A DNA stretch of 64,000 nucleotides, taken from the NCBI RefSeq assembly GCF_023721415.1, contig NZ_JAMQVC010000006.1:62001-126000 (forward strand), given 5' to 3'. A program made the translations under genes and the position numbers. Of the stretch, positions 1 through 64,000 are shown piece by piece. Every line of letters begins with the position of its first letter. The first letter of the stretch is position 1. The notes under the pieces were generated by a model. It saw nothing but the letters and a program-made list of their open reading frames with translations. It was not told the DNA's origin and made no database searches. The stretch comes from Galbibacter mesophilus. GTDB taxonomy: Bacteria > Bacteroidota > Bacteroidia > Flavobacteriales > Flavobacteriaceae.

Positions 1-196
1 TCTGAATTTTTTTAACATCGCCATCTTTCAAAAACTCTTGCAATTTGGCAGGAGTTATGTCTGGTGGTGTTTGCCAACTGCTACCACCAGAGAAAAATTG
101 CATACCTATTATAATAACCAATATAGCCCCATATATCCAGTAGGAGCTAAATTTTGGCTTTTTAGGGTTTGAATTGTTGTTGTTTTCTTTTGCCAT
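1..196 (-). CDS. ftsH: FtsH, ATP-dependent zinc metalloprotease (N-terminal part only)
   Basis: Only the first 65 codons are present; the gene runs off the left edge. The translation has a short Asn/Lys-rich cytoplasmic leader, one membrane segment at about residues 20-36, and the beginning of a periplasmic domain with a run reading LQEFLKDGDVKKI. This matches the N-terminus of Bacteroidota FtsH, a membrane AAA+ protease for damaged and short-lived proteins. The AAA and HExxH domains lie outside, so the call rests on the N-terminus and on the neighbour: rsfS lies 113 bp upstream on the same strand, an arrangement I recall as common in flavobacteria. The start is the ATG at 194-196. Confidence 0.82.
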   Translation of the reverse strand, partial: MAKENNNNSNPKKPKFSSYWIYGAILVIIIGMQFFSGGSSWQTPPDITPAKLQEFLKDGDVKKIQ

Positions 197-309
197 TAAT
201 TCTTATTCTTGTTCCGCCCACGAGGGCATTATATTTCTATGCTTTTACGTTAAAAAGCTCGTTTTAACTATTCACTACTTCGTATGGAGTACAAAGGGAG
301 TAGATAGAT

Positions 310-675
310 TTAGTTAGAGATAGCAGTCACTTTTGCGTCCCCCCATAATCCTTCAATATCGTAATATTCACGTACGTGTTTTTGGAAAACGTGAACTACC
401 ACATTCACATAGTCCATTAGTACCCATTCGGCGTTGTCTGTACCTTCTACATGCCAAGGTTTGTCTTTAGTCTCCCGACTCACAATTTTTTGAATGGAAT
501 TTACGATGGCGTTTACCTGTGTGTTTGAAGTACCGTTACAGATTATGAAGTAATCGCAAACCGTATTCTCAATATCTCTCAAATCCAAGATGTTCACATC
601 TTTTCCCTTAACCTCTTCAATCCCTTTTAAGATAAATGTTATTAATTGATCTGCGCTACTATTCGTTTTTGCCAT
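310..675 (-). CDS. rsfS: Ribosomal silencing factor RsfS
   Basis: This is a 121-residue protein of the RsfS/Iojap family. RsfS binds ribosomal protein L14 on the large subunit and blocks subunit joining when nutrients are short. The family core is clear: DLRDIENTVCDYFIICNGTS at about residues 31-50, followed by W-H-V-E-G at about 74-78 and a C-terminal YYDIEGLWGDAK block. Length is normal for the family (105-130). It is transcribed towards ftsH and away from birA; the 102-bp gap to birA must carry both promoters. Confidence 0.95.
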   Translation of the reverse strand: MAKTNSSADQLITFILKGIEEVKGKDVNILDLRDIENTVCDYFIICNGTSNTQVNAIVNSIQKIVSRETKDKPWHVEGTDNAEWVLMDYVNVVVHVFQKHVREYYDIEGLWGDAKVTAISN

Positions 676-777
676 TAAAAATTTTTATTTTCACAAAGTT
701 ATTATTTTTTTAGTTTTTGAACTATTCTAAACGGTTCAAATTAACATAAGATTACATATTTAAGATAGTAATTCTCT

Positions 778-1509
778 ATGAATTTAATCAAACTTAATGC
801 CACTGATTCCACAAACACTTTTTTAAGGCAGTTGGCGCAGCATCATGCGGTGGAAGATTATACGGTTGTGATGGCAGAAAAACAACTGAACGGCCGGGGG
901 CAAATGGGTACCACGTGGGTGTCTGAGCCGGGGAAAAACCTTACGTTTAGTGTCTTTAAGAGAATTGAGCATCTTGATAAAAGTGAACAATTTTACATAA
1001 GCATGGCGGTGTCTTTGGCTATTTATGATGCACTTACATACTTTACTATCCCTCAATTGAAAATAAAATGGCCTAACGACATTTTGTCAGTGAATAGCAA
1101 AATTTGCGGAATTTTAATTGAAAGCATTATCCAGAAAGGGGAGATGTTTGCTTGTATCGTTGGTGTTGGACTTAATGTTAATCAAACTGATTTTAATGGC
1201 GTTACTAATGCATCATCTTTAAAATCCATTACTGGAATTCATTACGAAAAAGAGGAAGTGCTTCAAAAGATTATCGAGTGTTTTAGACAATATGAAACTT
1301 GGGTGGCAAATAAGAAACTTCAAAAGATAAAAGAAAAATACGTCGAACACCTTTTCAGAAGAGATAAGCCTTCGACTTTTAAGCTACAAAATGGAGAACT
1401 CATTATGGGTTTTATAAAAGGAGTCGCTGATAATGGCTGTTTACAAGTGCTTTTGGAAGATGAAGTTTTAAAGGAATTCGATTTGAAAGAGTTGAAATTG
1501 CTGTATTGA
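778..1509 (+). CDS. birA: Biotin--[acetyl-CoA-carboxylase] ligase
   Basis: A 243-residue biotin protein ligase, which makes biotinyl-AMP and transfers biotin to the carrier lysine of acyl-CoA carboxylases. The biotin-binding loop GRGQMG is at residues 39-44, the KWPNDI motif at about 97-102, and the KICGILIES strand follows. There is no N-terminal helix-turn-helix, so this is a monofunctional class I enzyme and not an E. coli-type repressor. It is transcribed divergently from rsfS. The stop is followed at once by degenerate AAGTTAAAAG-type repeats and then by a 7-bp tandem array. Confidence 0.93.
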   Translation: MNLIKLNATDSTNTFLRQLAQHHAVEDYTVVMAEKQLNGRGQMGTTWVSEPGKNLTFSVFKRIEHLDKSEQFYISMAVSLAIYDALTYFTIPQLKIKWPNDILSVNSKICGILIESIIQKGEMFACIVGVGLNVNQTDFNGVTNASSLKSITGIHYEKEEVLQKIIECFRQYETWVANKKLQKIKEKYVEHLFRRDKPSTFKLQNGELIMGFIKGVADNGCLQVLLEDEVLKEFDLKELKLLY

Positions 1510-1517
1510 AGAAGAGT

Positions 1518-1620
1518 TTAAAAGTTTGAAAGTTGAAAGTTAAAAAGTTCTAAGTCAACTCTAAGTTAAGTAGTTAATAAGTTAATAAGTTAAAGAGTTA
1601 AAGGTTGAAAGTTATTCCTA
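1518..1620. repeat. Degenerate AAGTTAAAAG/AAAGTTGAAAG simple repeat after birA
   Basis: The first ~100 bases after the birA stop are a run of short variants of AAGTTAA and AAGTTGAAAG. Similar runs occur directly after the icmF stop (about 59996-60060) and the UDP-glucuronate decarboxylase stop (about 61236-61266). No reading frame or perfect dyad is seen. The repeated position just after stop codons suggests a shared origin or a 3'-end role, which is inference. Confidence 0.6.
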
Positions 1621-1635
1621 ATTAAATTGATTTTT

Positions 1636-1700
1636 ACTGACCACTGACCACTGACCACTGACCACTGACCACTGACCACTGACCACTGACCACTGACCAC
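1636..1700. repeat. Tandem 7-bp repeat, ACTGACC x 9.3
   Basis: Sixty-five bases consist of perfect copies of the heptamer ACTGACC in head-to-tail order. It lies between the convergent ends of birA and the Mla-type ATPase gene. A perfect 7-bp array can change copy number by replication slippage, so it is a likely length polymorphism between strains. It is outside both coding regions. Confidence 0.95.
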
Positions 1701-1719
1701 TTCAAGACCATAGTCTAAA

Positions 1720-2484
1720 CTAAACCTCCTTAATATAGATTTCCCTTACTTTTTTGAATAAATCGGAAGAATAAACAAAACTGGTTACCGCTTCGTTATC
1801 CGTTTTGAAAATTTCTTTGTTGGTACCTTCCCATTCTTTATATCCGTTTTTAAGGAAAACAATTTTTTGTCCGATTTCCATTACCGAGTTCATATCGTGG
1901 GTGTTGATTACGGTGGTGATATCGAATTCCTGTGTAATTTCCTGAATCAACTGGTCGATAATGATGGCTGTTTTAGGGTCCAGACCGGAGTTTGGCTCAT
2001 CACAGAACAAATATTTAGGTCGGTTTACAATAGCACGGGCAATGGCAACCCTTTTTTGCATTCCTCCAGAGATTTCCGAAGGTAATTTATGATGGGCATC
2101 TACCAAATTTACTCTTTTTAGAACTTCATCAACGCGGTCGTTCATTTCGTTTTTAGGGAACTTGGAGAACATCTTCAAAGGGAACAATACATTTTCCTGT
2201 ACCGTCATGGAATCAAATAACGCACTTCCTTGAAATACCATGCCCATTTCCTGTCGAAGATCCGTTCGTTGGTCCTCGTCCAAATCGGCATACTTTTTAT
2301 CATTGTAAATAATCTGACCTTCTTCAGGGCGATGCAGCCCTAGTAAACATTTTAAAAAGACAGTTTTCCCCGAGCCACTTTGCCCAATAATTAAATTGGT
2401 TTTGCCTTTTTCAAAATTGGTAGAAATACCTTTTAGTATTTCAGTGCCTCCAAACGACTTGTGTATGTTTTCAACTTTTATCAT
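1720..2484 (-). CDS. ABC transporter ATPase, MlaF/phospholipid-transport type
   Basis: A 254-residue ABC ATPase. The Walker A motif GQSGSGKT is at residues 34-41, the signature ISGGMQKR is near 140, and Walker B LFCDEPNSGLD is near 160. Sequence style and the partner gene place it in the MlaF family, which energises retrograde or anterograde lipid movement between the inner and outer membranes. Its start overlaps the stop of the upstream permease gene by one base (TAATG on the minus strand), so the two are co-translated. No MCE-domain (MlaD) gene adjoins the pair here. I leave the symbol blank because orthology within the family cannot be settled by eye. Confidence 0.88.
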   Translation of the reverse strand: MIKVENIHKSFGGTEILKGISTNFEKGKTNLIIGQSGSGKTVFLKCLLGLHRPEEGQIIYNDKKYADLDEDQRTDLRQEMGMVFQGSALFDSMTVQENVLFPLKMFSKFPKNEMNDRVDEVLKRVNLVDAHHKLPSEISGGMQKRVAIARAIVNRPKYLFCDEPNSGLDPKTAIIIDQLIQEITQEFDITTVINTHDMNSVMEIGQKIVFLKNGYKEWEGTNKEIFKTDNEAVTSFVYSSDLFKKVREIYIKEV

Positions 2485-3221
2485 TATCCTAATAACATTT
2501 GAGTGAGCAAGTAATTAGCAATAATAATGGCAACACTCGTCCAAACGAAAGCGGTTGTACTTGCTTTACCAACCTCAAGGGCACCACCCTTCATGTAATA
2601 TCCGTAAAAAGAGGGAATGGTGGCCAAAATAAACGCAAAAACGATGGTTTTGGTAAAGGCGTACACCACATGAAATGTGTCAAAATCTATTTGTAATCCT
2701 TTAATAAACTCGGCGCTGGTACTGTAACCACCTAACACTACCGCTACCCATCCACCTAAAATTCCCATGTACATGGCAATGGCCGTAACAAAGGGATAAA
2801 GCATTAGTGCGATAATTTTTGGAAAAACCAAATAGTTTAGGGAGTTTACACCCATAACTTCAAGCGCATCAATTTGTTCGGTTACCCGCATCGTCCCAAT
2901 ACTGGAAGTGATGTAAGAACCTACTTTACCAGCCATAATAATGGAGGTGAAAGTAGGAGCAAATTCCAATATAACCGACTGACGGGTAGTGAAGCCAACC
3001 AAGTATTTTGGAATAAGGGGATTATCAATATTGAGGGCAGTTTGTATCGCTACAACGCCTCCAATAAAAAAAGAAATGAATATAATAATCCCTAAAGACC
3101 CATAAATTAGGTCATCAATTTCTTTAAGTATCAATTGTTTGAGCATGCTCCATTTCGTGATCCTGCTGAAAACTTCCTTCAGCATAATAAAGTAACGCCC
3201 AATATTTTCAATATAAGTCAT
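2484..3221 (-). CDS. ABC transporter permease, MlaE family
   Basis: A 245-residue integral membrane protein of the MlaE/YrbE family. It has about five hydrophobic segments (about 45-65, 90-110, 145-175, 200-220 and 225-243). The family core, ILEFAPTFTSIIMAGKVGSY followed by a Gly/Ile-rich stretch and MRVTEQIDALEVMGV, is at about residues 84-126. It forms the membrane part of a lipid ABC transporter with the ATPase encoded immediately downstream. The upstream gap to the divergent phosphatase gene is 111 bp. Confidence 0.9.
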   Translation of the reverse strand: MTYIENIGRYFIMLKEVFSRITKWSMLKQLILKEIDDLIYGSLGIIIFISFFIGGVVAIQTALNIDNPLIPKYLVGFTTRQSVILEFAPTFTSIIMAGKVGSYITSSIGTMRVTEQIDALEVMGVNSLNYLVFPKIIALMLYPFVTAIAMYMGILGGWVAVVLGGYSTSAEFIKGLQIDFDTFHVVYAFTKTIVFAFILATIPSFYGYYMKGGALEVGKASTTAFVWTSVAIIIANYLLTQMLLG

Positions 3222-3286
3222 ACATCCATGATAGATCAGCTAAAGTAAAAAAATAAAATTACATCTCTTTTAACCATTATTTAAAC

Positions 3287-3315
3287 TTGTGAAAAGTTTT
3301 AAAACTTTACTTTTG
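3287..3315 (+). promoter_or_regulatory. Bacteroidota-type promoter of the PafA-like phosphatase gene
   Basis: TTG at 3287-3289, an 18-base spacer and TACTTTTG at 3308-3315 give an exact match to the TTTG/TAnnTTTG promoter of this phylum. Transcription would start near 3320, leaving a leader of about 13 bases before the ATG at 3333. Confidence 0.75.
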
Positions 3316-3332
3316 GTCAAAACTTAATAAGA

Positions 3333-4979
3333 ATGAAGAATATTTTTCTGGTTGGCGCTTTTTTCTTTGCAAATTTAGCGTTACTGGCTCAGCAAAAAAA
3401 AGAAGAAAAACCTTTTACCAGACCTAAATTGGTAGTTGGGATCGTGGTTGATCAAATGCGTTACGATTATTTAACCCGATTTTGGGATCAATATGGGGAA
3501 GGTGGTTTTAAAAGGATGGTGAACGAAGGCTTTAATTGTAAGAACAATCATTTTAACTACATCCCAACGAAAACTGCAGCAGGACATGCTTCCGTATACA
3601 CAGGGGCTACTCCTAAGGTGCACGGTATAATTGGTAACGATTGGTACGATAAGACAGAAGATAGAATGGTGTACTGTACGGAAGATGGTGTCGTTGAATC
3701 CTTGGGAACCGATTCGGATGCTGGAAAAATGTCGCCGCGCAGAATGGTTGCCAGTACGATGACAGATCAGTTAAAGTTGGCTACGGTTTCCCGTGGGAAA
3801 GTCATTGGAATTTCTTTAAAAGATAGAGGTTCTATTTTGCCTGCAGGCCATGCTGCCGACGGAGCTTATTGGTTTCACGGAAAGAAAGAAGGACATTGGG
3901 TAACCAGTACGTACTATATGGAAAAGCTTCCGAAATGGGTAAAAAAGTTTAACGATTCTGATGCTGCTGAAAAATATAAAAAAGTATGGAATCCGCTTTA
4001 CGATATAGAGACTTACACGGCAAGTATTGAAGATGATAATGAGTTCGAAGGCACTTTTTCCGGTGAAAAGAAACCAACATTTCCACACGATCTTCCTAAA
4101 TTATGGAAGGATAATGGCAGATTTGATTTGTTGAAAGGAGTTCCTTTTGGGAATTCTTTAACTACAGATTTTGCTGAAGCCGCTATTGAAGGAGAGGATT
4201 TAGGGAAAGATGATATAACCGATTTCTTAGCGGTAAGTTTTTCCGCAACAGATTATGTAGGTCACCGCTTTGGGGTAAGTGCCAAAGAAACACAAGATAC
4301 TTATTTGCGGCTCGATCAAGATTTGGAAAGATTCTTCGCCTTTCTCGATAACAAAGTGGGTAAAGGGGAATACACAGTGTTTTTAACCGCCGACCATGCC
4401 GCAGTGGAAGTGCCGAGCTATTTGGAAAGCATGGAAATTCCTGGCGGATATTTCAGTAAAAAAGATTTTATTGACTCACTTACTGAGTTTTTAGATGATA
4501 CATTCGGCAGTGATAAGCTGATAAAAAACTTTTCTAACGAGCAAATATTCTTAGATCAAAAAGAGATTAAAAAGTTGGGAATTTCTTCTGCTGAAGTTGA
4601 AAATGCCATTGTTACTGAAATTAAAAACTACAAACATATTACAGAAGCATATTCAGGAACCGATTTAAGGAACCAAGAGTTTACTGATGGTTTGGCAAAT
4701 CGCCTGCAAAAGGGGTATCATTTTAAACGCTCTGGTGATGTCCTTGTGGTGCTCGACCCAGGTTTTATTAATTCTACAAACCGAAAAGGGACCACACACG
4801 GTTCTGGACATGCATACGACACTCATACACCTTTATTATTTTTCGGAAAAGGAATAAATCACGGTGCAACGGTAAGACGTACCGAAATACCGGATATTGC
4901 CAACACGGTGTGCGCGCTGTTGGGGATTACTTTTCCCAGCGGAAAGAGTGGGGAGCCTATCTGGGAAGTTATAGAATAG
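3333..4979 (+). CDS. pafA: Secreted alkaline phosphatase, PafA family
   Basis: A 548-residue exported phosphomonoesterase of the alkaline phosphatase superfamily. A signal peptide covers residues 1-19 (cleavage after LLA-Q is plausible). Metal ligand D40 lies in VVDQMRYD, the Thr nucleophile is at about T81 in PTKTAAGHAS, and the second-shell Asn is N102 in GNDW. The K163/R165 pair in SLKDRG is the hallmark of PafA as known from the Elizabethkingia enzyme. A further metal site TADHAA is present near 350, and the last His site near 490 (THGSGHAYDTHTP). These residues place it with PafA and not with PhoA. It probably frees phosphate from organic esters in the periplasm or outside the cell. Confidence 0.9.
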   Translation: MKNIFLVGAFFFANLALLAQQKKEEKPFTRPKLVVGIVVDQMRYDYLTRFWDQYGEGGFKRMVNEGFNCKNNHFNYIPTKTAAGHASVYTGATPKVHGIIGNDWYDKTEDRMVYCTEDGVVESLGTDSDAGKMSPRRMVASTMTDQLKLATVSRGKVIGISLKDRGSILPAGHAADGAYWFHGKKEGHWVTSTYYMEKLPKWVKKFNDSDAAEKYKKVWNPLYDIETYTASIEDDNEFEGTFSGEKKPTFPHDLPKLWKDNGRFDLLKGVPFGNSLTTDFAEAAIEGEDLGKDDITDFLAVSFSATDYVGHRFGVSAKETQDTYLRLDQDLERFFAFLDNKVGKGEYTVFLTADHAAVEVPSYLESMEIPGGYFSKKDFIDSLTEFLDDTFGSDKLIKNFSNEQIFLDQKEIKKLGISSAEVENAIVTEIKNYKHITEAYSGTDLRNQEFTDGLANRLQKGYHFKRSGDVLVVLDPGFINSTNRKGTTHGSGHAYDTHTPLLFFGKGINHGATVRRTEIPDIANTVCALLGITFPSGKSGEPIWEVIE

Positions 4980-5003
4980 TGCGTCCAGCGTAAGAATTGT
5001 TAT

Positions 5004-5033
5004 GCACCAATTAATTTTAAAATTGATTGGTGC
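5004..5033. other. 30-bp near-perfect palindrome after the phosphatase gene
   Basis: Two 15-base arms starting GCACCAATTAA meet without a loop and differ at one position. It lies 24 bp past the phosphatase stop. There is no T run, so a classical terminator is doubtful; it may act at the DNA level or stabilise the 3' end. Confidence 0.6.
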
Positions 5034-5127
5034 GAACTCAAATAAATCGCTGTGGTTGCCATTTTTGGTGATAGTTAAAGCAATATTAATTTCAAAGCAA
5101 ATTGAAAAAGATTAGTAGTTTTGCAGA

Positions 5128-5514
5128 ATGCTAAATAAATTGAGAAATAGTGTGTTGACTAAAATCCTTTGCGGATTTATGGCAATTTATTTGCTCAATA
5201 TTAGTGTAGATGCTGCGGATCCTCACCCAGACTATATTCCAGAAGACTTGTCGTTTAACGATCAAGAAAGTATTGCCGAGATTATTATTGAAAAAGTATT
5301 GGGCTTTGAAAATGCTTTTGAAGAGTATGACGACCACGATCCGGAAGATCATAATAAAAGCAACAACGTGAAAATTAATTTGTTGATGCATCAAGTCCAA
5401 TCATCGGATAGCGGCATTAATGAGTTTATGCAAGAAAGAAAATTGCCCCCTCACTATAAAGTTCACTTCACAAACTTCTTTAAGGAGATAGATAGTCCTC
5501 CGCCCAATGTTTAA
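5128..5514 (+). CDS. Exported protein of unknown function, acidic His/Asp-rich
   Basis: A 128-residue protein that I do not recognise. Residues 1-29 form a signal peptide (basic start, hydrophobic core, VDAADP end). The mature part is acidic, with a patch EEYDDHDPEDH at about 71-81 that could bind metal ions, and it ends in a Pro-rich tail. A TAGTTTTG -7 element at 5116-5123 lies only four bases before the ATG, which predicts a leaderless or nearly leaderless mRNA. A second exported protein starts 76 bp downstream and is probably co-transcribed. Confidence 0.72.
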   Translation: MLNKLRNSVLTKILCGFMAIYLLNISVDAADPHPDYIPEDLSFNDQESIAEIIIEKVLGFENAFEEYDDHDPEDHNKSNNVKINLLMHQVQSSDSGINEFMQERKLPPHYKVHFTNFFKEIDSPPPNV

Positions 5515-5590
5515 TTTGTTTTAATAGTCTGCAGCTCCTGTAATCAAAATTTACTTGGAGTATTTTTTAGTAACTAAAAACAAATTAAAT

Positions 5591-6445
5591 ATGAATACAA
5601 GCAAAGTATCGATGCTTATGCTGGCATTGCTGTTATTTTCATCTACGTACGCACAAATTTCAGATAAAGAAAAAGATAGCCTTTACATACATCAAGTTGA
5701 AGAAGAGAAAGAACCCGCAAAAGTTTTGCACGCTGAACCTCTTTATATAGATTTAATTAGGGATTTAGGAGCGCGAAAGGGCGAAAGAGAATGGAATGTT
5801 GGGTTAGGAATTACCGATAATCTAAAATTCGATTCTTATGAAGCCCTTGTAGAATACGAATGGGCTCCAGCAGACCGTCTTGGGCTAGAAGTGGAATTGC
5901 CGTTTACATTTTATGCTCCTATGAGTGGCGTAGGTAGGGACTCCATTCCTTCAAACCAGTTAAACAGTATAAAAATTGCGGCGCAATGGTCGTTTTTTGT
6001 AAATGAGCCCATGGCTATCTCCATGGCACTCGGCTATATAAATGAATTTGAATTGTCCGATTTTAGGAGTTTTGGTAAACCATTAGTTACGGGGAATGTT
6101 TATAATCCATTTTTGGTAGTCGCTAAACGTTGGGGGGATAACTTCCATTCTTTAATTTATACCGGTCCAATGATTGCGCAACATTTTAGTACGAATACTT
6201 TTCATACTACATACGATATAAATACCAGTTTTCATTATATGATTCCAGGGTCAAGAAATTTTATCGGAGTTGAATTTAATAAAACGTTCGATCACGGAGA
6301 TTTCGATATGACAGTGCGTCCGCAAATGCGGGTAGGAGTAGCCGACGATTTAATGATCGGGATTGTGGCTGGAGTTCCAGTAAGCAGGGAAAACGAAAGA
6401 TTAAGTTCTTTTCTTCGCCTAATTTGGGAGCCAAAACATAAGTAG
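5591..6445 (+). CDS. Exported protein of unknown function, probable beta-barrel
   Basis: A 284-residue protein with a clear signal peptide (residues 1-22, ending TYAQ). I chose the ATG at 5591 because the 12 codons before it would put a non-signal tail in front of that peptide. After a Lys/Glu-rich linker there is a block reading EPLYIDLIRDLGARKGEREW, followed by alternating strands ending in aromatic residues, as in outer-membrane barrels or transporter-associated lipid-exposed proteins. I recall this block as widely conserved in flavobacteria without an assigned function. Its partner is the small exported acidic protein upstream. Confidence 0.8.
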   Translation: MNTSKVSMLMLALLLFSSTYAQISDKEKDSLYIHQVEEEKEPAKVLHAEPLYIDLIRDLGARKGEREWNVGLGITDNLKFDSYEALVEYEWAPADRLGLEVELPFTFYAPMSGVGRDSIPSNQLNSIKIAAQWSFFVNEPMAISMALGYINEFELSDFRSFGKPLVTGNVYNPFLVVAKRWGDNFHSLIYTGPMIAQHFSTNTFHTTYDINTSFHYMIPGSRNFIGVEFNKTFDHGDFDMTVRPQMRVGVADDLMIGIVAGVPVSRENERLSSFLRLIWEPKHK

Positions 6446-6451
6446 AGAGCA

Positions 6452-6490
6452 AAAAAAAGACTGCTTTTTGGAACAAAGCAGTCTTTTTTT
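6452..6490. terminator. Bidirectional rho-independent terminator
   Basis: The arms AAAAGACTGCTTT and AAAGCAGTCTTTT enclose a short loop, with an A run before and a T run after. It sits between the convergent exported-protein gene (ends 6445) and the SRPBCC gene (ends 6508) and should serve both. Confidence 0.88.
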
Positions 6491-6507
6491 ATTGTTATTT
6501 CCAAAGC

Positions 6508-6903
6508 TTAAACCGCCTTGTCCATATTATTTGTTAGCGTATTGATGAAATTGGTAATAGGGCCTTTTATCATCATTCCCATCATGGCGTTAAATTCTCC
6601 TTCAAAAGTTAGTTTGGCTTCGCTTTTGTCTTCAGCTATACTATCTATATCTGCAGTAAGTGTAAAAGGTAACTTATCGCTAGCGGCGCCTAAAACAATT
6701 TTATCATGAGGTTGCTTTTCCTTCATTTTTAAAACAATCTCCGGCATTCCTTTAAGAGCAAATAGAAATTTTTCATCTCCCAAAACCTCAAACTTACTAA
6801 TGTTTTCTGGCATTAGTTTTTCAAAGTTCTGTACATCGCTCAAAAAATTATAAAGCGTCTCTGCCGATTTATTTACGGTCTTTTTTTCAGTTTCTATTTT
6901 CAT
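6508..6903 (-). CDS. SRPBCC (START/polyketide-cyclase-like) family protein
   Basis: A 131-residue protein with the fold of small-ligand-binding SRPBCC domains. It starts EKKTVNKSAETLYNFLSDV, the usual first strand and helix, followed by the NFEKLMPENI loop and beta strands, and ends in a long helix. No catalytic residues can be named, and the ligand is unknown. It begins nine bases after the pyrE stop on the same strand, so the two are probably co-transcribed. Confidence 0.82.
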   Translation of the reverse strand: MKIETEKKTVNKSAETLYNFLSDVQNFEKLMPENISKFEVLGDEKFLFALKGMPEIVLKMKEKQPHDKIVLGAASDKLPFTLTADIDSIAEDKSEAKLTFEGEFNAMMGMMIKGPITNFINTLTNNMDKAV

Positions 6904-6912
6904 TATGTTGTT

Positions 6913-7551
6913 CTATTTCCAGTTTCCAGGATCTTTGCGCCAATCCTGCAACGTTTGTAATTCTTTTTCGTTAATATAATTGGTGTGTGCTGCCTGCTCC
7001 AAAAGATACTCGTAATTACTTAGGGTATAAAGTGAAACATTGTTCTCCTTAAAGTTCTCAACAGAAACGTCAAAACCGTATGAGAATATGGCAATCATTC
7101 CTTTTACCACGGCGCCTTCGTCTTTTAGGGCTTTTACCGCGTTTAAACTACTTTTCCCAGTACTAATTAGATCTTCCACGACAACCACACTCTGGCCTCG
7201 GTCTAAAAATCCTTCAATTTGGTTTCCTCTTCCATGTTTTTTAGGCTCTGGTCGAACATACACAAATGGCAGACTTAACACTTCGGCTACCAACATACCA
7301 ATGCCAATGGCACCTGTGGCTACACCGGCAATTACGTCGGGTTTGCCATAAAGTTCTTCCAATTGCTTTGCCATGTGTTCCCGAATGTAATTTCGGATGG
7401 GCGGAAAGGAAAGTACAATTCGATTATCACAATATATGGGCGACTTCCATCCGGAGGCCCATGTAAAAGGATTTTTTGGATTCAACTTTATTGCATTAAT
7501 TTGCAATAAGAGCTCTGCTGTTTTTTTAGCGGTATCTTTATCTAAAACCAT
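6913..7551 (-). CDS. pyrE: Orotate phosphoribosyltransferase
   Basis: A 212-residue enzyme that joins orotate to PRPP to make OMP; pyrF at 52778 encodes the next step. The PRPP-binding motif VVVVEDLISTGKSS is near residues 120-133, and the family start FTWASGWKSPIYCDNR is at about 25-40. I start it at the ATG at 7549-7551 because longer versions add an unlike hydrophobic tail. Its start codon overlaps a potential start of the divergent NUDIX gene, so there is no free intergenic DNA. A minus-strand TACATTTG (7563-7556) would put the transcript start at or next to the ATG. Confidence 0.94.
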   Translation of the reverse strand: MVLDKDTAKKTAELLLQINAIKLNPKNPFTWASGWKSPIYCDNRIVLSFPPIRNYIREHMAKQLEELYGKPDVIAGVATGAIGIGMLVAEVLSLPFVYVRPEPKKHGRGNQIEGFLDRGQSVVVVEDLISTGKSSLNAVKALKDEGAVVKGMIAIFSYGFDVSVENFKENNVSLYTLSNYEYLLEQAAHTNYINEKELQTLQDWRKDPGNWK

Positions 7552-7558
7552 GATGCAA

Positions 7559-8179
7559 ATGTATGAAGTTTTTGTAAATGAACATCGTATTATTTTAACG
7601 GATAAAATTGAAAAAGAAACCAATTTTAAATTGTTTTTAATGGATACGGTAGATATTGATGATGTGGTTCATCAGCTTAATAAAGGCAAAATAACGTGTG
7701 CCCACATTTATTGTGAGGATAGAAAAGCGTTGCTGAAAAAGTTTCTTAAGAAAGTGCCACTGGTAGTAGCCGCTGGCGGATTGGTAAAAAATAAGAAGGA
7801 TGAAATACTTTTTATTTTTAGAAACGGTAAATGGGACTTGCCCAAAGGGAAAGTAGATAAGGGTGAAACCTTGGAAGAAGCTGCCATTCGTGAAGTGGAG
7901 GAAGAAACAGGTGTTAAAAAACTAAAAATTGATTCTTTCTTAAATAAAACCTACCATATTTTTAAGCGAAACGGCACTTACAAGCTTAAAGAAACGCATT
8001 GGTATTTAATGAGCAGCAAGTACAAAGGTGAGCTCGTTCCGCAGTGTAAGGAAAATATCGAGATTGCAGAATGGCGTCCAGAATCTGACATACCGGAACT
8101 CATGGAGAATTCCTACGAAAACATAAAAACCCTTTTTGCTGAAGAATTACTACTTAAAACGGCTAAAAGTCTGCTGTAA
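7559..8179 (+). CDS. NUDIX hydrolase
   Basis: A 206-residue protein with an N-terminal domain of about 75 residues and a C-terminal NUDIX domain. The NUDIX box is complete: GKVDKGETLEEAAIREVEEE, continuing TGV, at about residues 100-122. Such enzymes cleave nucleoside diphosphates linked to another group; the substrate cannot be told from sequence. In-frame ATGs are at 7550, 7553 and 7559. I chose 7559 because MYEVFVNE looks like the usual start of this subfamily and it avoids overlap with pyrE. The 3' end faces the M14 peptidase gene with an 8-bp gap. Confidence 0.9.
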   Translation: MYEVFVNEHRIILTDKIEKETNFKLFLMDTVDIDDVVHQLNKGKITCAHIYCEDRKALLKKFLKKVPLVVAAGGLVKNKKDEILFIFRNGKWDLPKGKVDKGETLEEAAIREVEEETGVKKLKIDSFLNKTYHIFKRNGTYKLKETHWYLMSSKYKGELVPQCKENIEIAEWRPESDIPELMENSYENIKTLFAEELLLKTAKSLL

Positions 8180-8187
8180 TTTCACTT

Positions 8188-9924
8188 TCATTCTAGAATT
8201 CTGTAAATAGGATATCGCAAATGCGCTTTCTCGTAGTTTGGTGACTTTTTATGAATCCAATCCAATTGGGCATACCAATTCTTTGCGAAATCAGGGTCAT
8301 TAGCTTTTTTATTTTCAAATTCTTTTTTGATGGAAGGGTTTGCTTCTAAAAACGCGAGCGCTTTGTCTTCCCATACGTAAGGAGAAAATCCTTCTTTTTG
8401 CTGAAGGATGGTATCGAAAAAGTTCCAATTAAAGAAAGAATCCACCGCTTCTGGTTCCAGTGTTTCTAAAATATACCGAATAGAAGGTTGATTCGTTTTT
8501 ACCAAATAATAATCGTTTGCGGGAACAGTTATTGTTTCATTAGTTGTGGTGACAGAAGTATTTTTATGAAGGTAGTGGCCTTCATAAGGAGATTGTACCG
8601 TTGTGAAATCATCAATGTGATAGACCTGAATATTAAATTTTTTGGCCTCTGTTATTCCATCCATCTCAACTTGGTTCAATTTCAATAAATCAACCACCTT
8701 TTTCCAGGCTTTTGGCACCAAATAAGCGTCTGGAATAGCAACAGATTTCGAAGGTTTAAAAACATCTTGATACGCCACCTTCTTGTTGAAAGGTCTTTTT
8801 CGGTTGTATTTTAATCGTTCTAAACCAGTTACTTCACTGATGATTTTTTCTCCTTCAAAACCTTTAAAGTTTAGTGTTGTTTGTTTTGTGGTATCCAATT
8901 CCCACTGCACGGGATAGGTCTCGGCGTTTAAAAAATGGTCATTGGTAGTTTCCCTAACTTGGGCTATTTGCTGGTAATCTTCCTCTATCACCTCAATCAT
9001 ACTTAGCATTAATTCATAGGTACCGTAAACCCTGTCTTTATAAGGTTTCAGCATGTGCGTTTCCACCATCATCCCTAGCGTATTCCAGAGTGTGGTGTAG
9101 CCTGTTGAATAGCGGGGAGCATCAAAAAACTGTGAAAAACCTTTTTCCGGCATTTCATTAAAAACATTCACATAAGGAGTAATATCATATTTTTTTTTCT
9201 TTAGGGAGGCTATCATTTTCGGCATCATTTCATTCTGCAAATACGTGCCCGCTTTGCTGCCTAATTTATTATGTTGCGTAAAAAGGTGGGTAAGTACATA
9301 TTGGTAATCCGCACCGTTGCTTACGTGGTTGTCTATAAAAACATCGGGTTGTAAGTAGTGATAGATAGCCGCAAACGATTGTGCGTTTTTGGTATCACAC
9401 TTTATAAAATCACGGTTGAGGTCGTAATTTCTAGCATTCCCCCTAAAGCCATAAGCTTCGGGTCCGTTTTGGTTGGTACGGGAGGTGCTGTTTCCGTTTA
9501 ATGCGCCTCCAATGTTATAAATTGGGATGGTAGCAATAAAAGTATGCTTCGGAAGAGTGGTTTTCCCTTCTGCTAAATCTCTAAAAAGCATCATGGTAGC
9601 GTCTATTCCATCTGGTTCGCCGGGATGAATACCGTTATTGATAAAAAGAACCCTTTTCTCCTTCCGTACGGTTTCCATGTCAAAATTTCTGTCTGGATTG
9701 AATAGGGTTAGATGTAAAGGCTCTCCGCTATCGGTTGTTCCCATTTCTTTCATAACAATAGTGGGATAGCTTTCCGCTAAGCTTTTATAATAATTAATTA
9801 CCTCGGGGTAGGTGGGGGTTTGTTTTCCATTGGATGTTTCGAATAGGGTTGTGAAATTAGACTTTTGACCAACTAACATATTCAGAAAAAATAAAGCGAA
9901 AAGAGTGGAAAGCAACTTTGTCAT
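8188..9924 (-). CDS. M14 family zinc carboxypeptidase, exported
   Basis: A 578-residue protein with a signal peptide (about 1-19, cleavage near VGQ). The zinc ligands H100 and E103 are seen in GIHPGEPDG, the substrate Arg in the RNYDLNRDFI block near 165-175, and the third ligand in FIDNHVSNGAD near 196-199. The catalytic domain takes up the first half; the C-terminal half is probably an accessory domain. Family knowledge says it removes C-terminal residues from peptides or acts on cell-wall peptides; which one is open. A minus-strand TATTTTTG at 9958-9951 lies 27 bp before the ATG and is a likely -7 element. Confidence 0.9.
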   Translation of the reverse strand: MTKLLSTLFALFFLNMLVGQKSNFTTLFETSNGKQTPTYPEVINYYKSLAESYPTIVMKEMGTTDSGEPLHLTLFNPDRNFDMETVRKEKRVLFINNGIHPGEPDGIDATMMLFRDLAEGKTTLPKHTFIATIPIYNIGGALNGNSTSRTNQNGPEAYGFRGNARNYDLNRDFIKCDTKNAQSFAAIYHYLQPDVFIDNHVSNGADYQYVLTHLFTQHNKLGSKAGTYLQNEMMPKMIASLKKKKYDITPYVNVFNEMPEKGFSQFFDAPRYSTGYTTLWNTLGMMVETHMLKPYKDRVYGTYELMLSMIEVIEEDYQQIAQVRETTNDHFLNAETYPVQWELDTTKQTTLNFKGFEGEKIISEVTGLERLKYNRKRPFNKKVAYQDVFKPSKSVAIPDAYLVPKAWKKVVDLLKLNQVEMDGITEAKKFNIQVYHIDDFTTVQSPYEGHYLHKNTSVTTTNETITVPANDYYLVKTNQPSIRYILETLEPEAVDSFFNWNFFDTILQQKEGFSPYVWEDKALAFLEANPSIKKEFENKKANDPDFAKNWYAQLDWIHKKSPNYEKAHLRYPIYRILE

Positions 9925-9981
9925 TATACTTGCAATTTAGATTATGTTTTCAAAAATATAACAATATAGTAGAGTAGTCTG

Positions 9982-10012
9982 TTTGTCTGTCTAAAAAAAT
10001 GAAGTAGTTTTG
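9982..10012 (+). promoter_or_regulatory. Bacteroidota-type promoter of the SulP transporter gene
   Basis: TTTG at 9982-9985, a 19-base spacer and TAGTTTTG at 10005-10012 fit the phylum consensus. The predicted start near 10018 leaves a leader of about 60 bases, long enough for some folding, before the ATG at 10082. Confidence 0.78.
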
Positions 10013-10081
10013 CACCCTTTAAAAGTTAATGGCCTGATAAATAGGTTTGTGACTATGTTTCCCTAGATTAAAACAAATAAT

Positions 10082-11755
10082 ATGACAGAGTTTATAAGAA
10101 AAATAGTGCCCAATGCCAAAGATGATGTATTAGCCGGAATAACCGTATCCCTTGCTATGATTCCAGAGGTTGTGGCTTTTGCCTTTGTAGCACAAATTGA
10201 CCCACTAGTTGCTTTGTCTGGAGCATTTATAATCGGACTTATAACAGCAATCTTCGGAGGGAGGCCTGGCTTAATTTCGGGTGCCGCTGGTGCTGTGGCC
10301 GTTATTTTTGTAAATCTTATTTCTGAGGGACATGCCAGAGGGATGGCTTTTGATGTTCCCGTAGAGAATATGGGGTATTACTATTTGTTGGCCGCGGTGG
10401 TGCTCATGGGTGTTTTTCAAATTGTAGCTGGAATTTTTAAACTGGGTCGTTTTGTTCGTTTAATTCCGCATCCAGTAATGATGGGATTCGTAAACGGATT
10501 GGCCATTGTTATTTTTATTGCTCAGGTAAAAATGTTTACCCACAAAGAATTGGTGGTGACCGAAAGCGGACTTAAAAAATATATAAACATACCTATGGAA
10601 GGTGCCGAGCTTTTAACCATGATCGGTTTGGTGTTACTGACCATGGGTGTAATTTGGTTGTTGCCAAAAATTACCAAGAAATTACCTGCCTCACTAACGG
10701 CTATTTTGATTACTTCGGCCATTGTTATTTTTGGTGGATTGGAAGTGAGTACCGTTGGTTCTTATATTGTTGAAGGGGGTGGAACTGGTTTAAAAGGGGA
10801 GTTGCCAACACCCAATATGGAGTTGTGGCAGTACTTGCCGTTTAACTTGGATACGTTTGGATTTATTCTTCCCTATGCATTTTTAGCAGCTTGTGTTGGG
10901 CTAATAGAGTCGCTTATGACTCTGAATTTGGTGGATGAACTTACTGAAACCCGTGGAAACGGAAACCGCGAGTGTGTAGCGCAAGGTGCCGGAAATATGT
11001 TGAGCGGACTCTTTGGTGGAACAGGAGGTTGCGGAATGATTGGGCAGACCGTGATTAACATCAATGCCGGTGGTCGTGGCCGATTGTCAGGTATTATGAT
11101 GGCGGTAACCCTTTTAACTTTCATTCTTTTTACCGATAAATTAATTGAACAAGTGCCTATCGCAGCGCTCGTGGGTGTTATGATTATGATGGTGATTGAA
11201 ACTTTTGCATGGTCTAGTTTCCGCATTATTAGAAAAATACCGAGAGCAGATGCTTTTGTATTGGTAATTGTTTCGGCGGTGACCGTATTTTTCGATTTGG
11301 CAATTGCCGTTTTTGTGGGGGTTATTATTTCTGCATTGGTATTTGCTTGGGAAAACGCCAAGAAAATTAGAGCTAGAAAACGCTTTAAAGAGGATGGTAC
11401 CAAAGTATATGAGATTTGGGGGCCACTTTTCTTCGGAAGTATAAGCGCGTTCAATGAAAAATTCGATATAAAGAACGATCCTGAGCATGTAGAAATAGAC
11501 TTTGTGGAATCCCGTGTGAGTGATCATTCGGCTATTGAAGCTATTTTTAATATTGTAGGAAAATACGAAGCTGCAGGGAAAACCATTCGATTGAAGCATT
11601 TAAGTGAAGACTCCAAAGCGCTCTTATACAAATCGTCTCCAAAATTTAGGGAAGTAATTGTAGATGCCGTAGATGATCCCCGTTATCACTTGGCTGCGAA
11701 TCCAGAGAAATTTCCGAAGTCCCTTTCAGAATATAAATTGATTCCGGAGGAGTAG
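10082..11755 (+). CDS. SulP family anion transporter with STAS domain
   Basis: A 557-residue inner-membrane transporter. The first ~425 residues hold ten or more membrane segments, beginning with the SulP pattern DVLAGITVSLAMIPEVVAFA. The last ~115 residues form a cytoplasmic STAS domain. Family members carry sulfate, bicarbonate or other anions; the substrate cannot be told here. Residues such as the GGTGGCGMIGQT block near 310-322 mark a bacterial bicarbonate/sulfate-like clade. It is a single-gene unit with its own promoter, followed by the 21-bp tandem array. Confidence 0.92.
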   Translation: MTEFIRKIVPNAKDDVLAGITVSLAMIPEVVAFAFVAQIDPLVALSGAFIIGLITAIFGGRPGLISGAAGAVAVIFVNLISEGHARGMAFDVPVENMGYYYLLAAVVLMGVFQIVAGIFKLGRFVRLIPHPVMMGFVNGLAIVIFIAQVKMFTHKELVVTESGLKKYINIPMEGAELLTMIGLVLLTMGVIWLLPKITKKLPASLTAILITSAIVIFGGLEVSTVGSYIVEGGGTGLKGELPTPNMELWQYLPFNLDTFGFILPYAFLAACVGLIESLMTLNLVDELTETRGNGNRECVAQGAGNMLSGLFGGTGGCGMIGQTVININAGGRGRLSGIMMAVTLLTFILFTDKLIEQVPIAALVGVMIMMVIETFAWSSFRIIRKIPRADAFVLVIVSAVTVFFDLAIAVFVGVIISALVFAWENAKKIRARKRFKEDGTKVYEIWGPLFFGSISAFNEKFDIKNDPEHVEIDFVESRVSDHSAIEAIFNIVGKYEAAGKTIRLKHLSEDSKALLYKSSPKFREVIVDAVDDPRYHLAANPEKFPKSLSEYKLIPEE

Positions 11756-11824
11756 TTCTTGTTGTGTTTGTGATTCTTTAGAATTTTTTGAACAAGCTAG
11801 TTAGTTTGTTTTCAGAATAAACCT

Positions 11825-11958
11825 TTTGCACGACTTTCAGAAGGCTTTGCAGAGGTTACAGATGTCTTTGCACGACTTGGAGAAGGCTTTGCAGAGGTCG
11901 GAGATGTCATTGCACGACTTGGAGATGTCTTTGCAGAGGTTGGAGATGTCTTTGCACC
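11825..11958. repeat. 21-bp tandem array, six units in an alternating pattern
   Basis: Units start at 11825, 11846, 11867, 11888, 11909 and 11930, with a partial seventh at 11951. They alternate between a type starting TTTGCACGACTT and a type starting TTTGCAGAGGT, so the true period may be 42 bp. The reading frame through the array on the plus strand is open and spells heptads (FARLGEG, FAEVGDV), but no start codon precedes it after the TAG at 11798. I therefore treat it as non-coding. Confidence 0.9.
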
Positions 11959-12017
11959 AATATCATGCGTTCACTACATATTTTTCTTCAGTATAGTAAG
12001 CAGGACAGTTTAAAAAT

Positions 12018-12434
12018 CTATTTCTTCTCTTCCGGCTCCAAATGGAAAGAAAGCGAGCTTAGTTTGTCTTTCGTTACGGGTTTAATTAAATGCTTAATAG
12101 AGAAAGGGTACTTATTGTTGTATTCCTTTACTTTATTTACATCCTCAGGATTTATGGAAGAAGTGAGAATGTAGATGTATGTTGTTTTACTTATTTCCAG
12201 TTTGCTGAAATTATCTATAAATTCCCAACCATCAATGATTGGCATATTTAAATCCAACAAAATAAGCTCGGGGAAAATGGTGTTGTTTTCGTTTCGGTAA
12301 TGCTTTAATGCTTCAATACCATTATTGAAAGAGATGACGTTTTCGGTTATCCGTGTAACTTCAATAAGCTTTTTAACGCTAAAAATAGTAATCGGGTCGT
12401 CGTCGATTAGGCAAATGGCATTAATAGTTTTCAT
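12018..12434 (-). CDS. Response regulator, receiver domain only
   Basis: A 138-residue CheY-like protein without an output domain. The acidic pocket is D11-D13, the phospho-acceptor is D61 in LLDLNMP, a Thr/Ser switch follows in ILTSS, and the conserved Lys is in LIKPV near 117. It overlaps the end of the kinase gene upstream by 14 bases, so the pair is co-translated. With no DNA-binding part, it must act through protein contacts or relay phosphate to another protein. Confidence 0.92.
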   Translation of the reverse strand: MKTINAICLIDDDPITIFSVKKLIEVTRITENVISFNNGIEALKHYRNENNTIFPELILLDLNMPIIDGWEFIDNFSKLEISKTTYIYILTSSINPEDVNKVKEYNNKYPFSIKHLIKPVTKDKLSSLSFHLEPEEKK

Positions 12435-14592
12435 TAAAGTATATTTTAAAAGTTGTTCCTTTATCTATCTCACTTTCGGCTTCTATTTTTCCTTTCATCG
12501 CTTCGATTTGGTTTTTAGTGATAAAAAGTCCGATTCCCCTTGCGTCGGTATTTCCATGGAAGGTTTTGTACATTCCAAAGAGTTTATGGCCGTGTTTTTC
12601 CAAATCGATGCCCAAGCCATTATCTGTAACGCTTAAAACGGTAAAACCTTTTACGCGTTCGCAATTAATTACAATTTTAGGGTATCTTTTTGGAGCCTTG
12701 TACTTGATAGCATTCGTAAAAATATTCAATAAAATGCTTTCAAGGTACGCTTTAACAACTTTTATATCAATATTTTCCGGAACATTGTTCTCAACTTCAG
12801 TAAAAGTACTCTTTATAAGTTCGCTAATATTGGTAAATGCTTCTTCTACTTCGGTACGCAGATTTACTCGTTCCGTTTTAATGTTTAAGTTGGTGTTTAT
12901 GGCAATAATTTCGTTTAGGTTGGAAATAGTTTCGAGCATATTTTTAGACGCAGACCCCAGCATGTCTATTATTTCCACTTTTTTAAATACGTCTTCTTCT
13001 ACTCCCAATAGTTCTATCAACATAGAGAAATTAGAGGCGTGTGAGCGTAAGTTATGCGAAACAATATGAGCGAAGTTTAGGAGGCGATTGTTTTGTTCAC
13101 TCGCTACATTAATTACCTCCATGAGTTCTTGTTCTTTTTCTTTAATGTGGGTAATATCTTGTACTACAGACCAAACCAGTTTCTTTCCTGTGGAATTGGT
13201 TATTAGCACCCGAGTGATGAGCGCAGGCACCAATTCGCCGTTTTTGTGTTCGTAAAAACCTTCATACGGTCCGTACATATGGTTGTTCAAAACCTCTTTT
13301 ATAGCACGGAGTTCTTTCTTTTTATGGGTTTTTGGAATTACATCCAGATGAAACATTTTGTACAACTCATCATCGGTATAGCCAACACTCGCTTTAAAAG
13401 AATTGTTCATATCTAGAAATTCCCCGGTGAGTGCATCGTTTAAAACTAGACCAGTTGGGGAAAGCTCCAATAGCATGCGGTGAAGCTTTTCACTTTCCTT
13501 TAGTTTCTTTCGCGCTTCTACCATTTCCTGTATCACACGGCCTTCCGCAATAAGAAAAGTAACCCTTTTGTAGTCATCAAAAACCGGTTTCAAGGAGAAA
13601 TCTATATAAACCGTTTTACTGTCCTTGTCGAGAATTTTAGCTTCGTACCTTACAAATTTTCCTTTAGCAGCCTTTTTAAAATTCTTTTTTAGTTTCTTTT
13701 GTTCTTTAGTAGATTCCCGCCACCAAGGTGTGTCCCAAAAGTACTTATTCATAACATCTTCTGCCTGCAAACCAATAAAATTAAGAGCAGGTTCATTAAT
13801 GTCTATCAATCTTCCTTTGGTGTTTAAAAAACCGGTAAATTGAAAGGTGGAATTAAAAATACTGGTAAAAATCTGTTTGTTTTCTGCCAGAGCTCTTTTG
13901 GTACTTTTTATTTGCTTTTCATTAAGGGCAAGCTGTAATTGGGTGTTTTTCTTTTCGCTAATATCTTGAACCGTACCATAGATAGTGGTTTGTTCTTTAT
14001 TTTTTTTAGGGGTTCCCCGAAAACGAATCCATTTATCTTGATTTTCTTCGGAAGTTATTTGTGCTTCAATATCAAACGATTCTGCTTTTTCAAGCGCTTG
14101 GTTAATGCTGTCCATTACCAACTCCAAATGATTACCTTCTTTAAAAAAAGCAAACATCTTTTCCATGGAAGGGGTATAGCTATCGGGCACTTCGAAGATA
14201 TCTTTGGTGATATTAGACCATTCCAGTAGTTCATTATTGGAGGCATAGAGCCATGTGCCGATATTTGCTACTTGTGTTGTTTCTGAAAGGAAATGAAGGT
14301 TTTTTTCGTTGTTTTTTTCTGAAGAAATATCTTTTACAGATACTAGTAAATTCCCATCAACAGGTTGAATGAAAAATTGAAACCAGCTTTTATTTCCTTC
14401 AGGACATGTAAAGACACCTTCTCCTTCAGCTAGTTTATTTTTTACAGCAGCGGTGATACAGTCTGGGAGTAAATCGTTGTATTCGTTATTAAAAAAAGTA
14501 TTCCACGGCTCGGTTGTTTCCATCACTTTACCATTGGCACTTAACAAGGCCATTGGGAAAGGACTTGTTTTTAATATATGTAGGTTAATCAT
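12421..14592 (-). CDS. Multi-PAS sensor histidine kinase, soluble
   Basis: A 723-residue kinase. I see four PAS-type segments at about residues 5-90, 100-215, 240-365 and 375-490. The phospho-acceptor His lies near residue 510 in HIVSHNLRSHASN, followed by a HATPase domain with NIFTNAIKY, DNGLGID and GIGLF motifs up to about 720. No membrane segment or signal peptide is visible, so it should sense a cytoplasmic cue. The partner is the receiver-only regulator encoded directly downstream. The FAHIVSHNLRSH type of H-box is a form I associate with Bacteroidota PAS kinases. The signal is unknown. Confidence 0.9.
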   Translation of the reverse strand: MINLHILKTSPFPMALLSANGKVMETTEPWNTFFNNEYNDLLPDCITAAVKNKLAEGEGVFTCPEGNKSWFQFFIQPVDGNLLVSVKDISSEKNNEKNLHFLSETTQVANIGTWLYASNNELLEWSNITKDIFEVPDSYTPSMEKMFAFFKEGNHLELVMDSINQALEKAESFDIEAQITSEENQDKWIRFRGTPKKNKEQTTIYGTVQDISEKKNTQLQLALNEKQIKSTKRALAENKQIFTSIFNSTFQFTGFLNTKGRLIDINEPALNFIGLQAEDVMNKYFWDTPWWRESTKEQKKLKKNFKKAAKGKFVRYEAKILDKDSKTVYIDFSLKPVFDDYKRVTFLIAEGRVIQEMVEARKKLKESEKLHRMLLELSPTGLVLNDALTGEFLDMNNSFKASVGYTDDELYKMFHLDVIPKTHKKKELRAIKEVLNNHMYGPYEGFYEHKNGELVPALITRVLITNSTGKKLVWSVVQDITHIKEKEQELMEVINVASEQNNRLLNFAHIVSHNLRSHASNFSMLIELLGVEEDVFKKVEIIDMLGSASKNMLETISNLNEIIAINTNLNIKTERVNLRTEVEEAFTNISELIKSTFTEVENNVPENIDIKVVKAYLESILLNIFTNAIKYKAPKRYPKIVINCERVKGFTVLSVTDNGLGIDLEKHGHKLFGMYKTFHGNTDARGIGLFITKNQIEAMKGKIEAESEIDKGTTFKIYFNENY

Positions 14593-14622
14593 AAAACTTA
14601 AACGAAATTATTGGGGCTTTTC

Positions 14623-15081
14623 TTATATGTTTACGCGAACTGTTTCTGGTACCAGACCGGTATAATCACCTCCATTTCTAATAACATCCCTTACAATGGA
14701 AGAAGAGATATAGCTTTTACCAGAAGAGGTAAGTAAAAATACGGTTTCAATTTCCGATAGTTTGCGGTTGGTATGGGCAATAGCCTTTTCAAATTCAAAA
14801 TCAGCTGGATTGCGTAGCCCCCTTAAAATAAATTGGGCGTTTATTTTTTTACAGAATTCAACAGTTAACCCTTCGTAAGTCATTACTTTTATTTTAGGTT
14901 CATCTTTAAACGCATCTTCAATAAACTTCTTGCGTTGTTCCAGGGAGAACATATATTTTTTTTCGGCATTTATACCAATAGCAATTACCAATTCGTCGAA
15001 AAGGGTAATGCCACGGGAAATAATATCATAATGCCCTAAAGTAATCGGGTCGAAGGACCCCGGAAAAATAGCTCTTCGCAT
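14623..15081 (-). CDS. coaD: Phosphopantetheine adenylyltransferase
   Basis: A 152-residue enzyme for the step before last in CoA synthesis (4'-phosphopantetheine plus ATP to dephospho-CoA). The nucleotidyltransferase signature GSFDPITLGH, with H17, is at residues 8-17, and ISSSIVRDV is near 128-136. Length is normal. It lies 30 bp upstream of the PAS kinase gene on the same strand. Its own upstream region is the 360-bp gap holding the nested inverted-repeat element. Confidence 0.96.
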   Translation of the reverse strand: MRRAIFPGSFDPITLGHYDIISRGITLFDELVIAIGINAEKKYMFSLEQRKKFIEDAFKDEPKIKVMTYEGLTVEFCKKINAQFILRGLRNPADFEFEKAIAHTNRKLSEIETVFLLTSSGKSYISSSIVRDVIRNGGDYTGLVPETVRVNI

Positions 15082-15202
15082 CTTGCTTTTGTTTACAAAG
15101 GATTTGATTATAGCGTTGTAAATATAGCAAAATTGATTTTGGAAACACTTTAAAGTTACTCAATACTGTTTTTTGAAAGGATTCCATAACTTTTTCATTT
15201 TT

Positions 15203-15360
15203 GTCTTGACACAAAAACGAAACAAAAAAGTCAAGACTGATTTAAAAAGTATAAAAAAATCTACGGAAACATCCACCACAGATAAAAAGAACTCGCTATG
15301 CTCAAACAGCTTTTTATCTTTAGTCCCACGCTGCTTCCTTGATTTTCAATACTTTTTAAA
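15203..15360. repeat. Structured intergenic repeat with nested inverted repeats
   Basis: This element occupies most of the gap between coaD and ddl. Arms GTCTTGAC (15203-15210) and GTCAAGAC (15230-15237) form one hairpin. Arms TTTAAAAAGTAT (15241-15252) and ATACTTTTTAAA (15349-15360) are a perfect 12-bp pair, and inside them AGATAAAAAG (15280-15289) pairs perfectly with CTTTTTATCT (15310-15319). A transcript from either strand would fold into a long two-stem structure. I recall very similar sequences between genes in other flavobacteria, which suggests a dispersed repeat family. No gene is supported in the gap. Confidence 0.75.
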
Positions 15361-15441
15361 GAGGTCGGCTTTTATTTATGTTCAAAACTTTTATCACAAA
15401 CTTATATATCGCGAATTTTTAAAAGGCTAAAAGCGTACTGA

Positions 15442-16416
15442 TTACTTCAAAGCTTCTTCGATAGCATTGTCAAACAAATCGTTTAAGGAAATTCCTGCTT
15501 TGGCGGCTTGTTGCGGTAATATACTTTCTGTCGTCATTCCAGGAATGGTGTTTACTTCCAAAAGATGTGGTTCTCCGTTTACAAAAATGTATTCGCTACG
15601 GCTAAAACCTTTCATTTTTAGTGTGGTATATACTTTTTTGGCTACCTCTGTAACCTTGGTTTCCATTTCTTTACTAAGGCGTGCAGGTGTTATTTCCTGT
15701 GATTTTCCTTGGTATTTGGCTTCGTAATCAAAGAAATCATTTTCAGTAACTATTTCTGTAATAGGTAGTACAGTAACTTCTCCTTTGTAAGTAATTACAC
15801 CTACGGAAACTTCTGTCCCATCTAAAAACGATTCAATGATTATTTCATCATCTTCTTTAAAGGAAGTTTCAATAGCAGCCGCCAAATTCTCTTTGGTATG
15901 AACCTTGGAAATTCCAAAGCTAGAACCGGCCTTATTGGCTTTCACAAAACAGGGCAGTCCTACTTTTTCTATAATTTCATATTCATTAATTTCTTGTCCC
16001 TTGTTGATATAATAGGAAGAAGCGCATTTTATTCCAAAGGGCTTTAAGGCTGCTAAACAATCCCGTTTGTTAAATGTTAATCCAGCTTGGTACATAGGGC
16101 AGGAAGTATGCGGAATCCCCAATAATTCCAAATACCCCTGCAAATAACCGTCTTCCCCGGGAGTACCGTGAATGGCGTTAAAAACACAGTCGAATGCAAC
16201 CGTTTTTCCATTGACTTCAATAGTGAAATTTCCTTTATTGATAGGCTTTTCTGTACCGTCTTCGGTAACATATACCCATTTATCTTTTAGAATATGGATT
16301 CGGTATACATTATACTTTTCCGCATCTAAATGTTGGCAGACTACTTCCCCGCTTTTAAGGGAGATTTTGTATTCAGAGGAATATCCTCCCATCACCACGC
16401 CTATATTTTTTTTCAT
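15442..16416 (-). CDS. ddl: D-alanine--D-alanine ligase
   Basis: A 324-residue ATP-grasp enzyme that makes the D-Ala-D-Ala end of the peptidoglycan stem peptide. The start MKKNIGVVMGGYSSEYKISL is family-typical, so I chose the ATG at 16414-16416 over an upstream one that adds 12 residues. The HGTPGEDGYLQG loop near 83-94, the KPNKAGSSFG-like VKANKAGSSFG stretch near 148-158 and the metal site LLEVNTIPGMT near 289-299 are present. A promoter is seen at 16478-16450. It is divergent from the PASTA/rluD unit. Confidence 0.95.
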   Translation of the reverse strand: MKKNIGVVMGGYSSEYKISLKSGEVVCQHLDAEKYNVYRIHILKDKWVYVTEDGTEKPINKGNFTIEVNGKTVAFDCVFNAIHGTPGEDGYLQGYLELLGIPHTSCPMYQAGLTFNKRDCLAALKPFGIKCASSYYINKGQEINEYEIIEKVGLPCFVKANKAGSSFGISKVHTKENLAAAIETSFKEDDEIIIESFLDGTEVSVGVITYKGEVTVLPITEIVTENDFFDYEAKYQGKSQEITPARLSKEMETKVTEVAKKVYTTLKMKGFSRSEYIFVNGEPHLLEVNTIPGMTTESILPQQAAKAGISLNDLFDNAIEEALK

Positions 16417-16449
16417 CTTAAATATTATAAAAAGGGATTTTACGTTATT

Positions 16450-16478
16450 CAAAAGTATTAATTAATTGATTTAAACAA
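16450..16478 (-). promoter_or_regulatory. Bacteroidota-type promoter of ddl
   Basis: On the minus strand, TTG (16478-16476), an 18-base spacer and TACTTTTG (16457-16450) are an exact consensus match. Transcription would start near 16444, about 28 bases before the chosen ATG, which supports the shorter ddl start. Confidence 0.76.
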
Positions 16479-16512
16479 AGCAGAAAAATCATTTTGAGCT
16501 TTAATCTTATGT

Positions 16513-16547
16513 CACCTAAAATTAGGTGGTAGGATTTTATATCTTTG
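16513..16547 (+). promoter_or_regulatory. Palindrome at the -33 position of the PASTA/rluD promoter
   Basis: CACCTAAAATTAGGTG (16513-16528) has two perfect 7-bp arms around AA. Nineteen bases or so downstream is TATCTTTG (16540-16547), a good -7 element for the gene at 16565. The palindrome therefore covers the place where the -33 element should be, and no TTTG is found there. This is the layout of an operator or an activator site; the protein that binds it is unknown. Confidence 0.55.
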
Positions 16548-16564
16548 CTGAATAATAAAGAACC

Positions 16565-17134
16565 ATGAATTTTATAAAATTTATCACCAGTAAGACTTTT
16601 TTAAAGCAATTAGGTTTAGCCGTTGTTGCTATTATTGTTTTAGTGATTGTTGTACTTCAATACTTAAAAATAACCACCAATCACGGAGAATTTGTTATGG
16701 TACCCGACCTTTCCAAAAAGTCATTACGGGAAGTGGAAGAAATTGTGGAAAAAGCAGATTTAAATTATGTGGTGCTCGATTCTACAAATTACAATCCTGA
16801 TTACCCAAGGTTTTCGGTGATAGAGCAAAATCCAAAGGCCAACAAAGAAGTAAAAGAAGGAAGAAAAATATACTTAACCATTAACCCTTCGGGCTATAGA
16901 AAGGTGAGTGTTCCCAATGTAATTCAAGTTACCAAAAGAAATGCTGAGTCTATGTTAAAGGCCGTGGGTCTTAATGTGGGCAAAGTTTCTTACATCAACG
17001 AAATTGGTAAGGATATGGTGTACTACGTGCGCTATGAAGGCGAGAATATTTTGCCTGGTCACCAGCTGCCAAAAACTACGGAAGTAGAATTGGTTTGTGG
17101 AAATGGGAACGATGCTGAAGTAGTGGTAGAGTAA
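16565..17134 (+). CDS. PASTA domain protein, membrane anchored
   Basis: A 189-residue protein with a short cytoplasmic start, one membrane segment at about 15-33, and PASTA domains at about 42-108 and 110-182. The first has VPDLSKKSLREVEEIVEKA, the second VPNVIQVTKRNAESMLKAVG. PASTA domains in other bacteria bind peptidoglycan fragments or beta-lactams, often on kinases or penicillin-binding proteins; here there is no catalytic domain. Its position between ddl and rluD is one I recall in many flavobacteria and fits a cell-wall role. It is 13 bp from rluD. Confidence 0.88.
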   Translation: MNFIKFITSKTFLKQLGLAVVAIIVLVIVVLQYLKITTNHGEFVMVPDLSKKSLREVEEIVEKADLNYVVLDSTNYNPDYPRFSVIEQNPKANKEVKEGRKIYLTINPSGYRKVSVPNVIQVTKRNAESMLKAVGLNVGKVSYINEIGKDMVYYVRYEGENILPGHQLPKTTEVELVCGNGNDAEVVVE

Positions 17135-17147
17135 TTGTAGTAGAAAA

Positions 17148-18188
17148 ATGGCGGAAGATATACAAGACGATTTTAATCAAGACGACGAACTTTACGAGCA
17201 TTATAGTTTTAAAGCCGGAAAGGGTCAGGAGCCCTTGCGAGTGGATAAGTTTTTAATGAACTTTATTGAAAATGCTACGCGGAATAAAATTCAGCAAGCT
17301 GCCAAAAACGGTAATATATACGTGAATGGAAAAGCTGTAAAATCCAATCATAAGGTAAAAGCAAATGATGAGGTAAAGGTATTGTTTGAGCATCCTCCAC
17401 ATGAATATTTACTAACGCCGGAAAATATCCCACTGGATATTGTTTACGAAGATGAAACCTTGTTGGTTATCAACAAGCCGGCCGGAATGGTGGTGCACCC
17501 AGGACATGGCAACTACTCTGGAACACTTATAAATGCATTAATTTACCATTTTGAAAATCTTCCATTGAACAGCAATGAACGTCCTGGTTTAGTCCATAGA
17601 ATTGATAAAGATACCAGCGGATTGCTAGTTGTTGCCAAAACGGATGAGGCTTTGGCACATCTTTCGAAACAATTTTTCAATAAAACGAGTGAACGCGAAT
17701 ATCTAGCACTAGTTTGGGGGAATATAGAAGATGAAGAAGGCAGGGTAGAGGGACACATTGCCCGCCACCCCAAAAACCGTTTGCAAATGACCGTTTTCCC
17801 AGAAGGCGACCACGGAAAAGATGCGGTAACCCATTTTAAAGTGGTGGAACGTTTTGGGTATGTTACCCTAGTTTCCTGTAAATTGGAAACGGGGAGAACG
17901 CACCAAATTCGTGTGCATATGAAATATATTGGTCATACCCTATTTAACGATGAGCGCTACGGAGGGGATAAAATTTTAAAAGGAACTTCCTTTACTAAAT
18001 ACCGCCAGTTTGTGGAAAACTGTTTTAAGGCGCTCCCAAGACAAGCACTACACGCCAAAACATTAGGTTTTGAACATCCCGTTTCGGGAGAATTCCTGCG
18101 TTTTGATTCTGAAATTCCTGAAGATATGGAGTCGTGCCTAGAAAAATGGAGAAACTACGCCAAGCATCAAGAATTTAGTGAAGAATAG
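17148..18188 (+). CDS. rluD: Pseudouridine synthase, RluD/RluC family
   Basis: A 346-residue RNA pseudouridine synthase. An S4 RNA-binding domain covers about 25-90 and the catalytic domain about 95-330, with HRIDKDTSGLL near 148-158 that holds the catalytic Asp, and GRTHQIRVH near 250-258. It probably modifies 23S rRNA. The last 114 coding bases and 72 bases beyond the stop are repeated at 18885-19070, past a small unrelated gene. This copy is complete and joined to the whole gene. Confidence 0.94.
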   Translation: MAEDIQDDFNQDDELYEHYSFKAGKGQEPLRVDKFLMNFIENATRNKIQQAAKNGNIYVNGKAVKSNHKVKANDEVKVLFEHPPHEYLLTPENIPLDIVYEDETLLVINKPAGMVVHPGHGNYSGTLINALIYHFENLPLNSNERPGLVHRIDKDTSGLLVVAKTDEALAHLSKQFFNKTSEREYLALVWGNIEDEEGRVEGHIARHPKNRLQMTVFPEGDHGKDAVTHFKVVERFGYVTLVSCKLETGRTHQIRVHMKYIGHTLFNDERYGGDKILKGTSFTKYRQFVENCFKALPRQALHAKTLGFEHPVSGEFLRFDSEIPEDMESCLEKWRNYAKHQEFSEE

Positions 18189-18260
18189 ATTTTCCCGATT
18201 TACCCATAGAAAAGAAGAAAATGTTTAGGTTTTACAAATAATGCCTTAGTTGTATATTTA
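18075..18260 (+). repeat. Direct repeat, left copy (rluD 3' end and trailer)
   Basis: This 186-bp segment and 18885-19070 align without gaps and differ at nine positions (about 95% identity). Eight differences lie in the coding part; seven are silent and one is Glu to Asp. One difference lies in the 72 non-coding bases. The pattern shows that both copies evolved as working rluD ends before being brought together. Confidence 0.95.
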
Positions 18261-18278
18261 TAGCTGGAACACATTTGA

Positions 18279-18818
18279 ATGAAAATCGGGACTGATATTA
18301 AAAATTGGAAAGAATTTTTGGAAAGAAAGTTTTCTGACAATGCAATTTTCAAGATTGAAGACAAAACATATGACTTGTCAAATGGAGTCTATACGATAAC
18401 GGCCAAAGGAAGCGAAACCAAAATAAATTTTATTTGGCCTGATAAGGATTGGCTTGCTATTGAAGATATACAATTTTACAACTCCAAAGTAAACAGTTGG
18501 TCTGGAGAATTATTGGGCGGAAATAATCCAAAACTAGGGAAGTTCAATAAAGAAAATGTTGATTTTGTGAGTCAGATCCTTGAAATACCCTTAAAAAAAG
18601 GCTGGACAAGTACTGATTATTATTTGTTTGGTAAAAATTTTAAATCGATTTCTAGGGAAGGGATGAAACCAAATCATGGCAAAAGAATATGGATTGATTA
18701 CAATTTCGGTTGTATCGGAACAATATTATTTCCATTTACAATTATTATTGATTTTGTAATAGATAAGGGTGTAATGGGAGACAAAAAAATAACTGTTGTA
18801 AAACCAATGACAGAATAA
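18279..18818 (+). CDS. Hypothetical protein in the rluD-flanked insertion
   Basis: A 179-residue protein that I do not recognise. It is mostly hydrophilic, with many Lys and Asn codons and aromatic strands (FIWPDKDWLAIEDIQFYNS), and has one hydrophobic stretch near residues 144-160 (CIGTILFPFTIIIDFVI). No catalytic motif or signal peptide is visible. It is the only gene in a 624-bp segment enclosed by two diverged copies of the rluD 3' end, and its base composition is more AT-rich than its neighbours. It was very probably gained by recombination with a related genome. A defence, immunity or membrane role would be guesswork. Confidence 0.7.
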   Translation: MKIGTDIKNWKEFLERKFSDNAIFKIEDKTYDLSNGVYTITAKGSETKINFIWPDKDWLAIEDIQFYNSKVNSWSGELLGGNNPKLGKFNKENVDFVSQILEIPLKKGWTSTDYYLFGKNFKSISREGMKPNHGKRIWIDYNFGCIGTILFPFTIIIDFVIDKGVMGDKKITVVKPMTE

Positions 18819-18884
18819 AACCAACTTCATAGTAATTTATTCCAATTTAGAGTAAAGTATTAAAATATAACTATAACATCAATG

Positions 18885-19070
18885 CATCCCGTTTCTGGGG
18901 AATTCCTGCGTTTTGATTCTGAAATTCCAGATGATATGGAGTCATGCCTTGAAAAATGGAGAAACTACGCTAAGCATCAGGAATTTAGTGAAGAATAGAT
19001 TTTCCCGATTTACCCATAGAAAAGAAGAAAATGTTTAGGTTTTACAAATAATGCCATAGTTGTATATTTA
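18885..19070 (+). pseudogene. Second rluD 3'-end fragment (right copy of the direct repeat)
   Basis: The segment encodes the last ~37 residues of RluD in frame up to a stop at the same relative place, but no start or upstream part of the gene exists. It ends exactly where the TACATTTG -7-like sequence before yaaA begins (19069-19076), while the left copy has TATAGCTG there. This suggests the right copy is the original junction with yaaA, and the upstream rluD plus the extra gene came in from elsewhere. Confidence 0.88.
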
Positions 19071-19105
19071 CATTTGGAAAAGAGAGTAATTAAAAAAATA
19101 TACAA

Positions 19106-19867
19106 TTGAAAATAGTAGTATCTCCCGCAAAATCGTTGGATTTTGAAAGCGAATTGCCCACAGAAAAATATACGGAACCTAAATTTCTAGCTGAAGCTGA
19201 AAAGTTAAATGGCGTGCTTCAAAAAAAATCGCCCAAAAAGCTTTCGGATTTAATGAGCATTTCTGAAAAGTTGGCTGATTTGAACTGGCAACGCAATCAA
19301 GATTTTACAACGCCTTTTACACCGGATAATGCCCGTCCCGCTATCTATGCTTTTAATGGTGATGTGTACACTGGATTGGATGCGTATACGCTTCCTAAGG
19401 AAAAAATAGATTTACTGCAAGAACGATTACGTATTTTAAGCGGATTGTATGGCGTATTGAAACCGTTGGATTTAATGCAGCCTTATCGCTTGGAAATGGG
19501 CACAAAATTACCAATTGGCAAGAATAAGGATTTATACGATTTCTGGAAAAAGAAAGTTACCACTGCTTTGAATGAGGAGCTGAAAGAAAATGAACTTTTT
19601 TTAAATTTGGCAAGTAACGAATATTTTGGCGCCGTAGACGAAAAGGCTTTAAAAGTTCCTGTAATTACACCTGTTTTTAAAGATTGGAAAAACGACAAAC
19701 TCAAAATCATTAGCTTTTATGCTAAAAAAGCCCGAGGTTCTATGGTGCGTTACATTATAGATAAAAATGCCAAAACGCTGGATGACCTAAAGGGATTTGA
19801 TTACGACGGCTATTCATTTAGTGAAGAACACACCAAAAAGAAAAATGAGTTGGTGTTTGTAAGATAA
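19106..19867 (+). CDS. yaaA: Peroxide stress protein YaaA family
   Basis: A 253-residue protein of the YaaA/DUF328 family, which in E. coli limits free iron and damage under hydrogen peroxide. The family start [13 protein letters not shown], the block [13 protein letters not shown] near 86-98 and the [14 protein letters not shown] block near 206-219 are clear. Length is normal. The only start that keeps the conserved first strand is TTG at 19106. A terminator follows directly and is shared with the convergent THX gene. Confidence 0.93.
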
Positions 19868-19872
19868 GAACT

Positions 19873-19912
19873 AAAAATCCCAAAGGTGTTCAAGCCCTTT
19901 GGGATTTTTTTA
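19873..19912. terminator. Bidirectional terminator between yaaA and THX
   Basis: A 13-bp stem (AAAAATCCCAAAG with CTTTGGGATTTTT) around an 11-base loop starts five bases after the yaaA stop. Its right T run overlaps the last codons of the THX gene on the other strand. Confidence 0.9.
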
Positions 19913-20038
19913 TTTTTTGGTATCCACGCTCACTTTTTCTTCAATGGGTGTACGTTTTTTAATTTTTCTTCTTCGGCGTTTGCCGTAGCTCCCTCTATTA
20001 ATTTTTCCTCTTTTCGATTTTTGATCTCCTTTTCCCAT
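19910..20038 (-). CDS. 30S ribosomal protein THX
   Basis: A 42-residue, very basic protein starting MGKGDQKSKRGKINRGSYGK and continuing with an Arg/Lys-rich stretch. The MGKGDxKSxRGKIxRGSYG pattern is that of the small-subunit protein THX (bTHX), which sits in the 30S head in Thermus and is common in Bacteroidota. The C-terminus here carries about 12 extra residues (TPIEEKVSVDTKK) beyond the basic core. It is convergent with yaaA and divergent from the DNA-glycosylase-like gene. Confidence 0.9.
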   Translation of the reverse strand: MGKGDQKSKRGKINRGSYGKRRRRKIKKRTPIEEKVSVDTKK

Positions 20039-20053
20039 AATTCAATTTCATTT

Positions 20054-20082
20054 TTTGTTACTTCATAAAGTTACTTATTTTG
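20054..20082 (+). promoter_or_regulatory. Probable promoter of the DNA-glycosylase-like gene
   Basis: TTTG at 20054-20057, 18 bases, then TATTTTG at 20076-20082 (one base short of consensus). A TTG that could start the gene at 20080 lies inside this -7 element, so the ATG at 20101 is the better start. Confidence 0.55.
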
Positions 20083-20100
20083 CCAACAGAAATCAAGTCT

Positions 20101-20757
20101 ATGTTTTTGCACCAACATCCATACAAACCTTTTATTCCGAGGGACGCTACTAAATTGATTATAGGGACGTTGCCACCACCGAGGTTTACAATAGGAGAAT
20201 TTAAACCCGGAGACGTAGATTTCTGCTATGGAAGTAGGGACGGCTATTTATGGCAGATTATAGATCGAATGTTTAATTTGAATCTAGATTTTGAAACTAC
20301 TACACATGCTGTTCAGCAACGAAAAGATTTCCTGAAGAGTTATAAAATCGGTATTTGTGATATTGTGGAATCTGCGGAAAGAGCTAACATCGATGCTTCT
20401 GATTTGGGAATGCATAATATAGTTTGTAGGGATATTATTCATCAATTAAATGAAAACCCATCGATCGAAACGATATTGTTCATGGGCGGAAACAGTAAAA
20501 ACGGACCTGAATATTTATTCAGAAAACAACTAAAAATCAAACAAATAAAGCTATCAGTAGTTTCTTCTGAAGTTCCCCGGCAGCATGAGTTTCAATTAAA
20601 CGGGCGAAATATCCAAACGGTTTCTTTAACGTCCCCATCGGGAGCCGCTAATCGGGCAGTGGGAGCTATTTCTGAATACAAAGAATTAAAAAAGAAGCAC
20701 CCAAACTTCAATACAATTGACTTTAGAGTGCTTCAGTATAAAACTTATTTCAAGTAA
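20101..20757 (+). CDS. Uracil-DNA glycosylase superfamily-like protein
   Basis: A 218-residue protein with features of the UDG/MUG fold. LIIGTLPPPRF near 17-27 resembles motif A, a Tyr/Arg-containing GSRDGYLWQI block lies near 44-53, and TSPSGAANR near 185-193 resembles the MUG-type NPSG motif. By family it would remove damaged or mismatched bases from DNA, but the water-activating residue is not certain, so activity is inferred. The start was chosen from the promoter position. Confidence 0.7.
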   Translation: MFLHQHPYKPFIPRDATKLIIGTLPPPRFTIGEFKPGDVDFCYGSRDGYLWQIIDRMFNLNLDFETTTHAVQQRKDFLKSYKIGICDIVESAERANIDASDLGMHNIVCRDIIHQLNENPSIETILFMGGNSKNGPEYLFRKQLKIKQIKLSVVSSEVPRQHEFQLNGRNIQTVSLTSPSGAANRAVGAISEYKELKKKHPNFNTIDFRVLQYKTYFK

Positions 20758-20795
20758 TTTAAATACTTGTTGTAGTATTTAGGAGAAATAAAATC

Positions 20796-20936
20796 CTATT
20801 TCTTATTCTGTTGATCCTTTATGGTTTTTTCATCAATATCAAATTTATTGGTATCGATATTTCTGTTACCAGTAGGATTAGTAGGATTGTTTTGTTCTTC
20901 TTTTCTTTTCCACTTTTTATCTTTGATAGTACTCAT
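20796..20936 (-). CDS. Small hydrophilic protein, 46 residues
   Basis: A short frame starting MSTIKDKKWKRKEEQNNPTN, Lys/Asn/Asp-rich and without a signal peptide or membrane segment. The NPTNPTGNRNID stretch looks like a real low-complexity tail found in small flavobacterial proteins, but I cannot name a family. It ends 39 bp from the convergent glycosylase-like gene. Nothing else in the 375-bp gap (20758-21132) looks coding, apart from a terminator near 21060. Confidence 0.45.
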   Translation of the reverse strand: MSTIKDKKWKRKEEQNNPTNPTGNRNIDTNKFDIDEKTIKDQQNKK

Positions 20937-21057
20937 AATATTCTTTTTTTTGATTCTACTCTAATATACAAACCAGTTGTTGGAAACTCTATTAAAGCAA
21001 TGGTAAAATCTTGTTAATGGTTTAACAATTAAGGTTTTAGTTCGCTTTTTATAATAA

Positions 21058-21090
21058 AAAAAGGTCGCTCAAAATAATTGAACGACCTTT
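21058..21090 (-). terminator. Terminator of ohr
   Basis: AAAGGTCG and CGACCTTT form an 8-bp stem with a second short TCAA/TTGA pairing inside. On the minus strand the stem is followed by a run of T. It lies 43 bp past the ohr stop. Confidence 0.82.
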
Positions 21091-21132
21091 AAATAGTTAT
21101 AGCCTTTATGGCAGTCTTTTAAATATTTTTGT

Positions 21133-21558
21133 TTACACCATTAAATTTAGGGTAACATCAATATTATCTTGAGTAGCTCTTGAATAAGGGCAAATTTCAT
21201 GCGCAGAATTGATTAGTTCCTCACCAGTTTCTTCATCAACTCCAGGAAGAGTTATGTCCAATACTACTTCCAAAAGAAAACCACCCAGTTCGGGATGTTC
21301 TCCTATTTTTACGGTAGCTTTTACATCGAAATCATCACTAAGGTCTACCTTTTGTTCTTTAGCTACATGCTGAAGCGCACTACCAAAACAAGCCGAATAG
21401 CCTGCTGCAAAAAGTTGTTCTGGGTTGGTGAACTTTCCACCTTTTCCGCCCAGTTCCTTTGGAAGTTCGAGTTTCATATCAATAACGCCATCTTCACTTT
21501 TTACGTGTCCTGCTCTTCCTCCAGTTGTTGTAGCGCTCGCTTTGTATACTGCTTTCAT
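21133..21558 (-). CDS. ohr: Organic hydroperoxide resistance protein (Ohr/OsmC family)
   Basis: A 141-residue thiol peroxidase. The reactive Cys is C57 in AAGYSACFGSAL and the second Cys is near 125 in HEICPYSRAT; the GGRAG motif with the catalytic Arg is at 13-17. These mark the Ohr branch, which reduces organic and lipid hydroperoxides using lipoylated proteins. A lipoamide dehydrogenase gene is in this window (29367), which fits, although the link is not specific. It is divergent from meaB with a gap of 93 bp. Confidence 0.93.
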   Translation of the reverse strand: MKAVYKASATTTGGRAGHVKSEDGVIDMKLELPKELGGKGGKFTNPEQLFAAGYSACFGSALQHVAKEQKVDLSDDFDVKATVKIGEHPELGGFLLEVVLDITLPGVDEETGEELINSAHEICPYSRATQDNIDVTLNLMV

Positions 21559-21651
21559 TTTATGTTTTTTTATGGTTTAATCCCTAAGATACTTTTATTA
21601 ACAGGAAAAATCATAATTTTAGTTATTAAATTTGTTTTAAAATTTAGTCAT

Positions 21652-22731
21652 TTGTCCCACAAAGAATCACATAAAAATACATCAGAGAAGAAGGAAGGTG
21701 CTCGCCAAAAGGGAAACACCAACCGAGATGCTATTGCTAAATTTAAGGCGAAAAGAAACGTAAACACTTCCGCAGAAAATATAGCGGAAGCTATTCTAAA
21801 AGGGGATACGGTTGCGCTTAGTAAAGCCATCACCTTGATAGAAAGCACAAATCCAATTCATACTGAAAAAGCCAATAAAATTCTATCACTTTGTCTTCCC
21901 TACGCCAATGATTCTATTAGAATTGGGATAACCGGGGTGCCAGGAGTTGGGAAAAGTACTTTTATTGAATCATTAGGGAATTACGTTGCCGAGAAGAATA
22001 ATAAACTTGCAGTGTTGGCAGTAGACCCAAGTAGTTCACTGAGCAGGGGAAGTATTTTGGGCGATAAAACCCGAATGGAGCAATTGGTGAATCATCCTCA
22101 CGTTTATATTCGTCCGTCTGCGGCTGGAACATCGCTGGGAGGCGTTGCGAGAAAAACCCGGGAGAGTATTGTTTTATGTGAAGCATGCGGATTTAAAACC
22201 ATATTCGTGGAAACTGTTGGAGTAGGGCAAAGCGAAACGGCCGTGCACAGTATGGTAGATTTCTTTTTACTGCTGAAATTGGCTGGTGCCGGTGATGAGC
22301 TTCAAGGAATAAAAAGAGGAATTATTGAACTGGCAGATGCCATTGTAATCAACAAAGCGGACGGTGATAACGTTAAAAATGCAGAGAAAGCTAAAACACA
22401 ATTTAAAAAGGCTTTGCATTTATACCCACCAAAACAAAATGGATGGGAGCCTAAAGTATTACTTGCTTCCGCACTTGAACAAAGAGGTATAGAAAAAACA
22501 TGGAAACTCATTGAAAACTATATTTCTGAAGTAAAAGCAACCAATCATTTTTCTGCAAAGAGAATACAGCAAAATAAATTTTGGCTCCATCAGACCATTG
22601 AAGACCTATTAAAATCGAATTTCTACCAAAACGAAAAAGTCCAGTCAGCTATTGACGAACAAATCGCAGCGATCGAGCGAAATGAGACTACTCCTTTTGC
22701 CGCTGCCCAGTACTTGTTTACATTACAGTAA
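21652..22731 (+). CDS. meaB: Methylmalonyl-CoA mutase-associated GTPase MeaB
   Basis: A G3E-type GTPase of about 359 residues that loads and protects adenosylcobalamin in acyl-CoA mutases. Walker A GVPGVGKST is near residue 95, the switch region AVDPSSSLSRGSILGDKTRM near 122-141, ETVGVGQSE near 186 and NKAD near 238. No ATG exists upstream of the conserved part; TTG at 21652 gives a normal length, and the true start may be slightly different. The client mutase is not adjacent: IcmF at 56513 has its own fused GTPase, so a separate methylmalonyl-CoA mutase is expected elsewhere. Confidence 0.92.
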   Translation: MSHKESHKNTSEKKEGARQKGNTNRDAIAKFKAKRNVNTSAENIAEAILKGDTVALSKAITLIESTNPIHTEKANKILSLCLPYANDSIRIGITGVPGVGKSTFIESLGNYVAEKNNKLAVLAVDPSSSLSRGSILGDKTRMEQLVNHPHVYIRPSAAGTSLGGVARKTRESIVLCEACGFKTIFVETVGVGQSETAVHSMVDFFLLLKLAGAGDELQGIKRGIIELADAIVINKADGDNVKNAEKAKTQFKKALHLYPPKQNGWEPKVLLASALEQRGIEKTWKLIENYISEVKATNHFSAKRIQQNKFWLHQTIEDLLKSNFYQNEKVQSAIDEQIAAIERNETTPFAAAQYLFTLQ

Positions 22732-22738
22732 CTTTATA

Positions 22739-22767
22739 TTGATAATTGCTTTAAATGACTACCTTTG
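22739..22767 (+). promoter_or_regulatory. Bacteroidota-type promoter of the glycosyltransferase operon
   Basis: TTG at 22739-22741, an 18-base spacer and TACCTTTG at 22760-22767 match the consensus exactly. It starts only eight bases after the meaB stop and gives a leader of about 65 bases before the GT2 gene, so the four-gene operon is independent of meaB. Confidence 0.78.
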
Positions 22768-22839
22768 TCGGGATTTTTAATTAAAAGGTGACGGCTGTCA
22801 TGTTTTAAAATAAAATAAACCCTCAACAGCAATTATTAA

Positions 22840-23553
22840 ATGAATTACGAATTCACCATTATCGTACCTGTTTATAATGAAGAAGAAAGTTTGGAACGGG
22901 TAGAGAAGGAACTTACTGATTATATTTCAGTTGCCACAAAGGTAACCAAGGTGCTTTTTGTGAATGATGGCTCCACAGATGATAGTCAGCAACTTATTGA
23001 AAAAATCTGTGGGCGCTCTCCACATTTTACATTTATTTCATTTTACGAGAATTGCGGATTAAGCGCTGCCATAAAAGCAGGTTTTGACTATGTTGATACT
23101 CCATTGGTGGGATATATTGATGCAGATTTACAAACCTCACCCCAAGACTTCAACCTTTTATTAAAGCACATTGAGCATTACGATTTGGTTACAGGGGTGC
23201 GGTCGCAGAGAAAAGATTCATTTGTAAAAAATATGTCTTCTACAATTGCCAATGGAATCCGGAGGGCGTTCACGCATGATGGGATGGACGATACAGGTTG
23301 CCCGTTAAAAGTTATTAAATCCGAATATGCCAAACGCATACCTATGTTCAATGGATTACATCGCTTTTTACCTGCTATGATTTTACTGCAGAAAGGGAAA
23401 ATAATACAAATACCCGTTCAGCATTTTCCACGGATGGAAGGAACTGCAAAATTTGGTTTTTGGAACCGTTTAATCGGTCCGCTCCAAGATTGCTTCGCCT
23501 ATCTATGGATGAAAAAAAAGTATATAAACTATTCCATAATCAAAAAAGGATAA
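22840..23553 (+). CDS. Glycosyltransferase family 2 (polyprenyl-phosphate sugar transferase type)
   Basis: A 237-residue GT2 enzyme. It starts TIIVPVYNEEESL, has VNDGSTDDS near 48-56 and the DxD-type motif IDADLQTSP near 92-100. The RKDSFVKNMSS..NGIRR stretch is typical of dolichol/undecaprenyl-phosphate glycosyltransferases such as ArnC and DPM1. No C-terminal membrane segments are present, so it is the cytoplasmic donor-forming enzyme. It is the first gene of a four-gene operon with the LABN-domain protein, an ArnT-like transferase and an unknown membrane protein. It probably makes a lipid-linked sugar used by the ArnT-like protein. Confidence 0.88.
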   Translation: MNYEFTIIVPVYNEEESLERVEKELTDYISVATKVTKVLFVNDGSTDDSQQLIEKICGRSPHFTFISFYENCGLSAAIKAGFDYVDTPLVGYIDADLQTSPQDFNLLLKHIEHYDLVTGVRSQRKDSFVKNMSSTIANGIRRAFTHDGMDDTGCPLKVIKSEYAKRIPMFNGLHRFLPAMILLQKGKIIQIPVQHFPRMEGTAKFGFWNRLIGPLQDCFAYLWMKKKYINYSIIKKG

Positions 23554-24177
23554 ATGTCGCATTGGCTTGTTTATGCAGTTGGATTTTTAGCACAGTTGCT
23601 CTTCTCTGGCCGACTTATTTTTCAATGGTTAGCTTCAGAAAAAGCAAAAAAGGTGGAAACACCTTCTTTGTTCTGGGTGTTAAGCTTATTGGCTTCTTTT
23701 CTTTTGTTTGTTTATGGCTGGCTAAGGGATGATTTTGCCATTATGTTGGGGCAAACACTAACCTATTTCATTTATATAAGAAATTTGCAGCTACAGGGGC
23801 AATGGCAGAAGTCGCCTTTGGCCTTGCGCACTTTTCTATTGATTTTCCCATTGCTAATTATTGTTTACGGTTATAACAACAATGTTTACGACATGGAAGA
23901 TTTTTTCAGAAATGAGAAAATTCCATTTTGGTTACTGGTTTTGGGAATTGTAGCCCAGTTACTCTTCACATTTCGATTTATTTATCAATGGATGTATTCA
24001 GAAAAGCATAAGAAATCCTCGCTTCCAGCAGGCTTTTGGATATTGAGTTTGCTGGGGGCATTATCAATTTTAAGTTATGCCGTTTTCAGACAAGATCCTG
24101 TTTTGCTGGTAGGTCATTCTTTGGGGACTGTTATTTACATTAGAAACTTATTGATATTAAGAAAACAACATGATTGA
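23554..24177 (+). CDS. Double LABN (lipid-A-disaccharide synthase N-terminal) domain membrane protein
   Basis: A 207-residue membrane protein made of two similar halves (about 1-85 and 115-205). Each has the pattern GxxAQLLFxxRxIxQWxxSE, then WxLSLLxxxxLxxYxxxRxDxxxxxGxxxxxxIYIRN. This is the LABN domain, found alone or fused in lipid A and sugar-lipid export loci. The double form suggests a pseudo-dimer like small multidrug-resistance flippases, so it may move a lipid-linked sugar across the membrane (inference). It begins on the base after the GT2 stop and overlaps the next gene by eight bases. Confidence 0.82.
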   Translation: MSHWLVYAVGFLAQLLFSGRLIFQWLASEKAKKVETPSLFWVLSLLASFLLFVYGWLRDDFAIMLGQTLTYFIYIRNLQLQGQWQKSPLALRTFLLIFPLLIIVYGYNNNVYDMEDFFRNEKIPFWLLVLGIVAQLLFTFRFIYQWMYSEKHKKSSLPAGFWILSLLGALSILSYAVFRQDPVLLVGHSLGTVIYIRNLLILRKQHD

Positions 24178-25795
24178 AGCCATAGAGAGAAATCCCGTTA
24201 AAACAATCCTGTTCGTCTGCGCAGCTATTTTTTTGGCTCACTTAGACGTGATTTACGTTAATATTATGGAAGCCAGAAACTTTGTAGCTGCCCGCGAGAT
24301 GGTTACTCAAGGAAACTGGTTGCTTACCACAATGAATGATTTTCCACGTTATGAAAAACCACCGTTGCCAACATGGTTAACTGCTATTTCTGGTGCTATA
24401 TTTGGAATTCATAATTTATTTGCATTAAGACTTCCTGCGGCTCTAATGGCCATTTTATTGGTGTTTTTCCTTTATAAATCGGTAAAACTTTTACTTGATA
24501 ATGAAAAAGTAAGTCTGTATGCCGCTTTAGTATTATCCACGTCATTTTATATCGTTTTTTCTGGAAGAAATGGGCAATGGGACATATTCACACATAGTTT
24601 TATGGTTGTGAGCATTTATTTCTTGCTGAAAATGATAAAGCAGAATGAACAAAAGTGGATGAATGCTATATTGGCCGGGTTATTTTTTGGCTGCTCCTTT
24701 TTAAGTAAAGGTCCAGTTTCTCTTTATGTATTGTGGCTTCCTTTTTTAATCGCTTTTGGAGTCGCTTATCGCAATGAATTTAAAAAGAAGCATATATTAC
24801 CCTTTGTTGCTCATGTTGTTATTGGCTTAATAATTGGTGTTTCCTGGTTTGTGTATGTTCGTTACGCCGACCCTAAATCGTTTCTGGACATCGCTTCTGA
24901 AGAAGCAGGGAATTGGACGAGTTATAATGTGCGTCCGTTCTACTATTATTGGAGTTTCTTTACGCAAAGCGGAATATGGACGATCCCAGCATTCGTGGGA
25001 TTACTTTATCCATATCTTAAAAATAAAGTATTCAATAAAAAAAGCTATTTGTTTTCTTTTGTATGGACAATAGCTGCAGTTGTTTTGCTTTCCGTTATAC
25101 CAGAGAAAAAATCGAGGTACCTTATGCCTGTGTTAATCCCATTGGCATTAAATACTTCTTTTTATATTGAATACGTAATACGCTGTTTTGCAGATTTTAA
25201 GAAGACTGAAAAATTTCCGGTTTATTTTAACTTCGGATTAATAGGTCTTATCGGAATAGCCTTTCCAATCATTGGGTTCTTCTTTCTTAATGAAAAATTG
25301 CACGGGTTTTATTTGGTGTTTATATGTTCAAGCATCGCATTGTTTTCGTTGGGTGCAGCCATTTTTTATTTCCTTCTGAAGAAAAAAATAAAGCATGTTT
25401 TCTATCTAACCTGTTTTTTTATAGTTTCCATCTTACTAATTGGATTTCCGCTTGCTAAATCGTTTAATAGCAATACAAGTTTTAATAATATAGATACACT
25501 TCAAACCAATTTCCCGTTGTATTCCATTGGGGAACCGGCTCCGGAGATGATATGGCACCTAGGCTATGCTGCTCCAGAAATAATGCGTGGCGAACAAATA
25601 GAAATTCCAATGGAGAATGAGTTTGGAATTTTGGTGACTACAGCAAACAAAGAGAAAATTAAACGTATCTTTGCGGATAATTATTCTCTGACTTTTAAAG
25701 AGACTTTCGATATTAATTATACTGCAAGTCCAGGAGAAAGTGCTTACAAAGACCGACTCGTAAGCCATTATTACATAGTAAAAAAGATAAATTGA
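24170..25795 (+). CDS. GT39/ArnT-like membrane glycosyltransferase
   Basis: A 541-residue integral membrane transferase with about 11-12 hydrophobic segments. The first periplasmic loop has EARNFVAAREMV, with the acidic catalytic-type residue, and YEKPPLPTWL follows near 64-73, as in ArnT/PMT enzymes. FFGCSFLSKGPVSLYVLWLP near 170 is another ArnT-like block. Family members move a sugar from undecaprenyl or dolichyl phosphate to lipid A, protein or another acceptor on the outer face. The acceptor here is unknown. It overlaps both neighbours, so translation is coupled. Confidence 0.87.
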   Translation: MIEAIERNPVKTILFVCAAIFLAHLDVIYVNIMEARNFVAAREMVTQGNWLLTTMNDFPRYEKPPLPTWLTAISGAIFGIHNLFALRLPAALMAILLVFFLYKSVKLLLDNEKVSLYAALVLSTSFYIVFSGRNGQWDIFTHSFMVVSIYFLLKMIKQNEQKWMNAILAGLFFGCSFLSKGPVSLYVLWLPFLIAFGVAYRNEFKKKHILPFVAHVVIGLIIGVSWFVYVRYADPKSFLDIASEEAGNWTSYNVRPFYYYWSFFTQSGIWTIPAFVGLLYPYLKNKVFNKKSYLFSFVWTIAAVVLLSVIPEKKSRYLMPVLIPLALNTSFYIEYVIRCFADFKKTEKFPVYFNFGLIGLIGIAFPIIGFFFLNEKLHGFYLVFICSSIALFSLGAAIFYFLLKKKIKHVFYLTCFFIVSILLIGFPLAKSFNSNTSFNNIDTLQTNFPLYSIGEPAPEMIWHLGYAAPEIMRGEQIEIPMENEFGILVTTANKEKIKRIFADNYSLTFKETFDINYTASPGESAYKDRLVSHYYIVKKIN

Positions 25796-26463
25796 TGATG
25801 TCGTTTAACAAAACAGAAAAATTAGGATACGCTTTTTTAGTCGTTATTTTTATATACAGTTTATACATCGGTTTTACCAACCCTGATTATTTTAATAACA
25901 CTTTTGCCGCGGAAGATAACACCGTAGAGTCGGCTACTGCATTTATGCTTTTGTGTATTTCATTATTGTGTTTGTACCGTTTCTTCGCCCAAGGAAAAGG
26001 TAAGTCTGCTACTTGGAAACTGGGAGTGTTTATGTTTGCACTGCTTTTCTTTTTTGGAGCCGGTGAAGAAATCTCTTGGGGTCAGCGTATTTTCGGGATT
26101 GAATCCAGCGAGTATTTTGTTCAAAATAATGCCCAAAAAGAAACTAATCTACACAATTTGGTAGTGGGAGGTAAAAAGATTAATAAAATTATCTTCAGTC
26201 AGCTTCTCATGCTAACCATGGTAGTTTATCTACTTTTGGTTCCAATACTTTATAGGAAAAAGCAATGGGTTAAAAGATTAATGGATCGGTTTGCTGTGCC
26301 TGTGGTTAAATGGCACCAAACGATTGCTTTTATAGCATCCACTATTATTGTTGCTATTATTCCGCCGGATAGAAAGTGGGAAGTGTATGAATTCGCTTTT
26401 GGTGTAATTTTCTTCCTGATATTTCTTTATCCGCTAAATCTTCATATTTTCAGCAGAGACTAA
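25792..26463 (+). CDS. Integral membrane protein of unknown function
   Basis: A 223-residue protein with about six hydrophobic segments. I do not recognise the family. A striking conserved-looking block is FGAGEEISWGQRIFGIES at about 84-101, with acidic and aromatic residues next to a membrane segment, followed by a loop with an HNL triplet near 121. Its ATGA overlap with the ArnT-like gene (4 bases) places it in the same operon, so a role in the sugar-lipid pathway, for example as a flippase partner or second transferase, is likely but unproven. It may be an undescribed member of this pathway. Confidence 0.75.
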   Translation: MMMSFNKTEKLGYAFLVVIFIYSLYIGFTNPDYFNNTFAAEDNTVESATAFMLLCISLLCLYRFFAQGKGKSATWKLGVFMFALLFFFGAGEEISWGQRIFGIESSEYFVQNNAQKETNLHNLVVGGKKINKIIFSQLLMLTMVVYLLLVPILYRKKQWVKRLMDRFAVPVVKWHQTIAFIASTIIVAIIPPDRKWEVYEFAFGVIFFLIFLYPLNLHIFSRD

Positions 26464-26479
26464 AAATCGTGGCGTAAAA

Positions 26480-26659
26480 TTACCTTCGGCCACCGCCATA
26501 AACTCCAATACTCATGCTAGGGACCACTCTCGGTCCGTGAGAGCCCCAAACAACATCTACGCCTGCACTACTGGCAATGTGCGCATTGGCACAAGAAGTT
26601 AAAGAGTAAATGGAAACTATAACAAAGATACTAGCTAATATTTTTATAAGGTTTTTCAT
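26480..26659 (-). CDS. Small lipoprotein, 59 residues
   Basis: A short frame whose first 22 residues (MKNLIKILASIFVIVSIYSL, then TS) lead to a Cys at residue 23, giving a lipobox LTSC. The mature peptide would be about 37 residues: Ala/Ser-rich, two His (HIASS, SHGPR), then a Gly-rich basic tail GVYGGGRR. It begins 11 bases after the VOC protein stop and shares its direction, so it is probably translated from the same mRNA. I do not recognise the family. Confidence 0.65.
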   Translation of the reverse strand: MKNLIKILASIFVIVSIYSLTSCANAHIASSAGVDVVWGSHGPRVVPSMSIGVYGGGRR

Positions 26660-26670
26660 GTTTTATGGTT

Positions 26671-27513
26671 TTAGTTATTTGCGAAATTTTCAAAACACAA
26701 AGTAGCTCCCAAGGGATCCTGAAAAACAACAATGTTTCCGTTTCGCACTTCCGGGGTGGGTTTTAAATACACATGGGCATCCGTTTGCTGCAATAAGTTG
26801 TAAGCACCGTCAATATCGGTTATTTTCACGTAAGGTACCCATTGCGGATTTGCACCTGTCAATGGATTCGTCATTAAGCCGGCCACTTTTTTGTCCCCAT
26901 TTTTAAAAATCCAATAAGGTTTTCCGTCGTCTTCTGTTTCAGTTACAGTTAAATTTAATGTCGTTGTATAAAATTTTTCGCTTATGGAAGGATCACTGGA
27001 CCATAATTCTTGCCAAATCCATTTTCCTTCTTTATTTTCCAGTAAACTCATTTTAGGTTGCATGGTTTCAATAAAAGAAAGTTTTTCGCCCAACGGACCT
27101 TCAACAATAACTTGCTCTCCTACGCTTTGGTTAATCTTGAATTTGTCAATAATCACACGCCCGCCGTTAGCAACAAAATCGCTAATAGAAGCGTCTATAT
27201 TATCGGTTTGAACGGAGGCAATCCAAGCACTGGAATCTGCCTTTTTAATTTCAATCATACTGCCGATAGGCTGACCATTGTTGGAAATAATAGCCAATTT
27301 TTGACCTTTAACGACGAAATCTTGAAAAGTCCATTTGCAAAGCTTTGCATAAAACTTTTTGGAAGATGAAATGTCAGGGGTGACTAAATTATACCAAACG
27401 ACACCGCCATAGTCTTGAAGATTATTAAATAATGGGGATTTTGAATTTACATTAGAAAGCCCAATTTGAACTACCAATAGAAAAGCAAAGAACCCAAGAA
27501 TTGATTTTTTCAT
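26671..27513 (-). CDS. VOC (glyoxalase/bleomycin-resistance fold) family protein, exported
   Basis: A 280-residue protein with a signal peptide (about 1-20) and two VOC domains, at about 36-145 and 155-278. Each begins with a strand-helix pattern such as VVWYNLVTPDISSSKKFYAKL, the second as WIWQELWSSDPSISEKFYTT. A tandem VOC protein with a signal peptide is probably periplasmic. Metal ligands cannot be assigned with confidence, so it may be a binding protein and not an enzyme. The small lipoprotein gene follows closely. Confidence 0.85.
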   Translation of the reverse strand: MKKSILGFFAFLLVVQIGLSNVNSKSPLFNNLQDYGGVVWYNLVTPDISSSKKFYAKLCKWTFQDFVVKGQKLAIISNNGQPIGSMIEIKKADSSAWIASVQTDNIDASISDFVANGGRVIIDKFKINQSVGEQVIVEGPLGEKLSFIETMQPKMSLLENKEGKWIWQELWSSDPSISEKFYTTTLNLTVTETEDDGKPYWIFKNGDKKVAGLMTNPLTGANPQWVPYVKITDIDGAYNLLQQTDAHVYLKPTPEVRNGNIVVFQDPLGATLCFENFANN

Positions 27514-27601
27514 ATAGCCTTAATTTTAAATGACTTACAGTAAAGTTAATTAAAAAAAATAAGTATTTGTAATCACTTTCTCAAGAAGTTGCCGTGGCAA
27601 A

Positions 27602-29128
27602 TTATTCATTTTGTGACTCTTCCGGTAGACTGGTGAATTCTTTAATGGCATCATTCGGAGGAATAATGTTGTAGCCTTTCCAAAACTCGGGATTGTAATT
27701 AGGTAAATAAACTGGCATCACGTCGGCTTCAGGTGTAAAAGCTTCATAATCTTCTTTATTAATAGTTTCGTTTTCAAAAACCACCAATTCAAATTTTTCA
27801 ATATTCTGTATCGTAAGATCTACATGTGTAGAAACTTCATTCTGTTTCCTTCTTCCCTTAACGTTCTTATTCTTTTCAATGATTTTAAACGGACGATCGA
27901 ACCCAACTTTCTGACCTTTGGTTTCCTCTTGATATTTTAAAACATATTTATCGCGGTTGTTTTTTGTGTATAAGAAAATTCCTTTTTGTAAATATTCATA
28001 ATATGAAACTCCGAAAAGATTGAATTTCTTTACAGGTTTAACATTTTCATATTCCAACCGGATAACGGCAAAATCGTAAGCGTTCACATACATAACTCCT
28101 TTATAATCTGGACCTCCGGAAGGACGAAAGATTATCTTGTAAACTAAATCTTCCTGCAGGTAAAGTAGCCCGTCCAATTCAAAATCGTATTTTCTGGATT
28201 TATGGATAAAGTTTAAATCAGAATCCTCATATAAAAAGTTGTCCTTCAGCAAAGAATTTAATTGGCCTGCTCTGTAGCTTAAGAAGTTTTTCTTTCTTTC
28301 TTCTTCTTTTTTCATTCGCTGTTCTGCCAAAGTATCCAAGGCTTCATCTTCAAAAAGAGAAGAATCGATTTCCGATTTTGTACCAATAATTCCCGACTTA
28401 ATTTTAAAATACGAATCACGTTTAACGTGCTTCCGCATGATTTTTTGCAGTTTATCTTCAATGGCAGAAAAAGAAAGTTGATTGTTTTTGTCGTACAGCT
28501 CCGATGCTTTTTTTATGTCCAATTTTACGGTTTGTTCATCTTCCTTCACCCGTCCATAAAAATCTGCCAATATTTCCGTGTAATATGAGGTGTTTTGGGG
28601 GATGGTTTGCAGGATACTATCTGTAAACGCTTGATTTATTTCTGGGATGGTACTTTCTTTTATTTTAATGTGATTGTCTAAAATCGTGGTATGGTCGGCA
28701 CTTCGGTAGAAAATCTTTTGTTTTATAAAGTCCTGGTCGTAATTCTTTTCCAAGCTGTCTTCTACTTTCTCAATAATTTCATCCACTGTGTAGTTTTTAT
28801 TGAGCAGGACAACTTCATCCAGTTCAATATCTTTTGTTTGTAAGCGAATGAGTTCTTGATTGAAATCTTGCGCGGCAAACTTTTTTTCTTCATATCCGAG
28901 ACAGCTTATCAAAAGCGAATCCGACGCTGTAACTTCCGAAGAAATATGCAAAGAAAATTCACCGGATTCAGAACTAATAACGCCGCTTTTGTCGTTAACG
29001 GAAATTGTAGCAAAGGGAATAGGCTCGTTGGTGGTGGAATCTATAATTTTTGCTGAAATAGTTGTTTGTGAAAAAATGGTTCCCGTAAAAATGAAGAGGG
29101 ATAGAATTGAAAGGTATAGATGCTTCAT
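27602..29128 (-). CDS. Exported CarboxypepD_reg-like domain protein
   Basis: A 508-residue protein. A signal peptide (about 1-20, ending FSQ) is followed by a CarboxypepD_reg-like beta-sandwich at about 22-100 (TTISAKIIDSTTNEPIPFAT, ESGEF.LHI), the domain that caps many Bacteroidota outer-membrane proteins. The rest has an acidic helical part (about 105-260) and strands near 300-420 rich in Tyr and Phe. No plug or receptor domain is present, so it is not a TonB-dependent receptor. A minus-strand TAGTTTTG (29164-29157) is a likely -7 element 28 bases before the ATG. Confidence 0.8.
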   Translation of the reverse strand: MKHLYLSILSLFIFTGTIFSQTTISAKIIDSTTNEPIPFATISVNDKSGVISSESGEFSLHISSEVTASDSLLISCLGYEEKKFAAQDFNQELIRLQTKDIELDEVVLLNKNYTVDEIIEKVEDSLEKNYDQDFIKQKIFYRSADHTTILDNHIKIKESTIPEINQAFTDSILQTIPQNTSYYTEILADFYGRVKEDEQTVKLDIKKASELYDKNNQLSFSAIEDKLQKIMRKHVKRDSYFKIKSGIIGTKSEIDSSLFEDEALDTLAEQRMKKEEERKKNFLSYRAGQLNSLLKDNFLYEDSDLNFIHKSRKYDFELDGLLYLQEDLVYKIIFRPSGGPDYKGVMYVNAYDFAVIRLEYENVKPVKKFNLFGVSYYEYLQKGIFLYTKNNRDKYVLKYQEETKGQKVGFDRPFKIIEKNKNVKGRRKQNEVSTHVDLTIQNIEKFELVVFENETINKEDYEAFTPEADVMPVYLPNYNPEFWKGYNIIPPNDAIKEFTSLPEESQNE

Positions 29129-29366
29129 TTAGATTTTTTTGTTAAAATAAACGATTCAAAACTAATTTGATAACAATTTATAGTTTCATTAAATGACTTT
29201 TATTATTTTTTAACATTGCAAGCTCATAAAGTCTTGATGTTACATCTGTCCTAACTTCTTCTTCCTTTGTGATGAAGCATTCAAAAAACCAAAAATATTT
29301 ACCCTTTAGAAAGTTATTCCTTAACTTCGTATCCGCAAAATTTTAGATAATTAAAAAATCTACGAT

Positions 29367-30758
29367 ATGAGTAAATATGACGTAATCGTTTTAGGGAGCG
29401 GACCCGGTGGATATGTAACCGCTATTCGTGCCTCGCAGCTTGGTTTAAAAACGGCTGTGGTAGAAAAGGAAAACCTTGGAGGTGTATGTTTAAATTGGGG
29501 TTGTATTCCAACGAAGGCACTGTTAAAATCGGCCCAAGTATTTGAATATTTGAAGCATGCAGACGATTACGGGATAAAGGTAAGTGAAGTAGATAAAGAT
29601 TTTGAAGCCGTTGTTAAAAGAAGCCGCGGTGTGGCGGAAGGAATGAGCAAAGGCGTTCAGTTTTTAATGAAGAAAAACAAAATTGATGTTATTGAAGGTT
29701 TTGGGAAGCTAAAATCAGGCAAGAAAATCGATGTAAAAGATAAAGACGGTAAAACTACCGAATACAGCGCCGACCACATTATTATTGCAACTGGTGCGCG
29801 TTCCCGTGAATTGCCAAGTTTGCCGCAAGACGGTAAAAAGGTAATTGGTTACCGCGAGGCAATGACTTTGCCAGAGCAGCCTAAGAAAATGATTGTTGTT
29901 GGGAGTGGAGCTATTGGTATTGAGTTTGCTTATTTTTATAACTCAATGGGTACGGAAGTTACCGTGGTAGAATTCTTGCCAAATATTGTTCCTGTTGAAG
30001 ATGAGGAAGTTTCTAAGCAATTGGAACGCAGCTTCAAAAAATCTGGAGTGAAAATTAAAACATCTGCAGAAGTAACTAAAGTAGATACCTCTGGAAAAGG
30101 CGTTAAGGCCACTATTAAAACCAAAAAAGGCGAAGAAGTTTTAGAAGCAGACATCGTTCTTTCTGCGGTAGGGATTAAAACGAACATCGAGAACATTGGT
30201 TTGGAAGATGTAGGAATTGCAACCGACCGTGATAAAATCTTGGTAAACGATTATTACCAAACCAACATTCCTGGATATTATGCAATTGGAGACGTAACTC
30301 CTGGACAGGCTTTGGCACACGTTGCTTCTGCGGAAGGAATTCTGTGCGTTGAAAAAATTGCTGGAATGCATGTAGAAGCGTTGGATTACGGTAATATTCC
30401 AGGTTGTACATATTGCAGTCCTGAAGTTGCTTCTGTTGGTTTAACCGAAAAGCAGGCAAAAGAAAAAGGATACGATATCAAAGTAGGTAAATTCCCGTTC
30501 TCTGCAAGTGGTAAAGCAAAAGCTTCTGGAAATTCTGATGGTTTTGTAAAAGTTATTTTTGATGCTAAATACGGCGAATGGCTAGGCTGCCATATGATTG
30601 GTGCAGGTGTAACCGATATGATTGCAGAAGCGGTGGTTGCTAGAAAACTAGAAACTACTGGACACGAAGTGCTTAAAGCAGTTCACCCGCACCCAACAAT
30701 GAGTGAAGCAGTAATGGAAGCCGTTGCTGCCGCTTATGATGAGGTGATACATATTTAA
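29367..30758 (+). CDS. lpdA: Dihydrolipoyl dehydrogenase
   Basis: A 463-residue FAD disulfide oxidoreductase, the E3 part of 2-oxoacid dehydrogenase complexes. The FAD motif GSGPGGY is at 11-17, the redox pair is in GGVCLNWGCIPTKA near 38-51, the NAD motif GSGAIGIEFAYF is near 179-190, and the catalytic His lies in HPHPTMSEAV near 440. Length is normal. E1 and E2 genes are not adjacent, so one E3 may serve several complexes. A terminator follows at 30782. Confidence 0.96.
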   Translation: MSKYDVIVLGSGPGGYVTAIRASQLGLKTAVVEKENLGGVCLNWGCIPTKALLKSAQVFEYLKHADDYGIKVSEVDKDFEAVVKRSRGVAEGMSKGVQFLMKKNKIDVIEGFGKLKSGKKIDVKDKDGKTTEYSADHIIIATGARSRELPSLPQDGKKVIGYREAMTLPEQPKKMIVVGSGAIGIEFAYFYNSMGTEVTVVEFLPNIVPVEDEEVSKQLERSFKKSGVKIKTSAEVTKVDTSGKGVKATIKTKKGEEVLEADIVLSAVGIKTNIENIGLEDVGIATDRDKILVNDYYQTNIPGYYAIGDVTPGQALAHVASAEGILCVEKIAGMHVEALDYGNIPGCTYCSPEVASVGLTEKQAKEKGYDIKVGKFPFSASGKAKASGNSDGFVKVIFDAKYGEWLGCHMIGAGVTDMIAEAVVARKLETTGHEVLKAVHPHPTMSEAVMEAVAAAYDEVIHI

Positions 30759-30781
30759 AAAACTTCTTTTTTAAAGATATG

Positions 30782-30822
30782 AAAGCAGGATGTTCTAGAC
30801 AGATTATCCTGCTTTTTGTTTT
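30782..30822 (+). terminator. Terminator of lpdA
   Basis: AAAGCAGGA and TCCTGCTTT form a 9-bp stem around a 16-base loop, followed by TTTGTTTTT. It lies 23 bp past the stop. Confidence 0.87.
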
Positions 30823-30903
30823 TCTGAAAAGAGGCTCTGAGGTTTAAAAAAAAAGATTACCATATGGTAGATATTTAAATTTTAGCATGACAGCCTATTT
30901 TTT

Positions 30904-31632
30904 TTAAGCTAGCAAATCGCAATACCAAAAGGAAGTATCCCATGTAACTGTATCCTTATCCTGAAAACAGGAATCTTCTTCACTTTTTGAAGGGGAATAC
31001 GACTTTAATACTTTTTCCCCAATCTCATAATTTACGGGATTCTTAAAGATTGGACCGTCGAACACAAAGGTGTGGAACTCTCCGTTTTCACCGCAAGGGT
31101 CTACATTTTCAGGTAAATCTTCCAAAAACTGATGGTCTAAAACCCTTCCCACAAAGGTTTCATCTAAAAGCTTGGCATTTACACTCACTGTAATTGCCTT
31201 AAAACCCAGAGCCAAAAACTCTTTCAACAATTCTTTGGTGTCCAATTTCCATAATGGAAATATTGGTTCGACACCAACTTCATGTAATTTCGACTCACGG
31301 TATGTTTTTAAATCTTCCAAAAAAATATCCCCAAAAACGGTATGGGTAAAGCCTTTTTGCTTTAATTCGTTCATGGCATTTTTCATAACCTTGTCATAGG
31401 TTTTCATTGATACATCCCCTGATAGCTCAATTGTTTTAAGCGGAATTCCAATGCTTTCGGCTTGTTTGTATAATAAATCGTTTCTCAAACCATGCATAGA
31501 AACCCGATTAAGGTCCGAATTTACAGTAGTTACCAAAAGGTCTATATTAAAAGCTGACTGTTGCAGTATTTTATACAAAGCCAAAGCACTGTCTTTTCCA
31601 GTGCTCCAGTTGAAATATGTTTTATTGGGCAT
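30904..31632 (-). CDS. Dph6-type ATP pyrophosphatase (diphthine--ammonia ligase family)
   Basis: A 242-residue protein with the PP-loop at its start: FNWSTGKDSALALYKI at residues 7-22. The GDIFLEDLKTYRES block near 96-109 and the GENGEFHTFVFDGP block near 183-196 are family hallmarks. In eukaryotes this family makes diphthamide; bacteria lack that target, so the real substrate is unknown, and the activity would be ATP-driven amidation or a similar reaction. Confidence 0.88.
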   Translation of the reverse strand: MPNKTYFNWSTGKDSALALYKILQQSAFNIDLLVTTVNSDLNRVSMHGLRNDLLYKQAESIGIPLKTIELSGDVSMKTYDKVMKNAMNELKQKGFTHTVFGDIFLEDLKTYRESKLHEVGVEPIFPLWKLDTKELLKEFLALGFKAITVSVNAKLLDETFVGRVLDHQFLEDLPENVDPCGENGEFHTFVFDGPIFKNPVNYEIGEKVLKSYSPSKSEEDSCFQDKDTVTWDTSFWYCDLLA

Positions 31633-31760
31633 GTTGATTTTCGTTTACTTTAAATTGAAAAATGAGTAGATGTCTCTGCGAAGGAGGAACGACTGCGGCA
31701 GTCACCTAACAGGGAATAACTATTTTAACGGGGGATTACCACACTTCACTGTGAAGACGA

Positions 31761-32174
31761 TTACATAAAACTCTCCACCGCCAAATCGTAGCTTTGCATG
31801 CCAAACCCTAGGATAACTCCTTTAGCGTTTGGGGAAATATAAGATTGATGTCTAAATGCTTCCCTTCCAAAGGTGTTGGAAATATGAACCTCAACAACAG
31901 GGGTTGAAATACCTTTTATTGCATCTCCAATGCCAACGGACGTATGTGTATAAGCCCCAGCATTTAAAATAATACCATCGTAATCGAACCCTTTTTCATG
32001 AAGTTTGTTTATAATTTCCCCTTCCACGTTAGATTGGTAATATTCAATAGAAACATTTTTAAATTTCTGCTGAAGTTTTTCAAGATAATCTTCAAAGGTT
32101 TGGGAGCCGTAAATTTCAGGTTCACGTTTTCCGAGAAGGTTTAAGTTAGGTCCGTTAATGATAATTAGCTTCAT
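31761..32174 (-). CDS. aroQ: 3-dehydroquinate dehydratase, type II
   Basis: A 137-residue enzyme of the shikimate pathway that converts 3-dehydroquinate to 3-dehydroshikimate. NGPNLNLLGKREPEIYG at 6-22 carries the Arg and the catalytic Tyr, EGEIINKLHE is near 50, LNAGAYTHTS near 71, and EVHISN with the catalytic His near 96. Length matches the dodecameric type II family. The gap to the Dph6-like gene is 128 bp and shows no gene. Confidence 0.95.
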   Translation of the reverse strand: MKLIIINGPNLNLLGKREPEIYGSQTFEDYLEKLQQKFKNVSIEYYQSNVEGEIINKLHEKGFDYDGIILNAGAYTHTSVGIGDAIKGISTPVVEVHISNTFGREAFRHQSYISPNAKGVILGFGMQSYDLAVESFM

Positions 32175-32212
32175 AAAGTGTTATTTTCAGTAAAAGTAAA
32201 AAATAAAGCATA

Positions 32213-32237
32213 AAAAAAGAGGCTGAGGCCTCTTTTG
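32213..32237 (-). terminator. Terminator between the 172-residue barrel gene and aroQ
   Basis: AAAAGAGGC and GCCTCTTTT pair around a 4-base loop, and on the minus strand a T run follows. It ends the mRNA of the barrel gene whose stop is at 32259. Confidence 0.87.
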
Positions 32238-32258
32238 TCTTTGTGTATAGCGGTATTT

Positions 32259-32777
32259 TTAAAAGTACAATGAGAAACCTACATTCAAGGAAATTCCGGC
32301 CTGATTGTCTGCATCATCGTTAAGGTCTAAATCGTAACGGAGTCCGGGTTCTATGGCTACATTATTGGCAACAAACCAAGCATAACCTCCTTGTAAGCCT
32401 AAAAATAGCGGACTATAATCGTCGCCAAAACTTCCGTTAAAGTCAGCTTGAACAGGGAATTTAGATGAAATATAATATTTAGCACCCATTTTGTAGGAAA
32501 AACGGCCATCGCTTTGCTTGCTATCTCCATAACCTAATCCTAATTTAAGAGCCAAATCATTCATTACGAAGTATCCTCCTTCAAAACCTATATTCCAAGT
32601 AGAATTGTCATCTTCTGAATACAGACTAATAGAAGTGTTTGAGCGATGAGCGGCACCAAAATTTGTATTGGCTTCAATTAGAAAACTGCCTTTTGCTAAT
32701 GCAGAATTGCTAGTTTGGGAATTAGCACTGAAGATGATAGCAAAAAGTAAAATAATTGTAATAAGAATTTTGTTCAT
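32259..32777 (-). CDS. Small outer-membrane beta-barrel protein
   Basis: A 172-residue protein with a signal peptide (about 1-20, ending ANSQ) and a predicted eight-stranded barrel: alternating strands with aromatic ends, and a final Phe (GISLNVGFSLYF), as needed for barrel insertion. It belongs to the OmpA-like/porin-like small barrels of Bacteroidota. Its function may be structural. The next gene upstream on the same strand encodes another barrel protein but has its own terminator. Confidence 0.85.
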   Translation of the reverse strand: MNKILITIILLFAIIFSANSQTSNSALAKGSFLIEANTNFGAAHRSNTSISLYSEDDNSTWNIGFEGGYFVMNDLALKLGLGYGDSKQSDGRFSYKMGAKYYISSKFPVQADFNGSFGDDYSPLFLGLQGGYAWFVANNVAIEPGLRYDLDLNDDADNQAGISLNVGFSLYF

Positions 32778-32866
32778 TGTATCGATTATTATAAAGTTAA
32801 TAGCCCTAATTTACATAGTAAATAAATGCTATCTGTTAAGGATGTGTTAAAATTAAAATTTGGTAT

Positions 32867-32900
32867 AAAAAAAGCGAGAGCTGTTAAACTCTCGCTTTTC
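32867..32900 (-). terminator. Terminator after the 197-residue barrel gene
   Basis: An 11-bp stem (AAAAGCGAGAG with CTCTCGCTTTT) with an 8-base loop, then a T run on the minus strand. It separates the two barrel genes into two mRNAs. Confidence 0.9.
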
Positions 32901-32919
32901 AATATATTCTATCTATTTT

Positions 32920-33513
32920 CTAGAAGAAGAATCCAGCACCTACTTGCCAAACACCGTTCTTTTGTTCAATATTCAAATCGTCGCCATCATCAACTATGTT
33001 GGAAAGTCCTAAATTATATCTTCCTGTCAGAAAAAGCCCACTTGTAAATTCATAAGAGACACCAAAATTTAGACCGAAGTCAAGATCTTTATAGAAATCA
33101 TCAGGATCTACTTCTAAAGAAGCTCCATCCCCTTCTGCTTCCCATTCTTTAGATACTAAAACACCGACCTGTGGTCCTGCTTCTAAACTAAATCCATCAG
33201 CAACAAAGAATTTTGCCATTAAAGGAAAGTTTATGTATCCTAACTTGGCTTTAATATTATCATTTCCACCAAAATCTCCTTCACTACCTTGAGATGAGTA
33301 AAGTATTTCAGGTTGGAAGGCAAATTTTTCAGAAAACTTGAATTCTGCAAGTCCACCTACAAAAAAAGAGGTTCTTACTTCAGCGTCATCGGTATCGTCA
33401 CCGATAAAATTCGCGAAGTTAAATCCCCCTTTTGCACCCAATCTAATGTCCTGTGCATTTGTAGAAAATGAAAATGCTACCAAGGCAATTATGGCAATAA
33501 AATAATTTTTCAT
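32920..33513 (-). CDS. Porin-family outer-membrane beta-barrel protein
   Basis: A 197-residue protein with a signal peptide (about 1-20, ending TNAQ) and a PorT/outer-membrane-barrel pattern starting IRLGAKGGFNFANFIGD. It ends in FFF, and the strands LGYINFPLMAKFF and FSLEAGPQVGVLVSKEW are typical of the family. A perfect minus-strand TACGTTTG (33569-33562) lies about 50 bases upstream of the ATG; the nearest TTTG is 25 bases further, more than usual. It is divergent from xerD. Confidence 0.87.
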   Translation of the reverse strand: MKNYFIAIIALVAFSFSTNAQDIRLGAKGGFNFANFIGDDTDDAEVRTSFFVGGLAEFKFSEKFAFQPEILYSSQGSEGDFGGNDNIKAKLGYINFPLMAKFFVADGFSLEAGPQVGVLVSKEWEAEGDGASLEVDPDDFYKDLDFGLNFGVSYEFTSGLFLTGRYNLGLSNIVDDGDDLNIEQKNGVWQVGAGFFF

Positions 33514-33641
33514 ATTTGATATTTTTTAAGATTTGTTCCGCTAAACTACAGATAAAGACTACAAACGTATGTTATCGCTTTGTTAAAAGGTTGTCAAATT
33601 TTTCTAAAACACTTCGGATTATTTCTATTAATTTTACCCAC

Positions 33642-34544
33642 ATGAAGTGGAGCCAAGCCTTAAAAGATTATGAGAGTTACCTTAAGATAGAACGCGGACT
33701 ATCTAAAAATTCGGTAACTAATTATTGTTTGGATATCCATAAATTAATTTCATTTTTGGAACTTCACCAAATAACAATTTCCCCCGTAGAAATTTCTTCG
33801 GAAGTCCTTCAGGATTTTATTTACGAAAGCGCAAAATCCATAAATCCACGATCTCAAGCACGCTTAATTTCCGGATTGAAGAGTTTTTTTAATTACCTTA
33901 TTTTTGAAGACTACAGAAATGACAACCCCACAGAACTTATTGAGTCGCCAAAAATAGGGAGGAAACTACCCGATACGCTCAGTGTAGAAGAAATTGACAG
34001 GCTCATTGCCACTATAGACTTGAGCAAACCAGAAGGAGAAAGAAATAGAACAATGCTGGAAACCATGTACAGTTGCGGACTGAGGGTTTCTGAATTGGTC
34101 AATCTAAAAATTTCTGATATTTTTTTTGAGGAAGGTTTTATAAAGGTTAGTGGAAAAGGGGATAAGCAGCGTTTTGTACCTATTGCTGCTGCCACCATTA
34201 AATATATTGATACTTATATTTCAGAAATAAGATCACATGTAACTATTGAAAAAGGCTTTGAAGATTTTGTGTTTTTAAACCGAAGGGGAAAAAGCCTTAC
34301 CCGCGCCATGATTTTTACCATTATAAAAAATGCAACGCGCGATGCCGGAATCAAAAAAAATATTAGTCCGCATACCTTTCGGCATTCCTTTGCAACTCAC
34401 TTACTACAAAATGGAGCTGATTTACGTGCCATTCAGCAAATGTTGGGGCACGAAAGTATCACTACTACAGAGGTTTATATGCATTTAAACCGAAAAGACC
34501 TAGCCAAAGTAATAGACAAACATCACCCCCGAAAAGATTTTTAA
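33642..34544 (+). CDS. xerD: Tyrosine recombinase XerC/XerD family
   Basis: A 300-residue recombinase of the length used for chromosome dimer resolution. An N-terminal SAM-like core-binding domain (about 5-90) is followed by the catalytic domain. The Arg is in YSCGLRVSELV near 147, the HTFRHSFATHLL block with the His and Arg is near 244-255, and the second His is in LGHESI. The nucleophile is Y279 in VYMH. I chose the ATG at 33642, which gives the normal start (KWSQALKDYESYL); the frame is open for 42 codons upstream but this part looks non-coding. No genomic island lies beside it, so it is a housekeeping enzyme. Confidence 0.9.
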   Translation: MKWSQALKDYESYLKIERGLSKNSVTNYCLDIHKLISFLELHQITISPVEISSEVLQDFIYESAKSINPRSQARLISGLKSFFNYLIFEDYRNDNPTELIESPKIGRKLPDTLSVEEIDRLIATIDLSKPEGERNRTMLETMYSCGLRVSELVNLKISDIFFEEGFIKVSGKGDKQRFVPIAAATIKYIDTYISEIRSHVTIEKGFEDFVFLNRRGKSLTRAMIFTIIKNATRDAGIKKNISPHTFRHSFATHLLQNGADLRAIQQMLGHESITTTEVYMHLNRKDLAKVIDKHHPRKDF

Positions 34545-34619
34545 CTTTTTGTTATCGTTGATTCTCTGTTTTTATTTAGAAATTTATAGTTCTTTCAGAA
34601 AAAAATAGAATCAAATACT

Positions 34620-35567
34620 ATGAAGTTTTATACACTTAAAAACGATACAAAATTACCAGCTATTGGTTTAGGAACATGGAAATCGGATCCCGGAAAAGTA
34701 GGGGAGGCCGTAATTGAAGCCATTAAAGCGGGATACAGGCATATTGATTGTGCGGCGGTTTATGGCAACGAGGCTGAAATTGGAGAGGCTTTAAAAACAG
34801 CTTTTGCACAAGGTTTAGTAAAAAGGGAAGACCTTTGGGTTACTTCTAAACTTTGGAACAACGCCCATGAAAGCGACAAAGTGATTCCAGCTTTACAAAA
34901 AACACTTACCGATTTACAATTGGATTATCTAGACCTTTACCTCATCCATTGGCCTGTGGCTTTTAAAGCAGATGTAGATTTTCCCTCGAAGGCAGACGAA
35001 TTTTTATCATTGGAAGAAGTACCGATTATCGAGACTTGGAAAAAAATGGAAGAAGCTCATGAAAACGGATTGGTAAGAAGTATTGGAGTTTCCAATTTCA
35101 GCATTGAAAAATTAAAGGATCTTTTGGTTGATGCCAATTTACAACCGGAAGTTAATCAGGTAGAATTGCACCCATTATTGCAGCAAGATGATCTTTTAGA
35201 ATTTTGCGATAATAATTCCATCATCTTAACAGGATATTCACCACTGGGTTCAGGAGACCGTTCACAGCGGTTAAAGAAAGAGGATGAACCAAACATGTTA
35301 GAGAATGAAGTGGTTACAAAAATCGCGAAAAATCACGATTGTACTCCGGCACAAGTGCTCATTGCATGGCATATAAGTCGAGGTACCGCCGTGATACCAA
35401 AGTCCACCAACCCGAAACGAATCAAGGAGAACATAGAAAGCTACGAAGTGGAACTTACCGATAAGGAGTTGGCGGAACTTAAAACTCTCGATGAGCATTA
35501 CAGATATGTGGACGGAAAATTCTTCGAAATGGAAGGCAGTCCTTACCACAATATTTACGATGAATAG
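34620..35567 (+). CDS. Aldo/keto reductase
   Basis: A 315-residue NADPH-dependent oxidoreductase of the aldo/keto reductase superfamily. HIDCAAVYGNEAEIGEAL with the catalytic Asp and Tyr is near 40-57, TSKLWN with the Lys near 75-80, and YLIHWP with the His near 105-110. GVSNFS and IPKSTNPKR follow near 159 and 259 for cofactor binding. All four catalytic residues are present. The substrate is open (sugars or aldehydes). Confidence 0.92.
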   Translation: MKFYTLKNDTKLPAIGLGTWKSDPGKVGEAVIEAIKAGYRHIDCAAVYGNEAEIGEALKTAFAQGLVKREDLWVTSKLWNNAHESDKVIPALQKTLTDLQLDYLDLYLIHWPVAFKADVDFPSKADEFLSLEEVPIIETWKKMEEAHENGLVRSIGVSNFSIEKLKDLLVDANLQPEVNQVELHPLLQQDDLLEFCDNNSIILTGYSPLGSGDRSQRLKKEDEPNMLENEVVTKIAKNHDCTPAQVLIAWHISRGTAVIPKSTNPKRIKENIESYEVELTDKELAELKTLDEHYRYVDGKFFEMEGSPYHNIYDE

Positions 35568-35591
35568 CATTCAATAGATTGAAAGATTATT

Positions 35592-35625
35592 TATAGCAGG
35601 CTTTTTAAGTCTGCTATATTTTTTT
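35592..35625 (+). terminator. Terminator of the aldo/keto reductase gene
   Basis: TATAGCAG and CTGCTATA pair around an 11-base loop and are followed by a run of seven T. It lies 24 bp past the stop. Confidence 0.87.
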
Positions 35626-35694
35626 ACCCCTCAGAGTAGTCGGTTTTAAGCATTTAATAAATATTGTATTTTTATAAGCTTAAGACCAACTATT

Positions 35695-37248
35695 ATGTAT
35701 CACCATTACTTACTAACTCGAACAAGAAATGTGTTTCTTGTATTTTCGTTGTTAACCATATTTTCTTGCAACGCTCAAAATAGTATTCAATTAACCGAGA
35801 AAGATATAATTCCCGTTCCTAAATCGGTTATTTCTTCGGAGGACGGGTTTTCGTTTAGCGAGAATAGTGCCGTTTTGTACAACGATGAATCTTTGGAATT
35901 TTCCGTGGAGTTTTTCAAGAATGAAGTTCGAAACAATACCGGACTAGCAATTTCTTCTGAAATAAATTCTGATACTGCTTCAGAAGGAATTCATTTTCAA
36001 CTGATAGATGCTATAAAGGGAGAAGCCTATCGCTTAACCATCAAAAAGGAACGAATACTTTTAGAAGCGGGTACTTCTGAAGGTATTTTTAGAGGCGTTC
36101 AAACGTTACTTCAATTAATTCCGAAGAAAAAACAAGACACTTCAATTTTAAATTCATGGTCGTTGCCAGCGTTAATCATAAATGATTTCCCAGAATATGC
36201 CTACCGAGGGAGTATGTTGGATGTTTCCCGCCATTTTTTCACGGTAGAACAGGTGAAAAAATACATTGACTATTTGGCTGCGTATAAGTTTAACTATTTT
36301 CACATTCATCTAACGGACGATCAGGGGTGGCGAATTGAAATAAAGTCATGGCCGAAGCTTACAGAAATAGGTGCCCGCACAGAAGTTGACGGTGGGGAAG
36401 GCGGTTTTTATACTCAAGAAGATTACAGAGAAATTGTGAAATATGCCCGAGAAAGATTTATTACCGTTGTGCCAGAAATAGATATGCCAGGCCACACCAA
36501 TGCTGCCTTGACATCCTATCCAGAATTGAATTGCGATGGAAAAGCTCCTGAATTATACACGGGAACAAAAGTAGGCTTTAGTTCGTTTTGTATAGAGAAA
36601 GAGGTTACTTACACTTTTGTAGAGGATGTTATTCGTGAGCTGGCTGCCATTACTCCAGGCCCTTACATCCACATTGGCGGTGACGAGTCCCTTTCAACAG
36701 AAGAAGAAGATTATATTTCGTTTATAGCTAGAGTACAAGATATTGTTTATGAAAATGGAAAAACACCGATTGGTTGGGATGAAATTCAGCATGCCCCGTT
36801 AAAGTCCGAAACGCTGGTGCAATTCTGGGGAAAAGAGAAAAATGCCATTGAAGCAGTAAAGAAAGGAGCAAAATTAATTATGTCTCCTTCAACAAAAGCT
36901 TATATGGATATGAAGTATGACTCCCTAACTAAACTCGGGCTTAATTGGGCGGGATACATAGACGTAGAAACTGGTTACAACTGGAATCCCGACGAAATTT
37001 TGACAGGTGTAACCCGAAAGGATATTCTAGGAGTGGAAGCGCCTTTATGGACAGAAACTATTGAGGACATGGCCGCTATTGAATACATGGTTTTTCCTCG
37101 GCTAATGGGCTATGCAGAAATAGGCTGGTCTGCAAAAAAAGACCGAAACTGGGAAGCCTACAAAAAAAGATTAAAAAAACACCTCGAAATTCTAGATGTT
37201 AGAGGGGTTAATTTCTATAATTCGGAAGAGGTTTTAGATGAAAAATGA
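35695..37248 (+). CDS. Beta-N-acetylhexosaminidase, GH20, probable lipoprotein
   Basis: A 517-residue enzyme. Residues 1-25 form an export signal with a possible lipobox IFSC, so the mature protein may be lipid-anchored. The GH20b domain covers about 35-160 and the catalytic barrel about 165-495. HIHLTDDQGWRIEIKSWPKL near 202-221 is typical, and the catalytic Asp-Glu pair is D330-E331 in HIGGDES. It would release GlcNAc or GalNAc from chitin oligomers, glycans or wall fragments by substrate-assisted catalysis. The next gene (GH3 protein) starts 88 bp later. Confidence 0.93.
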   Translation: MYHHYLLTRTRNVFLVFSLLTIFSCNAQNSIQLTEKDIIPVPKSVISSEDGFSFSENSAVLYNDESLEFSVEFFKNEVRNNTGLAISSEINSDTASEGIHFQLIDAIKGEAYRLTIKKERILLEAGTSEGIFRGVQTLLQLIPKKKQDTSILNSWSLPALIINDFPEYAYRGSMLDVSRHFFTVEQVKKYIDYLAAYKFNYFHIHLTDDQGWRIEIKSWPKLTEIGARTEVDGGEGGFYTQEDYREIVKYARERFITVVPEIDMPGHTNAALTSYPELNCDGKAPELYTGTKVGFSSFCIEKEVTYTFVEDVIRELAAITPGPYIHIGGDESLSTEEEDYISFIARVQDIVYENGKTPIGWDEIQHAPLKSETLVQFWGKEKNAIEAVKKGAKLIMSPSTKAYMDMKYDSLTKLGLNWAGYIDVETGYNWNPDEILTGVTRKDILGVEAPLWTETIEDMAAIEYMVFPRLMGYAEIGWSAKKDRNWEAYKKRLKKHLEILDVRGVNFYNSEEVLDEK

Positions 37249-37336
37249 CACAAAAACACGCAAAAGAGATCTTAAATTTATCTTTTTCTTAATACGTTTC
37301 AATAACTTAAAACTTTAAATTCAACAAAAAAATCAA

Positions 37337-38866
37337 ATGGCGGTATTAGGGTCTATAATAAAAGGAGTTATTGAATTGGCAGATACTTTTTCTTCGGAAG
37401 TAAATGCGGCGGAAGCACAACGGGAAATCTTAAAGAAGCTTCTCGAAAAAGCGAAAGAGACCAAGTTTGGTAAAGATTATGCTTTTGAAGAAATTTTAAA
37501 ATCGGAAGATTTAGAAAAACAATTTGCTCAAAGCGTTCCTTATTTCGACTATCATAAAATGAACGATGCTTACTGGAAACATCTCCATGAAGGTGAAGAA
37601 AACGTTTCATGGCCTGGCACTCCAGAATATTACGCATTGAGTTCTGGCACCACAGGAAAAACAAGCAAAAGAATTCCGGTAACGGAAGATATGCTCGAAG
37701 CGATACGAAATACGGGTATAAAGCAAGTAAGTGCTTTGGCAAACTTCGACTTGCCCGCTGATTTTTTTGAAAAAACAATCATGATGCTCGGTAGCTCTAC
37801 CGACCTAAAAGAAAAAGACGGTCATTTGGAAGGTGAAATAAGTGGGATAAGTGCCAGTAACATTCCATTTTGGTTTCGTGGTTATTATAAACCAGGAGAA
37901 GAAATTTCCCAAATAGACGATTGGGATGAGCGTGTACAAAGAATTGCCGAGAACGCTAAAGAATGGGATATAGGCGCGTTAAGTGGTATTCCCTCCTGGA
38001 TGGAGCTCATGCTTAAAAAGGTAATTGATTACCACGGGGTGCAAAATATCCATGAAGTTTGGCCTAATTTACAAGTTTACACTTCTGGTGGGGTGGCTTT
38101 CGGACCGTATAAAAAGAGTTTTAATGCATTGCTTGCCCATCCTATTACGGTGATAGATACGTATTTGGCTTCCGAAGGATTTTTGGCCTATCAAGCGCGT
38201 CCTGAAACCGAAGCCATGAAGCTAGTTTTGGATAATGGTATTTATTTTGAGTTCGTACCATTTAAGCCTGAATACATTAATCAAGATGGTTCTATAACTG
38301 ATGATGCCCCCACAATTCCGATTGCTGAGGTTGAGGAAGATGTTGAATATGTGTTGCTCATTTCAACGGTTTCCGGGGCTTGGCGATATTTAATAGGAGA
38401 TACCATTAAATTTACGGATGTTGAGCGTCATGAAATCATAATTACGGGTCGTACTAAGTTTTTCTTGAATGTAGTTGGTTCCCAACTTTCGGTAAACAAA
38501 ATGAATGACGCCATCCAAGCAATGGAAGAAAAATATGATATGGAAATCCCGGAGTTTACCATCGCAGCTACAAAAATAGACGGTGATTATTACCACAAAT
38601 GGTATATAGGTTCTCCACAGCAAGACATCGATAAGGAAGACTTGGCAAATTCGTTGGATGAAGCGCTGAAGGACGCTAACAAAAATTACAAAGTGGCAAG
38701 ATCTAAAGCCTTAAAAGGAGTAAAAGTAGAAATTATAGCACCGGCTATTTTTCATTCTTGGAGCGAGCAGAATAAAAAGAAAGGCGGACAAGTTAAGATG
38801 GAACGCGTAATGGGCGAAGAAAAATTTAAAGATTGGGAAGCTTTTGTAAAGCAACAATCATCTTAA
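37337..38866 (+). CDS. GH3 (auxin-responsive promoter) family adenylating enzyme
   Basis: A 509-residue member of the ANL-type acyl-acid amido synthetases. The phosphate-binding motif SSGTTGKTSKRIPVT is near 97-111 and the YLASEGF motif near 275-281 fits the adenylate-binding site. The plant members join amino acids to jasmonate or auxin; the bacterial ones make amides with unknown acids. Its stop overlaps the end of the convergent metallopeptidase-like gene by four bases. Confidence 0.9.
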   Translation: MAVLGSIIKGVIELADTFSSEVNAAEAQREILKKLLEKAKETKFGKDYAFEEILKSEDLEKQFAQSVPYFDYHKMNDAYWKHLHEGEENVSWPGTPEYYALSSGTTGKTSKRIPVTEDMLEAIRNTGIKQVSALANFDLPADFFEKTIMMLGSSTDLKEKDGHLEGEISGISASNIPFWFRGYYKPGEEISQIDDWDERVQRIAENAKEWDIGALSGIPSWMELMLKKVIDYHGVQNIHEVWPNLQVYTSGGVAFGPYKKSFNALLAHPITVIDTYLASEGFLAYQARPETEAMKLVLDNGIYFEFVPFKPEYINQDGSITDDAPTIPIAEVEEDVEYVLLISTVSGAWRYLIGDTIKFTDVERHEIIITGRTKFFLNVVGSQLSVNKMNDAIQAMEEKYDMEIPEFTIAATKIDGDYYHKWYIGSPQQDIDKEDLANSLDEALKDANKNYKVARSKALKGVKVEIIAPAIFHSWSEQNKKKGGQVKMERVMGEEKFKDWEAFVKQQSS

Positions 38867-39447
38867 GACGATATCTTTTCACTGGGCGCTAACTCTTGCG
38901 TGAGTTGTAAAATGTCTTCTGGGGAAAGGTAAAGTCTTTTAATACGGTTTTTATAGGTTTCTGATAGACTAGTGTGGTTCAGAATAAAATTTTTGGTTTC
39001 TAAAATGTAATCGCCCATACCGTGGTTTACTGCAAAGACATCGGCAGCGCGTTCTGCTTCCCGAATATGTTTTCCTACAAATATATATTTTATGCCAAAC
39101 CAAATAAGGTTTAAGCTTCCTCTGTGCAAATAGTCCATAATATGTCCTAATTCATGGCCAATCCACCCAATAAGCACATCCTTAGGAACCGTATCTATCG
39201 TAAACTTTTCCCCTTCAATATTGAAACTACTACTAATAAAAATATAATAGCGCCTTCTTTTAGGTTTATTGAATACCGTTGAAAATTCTGGCTGTGCTTG
39301 CATGAAAGAACGCTCTAATTTCTCTTTAAATTTAAATTCAATGGGCACATTTTTTAAATCGGGAAAATAGCTTAGCGCAGTTTCAACTTCTTTTCTTATG
39401 GATATCGGGATACGTTTGTTGGTAAAAGTTTCGCTTGTTTTTTCCAT
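38863..39447 (-). CDS. Putative zinc metallopeptidase-like protein (HELGH)
   Basis: A 194-residue protein without a signal peptide or clear membrane segment. The motif HELGHIMDY (98-106) is the HExxH zinc site, and EAERAADVFAVNHG near 138-151 supplies a plausible third ligand (EAxxAAD pattern). This resembles Wss1/M48-like minimal peptidases, but I cannot name the family. It is divergent from the MtfA-like gene, 155 bp away, which has its own HExxH motif. Confidence 0.78.
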   Translation of the reverse strand: MEKTSETFTNKRIPISIRKEVETALSYFPDLKNVPIEFKFKEKLERSFMQAQPEFSTVFNKPKRRRYYIFISSSFNIEGEKFTIDTVPKDVLIGWIGHELGHIMDYLHRGSLNLIWFGIKYIFVGKHIREAERAADVFAVNHGMGDYILETKNFILNHTSLSETYKNRIKRLYLSPEDILQLTQELAPSEKISS

Positions 39448-39602
39448 ACTTACAAACTACAAAATATACTTATTAACACTCTAATATGGATTGATAAAAT
39501 TCTCTTAATAATCTCTAATGCAAACTAAAAATTATTGAATTTCAAGTGATTAATTTAAATACAAGGCTTTTCTTTTAACAAGAAAAGTAGTATTTTCATT
39601 AG

Positions 39603-40409
39603 ATGATAGTTCCATTTATTTTAGGAGTTCCTGTGGTGTTGCTCTTCACCTACTGGGGGTTTAACCTTACAGATCTTGCCTATTCCAAAATTTATGGAAA
39701 GCCATTGATAGTTTACGATCATATTTATTTCAAGAAGTTAGAGGAAGAAGATGTTGCTATTATAAAACGGCATTCCGTTTTTTACAATAATTTGAACAAA
39801 TATAAGCAGCGGGTTTTTAGGCACAGGGTAGTGATGTTTATAAACAGCAAAACCTTTATAGGTTTAGATGGTTTTGAATGCACCCGCGAGAAGAAAATAT
39901 TGATCGCCAGTATTGCGGTGATGCTCTCTTTTGGCATGCGTAGATACCTTATTGAATCGGTGAATAAAATTATAGTATATCCAGAAGCCTATTTCTCTGC
40001 CATTACCCAAAAATATCATTTGGGGGAGTTTAATCCACTATTAAAAACCATTGTATTTTCTTGGAAAGATTTTAAGGCTGGATTAAACGACAATAACAAC
40101 AATAGTAATTTGGGAGTCCATGAATTTGCGCATGCGCTCTATTTTGCCTCTAAGCATTACAATGATGTTAGTTCCATTTTATTTGCTCACGGCATTAAAA
40201 AAATAGACGATTTATTGTACACAGATGTTTATATTGATAAAATACGGCATACAAAATATTTGAGAGGTTATGCCTTTGCCAATAAGTTTGAATTCTTTGC
40301 GGTGTGTTTAGAGCATTTCATTGAAACGCCGGTAGAGTTTAAAAAGGAGTTTCCGGAACTATTCATCATTATAAAAAATATGATGAATTTTGAAACTTCA
40401 ATAGTTTAA
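39603..40409 (+). CDS. MtfA-like zinc-dependent peptidase (M90)
   Basis: A 268-residue protein with one N-terminal hydrophobic segment (about 1-25) and a peptidase domain. HEFAHAL at 173-179 is the zinc site, and FANKFEFFAVCLEHFIETP near 229-247 supplies the Glu ligand. It matches MtfA (peptidase M90), which in E. coli inactivates the repressor Mlc; here the N-terminal anchor suggests a membrane-bound form. A perfect hairpin CTTTTCTT/AAGAAAAG (39567-39587) lies in its promoter region. The stop overlaps that of the convergent ypdA gene. Confidence 0.83.
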   Translation: MIVPFILGVPVVLLFTYWGFNLTDLAYSKIYGKPLIVYDHIYFKKLEEEDVAIIKRHSVFYNNLNKYKQRVFRHRVVMFINSKTFIGLDGFECTREKKILIASIAVMLSFGMRRYLIESVNKIIVYPEAYFSAITQKYHLGEFNPLLKTIVFSWKDFKAGLNDNNNNSNLGVHEFAHALYFASKHYNDVSSILFAHGIKKIDDLLYTDVYIDKIRHTKYLRGYAFANKFEFFAVCLEHFIETPVEFKKEFPELFIIIKNMMNFETSIV

Positions 40410-41380
40410 TGTACCTGCTTACTTTCAATATTTTCTAGAATCATTTTTGCATGTACCCTAGAATTTTCTATAAACCACAAATGGGTATCCATACCGCCAC
40501 AGATAACGCCAGCCAAGTATAGATTTTCAACATTGGTTTCCATAGTGTCCTCGTTGTATTGCGGATAAAACTTCCCATCTTCGGATAATTGAACGCCTAG
40601 TTTTTCCAAGAAATGGAAATTAGGTTTATAGCCTGTCAATGCCAAAACATAATCGTTTTCGATGGTTTTTTCACCTTCGGAAGTATTCAGAACAATGCAA
40701 TCTTCTTTAAACTCTTTCACAGTGGTATTGAAAAAAGCTTTTACACTGCCTTCTTTAATTCGGTTTTCAATATCGGGTTTTACCCAGTATTTTACCCTTG
40801 GTCCAATTTCCGGTCCGCGAACAATCATTGTAACGTCGGCGCCTTTTCGGTAGCATTCCAAAGCGGCATCCACTGCCGAATTGCTTGCGCCTACAACGGC
40901 CAGCTTCTGCATGGAGTAAAAATGAGGATCTTTATAGTAATGCGCTACTTTTGGCAGATTTTCCCCCGGCACATCCAAGGTGTTTGGAAGATCGTAAAAA
41001 CCGGTAGCTACGATTACAAAATTAGCTTGGTACGTTTCTTTATCAGTTTCAATTACAAAACGGTTGTTTTCTTGTTTTTTAACTGAAGTTACTTTTTCAA
41101 ATAAATTAATATTGAGGTCGTTGGAGGTAACAATTCTTCTGTAGTATTCCAGCGCTTCATTACGTTTGGGTTTTGCTTCCTTGCTGATAAACGGAATATC
41201 ATCGATCTCCAGTTTTTCAGAAGATGAAAAGAATTGCATGTTCATAGGATAGTTAAAAAGGGAGTTTACAATAGGCCCTTTTTCGATAATCAAGGAATCG
41301 ACACCTCTTTTTTTTGCTTCCAGTCCGCAGGCAATCCCGATGGGGCCACCACCAATTATAATAAGTTCTTTTTCAGTCAT
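40406..41380 (-). CDS. ypdA: YpdA family (bacillithiol disulfide reductase type) flavoprotein
   Basis: A 324-residue FAD/NADPH oxidoreductase. The FAD motif GGGPIGIACGLEA is near 8-20, and the NADPH motif GASNSAVDAALE is near 162-173. The thioredoxin-reductase CxxC is missing, which fits YpdA, whose known job in Firmicutes is to reduce bacillithiol disulfide. Bacillithiol occurs in some Bacteroidota. Its start overlaps the rpe stop by one base (TAATG), so the two are co-translated. Confidence 0.87.
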   Translation of the reverse strand: MTEKELIIIGGGPIGIACGLEAKKRGVDSLIIEKGPIVNSLFNYPMNMQFFSSSEKLEIDDIPFISKEAKPKRNEALEYYRRIVTSNDLNINLFEKVTSVKKQENNRFVIETDKETYQANFVIVATGFYDLPNTLDVPGENLPKVAHYYKDPHFYSMQKLAVVGASNSAVDAALECYRKGADVTMIVRGPEIGPRVKYWVKPDIENRIKEGSVKAFFNTTVKEFKEDCIVLNTSEGEKTIENDYVLALTGYKPNFHFLEKLGVQLSEDGKFYPQYNEDTMETNVENLYLAGVICGGMDTHLWFIENSRVHAKMILENIESKQVH

Positions 41381-42039
41381 TAAGCAATTTTGTTTTTCAG
41401 GTCTGAAATAGTCTGATTCGGATTATCACTATTGAAAATAAAGCTCCCGGCAACGAGGATGTCGGCACCGGCATCCGTTAGTTTTTTGGCATTTTCGTCA
41501 TTAACACCACCATCAATTTCTATAAGTGTGTTAGCGTTATTTGCTAGAATCATTTCTTTAAGTTGAGCGATTTTTTTATACGTGTTTTCAATGAAAGATT
41601 GTCCGCCAAAACCTGGATTCACACTCATAATTAACACCAAATCCAACTCGTTTATTACTTCTTCCAAAACCCGAGCACTTGTATGGGGGTTTAATGCTAC
41701 GCCAGCCTTCATACCAGTAGCTTTTATGGCTTGAATGGTTCGGTGTAAATGTGTGCAAGCTTCAAAATGTACAGTAAGGTAATCTACCCCTAAATCGGCA
41801 AAATCCTGAATGTACCTATCTGGATTTACAATCATTAAATGGGTGTCCAACATTTTGGTAGCATGTTTGGAAATCGCTTTAATTACGGGCATCCCAAAAG
41901 AAATATTTGGTACAAACTCACCGTCCATCACATCCAAATGAAACCAATCGGCCTCACTGTTGTTAACCATTTCTATATCCCGTTGCAAATTGGCAAAGTC
42001 TGCCGCCAGTAAAGAAGGTGCAATTAATTTTTTGTTCAT
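41380..42039 (-). CDS. rpe: Ribulose-phosphate 3-epimerase
   Basis: A 219-residue TIM-barrel enzyme that interconverts ribulose 5-phosphate and xylulose 5-phosphate. APSLLAADFANL near 7-18, HLDVMDGEFVPNISFG near 34-49, HLMI near 66, MSVNPGFGGQSF near 139-150 and EIDGGVN near 174-180 include the metal ligands and catalytic Asp residues. Length is normal. It is upstream of ypdA with an overlapping stop and start. Confidence 0.96.
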   Translation of the reverse strand: MNKKLIAPSLLAADFANLQRDIEMVNNSEADWFHLDVMDGEFVPNISFGMPVIKAISKHATKMLDTHLMIVNPDRYIQDFADLGVDYLTVHFEACTHLHRTIQAIKATGMKAGVALNPHTSARVLEEVINELDLVLIMSVNPGFGGQSFIENTYKKIAQLKEMILANNANTLIEIDGGVNDENAKKLTDAGADILVAGSFIFNSDNPNQTISDLKNKIA

Positions 42040-42267
42040 TACACTGTATTTGTTACGTAACTATTTTCCGTTGCTAATACCATTTACTCATCAATATTAC
42101 TGGAATATCAATTAATATTTGGTATAACAAAAATACGGGAAATAATTTTTAGAATAATGGTTCTTGGGTATGGTTAACAGCTTTATAACGAAATGAAGAT
42201 GGGTTGTAAAAAACCAATAAACCGCAACAAGTAAGAAACCAGAATCAAAAAAGTTAAAATCACTTCA

Positions 42268-43446
42268 TTAATACTCAAACGTTCCGTATTCGCTGGAAAT
42301 CGTTAATTTTTTGGTTTCCGAAGCTTCAACGCGTCCAATAATTTGTGCATCCACATCAAAAGATTTGGAGATGGCAATGATATCTTCTGCGATACTTTCG
42401 TTTACATAAAGCTCCATTCGGTGTCCGCAGTTAAATACTTGGTACATTTCTTTCCAAGAGGTTTTGGATTGCTCCTGTATTAGTTTGAAAAGCGGCGGAA
42501 CATCAAATAAATTGTCTTTAATCACGTGAACGTCGTCAACAAAATGAAGTATTTTAGTTTGTGCGCCTCCGCTGCAATGCACCATTCCGTTTATTTCTTC
42601 GGAAGAATACTTTTTCAAAATTTCCTGAATAATAGGCGCATAGGTTCGGGTTGGGGAAAGCACTAATTTTCCAGCGTCGATAGGTGAATTTTCAACTTTA
42701 TCGGTAAGCTTCGTATTTCCGGAATACACCAAATCATTCGGTACGGCGTGGTCAAAACTTTCAGGATACTTTTCAGCTAAATATTTATGGAACACATCGT
42801 GGCGCGCCGATGTAAGTCCGTTGCTGCCCATGCCACCGTTGTATTCGCTTTCGTAAGTAGCTTTTCCAAAGGACGCCAACCCCAAGATTACATTTCCCGG
42901 TTGTATATTGGAATTATCGATTACCTTTTTACGCTCCATACGGGCGGTTACGGTAGAATCTACAATTATGGTACGTACCAAATCCCCAACATCAGCAGTT
43001 TCACCACCGGTTGAATGAATTTCCACTCCAAACTTCTTCAGATCGGTAATTAATTCTTCTGTTCCGTTGATGATGGCTGAAATAACTTCCCCTGGAATTA
43101 AATTTTTATTTCTCCCGATGGTAGAAGAAAGCATAATGTTTTGGGTTGCCCCAACACATAACAAATCATCAATATTCATGATTAAAGCATCTTGAGCGAT
43201 ACCTTTCCAAACAGAAATATCCCCAGTTTCTTTCCAATACATGTAGGCTAGAGAGGATTTTGTGCCCGCTCCGTCGGCATGCATAATAATGCAATGATCC
43301 TCGCTACCAGTAAGGTAATCGGGAACAATCTTACAAAAGGCTTTAGGGAACAATCCTTTGTCTACATTTTTTATGGCGTTGTGAACGTCTTCTTTTGACG
43401 CGGAAACCCCTCTTTGCGAATACCTTTTGCTGATTTCTGAACTCAT
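42268..43446 (-). CDS. purM: Phosphoribosylformylglycinamidine cyclo-ligase (AIR synthase)
   Basis: A 392-residue PurM-type enzyme, longer than the usual ~345 because of the Bacteroidota form. RYSQRGVSASKEDVHNAI at 7-24 is the usual start, HADGAGTK near 58-65 and STGGETADVGD near 143-153 are the metal and phosphate sites. The start is ATG 43444-43446; an upstream ATG would add 14 hydrophobic residues unlike the family. Purine synthesis is also served by purU (55446). A hairpin with T run lies 37 bp upstream. Confidence 0.9.
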   Translation of the reverse strand: MSSEISKRYSQRGVSASKEDVHNAIKNVDKGLFPKAFCKIVPDYLTGSEDHCIIMHADGAGTKSSLAYMYWKETGDISVWKGIAQDALIMNIDDLLCVGATQNIMLSSTIGRNKNLIPGEVISAIINGTEELITDLKKFGVEIHSTGGETADVGDLVRTIIVDSTVTARMERKKVIDNSNIQPGNVILGLASFGKATYESEYNGGMGSNGLTSARHDVFHKYLAEKYPESFDHAVPNDLVYSGNTKLTDKVENSPIDAGKLVLSPTRTYAPIIQEILKKYSSEEINGMVHCSGGAQTKILHFVDDVHVIKDNLFDVPPLFKLIQEQSKTSWKEMYQVFNCGHRMELYVNESIAEDIIAISKSFDVDAQIIGRVEASETKKLTISSEYGTFEY

Positions 43447-43482
43447 GAAAATTGTTTTTGCAAAAATAGCCATAAATAAAAA

Positions 43483-43506
43483 GCACACAAACTTTTGTTT
43501 GTGTGC
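43483..43506 (-). terminator. Terminator upstream of purM
   Basis: GCACACAAAC and GTTTGTGTGC form a perfect 10-bp stem with a TTTT loop, flanked by A and T runs. On the minus strand it can end the glutamine synthetase III mRNA; it lies so close to purM that it may also sit in the purM leader and act as an attenuator. Confidence 0.75.
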
Positions 43507-43650
43507 CCGATTTTTTGAAGGTTGGTTATTTCCTTCTAAAGTGATAAATACAAAAGCTTCAAAAAACTTTCCGTGTAAAAATCACTTCATTAAATTGATT
43601 AATAGCATTCCAAATATATAAAAACTTACTGCGGTTCGAACAGGGAAATC

Positions 43651-43666
43651 CCCCTTAATTAAGGGG
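43651..43666. repeat. 16-bp perfect palindrome (REP-like)
   Basis: CCCCTTAATTAAGGGG is a perfect palindrome in the gap between glutamine synthetase III and purM. Similar CCCCTTAATTAAGGGG elements recur between genes in many Bacteroidota as I recall. The rest of the 299-bp gap shows no gene; a 68-codon frame here begins inside the glutamine synthetase gene and is spurious. Confidence 0.7.
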
Positions 43667-43745
43667 TGATTAATTCTTTTCGACCAATGTTGGTTTATGT
43701 CGGACAAACTGATAATCAGTTGGTAAGCCTGTTTAATGTCTTCGG

Positions 43746-45932
43746 TTATTTGGTAAACAATAGTTCTCTGTATTTTGTTAAAGGCCAAAGTGTATCGTCT
43801 ACCAGTAGCTCCAATTTATCACAATGGTAACGTATTTGTTCAAAATAGGGAAGCACCTTTTCGCAATACGCTTCTGCTTTTAATTGCGCTTTTTCCAATT
43901 TGTTGGCGTTTTTCCTTTCTTCAATCATAAAATTCACTTTGGAATTTATTTCAGAAATATGGTTTGAAATTTCTTCAATAAGATCCAATTGCTCCGGAGC
44001 AAGCTTTTTAAAATCATTTCCGAAGACCTCTTTTAGTCCTTTTACATTTTCAATAAGCGTATTTTGGTACCGAATGGCGGTCGGGATTACATGATTTCTA
44101 GCAATATCACCTAAAACCCTTCCTTCAATTTGAACTTTATGTGCGTATTCTTCCAGTTCAATTTCGTGGCGAGCTTTTATTTCTACGGAATTCATCACTT
44201 TCATTTCCTCGTAAAGGTCAATAGCCTTTTTTGAAATGGCCGCTTTTAATGCTTCTGGAGTGGATTTGCTGTTGCTTAATCCTCTTTTTTGAGCTTCTTT
44301 CACCCAAGCCTCGCTATATCCATCTCCTTCAAAACGTATTTTTTTGGAAGCTTTGATGTATTCCCTTAAAACATTAAAAATAGCTTCATCCTTTTTTAAC
44401 TTCTTTTTTTCAATGAGTGTGTCCACTTCTTTTTTAAACTCCATTAGTTGTTTTGCAACAATGGTATTTAGCACGGTCATTGGTCTAGCGCAATTGGATT
44501 TGGAACCTACAGCCCTTAATTCAAATTTATTTCCGGTAAAGGCAAAACAGGAAGTTCGATTTCTATCGGTATTATCCAATAAAATTTCAGGAATTTTACC
44601 AACTACATTCAGTTTTAGGTCCGTTTTTTCTTGAGGTGAAAGTTTTCCTTTGGAAACATCTTCCAATTCGTCCAATACTTTGGTAAGTTGCGAACCAATG
44701 AAAACGGAAACAATAGCCGGAGGCGCCTCGTTAGAGCCTAATCGGTGGTCGTTGGTTGCAGAAGCTACAGATGCTCTTATTAATTCTTCGTTGTCGTGCA
44801 CCGCTTTAATGGTGTTGATGAAGAACGTTAAAAACTGAAGGTTTTTGGTAGGCGTAGTCCCTGGGCTTAATAAATTGGTGCCATTGTTGGTCGCCAAAGA
44901 CCAGTTGTTGTGTTTCCCTGAGCCGTTAACGCCTACAAACGGTTTTTCGTGAAAAAGCACTTTAAAGTTATGTTTGTCGGCTGTTTTATCCATTAAATCC
45001 ATTAATAATGAATTATGGTCAACGGCTAAATTAGCCTCTTCAAAAAGCGGCGCCAGCTCAAATTGGTTGGGTGCCACTTCGTTATGCCTTGTTTTAACAG
45101 GAATACCCAATTTAACACAATCATTTTCAAGGTCTCTCATAAAGCTAAGTACCCTATCTGGAATCGAGCCGAAGTAGTGATCGTCCAACTGCTGACCTTT
45201 GGCTGGCGAATGGCCGAGCAATGTTCTTCCGGCCAAAACAATATCGGGGCGAGAGAATGCCAAGGCTTTATCAATTAAAAAATATTCCTGCTCCCAACCC
45301 AATGTAGCATTTACCTTGGTAACACTTTTATCAAAATATCGCGCAACCTCTGTAGCGGCATTGTCAATGGCTTGTAATGCCCTTAATAAAGGAGCTTTGT
45401 TGTCTAAAGCTTCTCCAGTATACGATACAAATACGGTAGGTATACAAAGTGTAGTCCCATAAACAAAAGCGGGAGAGGTAGGGTCCCAAGCGGTGTAGCC
45501 ACGTGCTTCAAAAGTGTTTCTAATTCCGCCATGCGGAAAGCTGGAAGCATCGGGTTCTTGTTGAACGAGTTGACTTCCTCCAAATTTTTCTACCGCTTGC
45601 GAATTATTTATAGGCTCAAAAAACGAATCGTGCTTTTCTGCAGTTGCTCCGGTTAAAGGTTGGAACCAGTGTGTATAATGTGTTGCGCCTTTGGTCATGG
45701 CCCAATTTTTCATGGCAGCTGCAATCTCATCTGCCAGTTTTCTATCGATTTTCACACCGCCTTCGATGGCCGAAATAACACTATTGAATGCCTCTTTAGA
45801 CATTACTTGGCGCATCACCTGTTCATTAAAAACATTGGCGCCATAGATTTCAGATCGTTTCACACCAGCTTCGATGGGGAGTGGTTTCCTTTCGAAAGAT
45901 TTTTCAATAGCCTTAAACCGTATTGTTGACAT
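43746..45932 (-). CDS. glnN: Glutamine synthetase type III
   Basis: A 728-residue enzyme of the GSIII family, typical of Bacteroidota, which makes glutamine from glutamate, ammonia and ATP. The long N-terminus (about 1-150), the ATP/metal block LGWEQEYFLI near 214-223, the HNEVAPNQFELAP block near 283-295 and GVNGSGKHNNWSLATNNGTN near 330-349 are seen. The C-terminal ~200 residues are helical. It is divergent from a type II enzyme at 46216. Two different synthetases side by side suggest different nitrogen states, but only sequence context supports this. Confidence 0.95.
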   Translation of the reverse strand: MSTIRFKAIEKSFERKPLPIEAGVKRSEIYGANVFNEQVMRQVMSKEAFNSVISAIEGGVKIDRKLADEIAAAMKNWAMTKGATHYTHWFQPLTGATAEKHDSFFEPINNSQAVEKFGGSQLVQQEPDASSFPHGGIRNTFEARGYTAWDPTSPAFVYGTTLCIPTVFVSYTGEALDNKAPLLRALQAIDNAATEVARYFDKSVTKVNATLGWEQEYFLIDKALAFSRPDIVLAGRTLLGHSPAKGQQLDDHYFGSIPDRVLSFMRDLENDCVKLGIPVKTRHNEVAPNQFELAPLFEEANLAVDHNSLLMDLMDKTADKHNFKVLFHEKPFVGVNGSGKHNNWSLATNNGTNLLSPGTTPTKNLQFLTFFINTIKAVHDNEELIRASVASATNDHRLGSNEAPPAIVSVFIGSQLTKVLDELEDVSKGKLSPQEKTDLKLNVVGKIPEILLDNTDRNRTSCFAFTGNKFELRAVGSKSNCARPMTVLNTIVAKQLMEFKKEVDTLIEKKKLKKDEAIFNVLREYIKASKKIRFEGDGYSEAWVKEAQKRGLSNSKSTPEALKAAISKKAIDLYEEMKVMNSVEIKARHEIELEEYAHKVQIEGRVLGDIARNHVIPTAIRYQNTLIENVKGLKEVFGNDFKKLAPEQLDLIEEISNHISEINSKVNFMIEERKNANKLEKAQLKAEAYCEKVLPYFEQIRYHCDKLELLVDDTLWPLTKYRELLFTK

Positions 45933-45978
45933 AGTCCTCGTTATAAAAAAGTTGTTTTAATAGCCTAAATGTTTGAGC

Positions 45979-45998
45979 GATAACAAATTTCCGTTATC
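45979..45998. promoter_or_regulatory. Dyad in the glutamine synthetase intergenic region
   Basis: GATAAC, 8 bases, GTTATC is a 6-bp perfect dyad 47 bp upstream of the GSIII start. In a divergent nitrogen-assimilation region it is a candidate operator, but short dyads arise by chance in AT-rich DNA. Confidence 0.3.
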
Positions 45999-46144
45999 AG
46001 AATTAAAATGGGTATATTTAAATGAAATAAATATTAAATTATTATTAACAAATTTCTGAATATTTATACAAAAAAGAAAATACCCCATGCAAAAATAGGG
46101 TATTAATAAAAATGGAGTGTATTTTTCAAAAACACCCCTGTAAT

Positions 46145-46177
46145 TTTCGGCAGCAATATTAAAAAAACATATTTTTG
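46145..46177 (+). promoter_or_regulatory. Probable promoter of the type II glutamine synthetase gene
   Basis: TATTTTTG at 46170-46177 is an exact -7 element. The -33 position has TTTC near 46145-46148 in place of TTTG, with a spacer of 21. The predicted start near 46183 leaves about 33 bases before the ATG at 46216. Confidence 0.5.
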
Positions 46178-46215
46178 CCTACGAGTAAAGTTCAATTAAT
46201 TAAAATTTATTAAAA

Positions 46216-47238
46216 ATGAGTAAGGCTAAACTTGAGTACATTTGGTTGGATGGTTATTATCCTACCCAAAACATGAGAAGTAAAACTAAAGTTGAAGATG
46301 ATTTTAGTGGAAAATTGGAAGATTGCCCTATTTGGTCTTTCGACGGTTCTTCAACTAAACAAGCAGAAGGAGGTTCTTCCGATTGTCTTTTAAAGCCAGT
46401 TGCTATTTATCCAGATCCAGCACGTAAAAACGGATATTTGGTAATGGCAGAGGTTTTGAATGCTGATGGAACGGCACATGAAACTAACTCAAGAGCTACA
46501 ATTGATGATGAGAATGATGATTTCTGGTTCGGTTTTGAGCAGGAATATTTCATAATGGATACTAAAACACAACTTCCTTTAGGTTTCCCTGTTGGAGGAT
46601 ATCCTGGACCTCAAGGTCTTTACTACTGTTCTGTAGGTGGTTTAAACACACACGGAAGAGAAGTAGTTGAGAGACATGCAGATTTATGTATTGAAGCAGG
46701 TATCAACTTTGAAGGTATTAACCAAGAGGTTGCTTGTGGACAGTGGGAATTCCAAGTTTTTGCAAAAGGAGGTAAAAAAGCTGGTGATGAAATTTGGGTT
46801 GCACGTTATTTACTAGATAGACTTTGTGAAGAGTACGGTTACTATATTGAGTACCACCCAAAACCAGTAAAAGGTGATTGGAATGGTTCTGGTATGCACG
46901 CAAACTTCTCTAACACATTGTTGAGAACTTGTGGTTCTAAAGAGGTTTACGATAAAGTTTGTGAAGCATTTAGACCTGTAACTAAAGAACACATTGCTGT
47001 TTACGGTGAGTTTAACGATGAGCGTCTTACAGGTAAGCACGAAACAGCTTCAATCAACGATTTTAGCTATGGTGTTTCAGATAGAGGGGCTTCTATCCGT
47101 ATTCCAATTATTACAGTAGAAAAAGGATACAAAGGATGGTTGGAAGACAGACGTCCTGCTTCTAACGCAGATCCATACAAAGTAGCTGCAAGAATCATTC
47201 AAACTGTAAAAACAGTAGATGAAACTGTAGTAGCTTAA
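46216..47238 (+). CDS. Glutamine synthetase type II (eukaryotic-like)
   Basis: A 340-residue enzyme of the short GSII family, otherwise known mainly from eukaryotes and a few bacteria. LEYIWLDGYYPTQNMRSKTK is at 5-24, DGSSTKQA near 44-51, FGFEQEYFIMD near 106-116 and NGSGMHANFSN near 224-234. All metal and ATP motifs are present. It uses Cys, Trp and Gly in a very even codon style and is probably highly expressed. It is divergent from GSIII and followed by two stem-loops. Confidence 0.94.
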   Translation: MSKAKLEYIWLDGYYPTQNMRSKTKVEDDFSGKLEDCPIWSFDGSSTKQAEGGSSDCLLKPVAIYPDPARKNGYLVMAEVLNADGTAHETNSRATIDDENDDFWFGFEQEYFIMDTKTQLPLGFPVGGYPGPQGLYYCSVGGLNTHGREVVERHADLCIEAGINFEGINQEVACGQWEFQVFAKGGKKAGDEIWVARYLLDRLCEEYGYYIEYHPKPVKGDWNGSGMHANFSNTLLRTCGSKEVYDKVCEAFRPVTKEHIAVYGEFNDERLTGKHETASINDFSYGVSDRGASIRIPIITVEKGYKGWLEDRRPASNADPYKVAARIIQTVKTVDETVVA

Positions 47239-47243
47239 TTTTT

Positions 47244-47316
47244 TAGTATTTCCCCGAAATACTACACATTTTTCATTAATAAAAAATCGTCTGAAATTTT
47301 TCAGGCGATTTTTTTT
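47244..47316 (+). terminator. Two stem-loops ending the type II glutamine synthetase mRNA
   Basis: First, TAGTATTT and AAATACTA (47244-47264) form a perfect 8-bp hairpin. Then AAAAATCGTCTGA pairs with TCAGGCGATTTTT (about 47281-47312) and is followed by a long T run. The second reaches the end of the convergent Ca/Na exchanger gene. The doubled arrangement fits a strongly expressed gene. Confidence 0.85.
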
Positions 47317-48247
47317 ATGCTAAAGTAGTGGCAACAAAAACGCCATAAAGAATAAGCAGAATAATCCCGTCTCGCCAACCTAAGCGAAGCCCTTTGGGAA
47401 TAAAAACAAGAGGCAAGATTAAAAAAGAAATGCCTAGCATCCATAAAATATCATTGTCTAGCAATCCAGGATCATTAATTTTTATAGGTTTTATCATGGC
47501 GGTGATTCCTAAAACGGCTAAAATATTGAACATGTTAGAGCCAATTAAATTACCCAATGAAATTGCTTTTTCTTTTTTTAGCACAGCAATTATTGATGCA
47601 GCCAATTCTGGAATACTGGTTCCAACAGAAACTATAGTTACCGCAATTACACGTTTGCTAACACCGTAAGTTTCTGCCATCCCGACAGCACCATTTATTA
47701 GTAATTCAGATCCGCCCCAGAGCGCAACCCCTCCAAGTGCAAGGAATAATACAATTTTATATAAGGGAATTTCGGTTTCTTCGTGTTTCTCTTCTACTAC
47801 TGCTTTTTTCTGAAATTTAAGTAAGTATATCAAGAATAAAGTTAACATAATAAAAAGTATTGCCCCTTCGTAGCGTTGTAATGTGCTATCAAAATAAATA
47901 AAGCCAAAAAGCATTATAGAGGCAATCATCATTACGGGCCAATCAGTTTTATAAAAACTCTTTTCAACTTCAATAGCCGATAAGGAGATAGTTGCGGCAA
48001 GTACCAAACCTAAATTTGCAACATTGGAGCCAATTACATTTCCCATGGCCAAATCGGGGAAACCAATTAAGGCTGATTTTATACTTACAATAAGTTCTGG
48101 TGCAGAAGTAGCTAAAGAGACCACCGTCATCCCAATTACAATTTTTGGAATATTTAGTTTTAACGAAAGTCCGACAGCAGATTTTAAAAGCCAATTGCCT
48201 CCCAATATCAAAAGTGTAAGGCCTAGGGAAATAAAAAGTAAATTCAT
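47315..48247 (-). CDS. Calcium/sodium antiporter (CaCA family, YrbG-like)
   Basis: A 310-residue membrane protein with ten or so hydrophobic segments and the internal duplication of the CaCA family. The two alpha-repeats are VVSLATSAPELIVSIKSAL..GNVIGSNVANLGLVL near 42-84 and VSVGTSIPELAASIIAVL..GNLIGSNMFNILAVL near 200-240. The Glu residues in these repeats bind the cations. It probably exports Ca2+ in exchange for Na+ or H+. It is divergent from the BlaI-type repressor gene, whose three operators lie 49 bp upstream of its start. Confidence 0.9.
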   Translation of the reverse strand: MNLLFISLGLTLLILGGNWLLKSAVGLSLKLNIPKIVIGMTVVSLATSAPELIVSIKSALIGFPDLAMGNVIGSNVANLGLVLAATISLSAIEVEKSFYKTDWPVMMIASIMLFGFIYFDSTLQRYEGAILFIMLTLFLIYLLKFQKKAVVEEKHEETEIPLYKIVLFLALGGVALWGGSELLINGAVGMAETYGVSKRVIAVTIVSVGTSIPELAASIIAVLKKEKAISLGNLIGSNMFNILAVLGITAMIKPIKINDPGLLDNDILWMLGISFLILPLVFIPKGLRLGWRDGIILLILYGVFVATTLA

Positions 48248-48295
48248 GAATTAGGTTTGTATAAAGATACGTAATCAATAGAAATGGTCGATAAA

Positions 48296-48351
48296 AACTA
48301 TATTTTTAGTTAAATAACTATAAAAATAGTTGTAAAACTAAAAATATAGTT
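48296..48351. promoter_or_regulatory. Three phased operators, AACTA-N6-TAGTT, 20 bp apart
   Basis: Palindromic AACTA-N6-TAGTT boxes lie at 48296-48311, 48316-48331 and 48336-48351. Centres are exactly 20 bp apart, so all sit on the same face of the helix, about two turns apart. The BlaI/MecI family binds such short inverted repeats with TACTA/TAGTA-like arms. The second box covers the -33 element and the third fills the spacer of the promoter at 48330-48360, so bound repressor would block RNA polymerase. Confidence 0.75.
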
Positions 48352-48360
48352 ATATGTTTG
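48330..48360 (+). promoter_or_regulatory. Promoter of the BlaI/BlaR1-like operon
   Basis: TTG at 48330-48332, a 20-base spacer and TATGTTTG at 48353-48360 form a good phylum promoter. It is interlaced with operator boxes 2 and 3. Transcription would start near 48366, which makes the ATG at 48390 preferable to the TTG at 48378. Confidence 0.72.
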
Positions 48361-48389
48361 GTGGATAAGATTTTAAATTGCTACGTTTT

Positions 48390-48749
48390 ATGCAAAAACT
48401 CACCAATAAAGAAGAAGAGGTTATGAAGATTTTATGGAAGCTAAAAAAAGCTTTTGTGAAAGAAGTGCAAGCTGAAATAGATGGAGAAAAGCCACATTAC
48501 AATACGCTGTCTACTATTGTGCGTAATTTAGAAGAAAAGGGTTATGTGGCGCATAAAGCCTTTGGGAACACGCATCAATATTATCCTATAGTTGAAAAAG
48601 AAGCGTATCGAAAAAGGTTTTTTACCAATGCTATTGAAGATTATTTTAACAATTCTTACAAGGGTTTGGTTTCTTTTTTTGCTGAAGAAGAAAAGATTAG
48701 CGTGGAAGATTTGAAAGAAATCATCAATCAAATTGAAAATAAAAAGTAA
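48390..48749 (+). CDS. BlaI/MecI/CopY family repressor
   Basis: A 119-residue winged-helix protein. It starts MQKLTNKEEEVMKILWKLKK, the family pattern, with the recognition part HYNTLSTIVRNLEEKGYV near 45-62 and a C-terminal dimer helix region. Members repress beta-lactamase or metal genes and are cleaved or released by a BlaR1-type membrane protease. The partner gene directly follows, sharing a base with the stop. Three matched operators lie upstream. The target is probably this operon itself and perhaps the Ca/Na exchanger gene. Confidence 0.9.
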   Translation: MQKLTNKEEEVMKILWKLKKAFVKEVQAEIDGEKPHYNTLSTIVRNLEEKGYVAHKAFGNTHQYYPIVEKEAYRKRFFTNAIEDYFNNSYKGLVSFFAEEEKISVEDLKEIINQIENKK

Positions 48750-50350
48750 TGGAATCATTTTTAATTTATTGTTTAAAATCATCCCTAGTTCTTGCTATTT
48801 TTTGGGGTGTTTACCGGATTCTATTATCAAAAGAAACGTTCTTCATCGCGAATCGATGGTTTTTAAATGTTGGGATGCTCGTTTCTATTTTATTGCCTTT
48901 GATATATTTTAAAAATGTAATAACGGTAGAGGTTTCTGCGAGCGAAATGGTTGGAGAGAGTTCAAATAATGTTGTTCCAGTAGAATCCATAGATTATGGT
49001 TTGCTGATGGTTAAATTGCTGTTCGGAATTTACTTGTTGGGTGTACTCTTTTTAATGGGTAAGCTTATTTTTCAACTAAGTTCTTTGTTTAAATTGATTA
49101 AAAGAGGAAGCTTCCGTAGAAAAGAGAATAACATTCACATTTTAATCAATGAGAAGATAAGTCCGTTTTCCTTTTTCAATTACATCGTTTACAATCCCAA
49201 AAAACATTCAGAAGAAGATTTACAAACTATTATTGCTCACGAAAAAGTACATGCAAAGCAAGTGCATTCTTTGGATGTTATTTTCGTTGAGCTTTTTAGT
49301 GTGCTTTTTTGGTTTAATCCGTTAACATGGAGTTATAAAAAGCTGCTAACACAAAACTTAGAATTTCTGGCGGACAGGACTACCGTAGAAAGCACTCAAG
49401 AAATTAAAAAATACCAATATTTATTGTTGGAGACGGTAAGTGGAGTGCCATATTCCATTGCCAATCCATTTTATAATTCATTAATCAAAAATCGAATCGT
49501 TATGTTACAAAAACAAAAATCACAGAAGAAGAACATTTGGAAATATGCGTTAATATTTCCTTTGCTAGCAGGATTTATGATGTTGTTTAGCTTTAAAACG
49601 GAGACCAAATTCAAAATTCAGGAGAATTTACAGAAAACTGAAATAGTTCAGGATTCTACTTTTTCAGATAATCCGCTTGTAGTCATAGATGGCGTTGTAA
49701 TGCCATCTGACTTTGATCTTGATGCAATTGATCCAGAGACGATTGCTACGATGAATGTATCCAAAGGAGAAATTGCCATTGCCAAATATGGGGAAAAGGC
49801 TAAAAACGGACTTATAGAAATCACATTAAAAACGGGAAATGAATTATTGTTGAAAAATGAAGACAGTCAAGAAAAGCAAAAAGACAAATCTTTAAAGTTT
49901 AGAAGTGTTGATAAAAACGGAAATGTGCAGGAGTCACTTAAAAACGTGTTGTATGTGGTGAATGGAAAAGTAATGCCAGCCGATTTTGATGTAAACGCAA
50001 TTGATCTAAATAGTATTTCAAATGTGAATGTATATAAGGGTGAAAATGCCATCGAAAAATATGGGGAAAAAGCTAAGGATGGAGTTATTGAGATTTCTTT
50101 GAAAAAATGGGGATTAAGTGTTGGAGTTCATGACCAAAAAGATAAAAGCTTAGGTAATTTATTGAGTGATGAAGGTTCTTTGGAGCATGCGTTGTATATA
50201 GTAGATGGGGAAGAAAAATCAGCTGAGTTTGTAAAGTCTATCGAATACGACAAAGTAAAATCCGTAAGTGTTTTAAAAAACGAGCAAGCAGTTAGTTTGT
50301 ATGGTGCTAAAGGGAAAAACGGAGTAGTGATAGTAGAACTTAGAAAGTGA
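48749..50350 (+). CDS. BlaR1/MecR1-type M56 metallopeptidase with plug-like repeats
   Basis: A 533-residue membrane protein. Four N-terminal membrane segments flank a cytoplasmic zinc protease with HEKVH at 164-168 and LEFLAD near 207-212; a fifth segment is near 265-283. The outside part has no penicillin-binding domain. It instead carries three copies of a ~50-residue module starting VVIDGVVMPSDFDLDAI, VVNGKVMPADFDVNAI and IVDGEEKSAEFVKSIE, each ending with YGEKAKxG or YGAKGKNG and a final I/V-E-x strand. This resembles the TonB-receptor plug motif. It may sense a ligand or a receptor component. Confidence 0.88.
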   Translation: MESFLIYCLKSSLVLAIFWGVYRILLSKETFFIANRWFLNVGMLVSILLPLIYFKNVITVEVSASEMVGESSNNVVPVESIDYGLLMVKLLFGIYLLGVLFLMGKLIFQLSSLFKLIKRGSFRRKENNIHILINEKISPFSFFNYIVYNPKKHSEEDLQTIIAHEKVHAKQVHSLDVIFVELFSVLFWFNPLTWSYKKLLTQNLEFLADRTTVESTQEIKKYQYLLLETVSGVPYSIANPFYNSLIKNRIVMLQKQKSQKKNIWKYALIFPLLAGFMMLFSFKTETKFKIQENLQKTEIVQDSTFSDNPLVVIDGVVMPSDFDLDAIDPETIATMNVSKGEIAIAKYGEKAKNGLIEITLKTGNELLLKNEDSQEKQKDKSLKFRSVDKNGNVQESLKNVLYVVNGKVMPADFDVNAIDLNSISNVNVYKGENAIEKYGEKAKDGVIEISLKKWGLSVGVHDQKDKSLGNLLSDEGSLEHALYIVDGEEKSAEFVKSIEYDKVKSVSVLKNEQAVSLYGAKGKNGVVIVELRK

Positions 50351-50433
50351 TAATTTTCTTTCTTTAACTATTCTTCTAAAGTCATACTTGGTGCGGCTAT
50401 TTTGAGAAGTCTTAACTTAAAACAATTACGACA

Positions 50434-50465
50434 AACTGCCCAAATAAAAACTTGGGCGGTTTTTA
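50434..50465 (+). terminator. Terminator of the BlaI/BlaR1-like operon
   Basis: AACTGCCCAA pairs with TTGGGCGGTT (one G-T pair) around an 8-base loop, followed by TTTT. It reaches the end of the convergent ABC gene at 50463. Confidence 0.82.
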
Positions 50466-51113
50466 ACTAACCAAATAATGTTCAGAAACCAATCCATTTC
50501 GGCTTGTTATAAGTTTTGTATGCCCGTTTTTTAGTAGATATAGTTCATCGCATAATTCAATTACATGTTCATGGAGATGATCGGTAATAATAATTCCTTT
50601 TCTCGGACTTTCTTCTTTAATTAGTTTTATAATTTTTTCAATGAACAACGGAGCAATATGGGAGAAGGGCTCGTCAAGCAAAATGAATTTCGCTGATGAT
50701 TTAATAACAATATAAGTTTCGATGACCCTTAATTCACCACCTGATATCTCTTTCGGGTTCATTTCTTTATAAGATTCAAAACTTGGAAAAACTTCAACAA
50801 AATCATTCCAAGACACGCTCATCATAAATAAAGCATCCTTTAGTTTTAAATTTTTGGGAAGCAGCGAGTGTTGAGGTAAATAGGTGACTAAACCAGTTTT
50901 GTAGAATGGTTTTAATATTGGTTTTTTATCTAAACGAAGTAACTTATATTTAGGTTTTAGACTTCCGAAGATAATCTTTAAAAGACTACTTTTTCCACAA
51001 CCATTTCTTCCTAAAACTCCAGTAACTTTACCAATTTCATTTTCAAAGTAAACTCCAGATAAAATTTTCTTATCGGAATAGTACAGTTCGATATTGTCGA
51101 TTTCTAACTTCAA
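50463..51113 (-). CDS. ABC transporter ATPase, small
   Basis: A 216-residue ABC ATPase. Walker A GRNGCGKSS is near 35-43, the signature ISGGELR near 122-128, Walker B FILLDEPFSHIAP near 143-155, and the H-loop ITDH near 175. The P-loop and switch residues are complete. The partner permease-like gene is very small (95 residues) and overlaps by four bases. Its role is not known; a two-gene ABC export unit of this size fits small molecule or peptide immunity, but only by analogy. Confidence 0.85.
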   Translation of the reverse strand: MKLEIDNIELYYSDKKILSGVYFENEIGKVTGVLGRNGCGKSSLLKIIFGSLKPKYKLLRLDKKPILKPFYKTGLVTYLPQHSLLPKNLKLKDALFMMSVSWNDFVEVFPSFESYKEMNPKEISGGELRVIETYIVIKSSAKFILLDEPFSHIAPLFIEKIIKLIKEESPRKGIIITDHLHEHVIELCDELYLLKNGHTKLITSRNGLVSEHYLVS

Positions 51114-51397
51114 AATAGAGGCTTCAAAAATGAATAAATTACAATATTGATTATAAAATCTACGAATAAAACTCCGATGAACAATTTAGATGTTGAGACA
51201 GATAGGTTGTGATAAAATGTAAATCTATTGTCATTACCAACTTTGGAGTAAGTAAAAAATAAGACGCTAAAAAAAACGATTTTAGTTAGTAAAATGGTAG
51301 GTAGCGGAAAACTCATGAACAATAGAACCAATTCTATTAAAACAGCAATTAGAAAGTAGCTTTTATAAAAATTTAAAATTAAGAGTAGCGTTCGCAT
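51110..51397 (-). CDS. Small membrane protein upstream of the ABC ATPase
   Basis: A 95-residue protein with three hydrophobic segments (about 4-22, 26-49 and 68-92). It is too short for a full permease, so it may form oligomers or be a fragment of one. It overlaps the ATPase start by four bases (ATGA-type), which argues that it is real and co-translated. I do not recognise the family. Confidence 0.68.
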   Translation of the reverse strand: MRTLLLILNFYKSYFLIAVLIELVLLFMSFPLPTILLTKIVFFSVLFFTYSKVGNDNRFTFYHNLSVSTSKLFIGVLFVDFIINIVIYSFLKPLF

Positions 51398-51523
51398 CTA
51401 TATAAATGTATGGTTTTTTAAAATAGAATTGATTGGAAAAAGGAAAATTTTAACGGAACAATTATCTAACTGTAATAACCTCAAAAATAATCGTAAATTT
51501 GTCAATCGAATTAGAAATGGAAT

Positions 51524-52600
51524 ATGTTAGATAAATTAAACATTGTTAAACAACGTTTTGATGAGGTGTCGGATTTAATCATCCAACCGGATATTATTGC
51601 CGACCAAAAGCGTTATGTGCAATTGAACAAGGAATACAAAGAGCTTAAACAGCTAGTAGATAAACGTGAAGTTTATAAGGAAGTACTTGATAATATTGAA
51701 GAGGCAGAAGAGATAATTGAAGATGGCAGCGATGCAGAAATGGTAGAAATGGCCAAAATGCAGTTGGATGAAGCCAAGGAGAAACTGCCAAGTTTGGAAG
51801 AAGAAATAAAATTTATGCTTATTCCAAAAGATCCCGAAGATGCCAAAAACGTGATGATGGAAATCCGTGCAGGAACGGGTGGGGACGAGGCAAGTATTTT
51901 TGCTGGAGACCTACACCGTATGTACACCAAATATTGCGAAGGCAGGGGTTGGAAGGTGAATGTGGTAGATTATAACGAAGGAACTTCCGGTGGCTACAAA
52001 GAAATTATTTTTGAAGTAAATGGTGTGGACGTTTATGGAACCATGAAGTTTGAATCTGGAGTTCACCGGGTACAACGAGTACCACAAACGGAAACCCAAG
52101 GACGTGTCCATACTTCTGCCGCCACTGTAATGGTATTGCCAGAAGCAGAAGAATTTGATGTTGAGTTGGATATGGGTGATGTAAAAATTATCCGTACTAC
52201 ATCTACCGGACCTGGAGGGCAGTCGGTGAACACTACCTATTCGGCTATTCAACTGCAACACTTGCCAACCGGAATAGAAGTGCGTTGCCAAGATGAAAAA
52301 TCACAGCATAAAAACTTAGAAAAAGCCATTAAAGTGTTGCGTTCCCGTTTGTATGAGCGTGAATTGGCTAAAAAGCAGGAAGAAGATTCGGCACGAAGAA
52401 AAAGTATGGTTTCCAGTGGGGATAGGAGTGCGAAGATTAGAACCTACAACTATCCACAGGGTCGTGTTACCGATCATAGAATAGGACTAACGCTTTATGA
52501 TTTGTCTAACATTGTAAACGGTGACATCGACAAAATCATCGAAGAACTTAAAATGACCGAAAATACCGAAAAGCTTAAAGAAGCTAGTGAAACGATGTAG
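51524..52600 (+). CDS. prfA: Peptide chain release factor 1
   Basis: A 358-residue factor that ends translation at UAA and UAG. The GGQ motif sits in [17 protein letters not shown] near 226-242 and the codon-reading PxT tripeptide is PQT in [16 protein letters not shown] near 184-199. AGTGGDEAS is near 115. A TAAATTTG at 51494-51501 is a good -7 element, 22 bp before the ATG, but the -33 element is weak. The gap to pyrF holds an inverted REP-like repeat. Confidence 0.97.
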
Positions 52601-52667
52601 TTTTTGGGTTATAGGTTTTTTGAATAAAGATTTTTAAAGTCAAATAGGCTTTTATACATTACCGAAG

Positions 52668-52731
52668 TGTCATACTGAGCTTGTCGAAGTATTTTAGATT
52701 TAATATGCCCTTCGACAGGCTCAGGGTGACA
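52668..52731. repeat. Inverted REP-like repeat between prfA and pyrF
   Basis: Two 22-base arms, starting TGTCATACTGAGCTTGTC and ending with GGCTCAGGGTGACA, pair at 19 of 22 positions around a ~20-base loop. This CTGAGCTTGTCGAAG/CTTCGACAGGCTCAG element is one of the most common dispersed repeats in Bacteroidota, from memory. It can form a strong hairpin on either strand and might act as an mRNA 3'-end stabiliser or weak terminator. Confidence 0.85.
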
Positions 52732-52777
52732 TTTTGAATTTAAAATACTTTCTTTTTATTTAAGAGCAAACATAAAA

Positions 52778-53587
52778 ATGACCACAAACGAACTTGTACA
52801 ACAAATAAGGAATAAAAAATCATTTCTTTGCATAGGATTGGATACCGATTTGGAAAAAATCCCATCACATTTGCTGAAGGAAGAAGACCCTATTTTTGCG
52901 TTTAATAAAGCCATTATCGATGCCACGCATCATTTGACGGTGGCCTATAAACCGAATATTGCTTTTTACGAAGCGTATGGTTTAAAGGGTTGGGAATCAC
53001 TTAAGAAAACAATTGATTATCTTAATGAAAAGCATCCAGAAATCTTTACGATTGCTGATGCCAAACGTGGAGATATAGGCAACACTTCTACAAGGTATGC
53101 CGAAGCATTTTTCAATGATATGAATTTCGATTCGGTTACTATTGCGCCCTACATGGGGAAAGATTCCGTAGAGCCATTTCTGGAGTTTACAAACAAGCAT
53201 ACAATTTTATTGGCCCTAACTTCCAATCCTGGGGCTTTCGATTTCCAAACTTTGGAAGTGGACGGTGTGCCGGTTTATCAAAAAGTGTTGGAAACTTCTA
53301 AATCCTATAAAAATTCTGAGAATTTAATGTATGTTGTAGGAGCCACCAAAGCCGAATATTTAAAGGAGATTAGAAATATTGTTCCTGAAAGCTTTTTATT
53401 GGTGCCTGGTGTTGGTGCGCAAGGTGGCAGCTTGGAAGATGTTTGTAAATATGGAATGACAAAGGATATAGGACTCCTAATTAATTCTTCACGCGGAATT
53501 ATCTATGCTTCTTCGGAAAAGGACTTTGATGAAAAAGCAGCTGAAAAAGCAAAAGAAATGCAACAGCAAATGGCTGAATTTCTCTAA
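52778..53587 (+). CDS. pyrF: Orotidine 5'-phosphate decarboxylase
   Basis: A 269-residue enzyme that decarboxylates OMP to UMP and follows pyrE in the pathway. [14 protein letters not shown] near 17-30 and the catalytic [13 protein letters not shown] near 87-99 identify the long OMP-decarboxylase subfamily (~270 residues) seen in Bacteroidota. VVGAT and VPGVGAQGG follow near 189 and 209. The next gene begins 11 bases after the stop. Confidence 0.94.
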
Positions 53588-53598
53588 ATAGAAGCGTA

Positions 53599-54384
53599 TT
53601 GATTGACCAAATCGGGCGACATATCCATTTAAAATCGACTCCAAAAAGAATCATTTCTTTGGTGCCTTCCCAGACCGAGTTACTTTGTGATTTGGGACTC
53701 GAAAAAAGTTTAGTGGGCGTTACCAAATTTTGTGTACATCCTGAACACATAAAGAAAAAGATAGCTATTGTTGGCGGGACGAAAGATGTTAAATATGAGC
53801 TCATAAAGTCTCTAAACCCAGATATTATTCTTTGCAACAAAGAGGAAAACACCAAAGAAATTGTGGAAACCTCACAGGAAATTGCGCCTGTGCACGTATC
53901 TGATATTTTTTCTGTGGAAGATGCTATCACGCTTATTCATCAATATGGAAAACTTTTTTCAGTGGACACTTCTGCGGAAAAAATAGCTTTAAGTATTCAG
54001 CAGGAAAGGGAACGTTTTCAGGAGTCAATAAGAAGTAATTCCGTAAAAAAAGTAGCCTATTTTATTTGGCGTAAACCGTGGATGGTCGCCGGTGGAAATA
54101 CATTTATCAATCATTTGCTGGAGCTAAACCGGTTTGAAAATGTGTTTTCCAATAGGCAAAGATACCCGGAGGTTAAGCTTTCAGAACTAAAGAAAATCAC
54201 TGATTTAGATTATATTTTTCTTTCTTCGGAACCGTTTCCGTTTAAGGAAAAACATATATCAGAAATTAAAAAAGAACTTCCAGAGGTAAAAATTGTGTTG
54301 GTCGACGGTGAATATTTCTCCTGGTACGGTTCACGATTACAAGCTGCTTTTTCTTATTTTGAAGGATTGCATGGAATTTTATAG
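53599..54384 (+). CDS. Helical-backbone metal receptor-type substrate-binding protein
   Basis: A 261-residue protein of the type used by cobalamin and iron-chelate ABC transporters (BtuF/FepB fold). RIISLVPSQTELLCDLGLEK near 17-36 is the typical first lobe, and a long helix region links to the second lobe. No signal peptide is visible and the start is TTG at 53599, so the protein may be cytoplasmic. Other genes of an uptake system are not adjacent. It could bind corrinoids (the window has B12-dependent genes), which is inference. Confidence 0.83.
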   Translation: MIDQIGRHIHLKSTPKRIISLVPSQTELLCDLGLEKSLVGVTKFCVHPEHIKKKIAIVGGTKDVKYELIKSLNPDIILCNKEENTKEIVETSQEIAPVHVSDIFSVEDAITLIHQYGKLFSVDTSAEKIALSIQQERERFQESIRSNSVKKVAYFIWRKPWMVAGGNTFINHLLELNRFENVFSNRQRYPEVKLSELKKITDLDYIFLSSEPFPFKEKHISEIKKELPEVKIVLVDGEYFSWYGSRLQAAFSYFEGLHGIL

Positions 54385-54401
54385 AGAGTTTCATTAATAA
54401 A

Positions 54402-54430
54402 AAAAACCGGCTTCCTCAAACCGGTTTTTC
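54402..54430 (+). terminator. Terminator of the metal receptor gene
   Basis: AAAAACCGG and CCGGTTTTT pair around a 10-base loop and T residues follow. It lies 18 bp past the stop. Confidence 0.9.
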
Positions 54431-54743
54431 TAAACTAACTAACTGCTAACTCAAACGTATTCAAGTATGAAACTCTTGCTGTTCAATTAATTAAAAAACA
54501 ATAAGCGTTACATTCTTATTTTGAATATTAACAAACTAAACTCATTACAAAGATGCTACATAAACAAAAAAAGTGTGTTAAGCAGGAATTACCAAACTAT
54601 TAAGTTGATGAGAATTTTTCTTTTGTTGGGATGTTGGGCAGTTTTAAGATGACAAACAATGGTCGTCCAGAATGCATAACAAGCATGTCTAACTGAGGGG
54701 CTTTTAGAAATGATCGAGCTAATATATGGGAAAGCGATATTTG
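54431..54743. other. Non-coding stretch before the toxin-antitoxin pair
   Basis: These 313 bases hold no supported gene. They contain short direct CTAACTAACTGCTAACT-type repeats just after the terminator, and a small ATGC/GCAT dyad near 54678-54692. No promoter or structured RNA stands out. Its composition is AT-rich and unlike the neighbours, which fits a region where the TA pair was inserted. Confidence 0.5.
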
Positions 54744-55049
54744 TTAATCAATGTCCCTTTTTAGTTTATTGGGGTTCTGTCTTGTGTCGAATATGGTGAT
54801 GATTTCGATTTCTTGTTCTTCTAATTTAATTCTGTAGTAAAATGTAGTCTGCTTAGTTACTACACATTTATAAAGATTTTCGATTTCAGATGATTTAGGG
54901 CAACTTTCGGGTTGATTAGTTATTTGCTGAATCTTTTCAGTCAGTTTTGAAATGAAGTCATTCCTTGTTTTCAAACCCCAGTTTTCCAATAGATATTCCG
55001 AAAGATTTAGAAGTTTTTTTTCGGCAAGTTCAGATAGAAATACTTTCAC
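54744..55049 (-). CDS. RelE/ParE-type toxin
   Basis: A 101-residue protein with the ParE/RelE fold pattern: an N-terminal strand and two helices (AEKKLLNLSEYLLENWGLKT), then CVVTKQTTFYYRI and IEIITIFDTRQNP near 78-90. The C-terminal strands with Arg and Asn are typical of this toxin type, which attacks gyrase (ParE) or ribosome-bound mRNA (RelE); which one is open. The antitoxin gene is three bases upstream. Confidence 0.85.
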   Translation of the reverse strand: MKVFLSELAEKKLLNLSEYLLENWGLKTRNDFISKLTEKIQQITNQPESCPKSSEIENLYKCVVTKQTTFYYRIKLEEQEIEIITIFDTRQNPNKLKRDID

Positions 55050-55052
55050 TTT

Positions 55053-55271
55053 CTATGAAATCTTCTTTAAAAAAGATTCATAAGAAACTCTTTTGTTGTT
55101 ATCAAGTTCATTGATTCCCTTTTTAATTTCCTCTTGTTCAGACAAACTCAGCTCATTCCAAAAATCACTTTCCTCCTTTTTTATAAATTCGGCTAGACGT
55201 TGGATGAATTCCCTGTTTTCATTCTCCAAAATGATTTTCAGTAATTCCAGTTTTGTAGCTTGAATGTCCAT
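55053..55271 (-). CDS. Antitoxin of a type II toxin-antitoxin pair
   Basis: A 72-residue acidic, helical protein upstream of the RelE/ParE-type toxin. Its C-terminal half has FWNELSLSEQEEIKKGINEL, a pattern I recall in antitoxins paired with ParE-like toxins. No clear DNA-binding domain is visible, so autoregulation would be through the N-terminus or a different protein. The order antitoxin-toxin with a 3-bp gap is classical. Confidence 0.83.
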   Translation of the reverse strand: MDIQATKLELLKIILENENREFIQRLAEFIKKEESDFWNELSLSEQEEIKKGINELDNNKRVSYESFLKKIS

Positions 55272-55322
55272 TTTACAATCTTTTGCACAAATTTACGAAA
55301 AATTACGTTTGTTTTTTAGAAA

Positions 55323-55411
55323 GGCCTTTGACGGACCTTTTCTCTAGATTCTACAAGTCCACCTGTACTTCCTGCAAGGTTCTTACAATTTTGAACCTTG
55401 AACCAAAGGCC
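55323..55411. repeat. Nested inverted repeat between the TA pair and purU
   Basis: GGCCTTTG (55323-55330) pairs with CAAAGGCC (55404-55411), and inside, CAAGGTTC (55375-55382) pairs with GAACCTTG (55393-55400), all perfectly. The element therefore folds into a two-stem structure like that at 15203-15360. The CTGCAAGGT motif is common in Bacteroidota intergenic repeats as I recall. Confidence 0.7.
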
Positions 55412-55445
55412 AAATAAGACTACATTCTAAATAGAAGCCCGTGTT

Positions 55446-56300
55446 TTAACTGAAAATAATTGTTTTATTATTAAAAACCATGGTTTTACGGTCTATGTGA
55501 AGTTTTATGCCCCTTGCCAGAACTATTTTTTCCAAGTCCCGGCCTTTCATTACCAAATCTTCAATGGAGTGCGCATGGGTAACGCGAGCAACATCTTGTT
55601 CAATTATGGGTCCGGCATCCAGTTCTTCGGTTACATAATGACTGGTAGCACCAATAATTTTCACGCCTCTTTTGTAAGCGGAATGATACGGTTTTGCACC
55701 CACAAATGCTGGCAAAAACGAGTGATGGATATTTATAATTTTGTTTTGGTACTTCTGAATCAGTTTTTCGGAAACAATTTGCATGTACCTAGCCAGTACA
55801 ATAAAATCGACCCCAAATTTCTTCAAAAGTGCTAACTGTTCTTTTTCAGCTATCTCTTTACTGTCTTTCGTAACGGGGATATGATAAAAAGGAATGTTGA
55901 AGCTATCAGCGATATGTTTTAAATCGGGGTGATTGCTAATTATAAAAGGAATTTCAACACGAAGTTCACCAGCGTTATACCTTCCTAGGATATCATACAA
56001 ACAATGGTCGTATTTAGAAACGAAAAGCGCCATTTTAGGCTTGTAATCATCCGTGTACAGTTGCCATTCCATTTCATATTTTTCAGCAATAATGCGTTCA
56101 AACTCATTCTTAAATAGCTCAAGCTGAAAGTTTTTTGGATCAAATTCACTTTCACTACGCATAAAAAACGTTTCATTTTGCCGATCCACATGCTGATCGA
56201 TATAAACAATGTTACCTCCATTTTTATGGATGAAGTTGGTAACGGCAGCAATAATGCCCGAAGTATCTTTGCAGTGAATTAAAATGGTGATTTTCCCCAT
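55446..56300 (-). CDS. purU: Formyltetrahydrofolate deformylase
   Basis: A 284-residue enzyme that splits 10-formyl-THF to formate and THF. An ACT domain is at about 4-85 (ITILIHCKDTSGIIAAVTNF) and the transformylase domain at about 90-284, with HHSFLPAF near 207-214 and the catalytic Asp in ELDAGPIIEQD near 237-247. I started it at the ATG at 56298-56300, which gives the usual start; a longer frame would add 17 basic residues. It is divergent from icmF. Confidence 0.93.
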   Translation of the reverse strand: MGKITILIHCKDTSGIIAAVTNFIHKNGGNIVYIDQHVDRQNETFFMRSESEFDPKNFQLELFKNEFERIIAEKYEMEWQLYTDDYKPKMALFVSKYDHCLYDILGRYNAGELRVEIPFIISNHPDLKHIADSFNIPFYHIPVTKDSKEIAEKEQLALLKKFGVDFIVLARYMQIVSEKLIQKYQNKIINIHHSFLPAFVGAKPYHSAYKRGVKIIGATSHYVTEELDAGPIIEQDVARVTHAHSIEDLVMKGRDLEKIVLARGIKLHIDRKTMVFNNKTIIFS

Positions 56301-56512
56301 AATCTGGTTTGTTTTTGGTTGCTTTCGTGCTAAGCTTTTCTTTCCCTTCAAAAATAATAGGTTTTAAAAAAGCAGCCATTTATTTTAAAAGAATTGCGGT
56401 TAATTTAAATTCAAGTTGAAATTCAACTGTTTATTAACTTATTCCAAAAACAATCGCCTTTATTTTGCAAATTCTGTAAATTGCAGACGTCATAAAAAGA
56501 TACATTTCACCA

Positions 56513-59500
56513 ATGAAACAAATAGAATCATATATACCTAAGAACAAAATTCGCATTGTAACCGCCGCTTCCCTTTTCGATGGGCACGACGCTACTATAA
56601 ACATCATGCGCCGCATTATTCAATCCACTGGTGTGGAGGTAATCCACCTTGGGCATGATCGAAGTGTGGAAGAAGTGGTAGATACTGCCATTCAGGAAGA
56701 TGCCAATGCCATAGCGCTTACTTCCTATCAGGGCGGACATAACGAGTATTTTAAGTACATGCACGACCTTTTGGTAGAACGCGGTGCTTCCAACATCAAG
56801 ATTTTTGGTGGCGGAGGCGGTGTAATCCTTCCGGAAGAGATTAAAGAACTTATGGAATATGGTGTTTCCAAGATTTATTCTCCCGATGATGGCAGGGAAA
56901 TGGGACTTCAGGGGATGATTAATCATTTGGTGGAAAATTCAGATTATGCAGGCCTGCCACTAACCCTTCCGAAGGGAAAAGAATTACAGGAGGCTTTACA
57001 GGAAAAAAATGTGAACGTTATTGCAAGGCTAATTTCTTTAGCTGAAAATAACCATGATGAGTTTCTGAAAGAGTTCGATAAAGTTAAAAATTCATCCACA
57101 TCGAAAAGTTCGGAAGGGGCTACACCAGTGCTGGGAATCACGGGTACTGGAGGTTCTGGAAAAAGTAGCTTGGTTGATGAGTTGGTACGCCGTTTCCTCA
57201 ACGATTTTGAAGATAAAACCATAGGAATTATTTCTGTTGATCCTTCCAAAAGGAAAACGGGTGGTGCTTTGTTGGGTGACAGAATTCGAATGAACGCGAT
57301 TAACAATCCGCGGGTGTACATGCGAAGCTTGGCGACAAGACAATCTAACTTGGCGTTATCCAAACACGTGGCAGAAGCGGTTGAAGTTTTAAAAGCCGCT
57401 AAATACGATTTAATTATTTTAGAAACCTCGGGAATTGGGCAAAGCGATACCGAGATTTTAGACCATTCGGATGTTTCACTCTATGTAATGACACCAGAAT
57501 TTGGTGCAGCTACCCAATTGGAAAAAATCGATATGCTGGATTTTGCTGACATGGTAGCGATAAACAAATTTGACAAACGCGGTGCGTTGGATGCGCTTCG
57601 CGATGTGAAAAAACAATACCAGCGCAATCATGGTTTGTGGGAAGCAAATGTAGATGATTTGCCTGTCTTTGGAACCATTGCGGCCCAGTTTAACGACCCT
57701 GGAATGAATACGCTTTACAAAGAAGTGATGAAAGTAATTGGGGAAAAAACCAATGCTCCGCTTGAATCAAGTTTCGAGATTTCTTCGGAAATGAGCGAAA
57801 AAGTCTATGTAATTCCGCCTAACCGAACCAGATATCTCTCAGAAATTGCTGAAAACAATAGAAATTACGATCAAAAGGTAGAAACGCAGGTAGAAGTAGC
57901 CCAAAAACTTTACGGAATTTATCAAACACTTTGCAGTGTTACGGATGCTACGCTAAGTCTTTCCAAACATGGAATAGATCAGGAGGATTTATCATCTACT
58001 TCAGAAAATAAAGATTTTGTGAAGCTTTTGTTAGCTGAATTTGATCGAGTGAAACTCAATTTAGACCCACACCACTGGGAAACAATCCTAAATTGGGAAG
58101 AAAAAGTAGAAAAGTACAAAGCGCCCATTTATTCATTTAAAGTCCGAAACAAAGAAATAAAAATAGAAACTCATACAGAATCGCTTTCGCATTCGCAAAT
58201 TCCGAAAGTGGCGCTGCCAAAATACAAAGCTTGGGGCGATATCCTCCGTTGGGTTTTACAGGAAAATGTGCCGGGCGAATTTCCATTTACATCGGGCTTG
58301 TATCCGTTTAAAAGAACTGGCGAAGACCCAACTAGAATGTTTGCTGGCGAAGGTGGTCCTGAGCGTACCAACAGGCGTTTTCATTACGTTAGTTTGGGAA
58401 TGCCCGCTAAGCGGTTATCCACTGCTTTTGATTCGGTGACCCTTTACGGAAATGATCCCGACCATCGTCCCGATATCTACGGAAAGATTGGGAATGCAGG
58501 GGTTTCCATTTGTTGTTTGGATGATGCGAAAAAATTATATTCCGGTTTCAATCTTGCCGATGCAATGACCTCGGTAAGTATGACCATCAATGGGCCGGCG
58601 CCCATGTTGTTAGGCTTTTTTATGAATGCCGCTATCGATCAGCAATGTGAGATTTATATTAAGGAAAACGGACTCGAAGAGGAGGTAAATGCTAAAATCG
58701 ATGCTATTTATCATAAAAAAAATAGCGAAAGACCAAAATACAATAGTTTTTCTCGAGCGGAAGGCGCGGAAGAAGAAGGTCTTCCAGAAGGTAATGACGG
58801 ACTCGGACTAATGCTGCTCGGGGTTACCGGAGATATGGTTTTACCGAAAGAAGTATATGAAGAGATAAAGAATAAAACCATTGCTCAAGTGCGTGGAACG
58901 GTGCAAGCAGATATTTTAAAAGAAGACCAAGCCCAGAATACTTGTATTTTCTCTACGGAGTTTGCCTTGCGCCTAATGGGAGATGTTCAGGAGTATTTTA
59001 TTGAGAATGGTGTGCGTAATTTCTATTCAGTTTCTATTTCTGGGTATCATATCGCCGAAGCAGGTGCCAATCCAATTACACAATTGGCGTTTACCCTTGC
59101 TAACGGGTTCACCTACGTGGAGTATTATTTAAGTCGGGGAATGGATATCAATAAATTTGGGCCGAACCTTTCCTTCTTCTTTTCCAACGGCGTCGATCCA
59201 GAATATGCAGTAATCGGTAGGGTGGCACGTAAAATTTGGGCAAAAGCCATGAAAGAAAAATACGGTGCCGATGCTCGCTCGCAAATGTTGAAATACCACA
59301 TACAAACCTCAGGAAGGTCGTTGCATGCCCAGGAAATTGACTTCAACGACATTAGAACAACCCTTCAGGCACTGTACGCCATTTACGATAATTGTAACTC
59401 GCTCCACACCAATGCTTACGACGAGGCGATTACAACACCTACGGAAGATTCTGTACGTCGCGCCATGGCCATTCAGCTTATTATCAATAAAGAATTAGGC

Positions 59501-59992
59501 TTGGCCAAGAATGAAAATCCTATTCAAGGAAGTTTTATTATTGAAGAATTAACCGACCTGGTAGAAGAGGCTGTTTTAACCGAATTTGATAGAATAACGG
59601 AGCGTGGTGGTGTGCTTGGCGCTATGGAAACTATGTATCAACGTTCTAAAATTCAGGAAGAAAGCTTGCATTACGAAACCTTAAAACATACAGGGGAGTA
59701 CCCAATTATCGGTGTAAATACATTCTTGAGCAGTAAAGGTTCTCCAACGGTTATTCCTTCGGAAGTAATTCGAGCTACGGAAACTGAAAAACAACTGCAA
59801 ATAGCAACGTTGGAAAAACTCCACAAGGTGTATAAAGAAGAAGCTGCAGAAGCAATTGAAGAGGTACAAGAGGCTGCTATTCAGAATAAAAACGTATTTG
59901 AAGCTTTAATGGAAGCCACGAAAGTGTGCTCCCTCGGGCAAATTACCAAAGCGTTGTTTGAAGTAGGAGGTCAGTATAGGAGGAATATGTAA
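56513..59992 (+). CDS. icmF: Fused isobutyryl-CoA mutase IcmF
   Basis: A 1159-residue fusion in the order B12-binding domain (about 10-145, with [11 protein letters not shown]), MeaB-like GTPase (about 195-415, Walker [10 protein letters not shown] near 210), linker, and mutase TIM barrel (about 560-1150). F599 in [11 protein letters not shown] corresponds to the Phe that marks isobutyryl- over methylmalonyl-CoA preference. It rearranges isobutyryl-CoA and n-butyryl-CoA, and some members also act on isovaleryl- or pivalyl-CoA. The internal GTPase means it needs no separate MeaB. The B12-binding loop has Thr where DxHxxG usually has Gly, a known variant in fused forms. Confidence 0.95.
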
Positions 59993-59995
59993 GTG

Positions 59996-60200
59996 AAAGT
60001 TAAAAGTTAAGAGTTAAAAGTTAAAAGGGAATAGGTATAAGTTAAAAAGGTAATAAGTTAAGGGTGTATATTGATAAATGATCCTTTAAATCCTTAACTC
60101 CTTATCTCATTAACTCATTCAACCTTTAACTTTTTCAATCTTTAACTCATTCAATCTTTTAATCTTTAAATCCTTCCATCTTTAACCCTTTCAATCTTGC
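59996..60200. repeat. AAGTTAAAAG repeats with a complementary TTAACTC tract
   Basis: The 60 bases after the icmF stop are AAGTTAAAAGTTAAGAG-type repeats. About 60090-60200 is a tract of TTAACTC, TTTAAC and TTCAATC units, roughly the reverse complement. The two can pair loosely into a long imperfect hairpin that may end the icmF mRNA. No gene is seen here. Confidence 0.65.
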
Positions 60201-60237
60201 AATTTTTCAAGTATCTTCGCTCACTAAACGTATTACA

Positions 60238-61230
60238 TTGGAGAAGAAGCGTATTTTAATCACTGGGGCTGCTGGATTTTTAGGATCACACTTATGTGAC
60301 CGATTTATAAATGAAGGTATGTATGTTATCGCGATGGATAACCTGATTACTGGCGATTTAAAGAACATCGAACATTTGCGAAGTAATGAGAACTTTGAAT
60401 TTATTCATCACGATGTTACAAAATACGTGGATGTCTCTGGCCCATTGGATTATATCTTGCATTTCGCTTCACCCGCGAGTCCGATAGATTACTTAAAAAT
60501 CCCCATACAAACTTTAAAAGTGGGTGCTTTGGGAACACACAATCTCTTGGGGTTGGCAAAAGACAAAAAAGCACGCATTTTAGTGGCTTCTACTTCGGAA
60601 GTTTATGGAGATCCTTTGGTGCATCCGCAAACGGAAGAATACTACGGAAATGTAAGTCCGGTGGGGCCAAGAGGAGTTTATGATGAAGCCAAACGTTTTA
60701 TGGAATCTATTACTATGGCGTATCATAGGTTTCATGATTTGGATACTCGTATTGCCCGTATTTTTAATACGTACGGACCAAGAATGCGTTTAAACGATGG
60801 TCGTGTAATTCCAGCTTTTATTGGTCAGGCGCTACGGGGAGAGGACTTAACGGTTTTCGGTGATGGAAGCCAAACGCGCTCTTTCTGCTATGTGGACGAT
60901 CAAGTAGAAGGTATTTACCGATTGTTAATGAGCGATTACAACGAGCCTGTTAATATTGGAAACCCAACGGAAATCTCAATTAAAGATTTTGCGGAAGAAA
61001 TTGTAAAATTAACGGGTACTGACCAAAAAATAGTGTACAAACCCCTGCCGCAAGACGATCCGCTGCAACGTCGTCCCGATATTACCAAGGCTAAAGAAAT
61101 TCTAGGATGGGAACCCAAAGTTTCCCGAAGCGAAGGGATGATGCGCACTTATTCCTATTTTAAAAATCTTCCGGAAGACGAGCTTTACAAAAAAGAACAC
61201 CGCGACTTTAGCGACCGCAATAAGAGGTGA
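60238..61230 (+). CDS. UDP-glucuronate decarboxylase (UXS)
   Basis: A 330-residue NAD-dependent short-chain enzyme that makes UDP-xylose from UDP-glucuronate. [14 protein letters not shown] near 10-23 is the NAD site and the catalytic Ser/Tyr/Lys set is in STSEVYGD near 120-127 and GVYDEAKRF near 145-153. YDEAKR is the usual UXS motif. The NAD site lies only ten residues from the TTG at 60238, and no ATG or other start lies upstream, so a TTG start is needed. UDP-xylose would feed surface polysaccharide. Confidence 0.92.
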
Positions 61231-61235
61231 GTCTA

Positions 61236-61266
61236 AGTTAAAAGTTAAAGGTTGAGAAGTTAAAAG
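61236..61266. repeat. AAGTTAAAAG-type repeat after the UXS gene
   Basis: A short run of AAGTTAAAAGTTAAAGGTTG-like units begins six bases after the stop, the third copy of this repeat type in the window. Confidence 0.6.
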
Positions 61267-61350
61267 TACTGTGCACGTGGCTATGAGAAAAGAGTTGCCA
61301 ATCTCTAGCCAAATCCTTCATCATTTTTAATTGTATATTCTTGTTTTGGT

Positions 61351-61439
61351 GGACATGACTTGTAAGTCGTGGTTCTACTTATCTTCATAATTGATGGGAT
61401 GTCTCCTTTCGATCGACATGACTTTGTGGTCGTGTTTCT
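61351..61439. repeat. Two diverged copies of a 26-bp motif, 63 bp apart
   Basis: Segments starting GGACATGACTTGTAAGTCG (61351-61376) and CGACATGACTTTGTGGTCG (61414-61439) are alike. Each contains a small CATGAC/GTCGTG dyad. The distance of 63 bp is three times the 21-bp period of the array that follows, which may be chance. Confidence 0.5.
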
Positions 61440-61489
61440 TCACGGGATCATTAATGTTCTGATGTCTTCCTTTTTACTGTACCTGCCTT

Positions 61490-61845
61490 TAATACTAATT
61501 CGCATCACTTGAGTAATAAATGACATTGCTCTAATACTATTTTACATCGGCTGAATAATACTTGACGTTAGCAGAATAATACTTGACAGTACTCTAATAA
61601 TAAAGGACATCACTAGTATAATACTTGACAGCGTTCCAATAACAAACGACATCAACAGTATAATACTTGATATCACCTAAATAATAAATGACGGCATTAA
61701 TATAATACTTGACATCGTTCTAATAATACTTTACGACATCTTTATAATAAATAACATCGCTCCAATAATATTTGACATCGCTCTAATAATACTTGACATT
61801 ACCTAAATAACAAGAGACGGCTTCAGAATAAAGATTTACAGTATT
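61490..61845. repeat. Degenerate tandem array with a ~21-bp period, about 17 units
   Basis: A run of about 17 units of 20-22 bases with the core AATAATACTTGACATC. The best conserved parts are TAATA at the start and GACA/GACG near the middle, while the last five bases vary. Unit lengths differ by one or two, so no frame is kept and it is not coding. It fills much of an 820-bp gap (61231-62049) that has no gene. A period of 21 bp is two helical turns, so the array would present its core on one face of the DNA. Confidence 0.85.
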
Positions 61846-62049
61846 AGTTTATTATTTCAGTAGAAAATAAGGAAGTACCTAGAGAAGTGTTTTTGGTAAG
61901 ACTTACAAAGTTTTTAGGGTGAATATTTAAGGAGCATAGTCTATAACGTTATGGTTAATAATTAACAGTGCAATTCGTAGAAAAAATCCGTTATTTTAAC
62001 AAATAATTAGTAAAAATCTATATATTTACGGCCCCTAAATAAATTAAAC

Positions 62050-64000
62050 TTGTTAAGAATACTACTCTTATTATGCTTGTTTTCGAGTATTTGCTACGGA
62101 CAAAGCATTAATTTAGATCAATTGGGTAAAGCCAAATTGGTGCGCTATAATGGCGGTATTTCTGCTAATGGGGTGTATTATTCTGGGACGTCCAATAGGC
62201 AACCATTTACTTACTTTCTTAACGGAAACCTTAATTTTAACATCGCTGGGGTGTATAACATACCGCTTTCGTTTACTTATTCCAATCAAGATTTCGATTT
62301 TCCCAATCCGTTTAATTTTAACAGGCTCAGTTTGCATCCTTCCTATAAATGGATAACCGCACATATTGGCGATGTTGCCATGACATTTTCGCCCTACACG
62401 GTTAGTGGCCATCAATTTACCGGGGGTGGTGTGGAACTTTCCCCGCCGGATAAGAATTTTCAAATAAGTGCTTTGTACGGAAGATTTTTAAGAGCAACGG
62501 AATACGATTCTATTGCAGAACAAGGAGTTGTTGCGTATAAAAGAATGGGCTATGGTGCTAAAGCTTCCTACGATTTTGAAAAATTTAAAGTCGGACTTAT
62601 ATACTTCCATGCAAAAGATGATAAAAACTCATTATCGGTTCCTTTTCCTGCCGACCTTGAATTGAGTCCGAAAGAAAATACCGTGGTAAGTGTGGAAACC
62701 AATGTGCAATTGTTTGATCGGGGGAATTTTCGGGTGGAATATGCGATTTCTGGCGTTACGGAAGATACCCGATTAACCGATGAGCGTGGGGAAAAGGGAT
62801 TGCTTTCTTTTCTGCTGAATGAAAACATAAGTACCGAATATTATTCCGCCCTCAACGCCAGTTTCGATTATCCCGCTGGAAATGGTTCCGTAGGGGTGGC
62901 TTACGAACGTATCGAGCCAGATTACAAAACTTTAGGCGCCTATTATTTTAATAACGATTTGGAAAACATTACCATAAATGCCAGCCAAACTGTGTTTAAC
63001 GATAAATTGAATGTGGCGGTAAATACCGGTTTTCAAAGGGATAATTTAGATAAACAGAAGAGCTCGGAGCTTCAGCGTATTGTAGGGTCTGTAAATTTAA
63101 ACTATACACATTCCGAAAAACTGGCTTTAAACGGTTCGTATTCCAATTTTCAATCGTACACCAATATTCGAGACCAGTTCGATTACATCAATCAGGTTTC
63201 AGAATTTGAAAACCTCGATACCTTAAATTACCGTCAGGTGTCGCAAAATGCCAATTTAGGTGCCAACTACACTTTATTGGCTTCCGAAGAAAAAAATAAA
63301 TCCATCAACTTAAATATGGTGTATCAAAATTCAGTAAACCAACAGCAAGGGGAAACTGTAGAAGGTGGGGAAAATGCTTTTTATAACGCGGCGGCGGGCT
63401 ACACTATTGGTTATGTGCCTGTGGGGATGAATGTTTCTTTTGCGGGAAATGCTTCTTACAACACAGTGGGCGTCGATAAATCCCTTACCTGGGGCCCAAC
63501 CGTAGCTGTAGGAAAACTTTTTTTTGATAAGAAACTGCGCACCAATCTTTCCAGTTCCTACAACGCCACTTATAGTAATGGAGAGCGGCAGGGGAGTGTT
63601 TACAACATTCGGCTGGGCGGCAGTTATGTGTATATGGAAAAACATAATTTTAGTCTGAATTTCCTTTCGCTTTTCAGGAATAATCCTACCCAAAGCGCCA
63701 ATGATTTTACCGCTACGCTGACATACTCTTACGCCTTTGATAATTTTAAACTGAACCTAAACCGCCGCGAGCGCGACCCTATTTACAACGAACCGAGTGT
63801 GCGATTTAGGCACCGCGAAGTAACGTACAGCGGAACCTTGACGGAAGTTACCGATCAGTTGAATAATGTACGGAATAGCGGTCAGTTTGAAAATATTCCG
63901 GTATCGGAACAGAAGGAACTCAACCTATTATTTGAAACGGTGCGCGATCAAGAAAAAGCAGAACCTTACAAAGAACATGCAATTGCTTTTTTGGATGAAC
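62050..64000 (+). CDS. Large outer-membrane beta-barrel-like protein (C-terminus outside)
   Basis: The frame is open from TTG at 62050 to the right edge (650 codons). A signal peptide (about 1-19, ending CYGQ) is followed by an N-terminal part with strands such as NGNLNFNIAGVYNIPLSFTY and a long series of 10-12-residue beta strands with Tyr/Phe/Asn ends, the pattern of a large barrel. The SINLDQLGKAKLVRYNGGIS start is one I recall in flavobacterial barrel proteins. I cannot name the family. A type IX secretion or sugar/siderophore link is possible but not supported. No start codon other than TTG fits the signal peptide. Confidence 0.72.
   Translation, partial: MLRILLLLCLFSSICYGQSINLDQLGKAKLVRYNGGISANGVYYSGTSNRQPFTYFLNGNLNFNIAGVYNIPLSFTYSNQDFDFPNPFNFNRLSLHPSYKWITAHIGDVAMTFSPYTVSGHQFTGGGVELSPPDKNFQISALYGRFLRATEYDSIAEQGVVAYKRMGYGAKASYDFEKFKVGLIYFHAKDDKNSLSVPFPADLELSPKENTVVSVETNVQLFDRGNFRVEYAISGVTEDTRLTDERGEKGLLSFLLNENISTEYYSALNASFDYPAGNGSVGVAYERIEPDYKTLGAYYFNNDLENITINASQTVFNDKLNVAVNTGFQRDNLDKQKSSELQRIVGSVNLNYTHSEKLALNGSYSNFQSYTNIRDQFDYINQVSEFENLDTLNYRQVSQNANLGANYTLLASEEKNKSINLNMVYQNSVNQQQGETVEGGENAFYNAAAGYTIGYVPVGMNVSFAGNASYNTVGVDKSLTWGPTVAVGKLFFDKKLRTNLSSSYNATYSNGERQGSVYNIRLGGSYVYMEKHNFSLNFLSLFRNNPTQSANDFTATLTYSYAFDNFKLNLNRRERDPIYNEPSVRFRHREVTYSGTLTEVTDQLNNVRNSGQFENIPVSEQKELNLLFETVRDQEKAEPYKEHAIAFLDE

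Follow-up and report, generated by a model that had tools for sequence, protein, structure and literature searches.

The locus lies in a window of 64,000 nucleotides (positions 62001-126000 of contig C6) taken from a 3.77-Mb assembly of 8 contigs, hereafter G000. The features are listed in Table 1. An intact rluD, full length and equal in length to the rluD of the congener G005, is followed by gene X, by a second copy of the rluD 3' end and by yaaA. The two copies of the rluD end constitute a direct repeat of 186 bp per copy, in the same orientation and with a spacing of 810 bp. They differ at nine positions (18086, 18089, 18119, 18122, 18134, 18140, 18161, 18170, and 18246 in the left copy). 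Eight of these mismatches fall inside rluD codons, all at codon position 3; seven are silent, and the single replacement is at codon 325 (GAA to GAT, E to D). The right copy is a fragment only, the remainder of rluD being missing. When the left copy was used as a query against its own genome, it matched at two places only, both at this locus. The repeat coordinates confirmed that a 624-bp single-gene insert lies between two 186-bp rluD ends, as stated in the initial annotation, and the mismatch listing and codon check reproduced its count of nine differences, eight coding and seven silent.

Table 1. Features of the rluD-yaaA locus (positions within the window).
Feature	Position	Strand	Basis
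rluD, intact, 346 aa, S4 and pseudouridylate synthase domains	17148..18188	+	ORF list, domain search
Left repeat copy: final 114 bp of rluD (including stop) and 72 bp of spacer	18075..18260	+	
Cassette-type leader GCTGGAACACATTTGA; core GTT reads GCT here	18263..18278	+	Leader comparison
Gene X, 179 aa	18279..18818	+	ORF list; array-borne relatives at 37-38% identity
66 bp separating X from the right copy; attC undetected	18819..18884	+	
Right joint: unrelated DNA abuts codon 310 of the second rluD end	18884..18885	.	
Right repeat copy: rluD codons 310-346, stop and 72 bp of spacer	18885..19070	+	
Remaining yaaA upstream region, contains TACATTTG	19071..19105	+	
yaaA, 253 aa, PF03883 (E 4.3e-95)	19106..19867	+	ORF list, Pfam

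Past 18260, the copies mismatch at 18261, 18263, and 18264, match at 18265-18269 (TGGAA), and then show no similarity. Because they part shortly after 18260, the left end of the insert can be placed within ~10 bases. At the right joint, the sequences differ ahead of CATCCC. The insert (18261-18884, 624 bp) contains X as its single ORF of at least 80 aa, and a 75-bp query (18810-18884) spanning the gap between X and the right copy had no other match in seven genomes of the genus. The right copy runs on into TACATTTG ahead of yaaA, and the left copy has TATAGCTG at that place. We take TAnnTTTG to be the -7 consensus and on this basis read TACATTTG as a yaaA promoter element, in line with the earlier statement that the right copy keeps the -7 element of yaaA.

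In tyrosine-integrase islands, the gene end is typically rebuilt by the incoming DNA and a remnant is left behind. A rebuilt gene end accompanied by a remnant, as seen here, would fit the residue of such an island that had regenerated the 3' end of its target gene. However, the sole ORF of at least 80 aa in the 624 bp is no integrase, and the ends share no identical core other than the diverged repeat. We regard an island origin as very improbable.

The divergence of the copies was quantified over 37 codons by the Nei-Gojobori method, which gave seven synonymous differences in 20.2 sites and one non-synonymous difference in 90.8 sites (dS 0.47, dN 0.011; dN/dS ~0.024). For the whole rluD of G000 and G005, the corresponding values are dS 2.11 and dN 0.053 (dN/dS ~0.025). 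If the right fragment had been decaying freely, at most one non-synonymous change among eight would be expected with P ~0.0013. This probability, together with the rluD-like dN/dS, makes a local duplication with free decay unlikely. The pattern thus supports the view that a functional rluD constrained both ends while they diverged, which would most simply have happened in two related genomes, much closer to each other than G000 is to G005. The proposal that the copies come from two related genomes and not from a local duplication is upheld by a dN/dS as between the rluD genes of species, and silent divergence through mutation after a local duplication is disfavoured at the same P. No close relative, donor, or empty sister strain of G000 was found among the genomes searched.

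The direction of change could be polarised at four codons. The majority of the six congeners backs the left copy at codons 314, 325, 338, and 341 (4/6, 6/6, 4/6, and 4/6, respectively), and since it sides with the left copy at all four polarisable sites, the right copy looks derived there. Four of four changes on the right copy is slightly uneven for symmetric divergence, and the sites are nearly saturated. A local tandem duplication followed by mutation would be consistent with this unevenness and with the position of the copies, 810 bp apart in the same orientation; the single non-synonymous change against seven synonymous ones, the absence of differences at codon positions 1 and 2, and the P value given above all argue against it, and its probability appears close to negligible. 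The derived state of the right copy does not tell which copy is native. The suggestion that the left rluD and the extra gene are the newcomers is not borne out, as the polarised sites leave the native copy undecided.

The spacer parts of the copies differ at 1 of 72 sites. This is below the prediction from the coding part, but not significantly so (P 0.13), with the spacer rate estimated from G000 and G005 (51 of 71 sites identical, ~0.17 of the synonymous rate). A mosaic reading, based on one spacer difference in 72 sites against eight coding differences, was dropped because of this P value with the estimated rate.

We compared the rluD-yaaA junction over six congeners. In four of them (G001, G002, G003, and G005), no ORF of 90 aa occurs from rluD to yaaA. 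The junction of G004 holds one other ORF (243 aa) and that of G006 two (115 and 217 aa). The place is thus empty in four congeners and occupied by other ORFs in two, and X is not a gene found here in all relatives. A single rluD end precedes yaaA at this place in all six, which speaks against a history in which X formerly lay between two functional rluD genes of full length, the second of which later lost its 5' part. Such a history would likewise leave differences at third positions only, but it requires a duplication, long retention, and a deletion, and we consider it improbable. No repeat of at least 30 bp was present around the junction in the five congeners examined (all but G005), and no attC-like match at E 0.5 or better was obtained in the six junction loci. 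As to the initial idea of an insertion hotspot, four of the six congeners have an empty junction, and the other ORFs of the remaining two come with neither an rluD repeat of 30 bp nor an attC. The rluD end as a variable site receives mild support at most, and the hotspot idea is weak.

Matches to X were found in 7 of 397 family genomes, counting its own genome and one weak match. At order level and, with alignment A1, at phylum level, 1 of 395 genomes matched in each case, namely its own. The four closest relatives share 37-38% identity with X; G005 and G034 have one each and G260, in whose genus two of four genomes gave matches, has two. Each of these four is a single gene flanked by two attC-like sites of ~130 nt, and the one in G005 lies in an array ~0.96 Mb from rluD-yaaA. 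The relatives in G216 (28% identity, at a locus without an attC match) and G355 stand away from detectable attC sites, so that an array origin of X is not forced. The G355 relative stands alone (L022:533-1048, minus strand), with a GTTAGCAAATATTTGA leader (15/16), GCTAACAAC at its stop, and no attC match; a nearby ORF is presumably ssb. Searches for X gave no match in phages, no confirmed relative in viral contigs, and one match in plasmids (28.9%, Persicobacter).

X gave nothing over the cut-off in Pfam and no match in NCBIfam. Structure prediction of the 179-residue protein, which the initial annotation had suggested, was carried out from six sequences and yielded a model with a mean pLDDT of 81.1. 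The model predicts an alpha/beta part and, over a hydrophobic stretch of sequence at 146-162, C-terminal helices. No fold in the PDB matched it at E 0.001 (best E 0.085). The residues W10, S75-G76-E77, and G108-W109 are identical across the six aligned X proteins. The intact frame of X suggests a maintained or recent gene.

G000 carries an array system of its own. On contig C4, an integrase of 376 aa is followed ~40 bp on by the first cassette, and the array, downstream of this tyrosine recombinase and co-directional with it, reaches the contig end. Integrase and array lie in C4:262497-267358 (L041:18498-19628, L042), and further array pieces lie in L058-L060. The recombinase sits directly after a 372-aa ORF that we take to be 3-isopropylmalate dehydrogenase. 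Contigs C2 and C3 also carry attC-like sites, each near one of its ends, and C4 carries more near its opposite end. Further sites in G000, at C1:456114, 720634, and 951585 and at C3:121850-127131, are possibly other stray cassettes. Further along the G005 array, the cassette immediately preceding the X relative shares 89.6% identity over 718 bp with the first cassette of G000, compared with 81% identity for rluD between the two genomes, implying that cassettes travel between these species.

The array integrase of G005 is of the same kind and 70% identical to that of G000. Both match TIGR02249 (integron integrases) below the cut-off, and the G005 enzyme narrowly passes the NF040815 cut-off (221.4 bits against 220). 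In phmmer searches, both integrases hit XerA first and IntI4 third. The stretch that separates the aligned parts, where the IntI-specific additional domain lies, measures 61 residues in IntI4 (183-243) and 18 in the G005 integrase. In the array integrases at L018:12839-13963 (minus strand), L041:18498-19628, and L032:1237-2343, similarity to recombinases begins ~90 residues in. The additional domain of IntI is named as a defining feature in a section of PMC9668308.

The attC-like sites were searched with a covariance model (R1) built from 25 such sites and containing 12 predicted base pairs. The 25 sites were picked by eye from 54 candidates of a script that demanded AACA and CGTT[AG] at the site ends; the others, some of them clearly false, were dropped. 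R1 was scanned on genomes within the phylum only. It recovers four attC-like sites of the G000 array that were outside the training set (E 3e-20 to 0.008). At E 1e-6, R1 matched 254 of 299 family genomes, which represent 207 of 236 genera, as well as 35 of 118 genomes of the phylum sample, 8 of them Flavobacteriaceae, with strong matches also in families f22 and f38. Since few candidates were scored per genome, the per-genome R1 counts are lower bounds; in G260, with 150 candidates scored, 141 attC-like sites reached E 0.001. Rfam gave no match at E 0.1 in L042, L019, and L060 and none at the gathering score in the window.

In all four array-borne relatives of X, the 16 bases ahead of the start are GTTAGCAAACATTTGA. 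The X leader, GCTGGAACACATTTGA, is identical to these at 12 of 16 positions, with equal spacing to the start codon. This match ranks first among the 73 window ORFs of at least 100 aa (next best, 10), and of the 6070 window start codons two reach 12/16 or more, X and one with 13. Leader profiles were built from 45 leaders with GTT and from 43 leaders, 39 of them distinct, without GTT. With GTT, X is 13th of 127,968 window positions (12 score above it). Without GTT, 16 of 127,970 window positions, X included, score as well as X, and 1 of 66 ORFs outscores it. In a check for the GTTRRRY core at X, where the leader is again first of the 73 ORFs at 12/16, the core reads GCT and not GTT. The homology of the copies stops at 18260 (18269 counting TGGAA) and the leader begins at 18263, so that the left insert end looks like the 5' end of a cassette. 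TGGAA at 18265-18269 is common to both copies and blurs this boundary.

After X, no attC was detected by R1, the best plus-strand match near the gene end having an E of only 1.1, and X is therefore not a complete cassette. A candidate attC remnant, ATAACATC..CCGTT at 18871-18897, is not claimed at this E value; the stretch folds no better than its shuffles, 195 of 200 of which are at least as stable. A minus-strand match at 18243-18346 (13.7 bits; E 0.0047 in a 1.1-kb scan, E 0.9 in a wider scan) covers model positions 17-111 only. It was taken as chance because both outer boxes are missing and because it overlaps the leader and the start of X.

We favour the interpretation, at about an even chance, that X is an integron-cassette-type gene that left its array, joined near rluD, and was traded between related genomes. 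The integron-cassette type of X had been overlooked in the initial annotation. The observed parts of this account are the repeat, the constrained coding divergence of its copies, the relatives in cassette arrays, the leader match, and the lack of a detectable attC. In a related genome, the X cassette would have settled just downstream of rluD, with the cassette 5' end (~18263) attached to the rluD-yaaA spacer. Part of this donor DNA would then have recombined with the present lineage. Homology in rluD presumably anchored one side, and the other side would have joined without homology within a diverged second rluD end, at 114 bp from the end of that gene (stop included). The attC expected after X would thereby have been lost, and a copy of the target region would now occupy that position. 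This would leave rluD intact, the yaaA upstream region whole, and gene X probably beyond excision by the integrase. We infer both the order of these events and the enzyme, and favour a homology-facilitated illegitimate join for the right joint.

This account is favoured by the four X relatives that lie between attC-like sites in three genomes (G005, G260 twice, and G034), by the array integrase and cassette arrays present in G000 itself, and by the empty place in four of six congeners. It is disfavoured by the GCT core, the missing attC, the TGGAA overlap, the location of all four polarised changes on the right copy, the one ORF and one start codon that outscore the X leader, and the 1/72 differences in the spacer.

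The same layout might have arisen by plain homology-facilitated illegitimate recombination, with X unconnected with cassettes. One homologous and one non-homologous side correspond to the signature proposed in the accessible portion of PMC5361080. A gene without cassette ancestry is disfavoured by the array-borne X relatives and by the fixed spacing at which the leader matches, and we consider this origin unlikely. Alternatively, both joints could have been made by the array integrase, through an attG-like insertion and an aberrant attC R''-upstream target crossover, with DNA of a related strain as the partner. The target-ORF-delta-target architecture and the cassette-like 5' end at the left joint are consistent with this, as are CCGTT 4 bases inside the right copy and ATAACATCA, which stops 3 bases short of the joint; a crossover is proposed likewise for attI-ORF-delta-attI cassettes in an extract of PMC12901181. 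However, the R''/R' likeness seen at the right joint is no better than chance (E 1.1), the left core is GCT in place of GTT, and the divergence of the copies is unexplained by an integrase alone, so that a second genome is still required. Formation of both joints by the integrase thus has a small but real probability.

If the favoured account of an escaped and exchanged cassette is true, the locus records a cassette that left its array, was fixed beside a housekeeping gene, and was exchanged between related genomes, and it marks a path by which mobile cassettes can become stable genes of the chromosome. Analysis of the X locus also led us to cassette arrays in many Flavobacteriaceae genomes. 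We tentatively suggest, with somewhat less than even confidence, that this family possesses a near family-wide integron-like system, consisting of attC-like arrays and a tyrosine recombinase that lacks the additional domain usual in IntI, and that this system also drops cassettes at ordinary chromosomal sites; X would be an escaped cassette, fixed because a target copy replaced its attC. For Bacteroidetes, a survey (PMC9024848) lists, in the part of its text at hand, only In0, known from previous studies, and a single complete integron of Salinibacter ruber, and excerpts of two other papers count Bacteroidota among the integron-bearing phyla and give no further detail (PMC8618304, PMC9668308). 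No literature on Flavobacteriaceae cassette arrays was found among titles and abstract openings, in a search that had most subscription journals outside its range.

Cassette insertion at genomic attG sites was reportedly described by Loot et al. in 2024. X resembles such insertions as a cassette-type gene outside an array, in a genome that owns an array. It differs from them in having no detected attC and a GCT core, and the G005 array integrase is much shorter at the extra residues of IntI4. The excerpted text of PMC12901181 describes attI-ORF-delta-attI cassettes, including one whose attI2 copy extends to position -238, and suggests that they arose by a crossover of attI1 L with attC R''. 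As in those cassettes, X lies between two target copies, the downstream copy takes the place of attC, and the left joint resembles a cassette 5' end. In contrast to them, the copies at X are diverged and the target is a chromosomal spacer with the rluD end; it is no attI site, and the array integrase lies elsewhere, on contig C4. For T6SS immunity arrays and modules, a portion of PMC5361080 proposes homology on one side and an illegitimate join on the other. Although the present locus has a housekeeping target and a cassette-type gene, no effector module, and an anchor that is not visible, it would share with these arrays a homologous anchor on one side, a non-homologous join on the other, and an old 3' end left in place.
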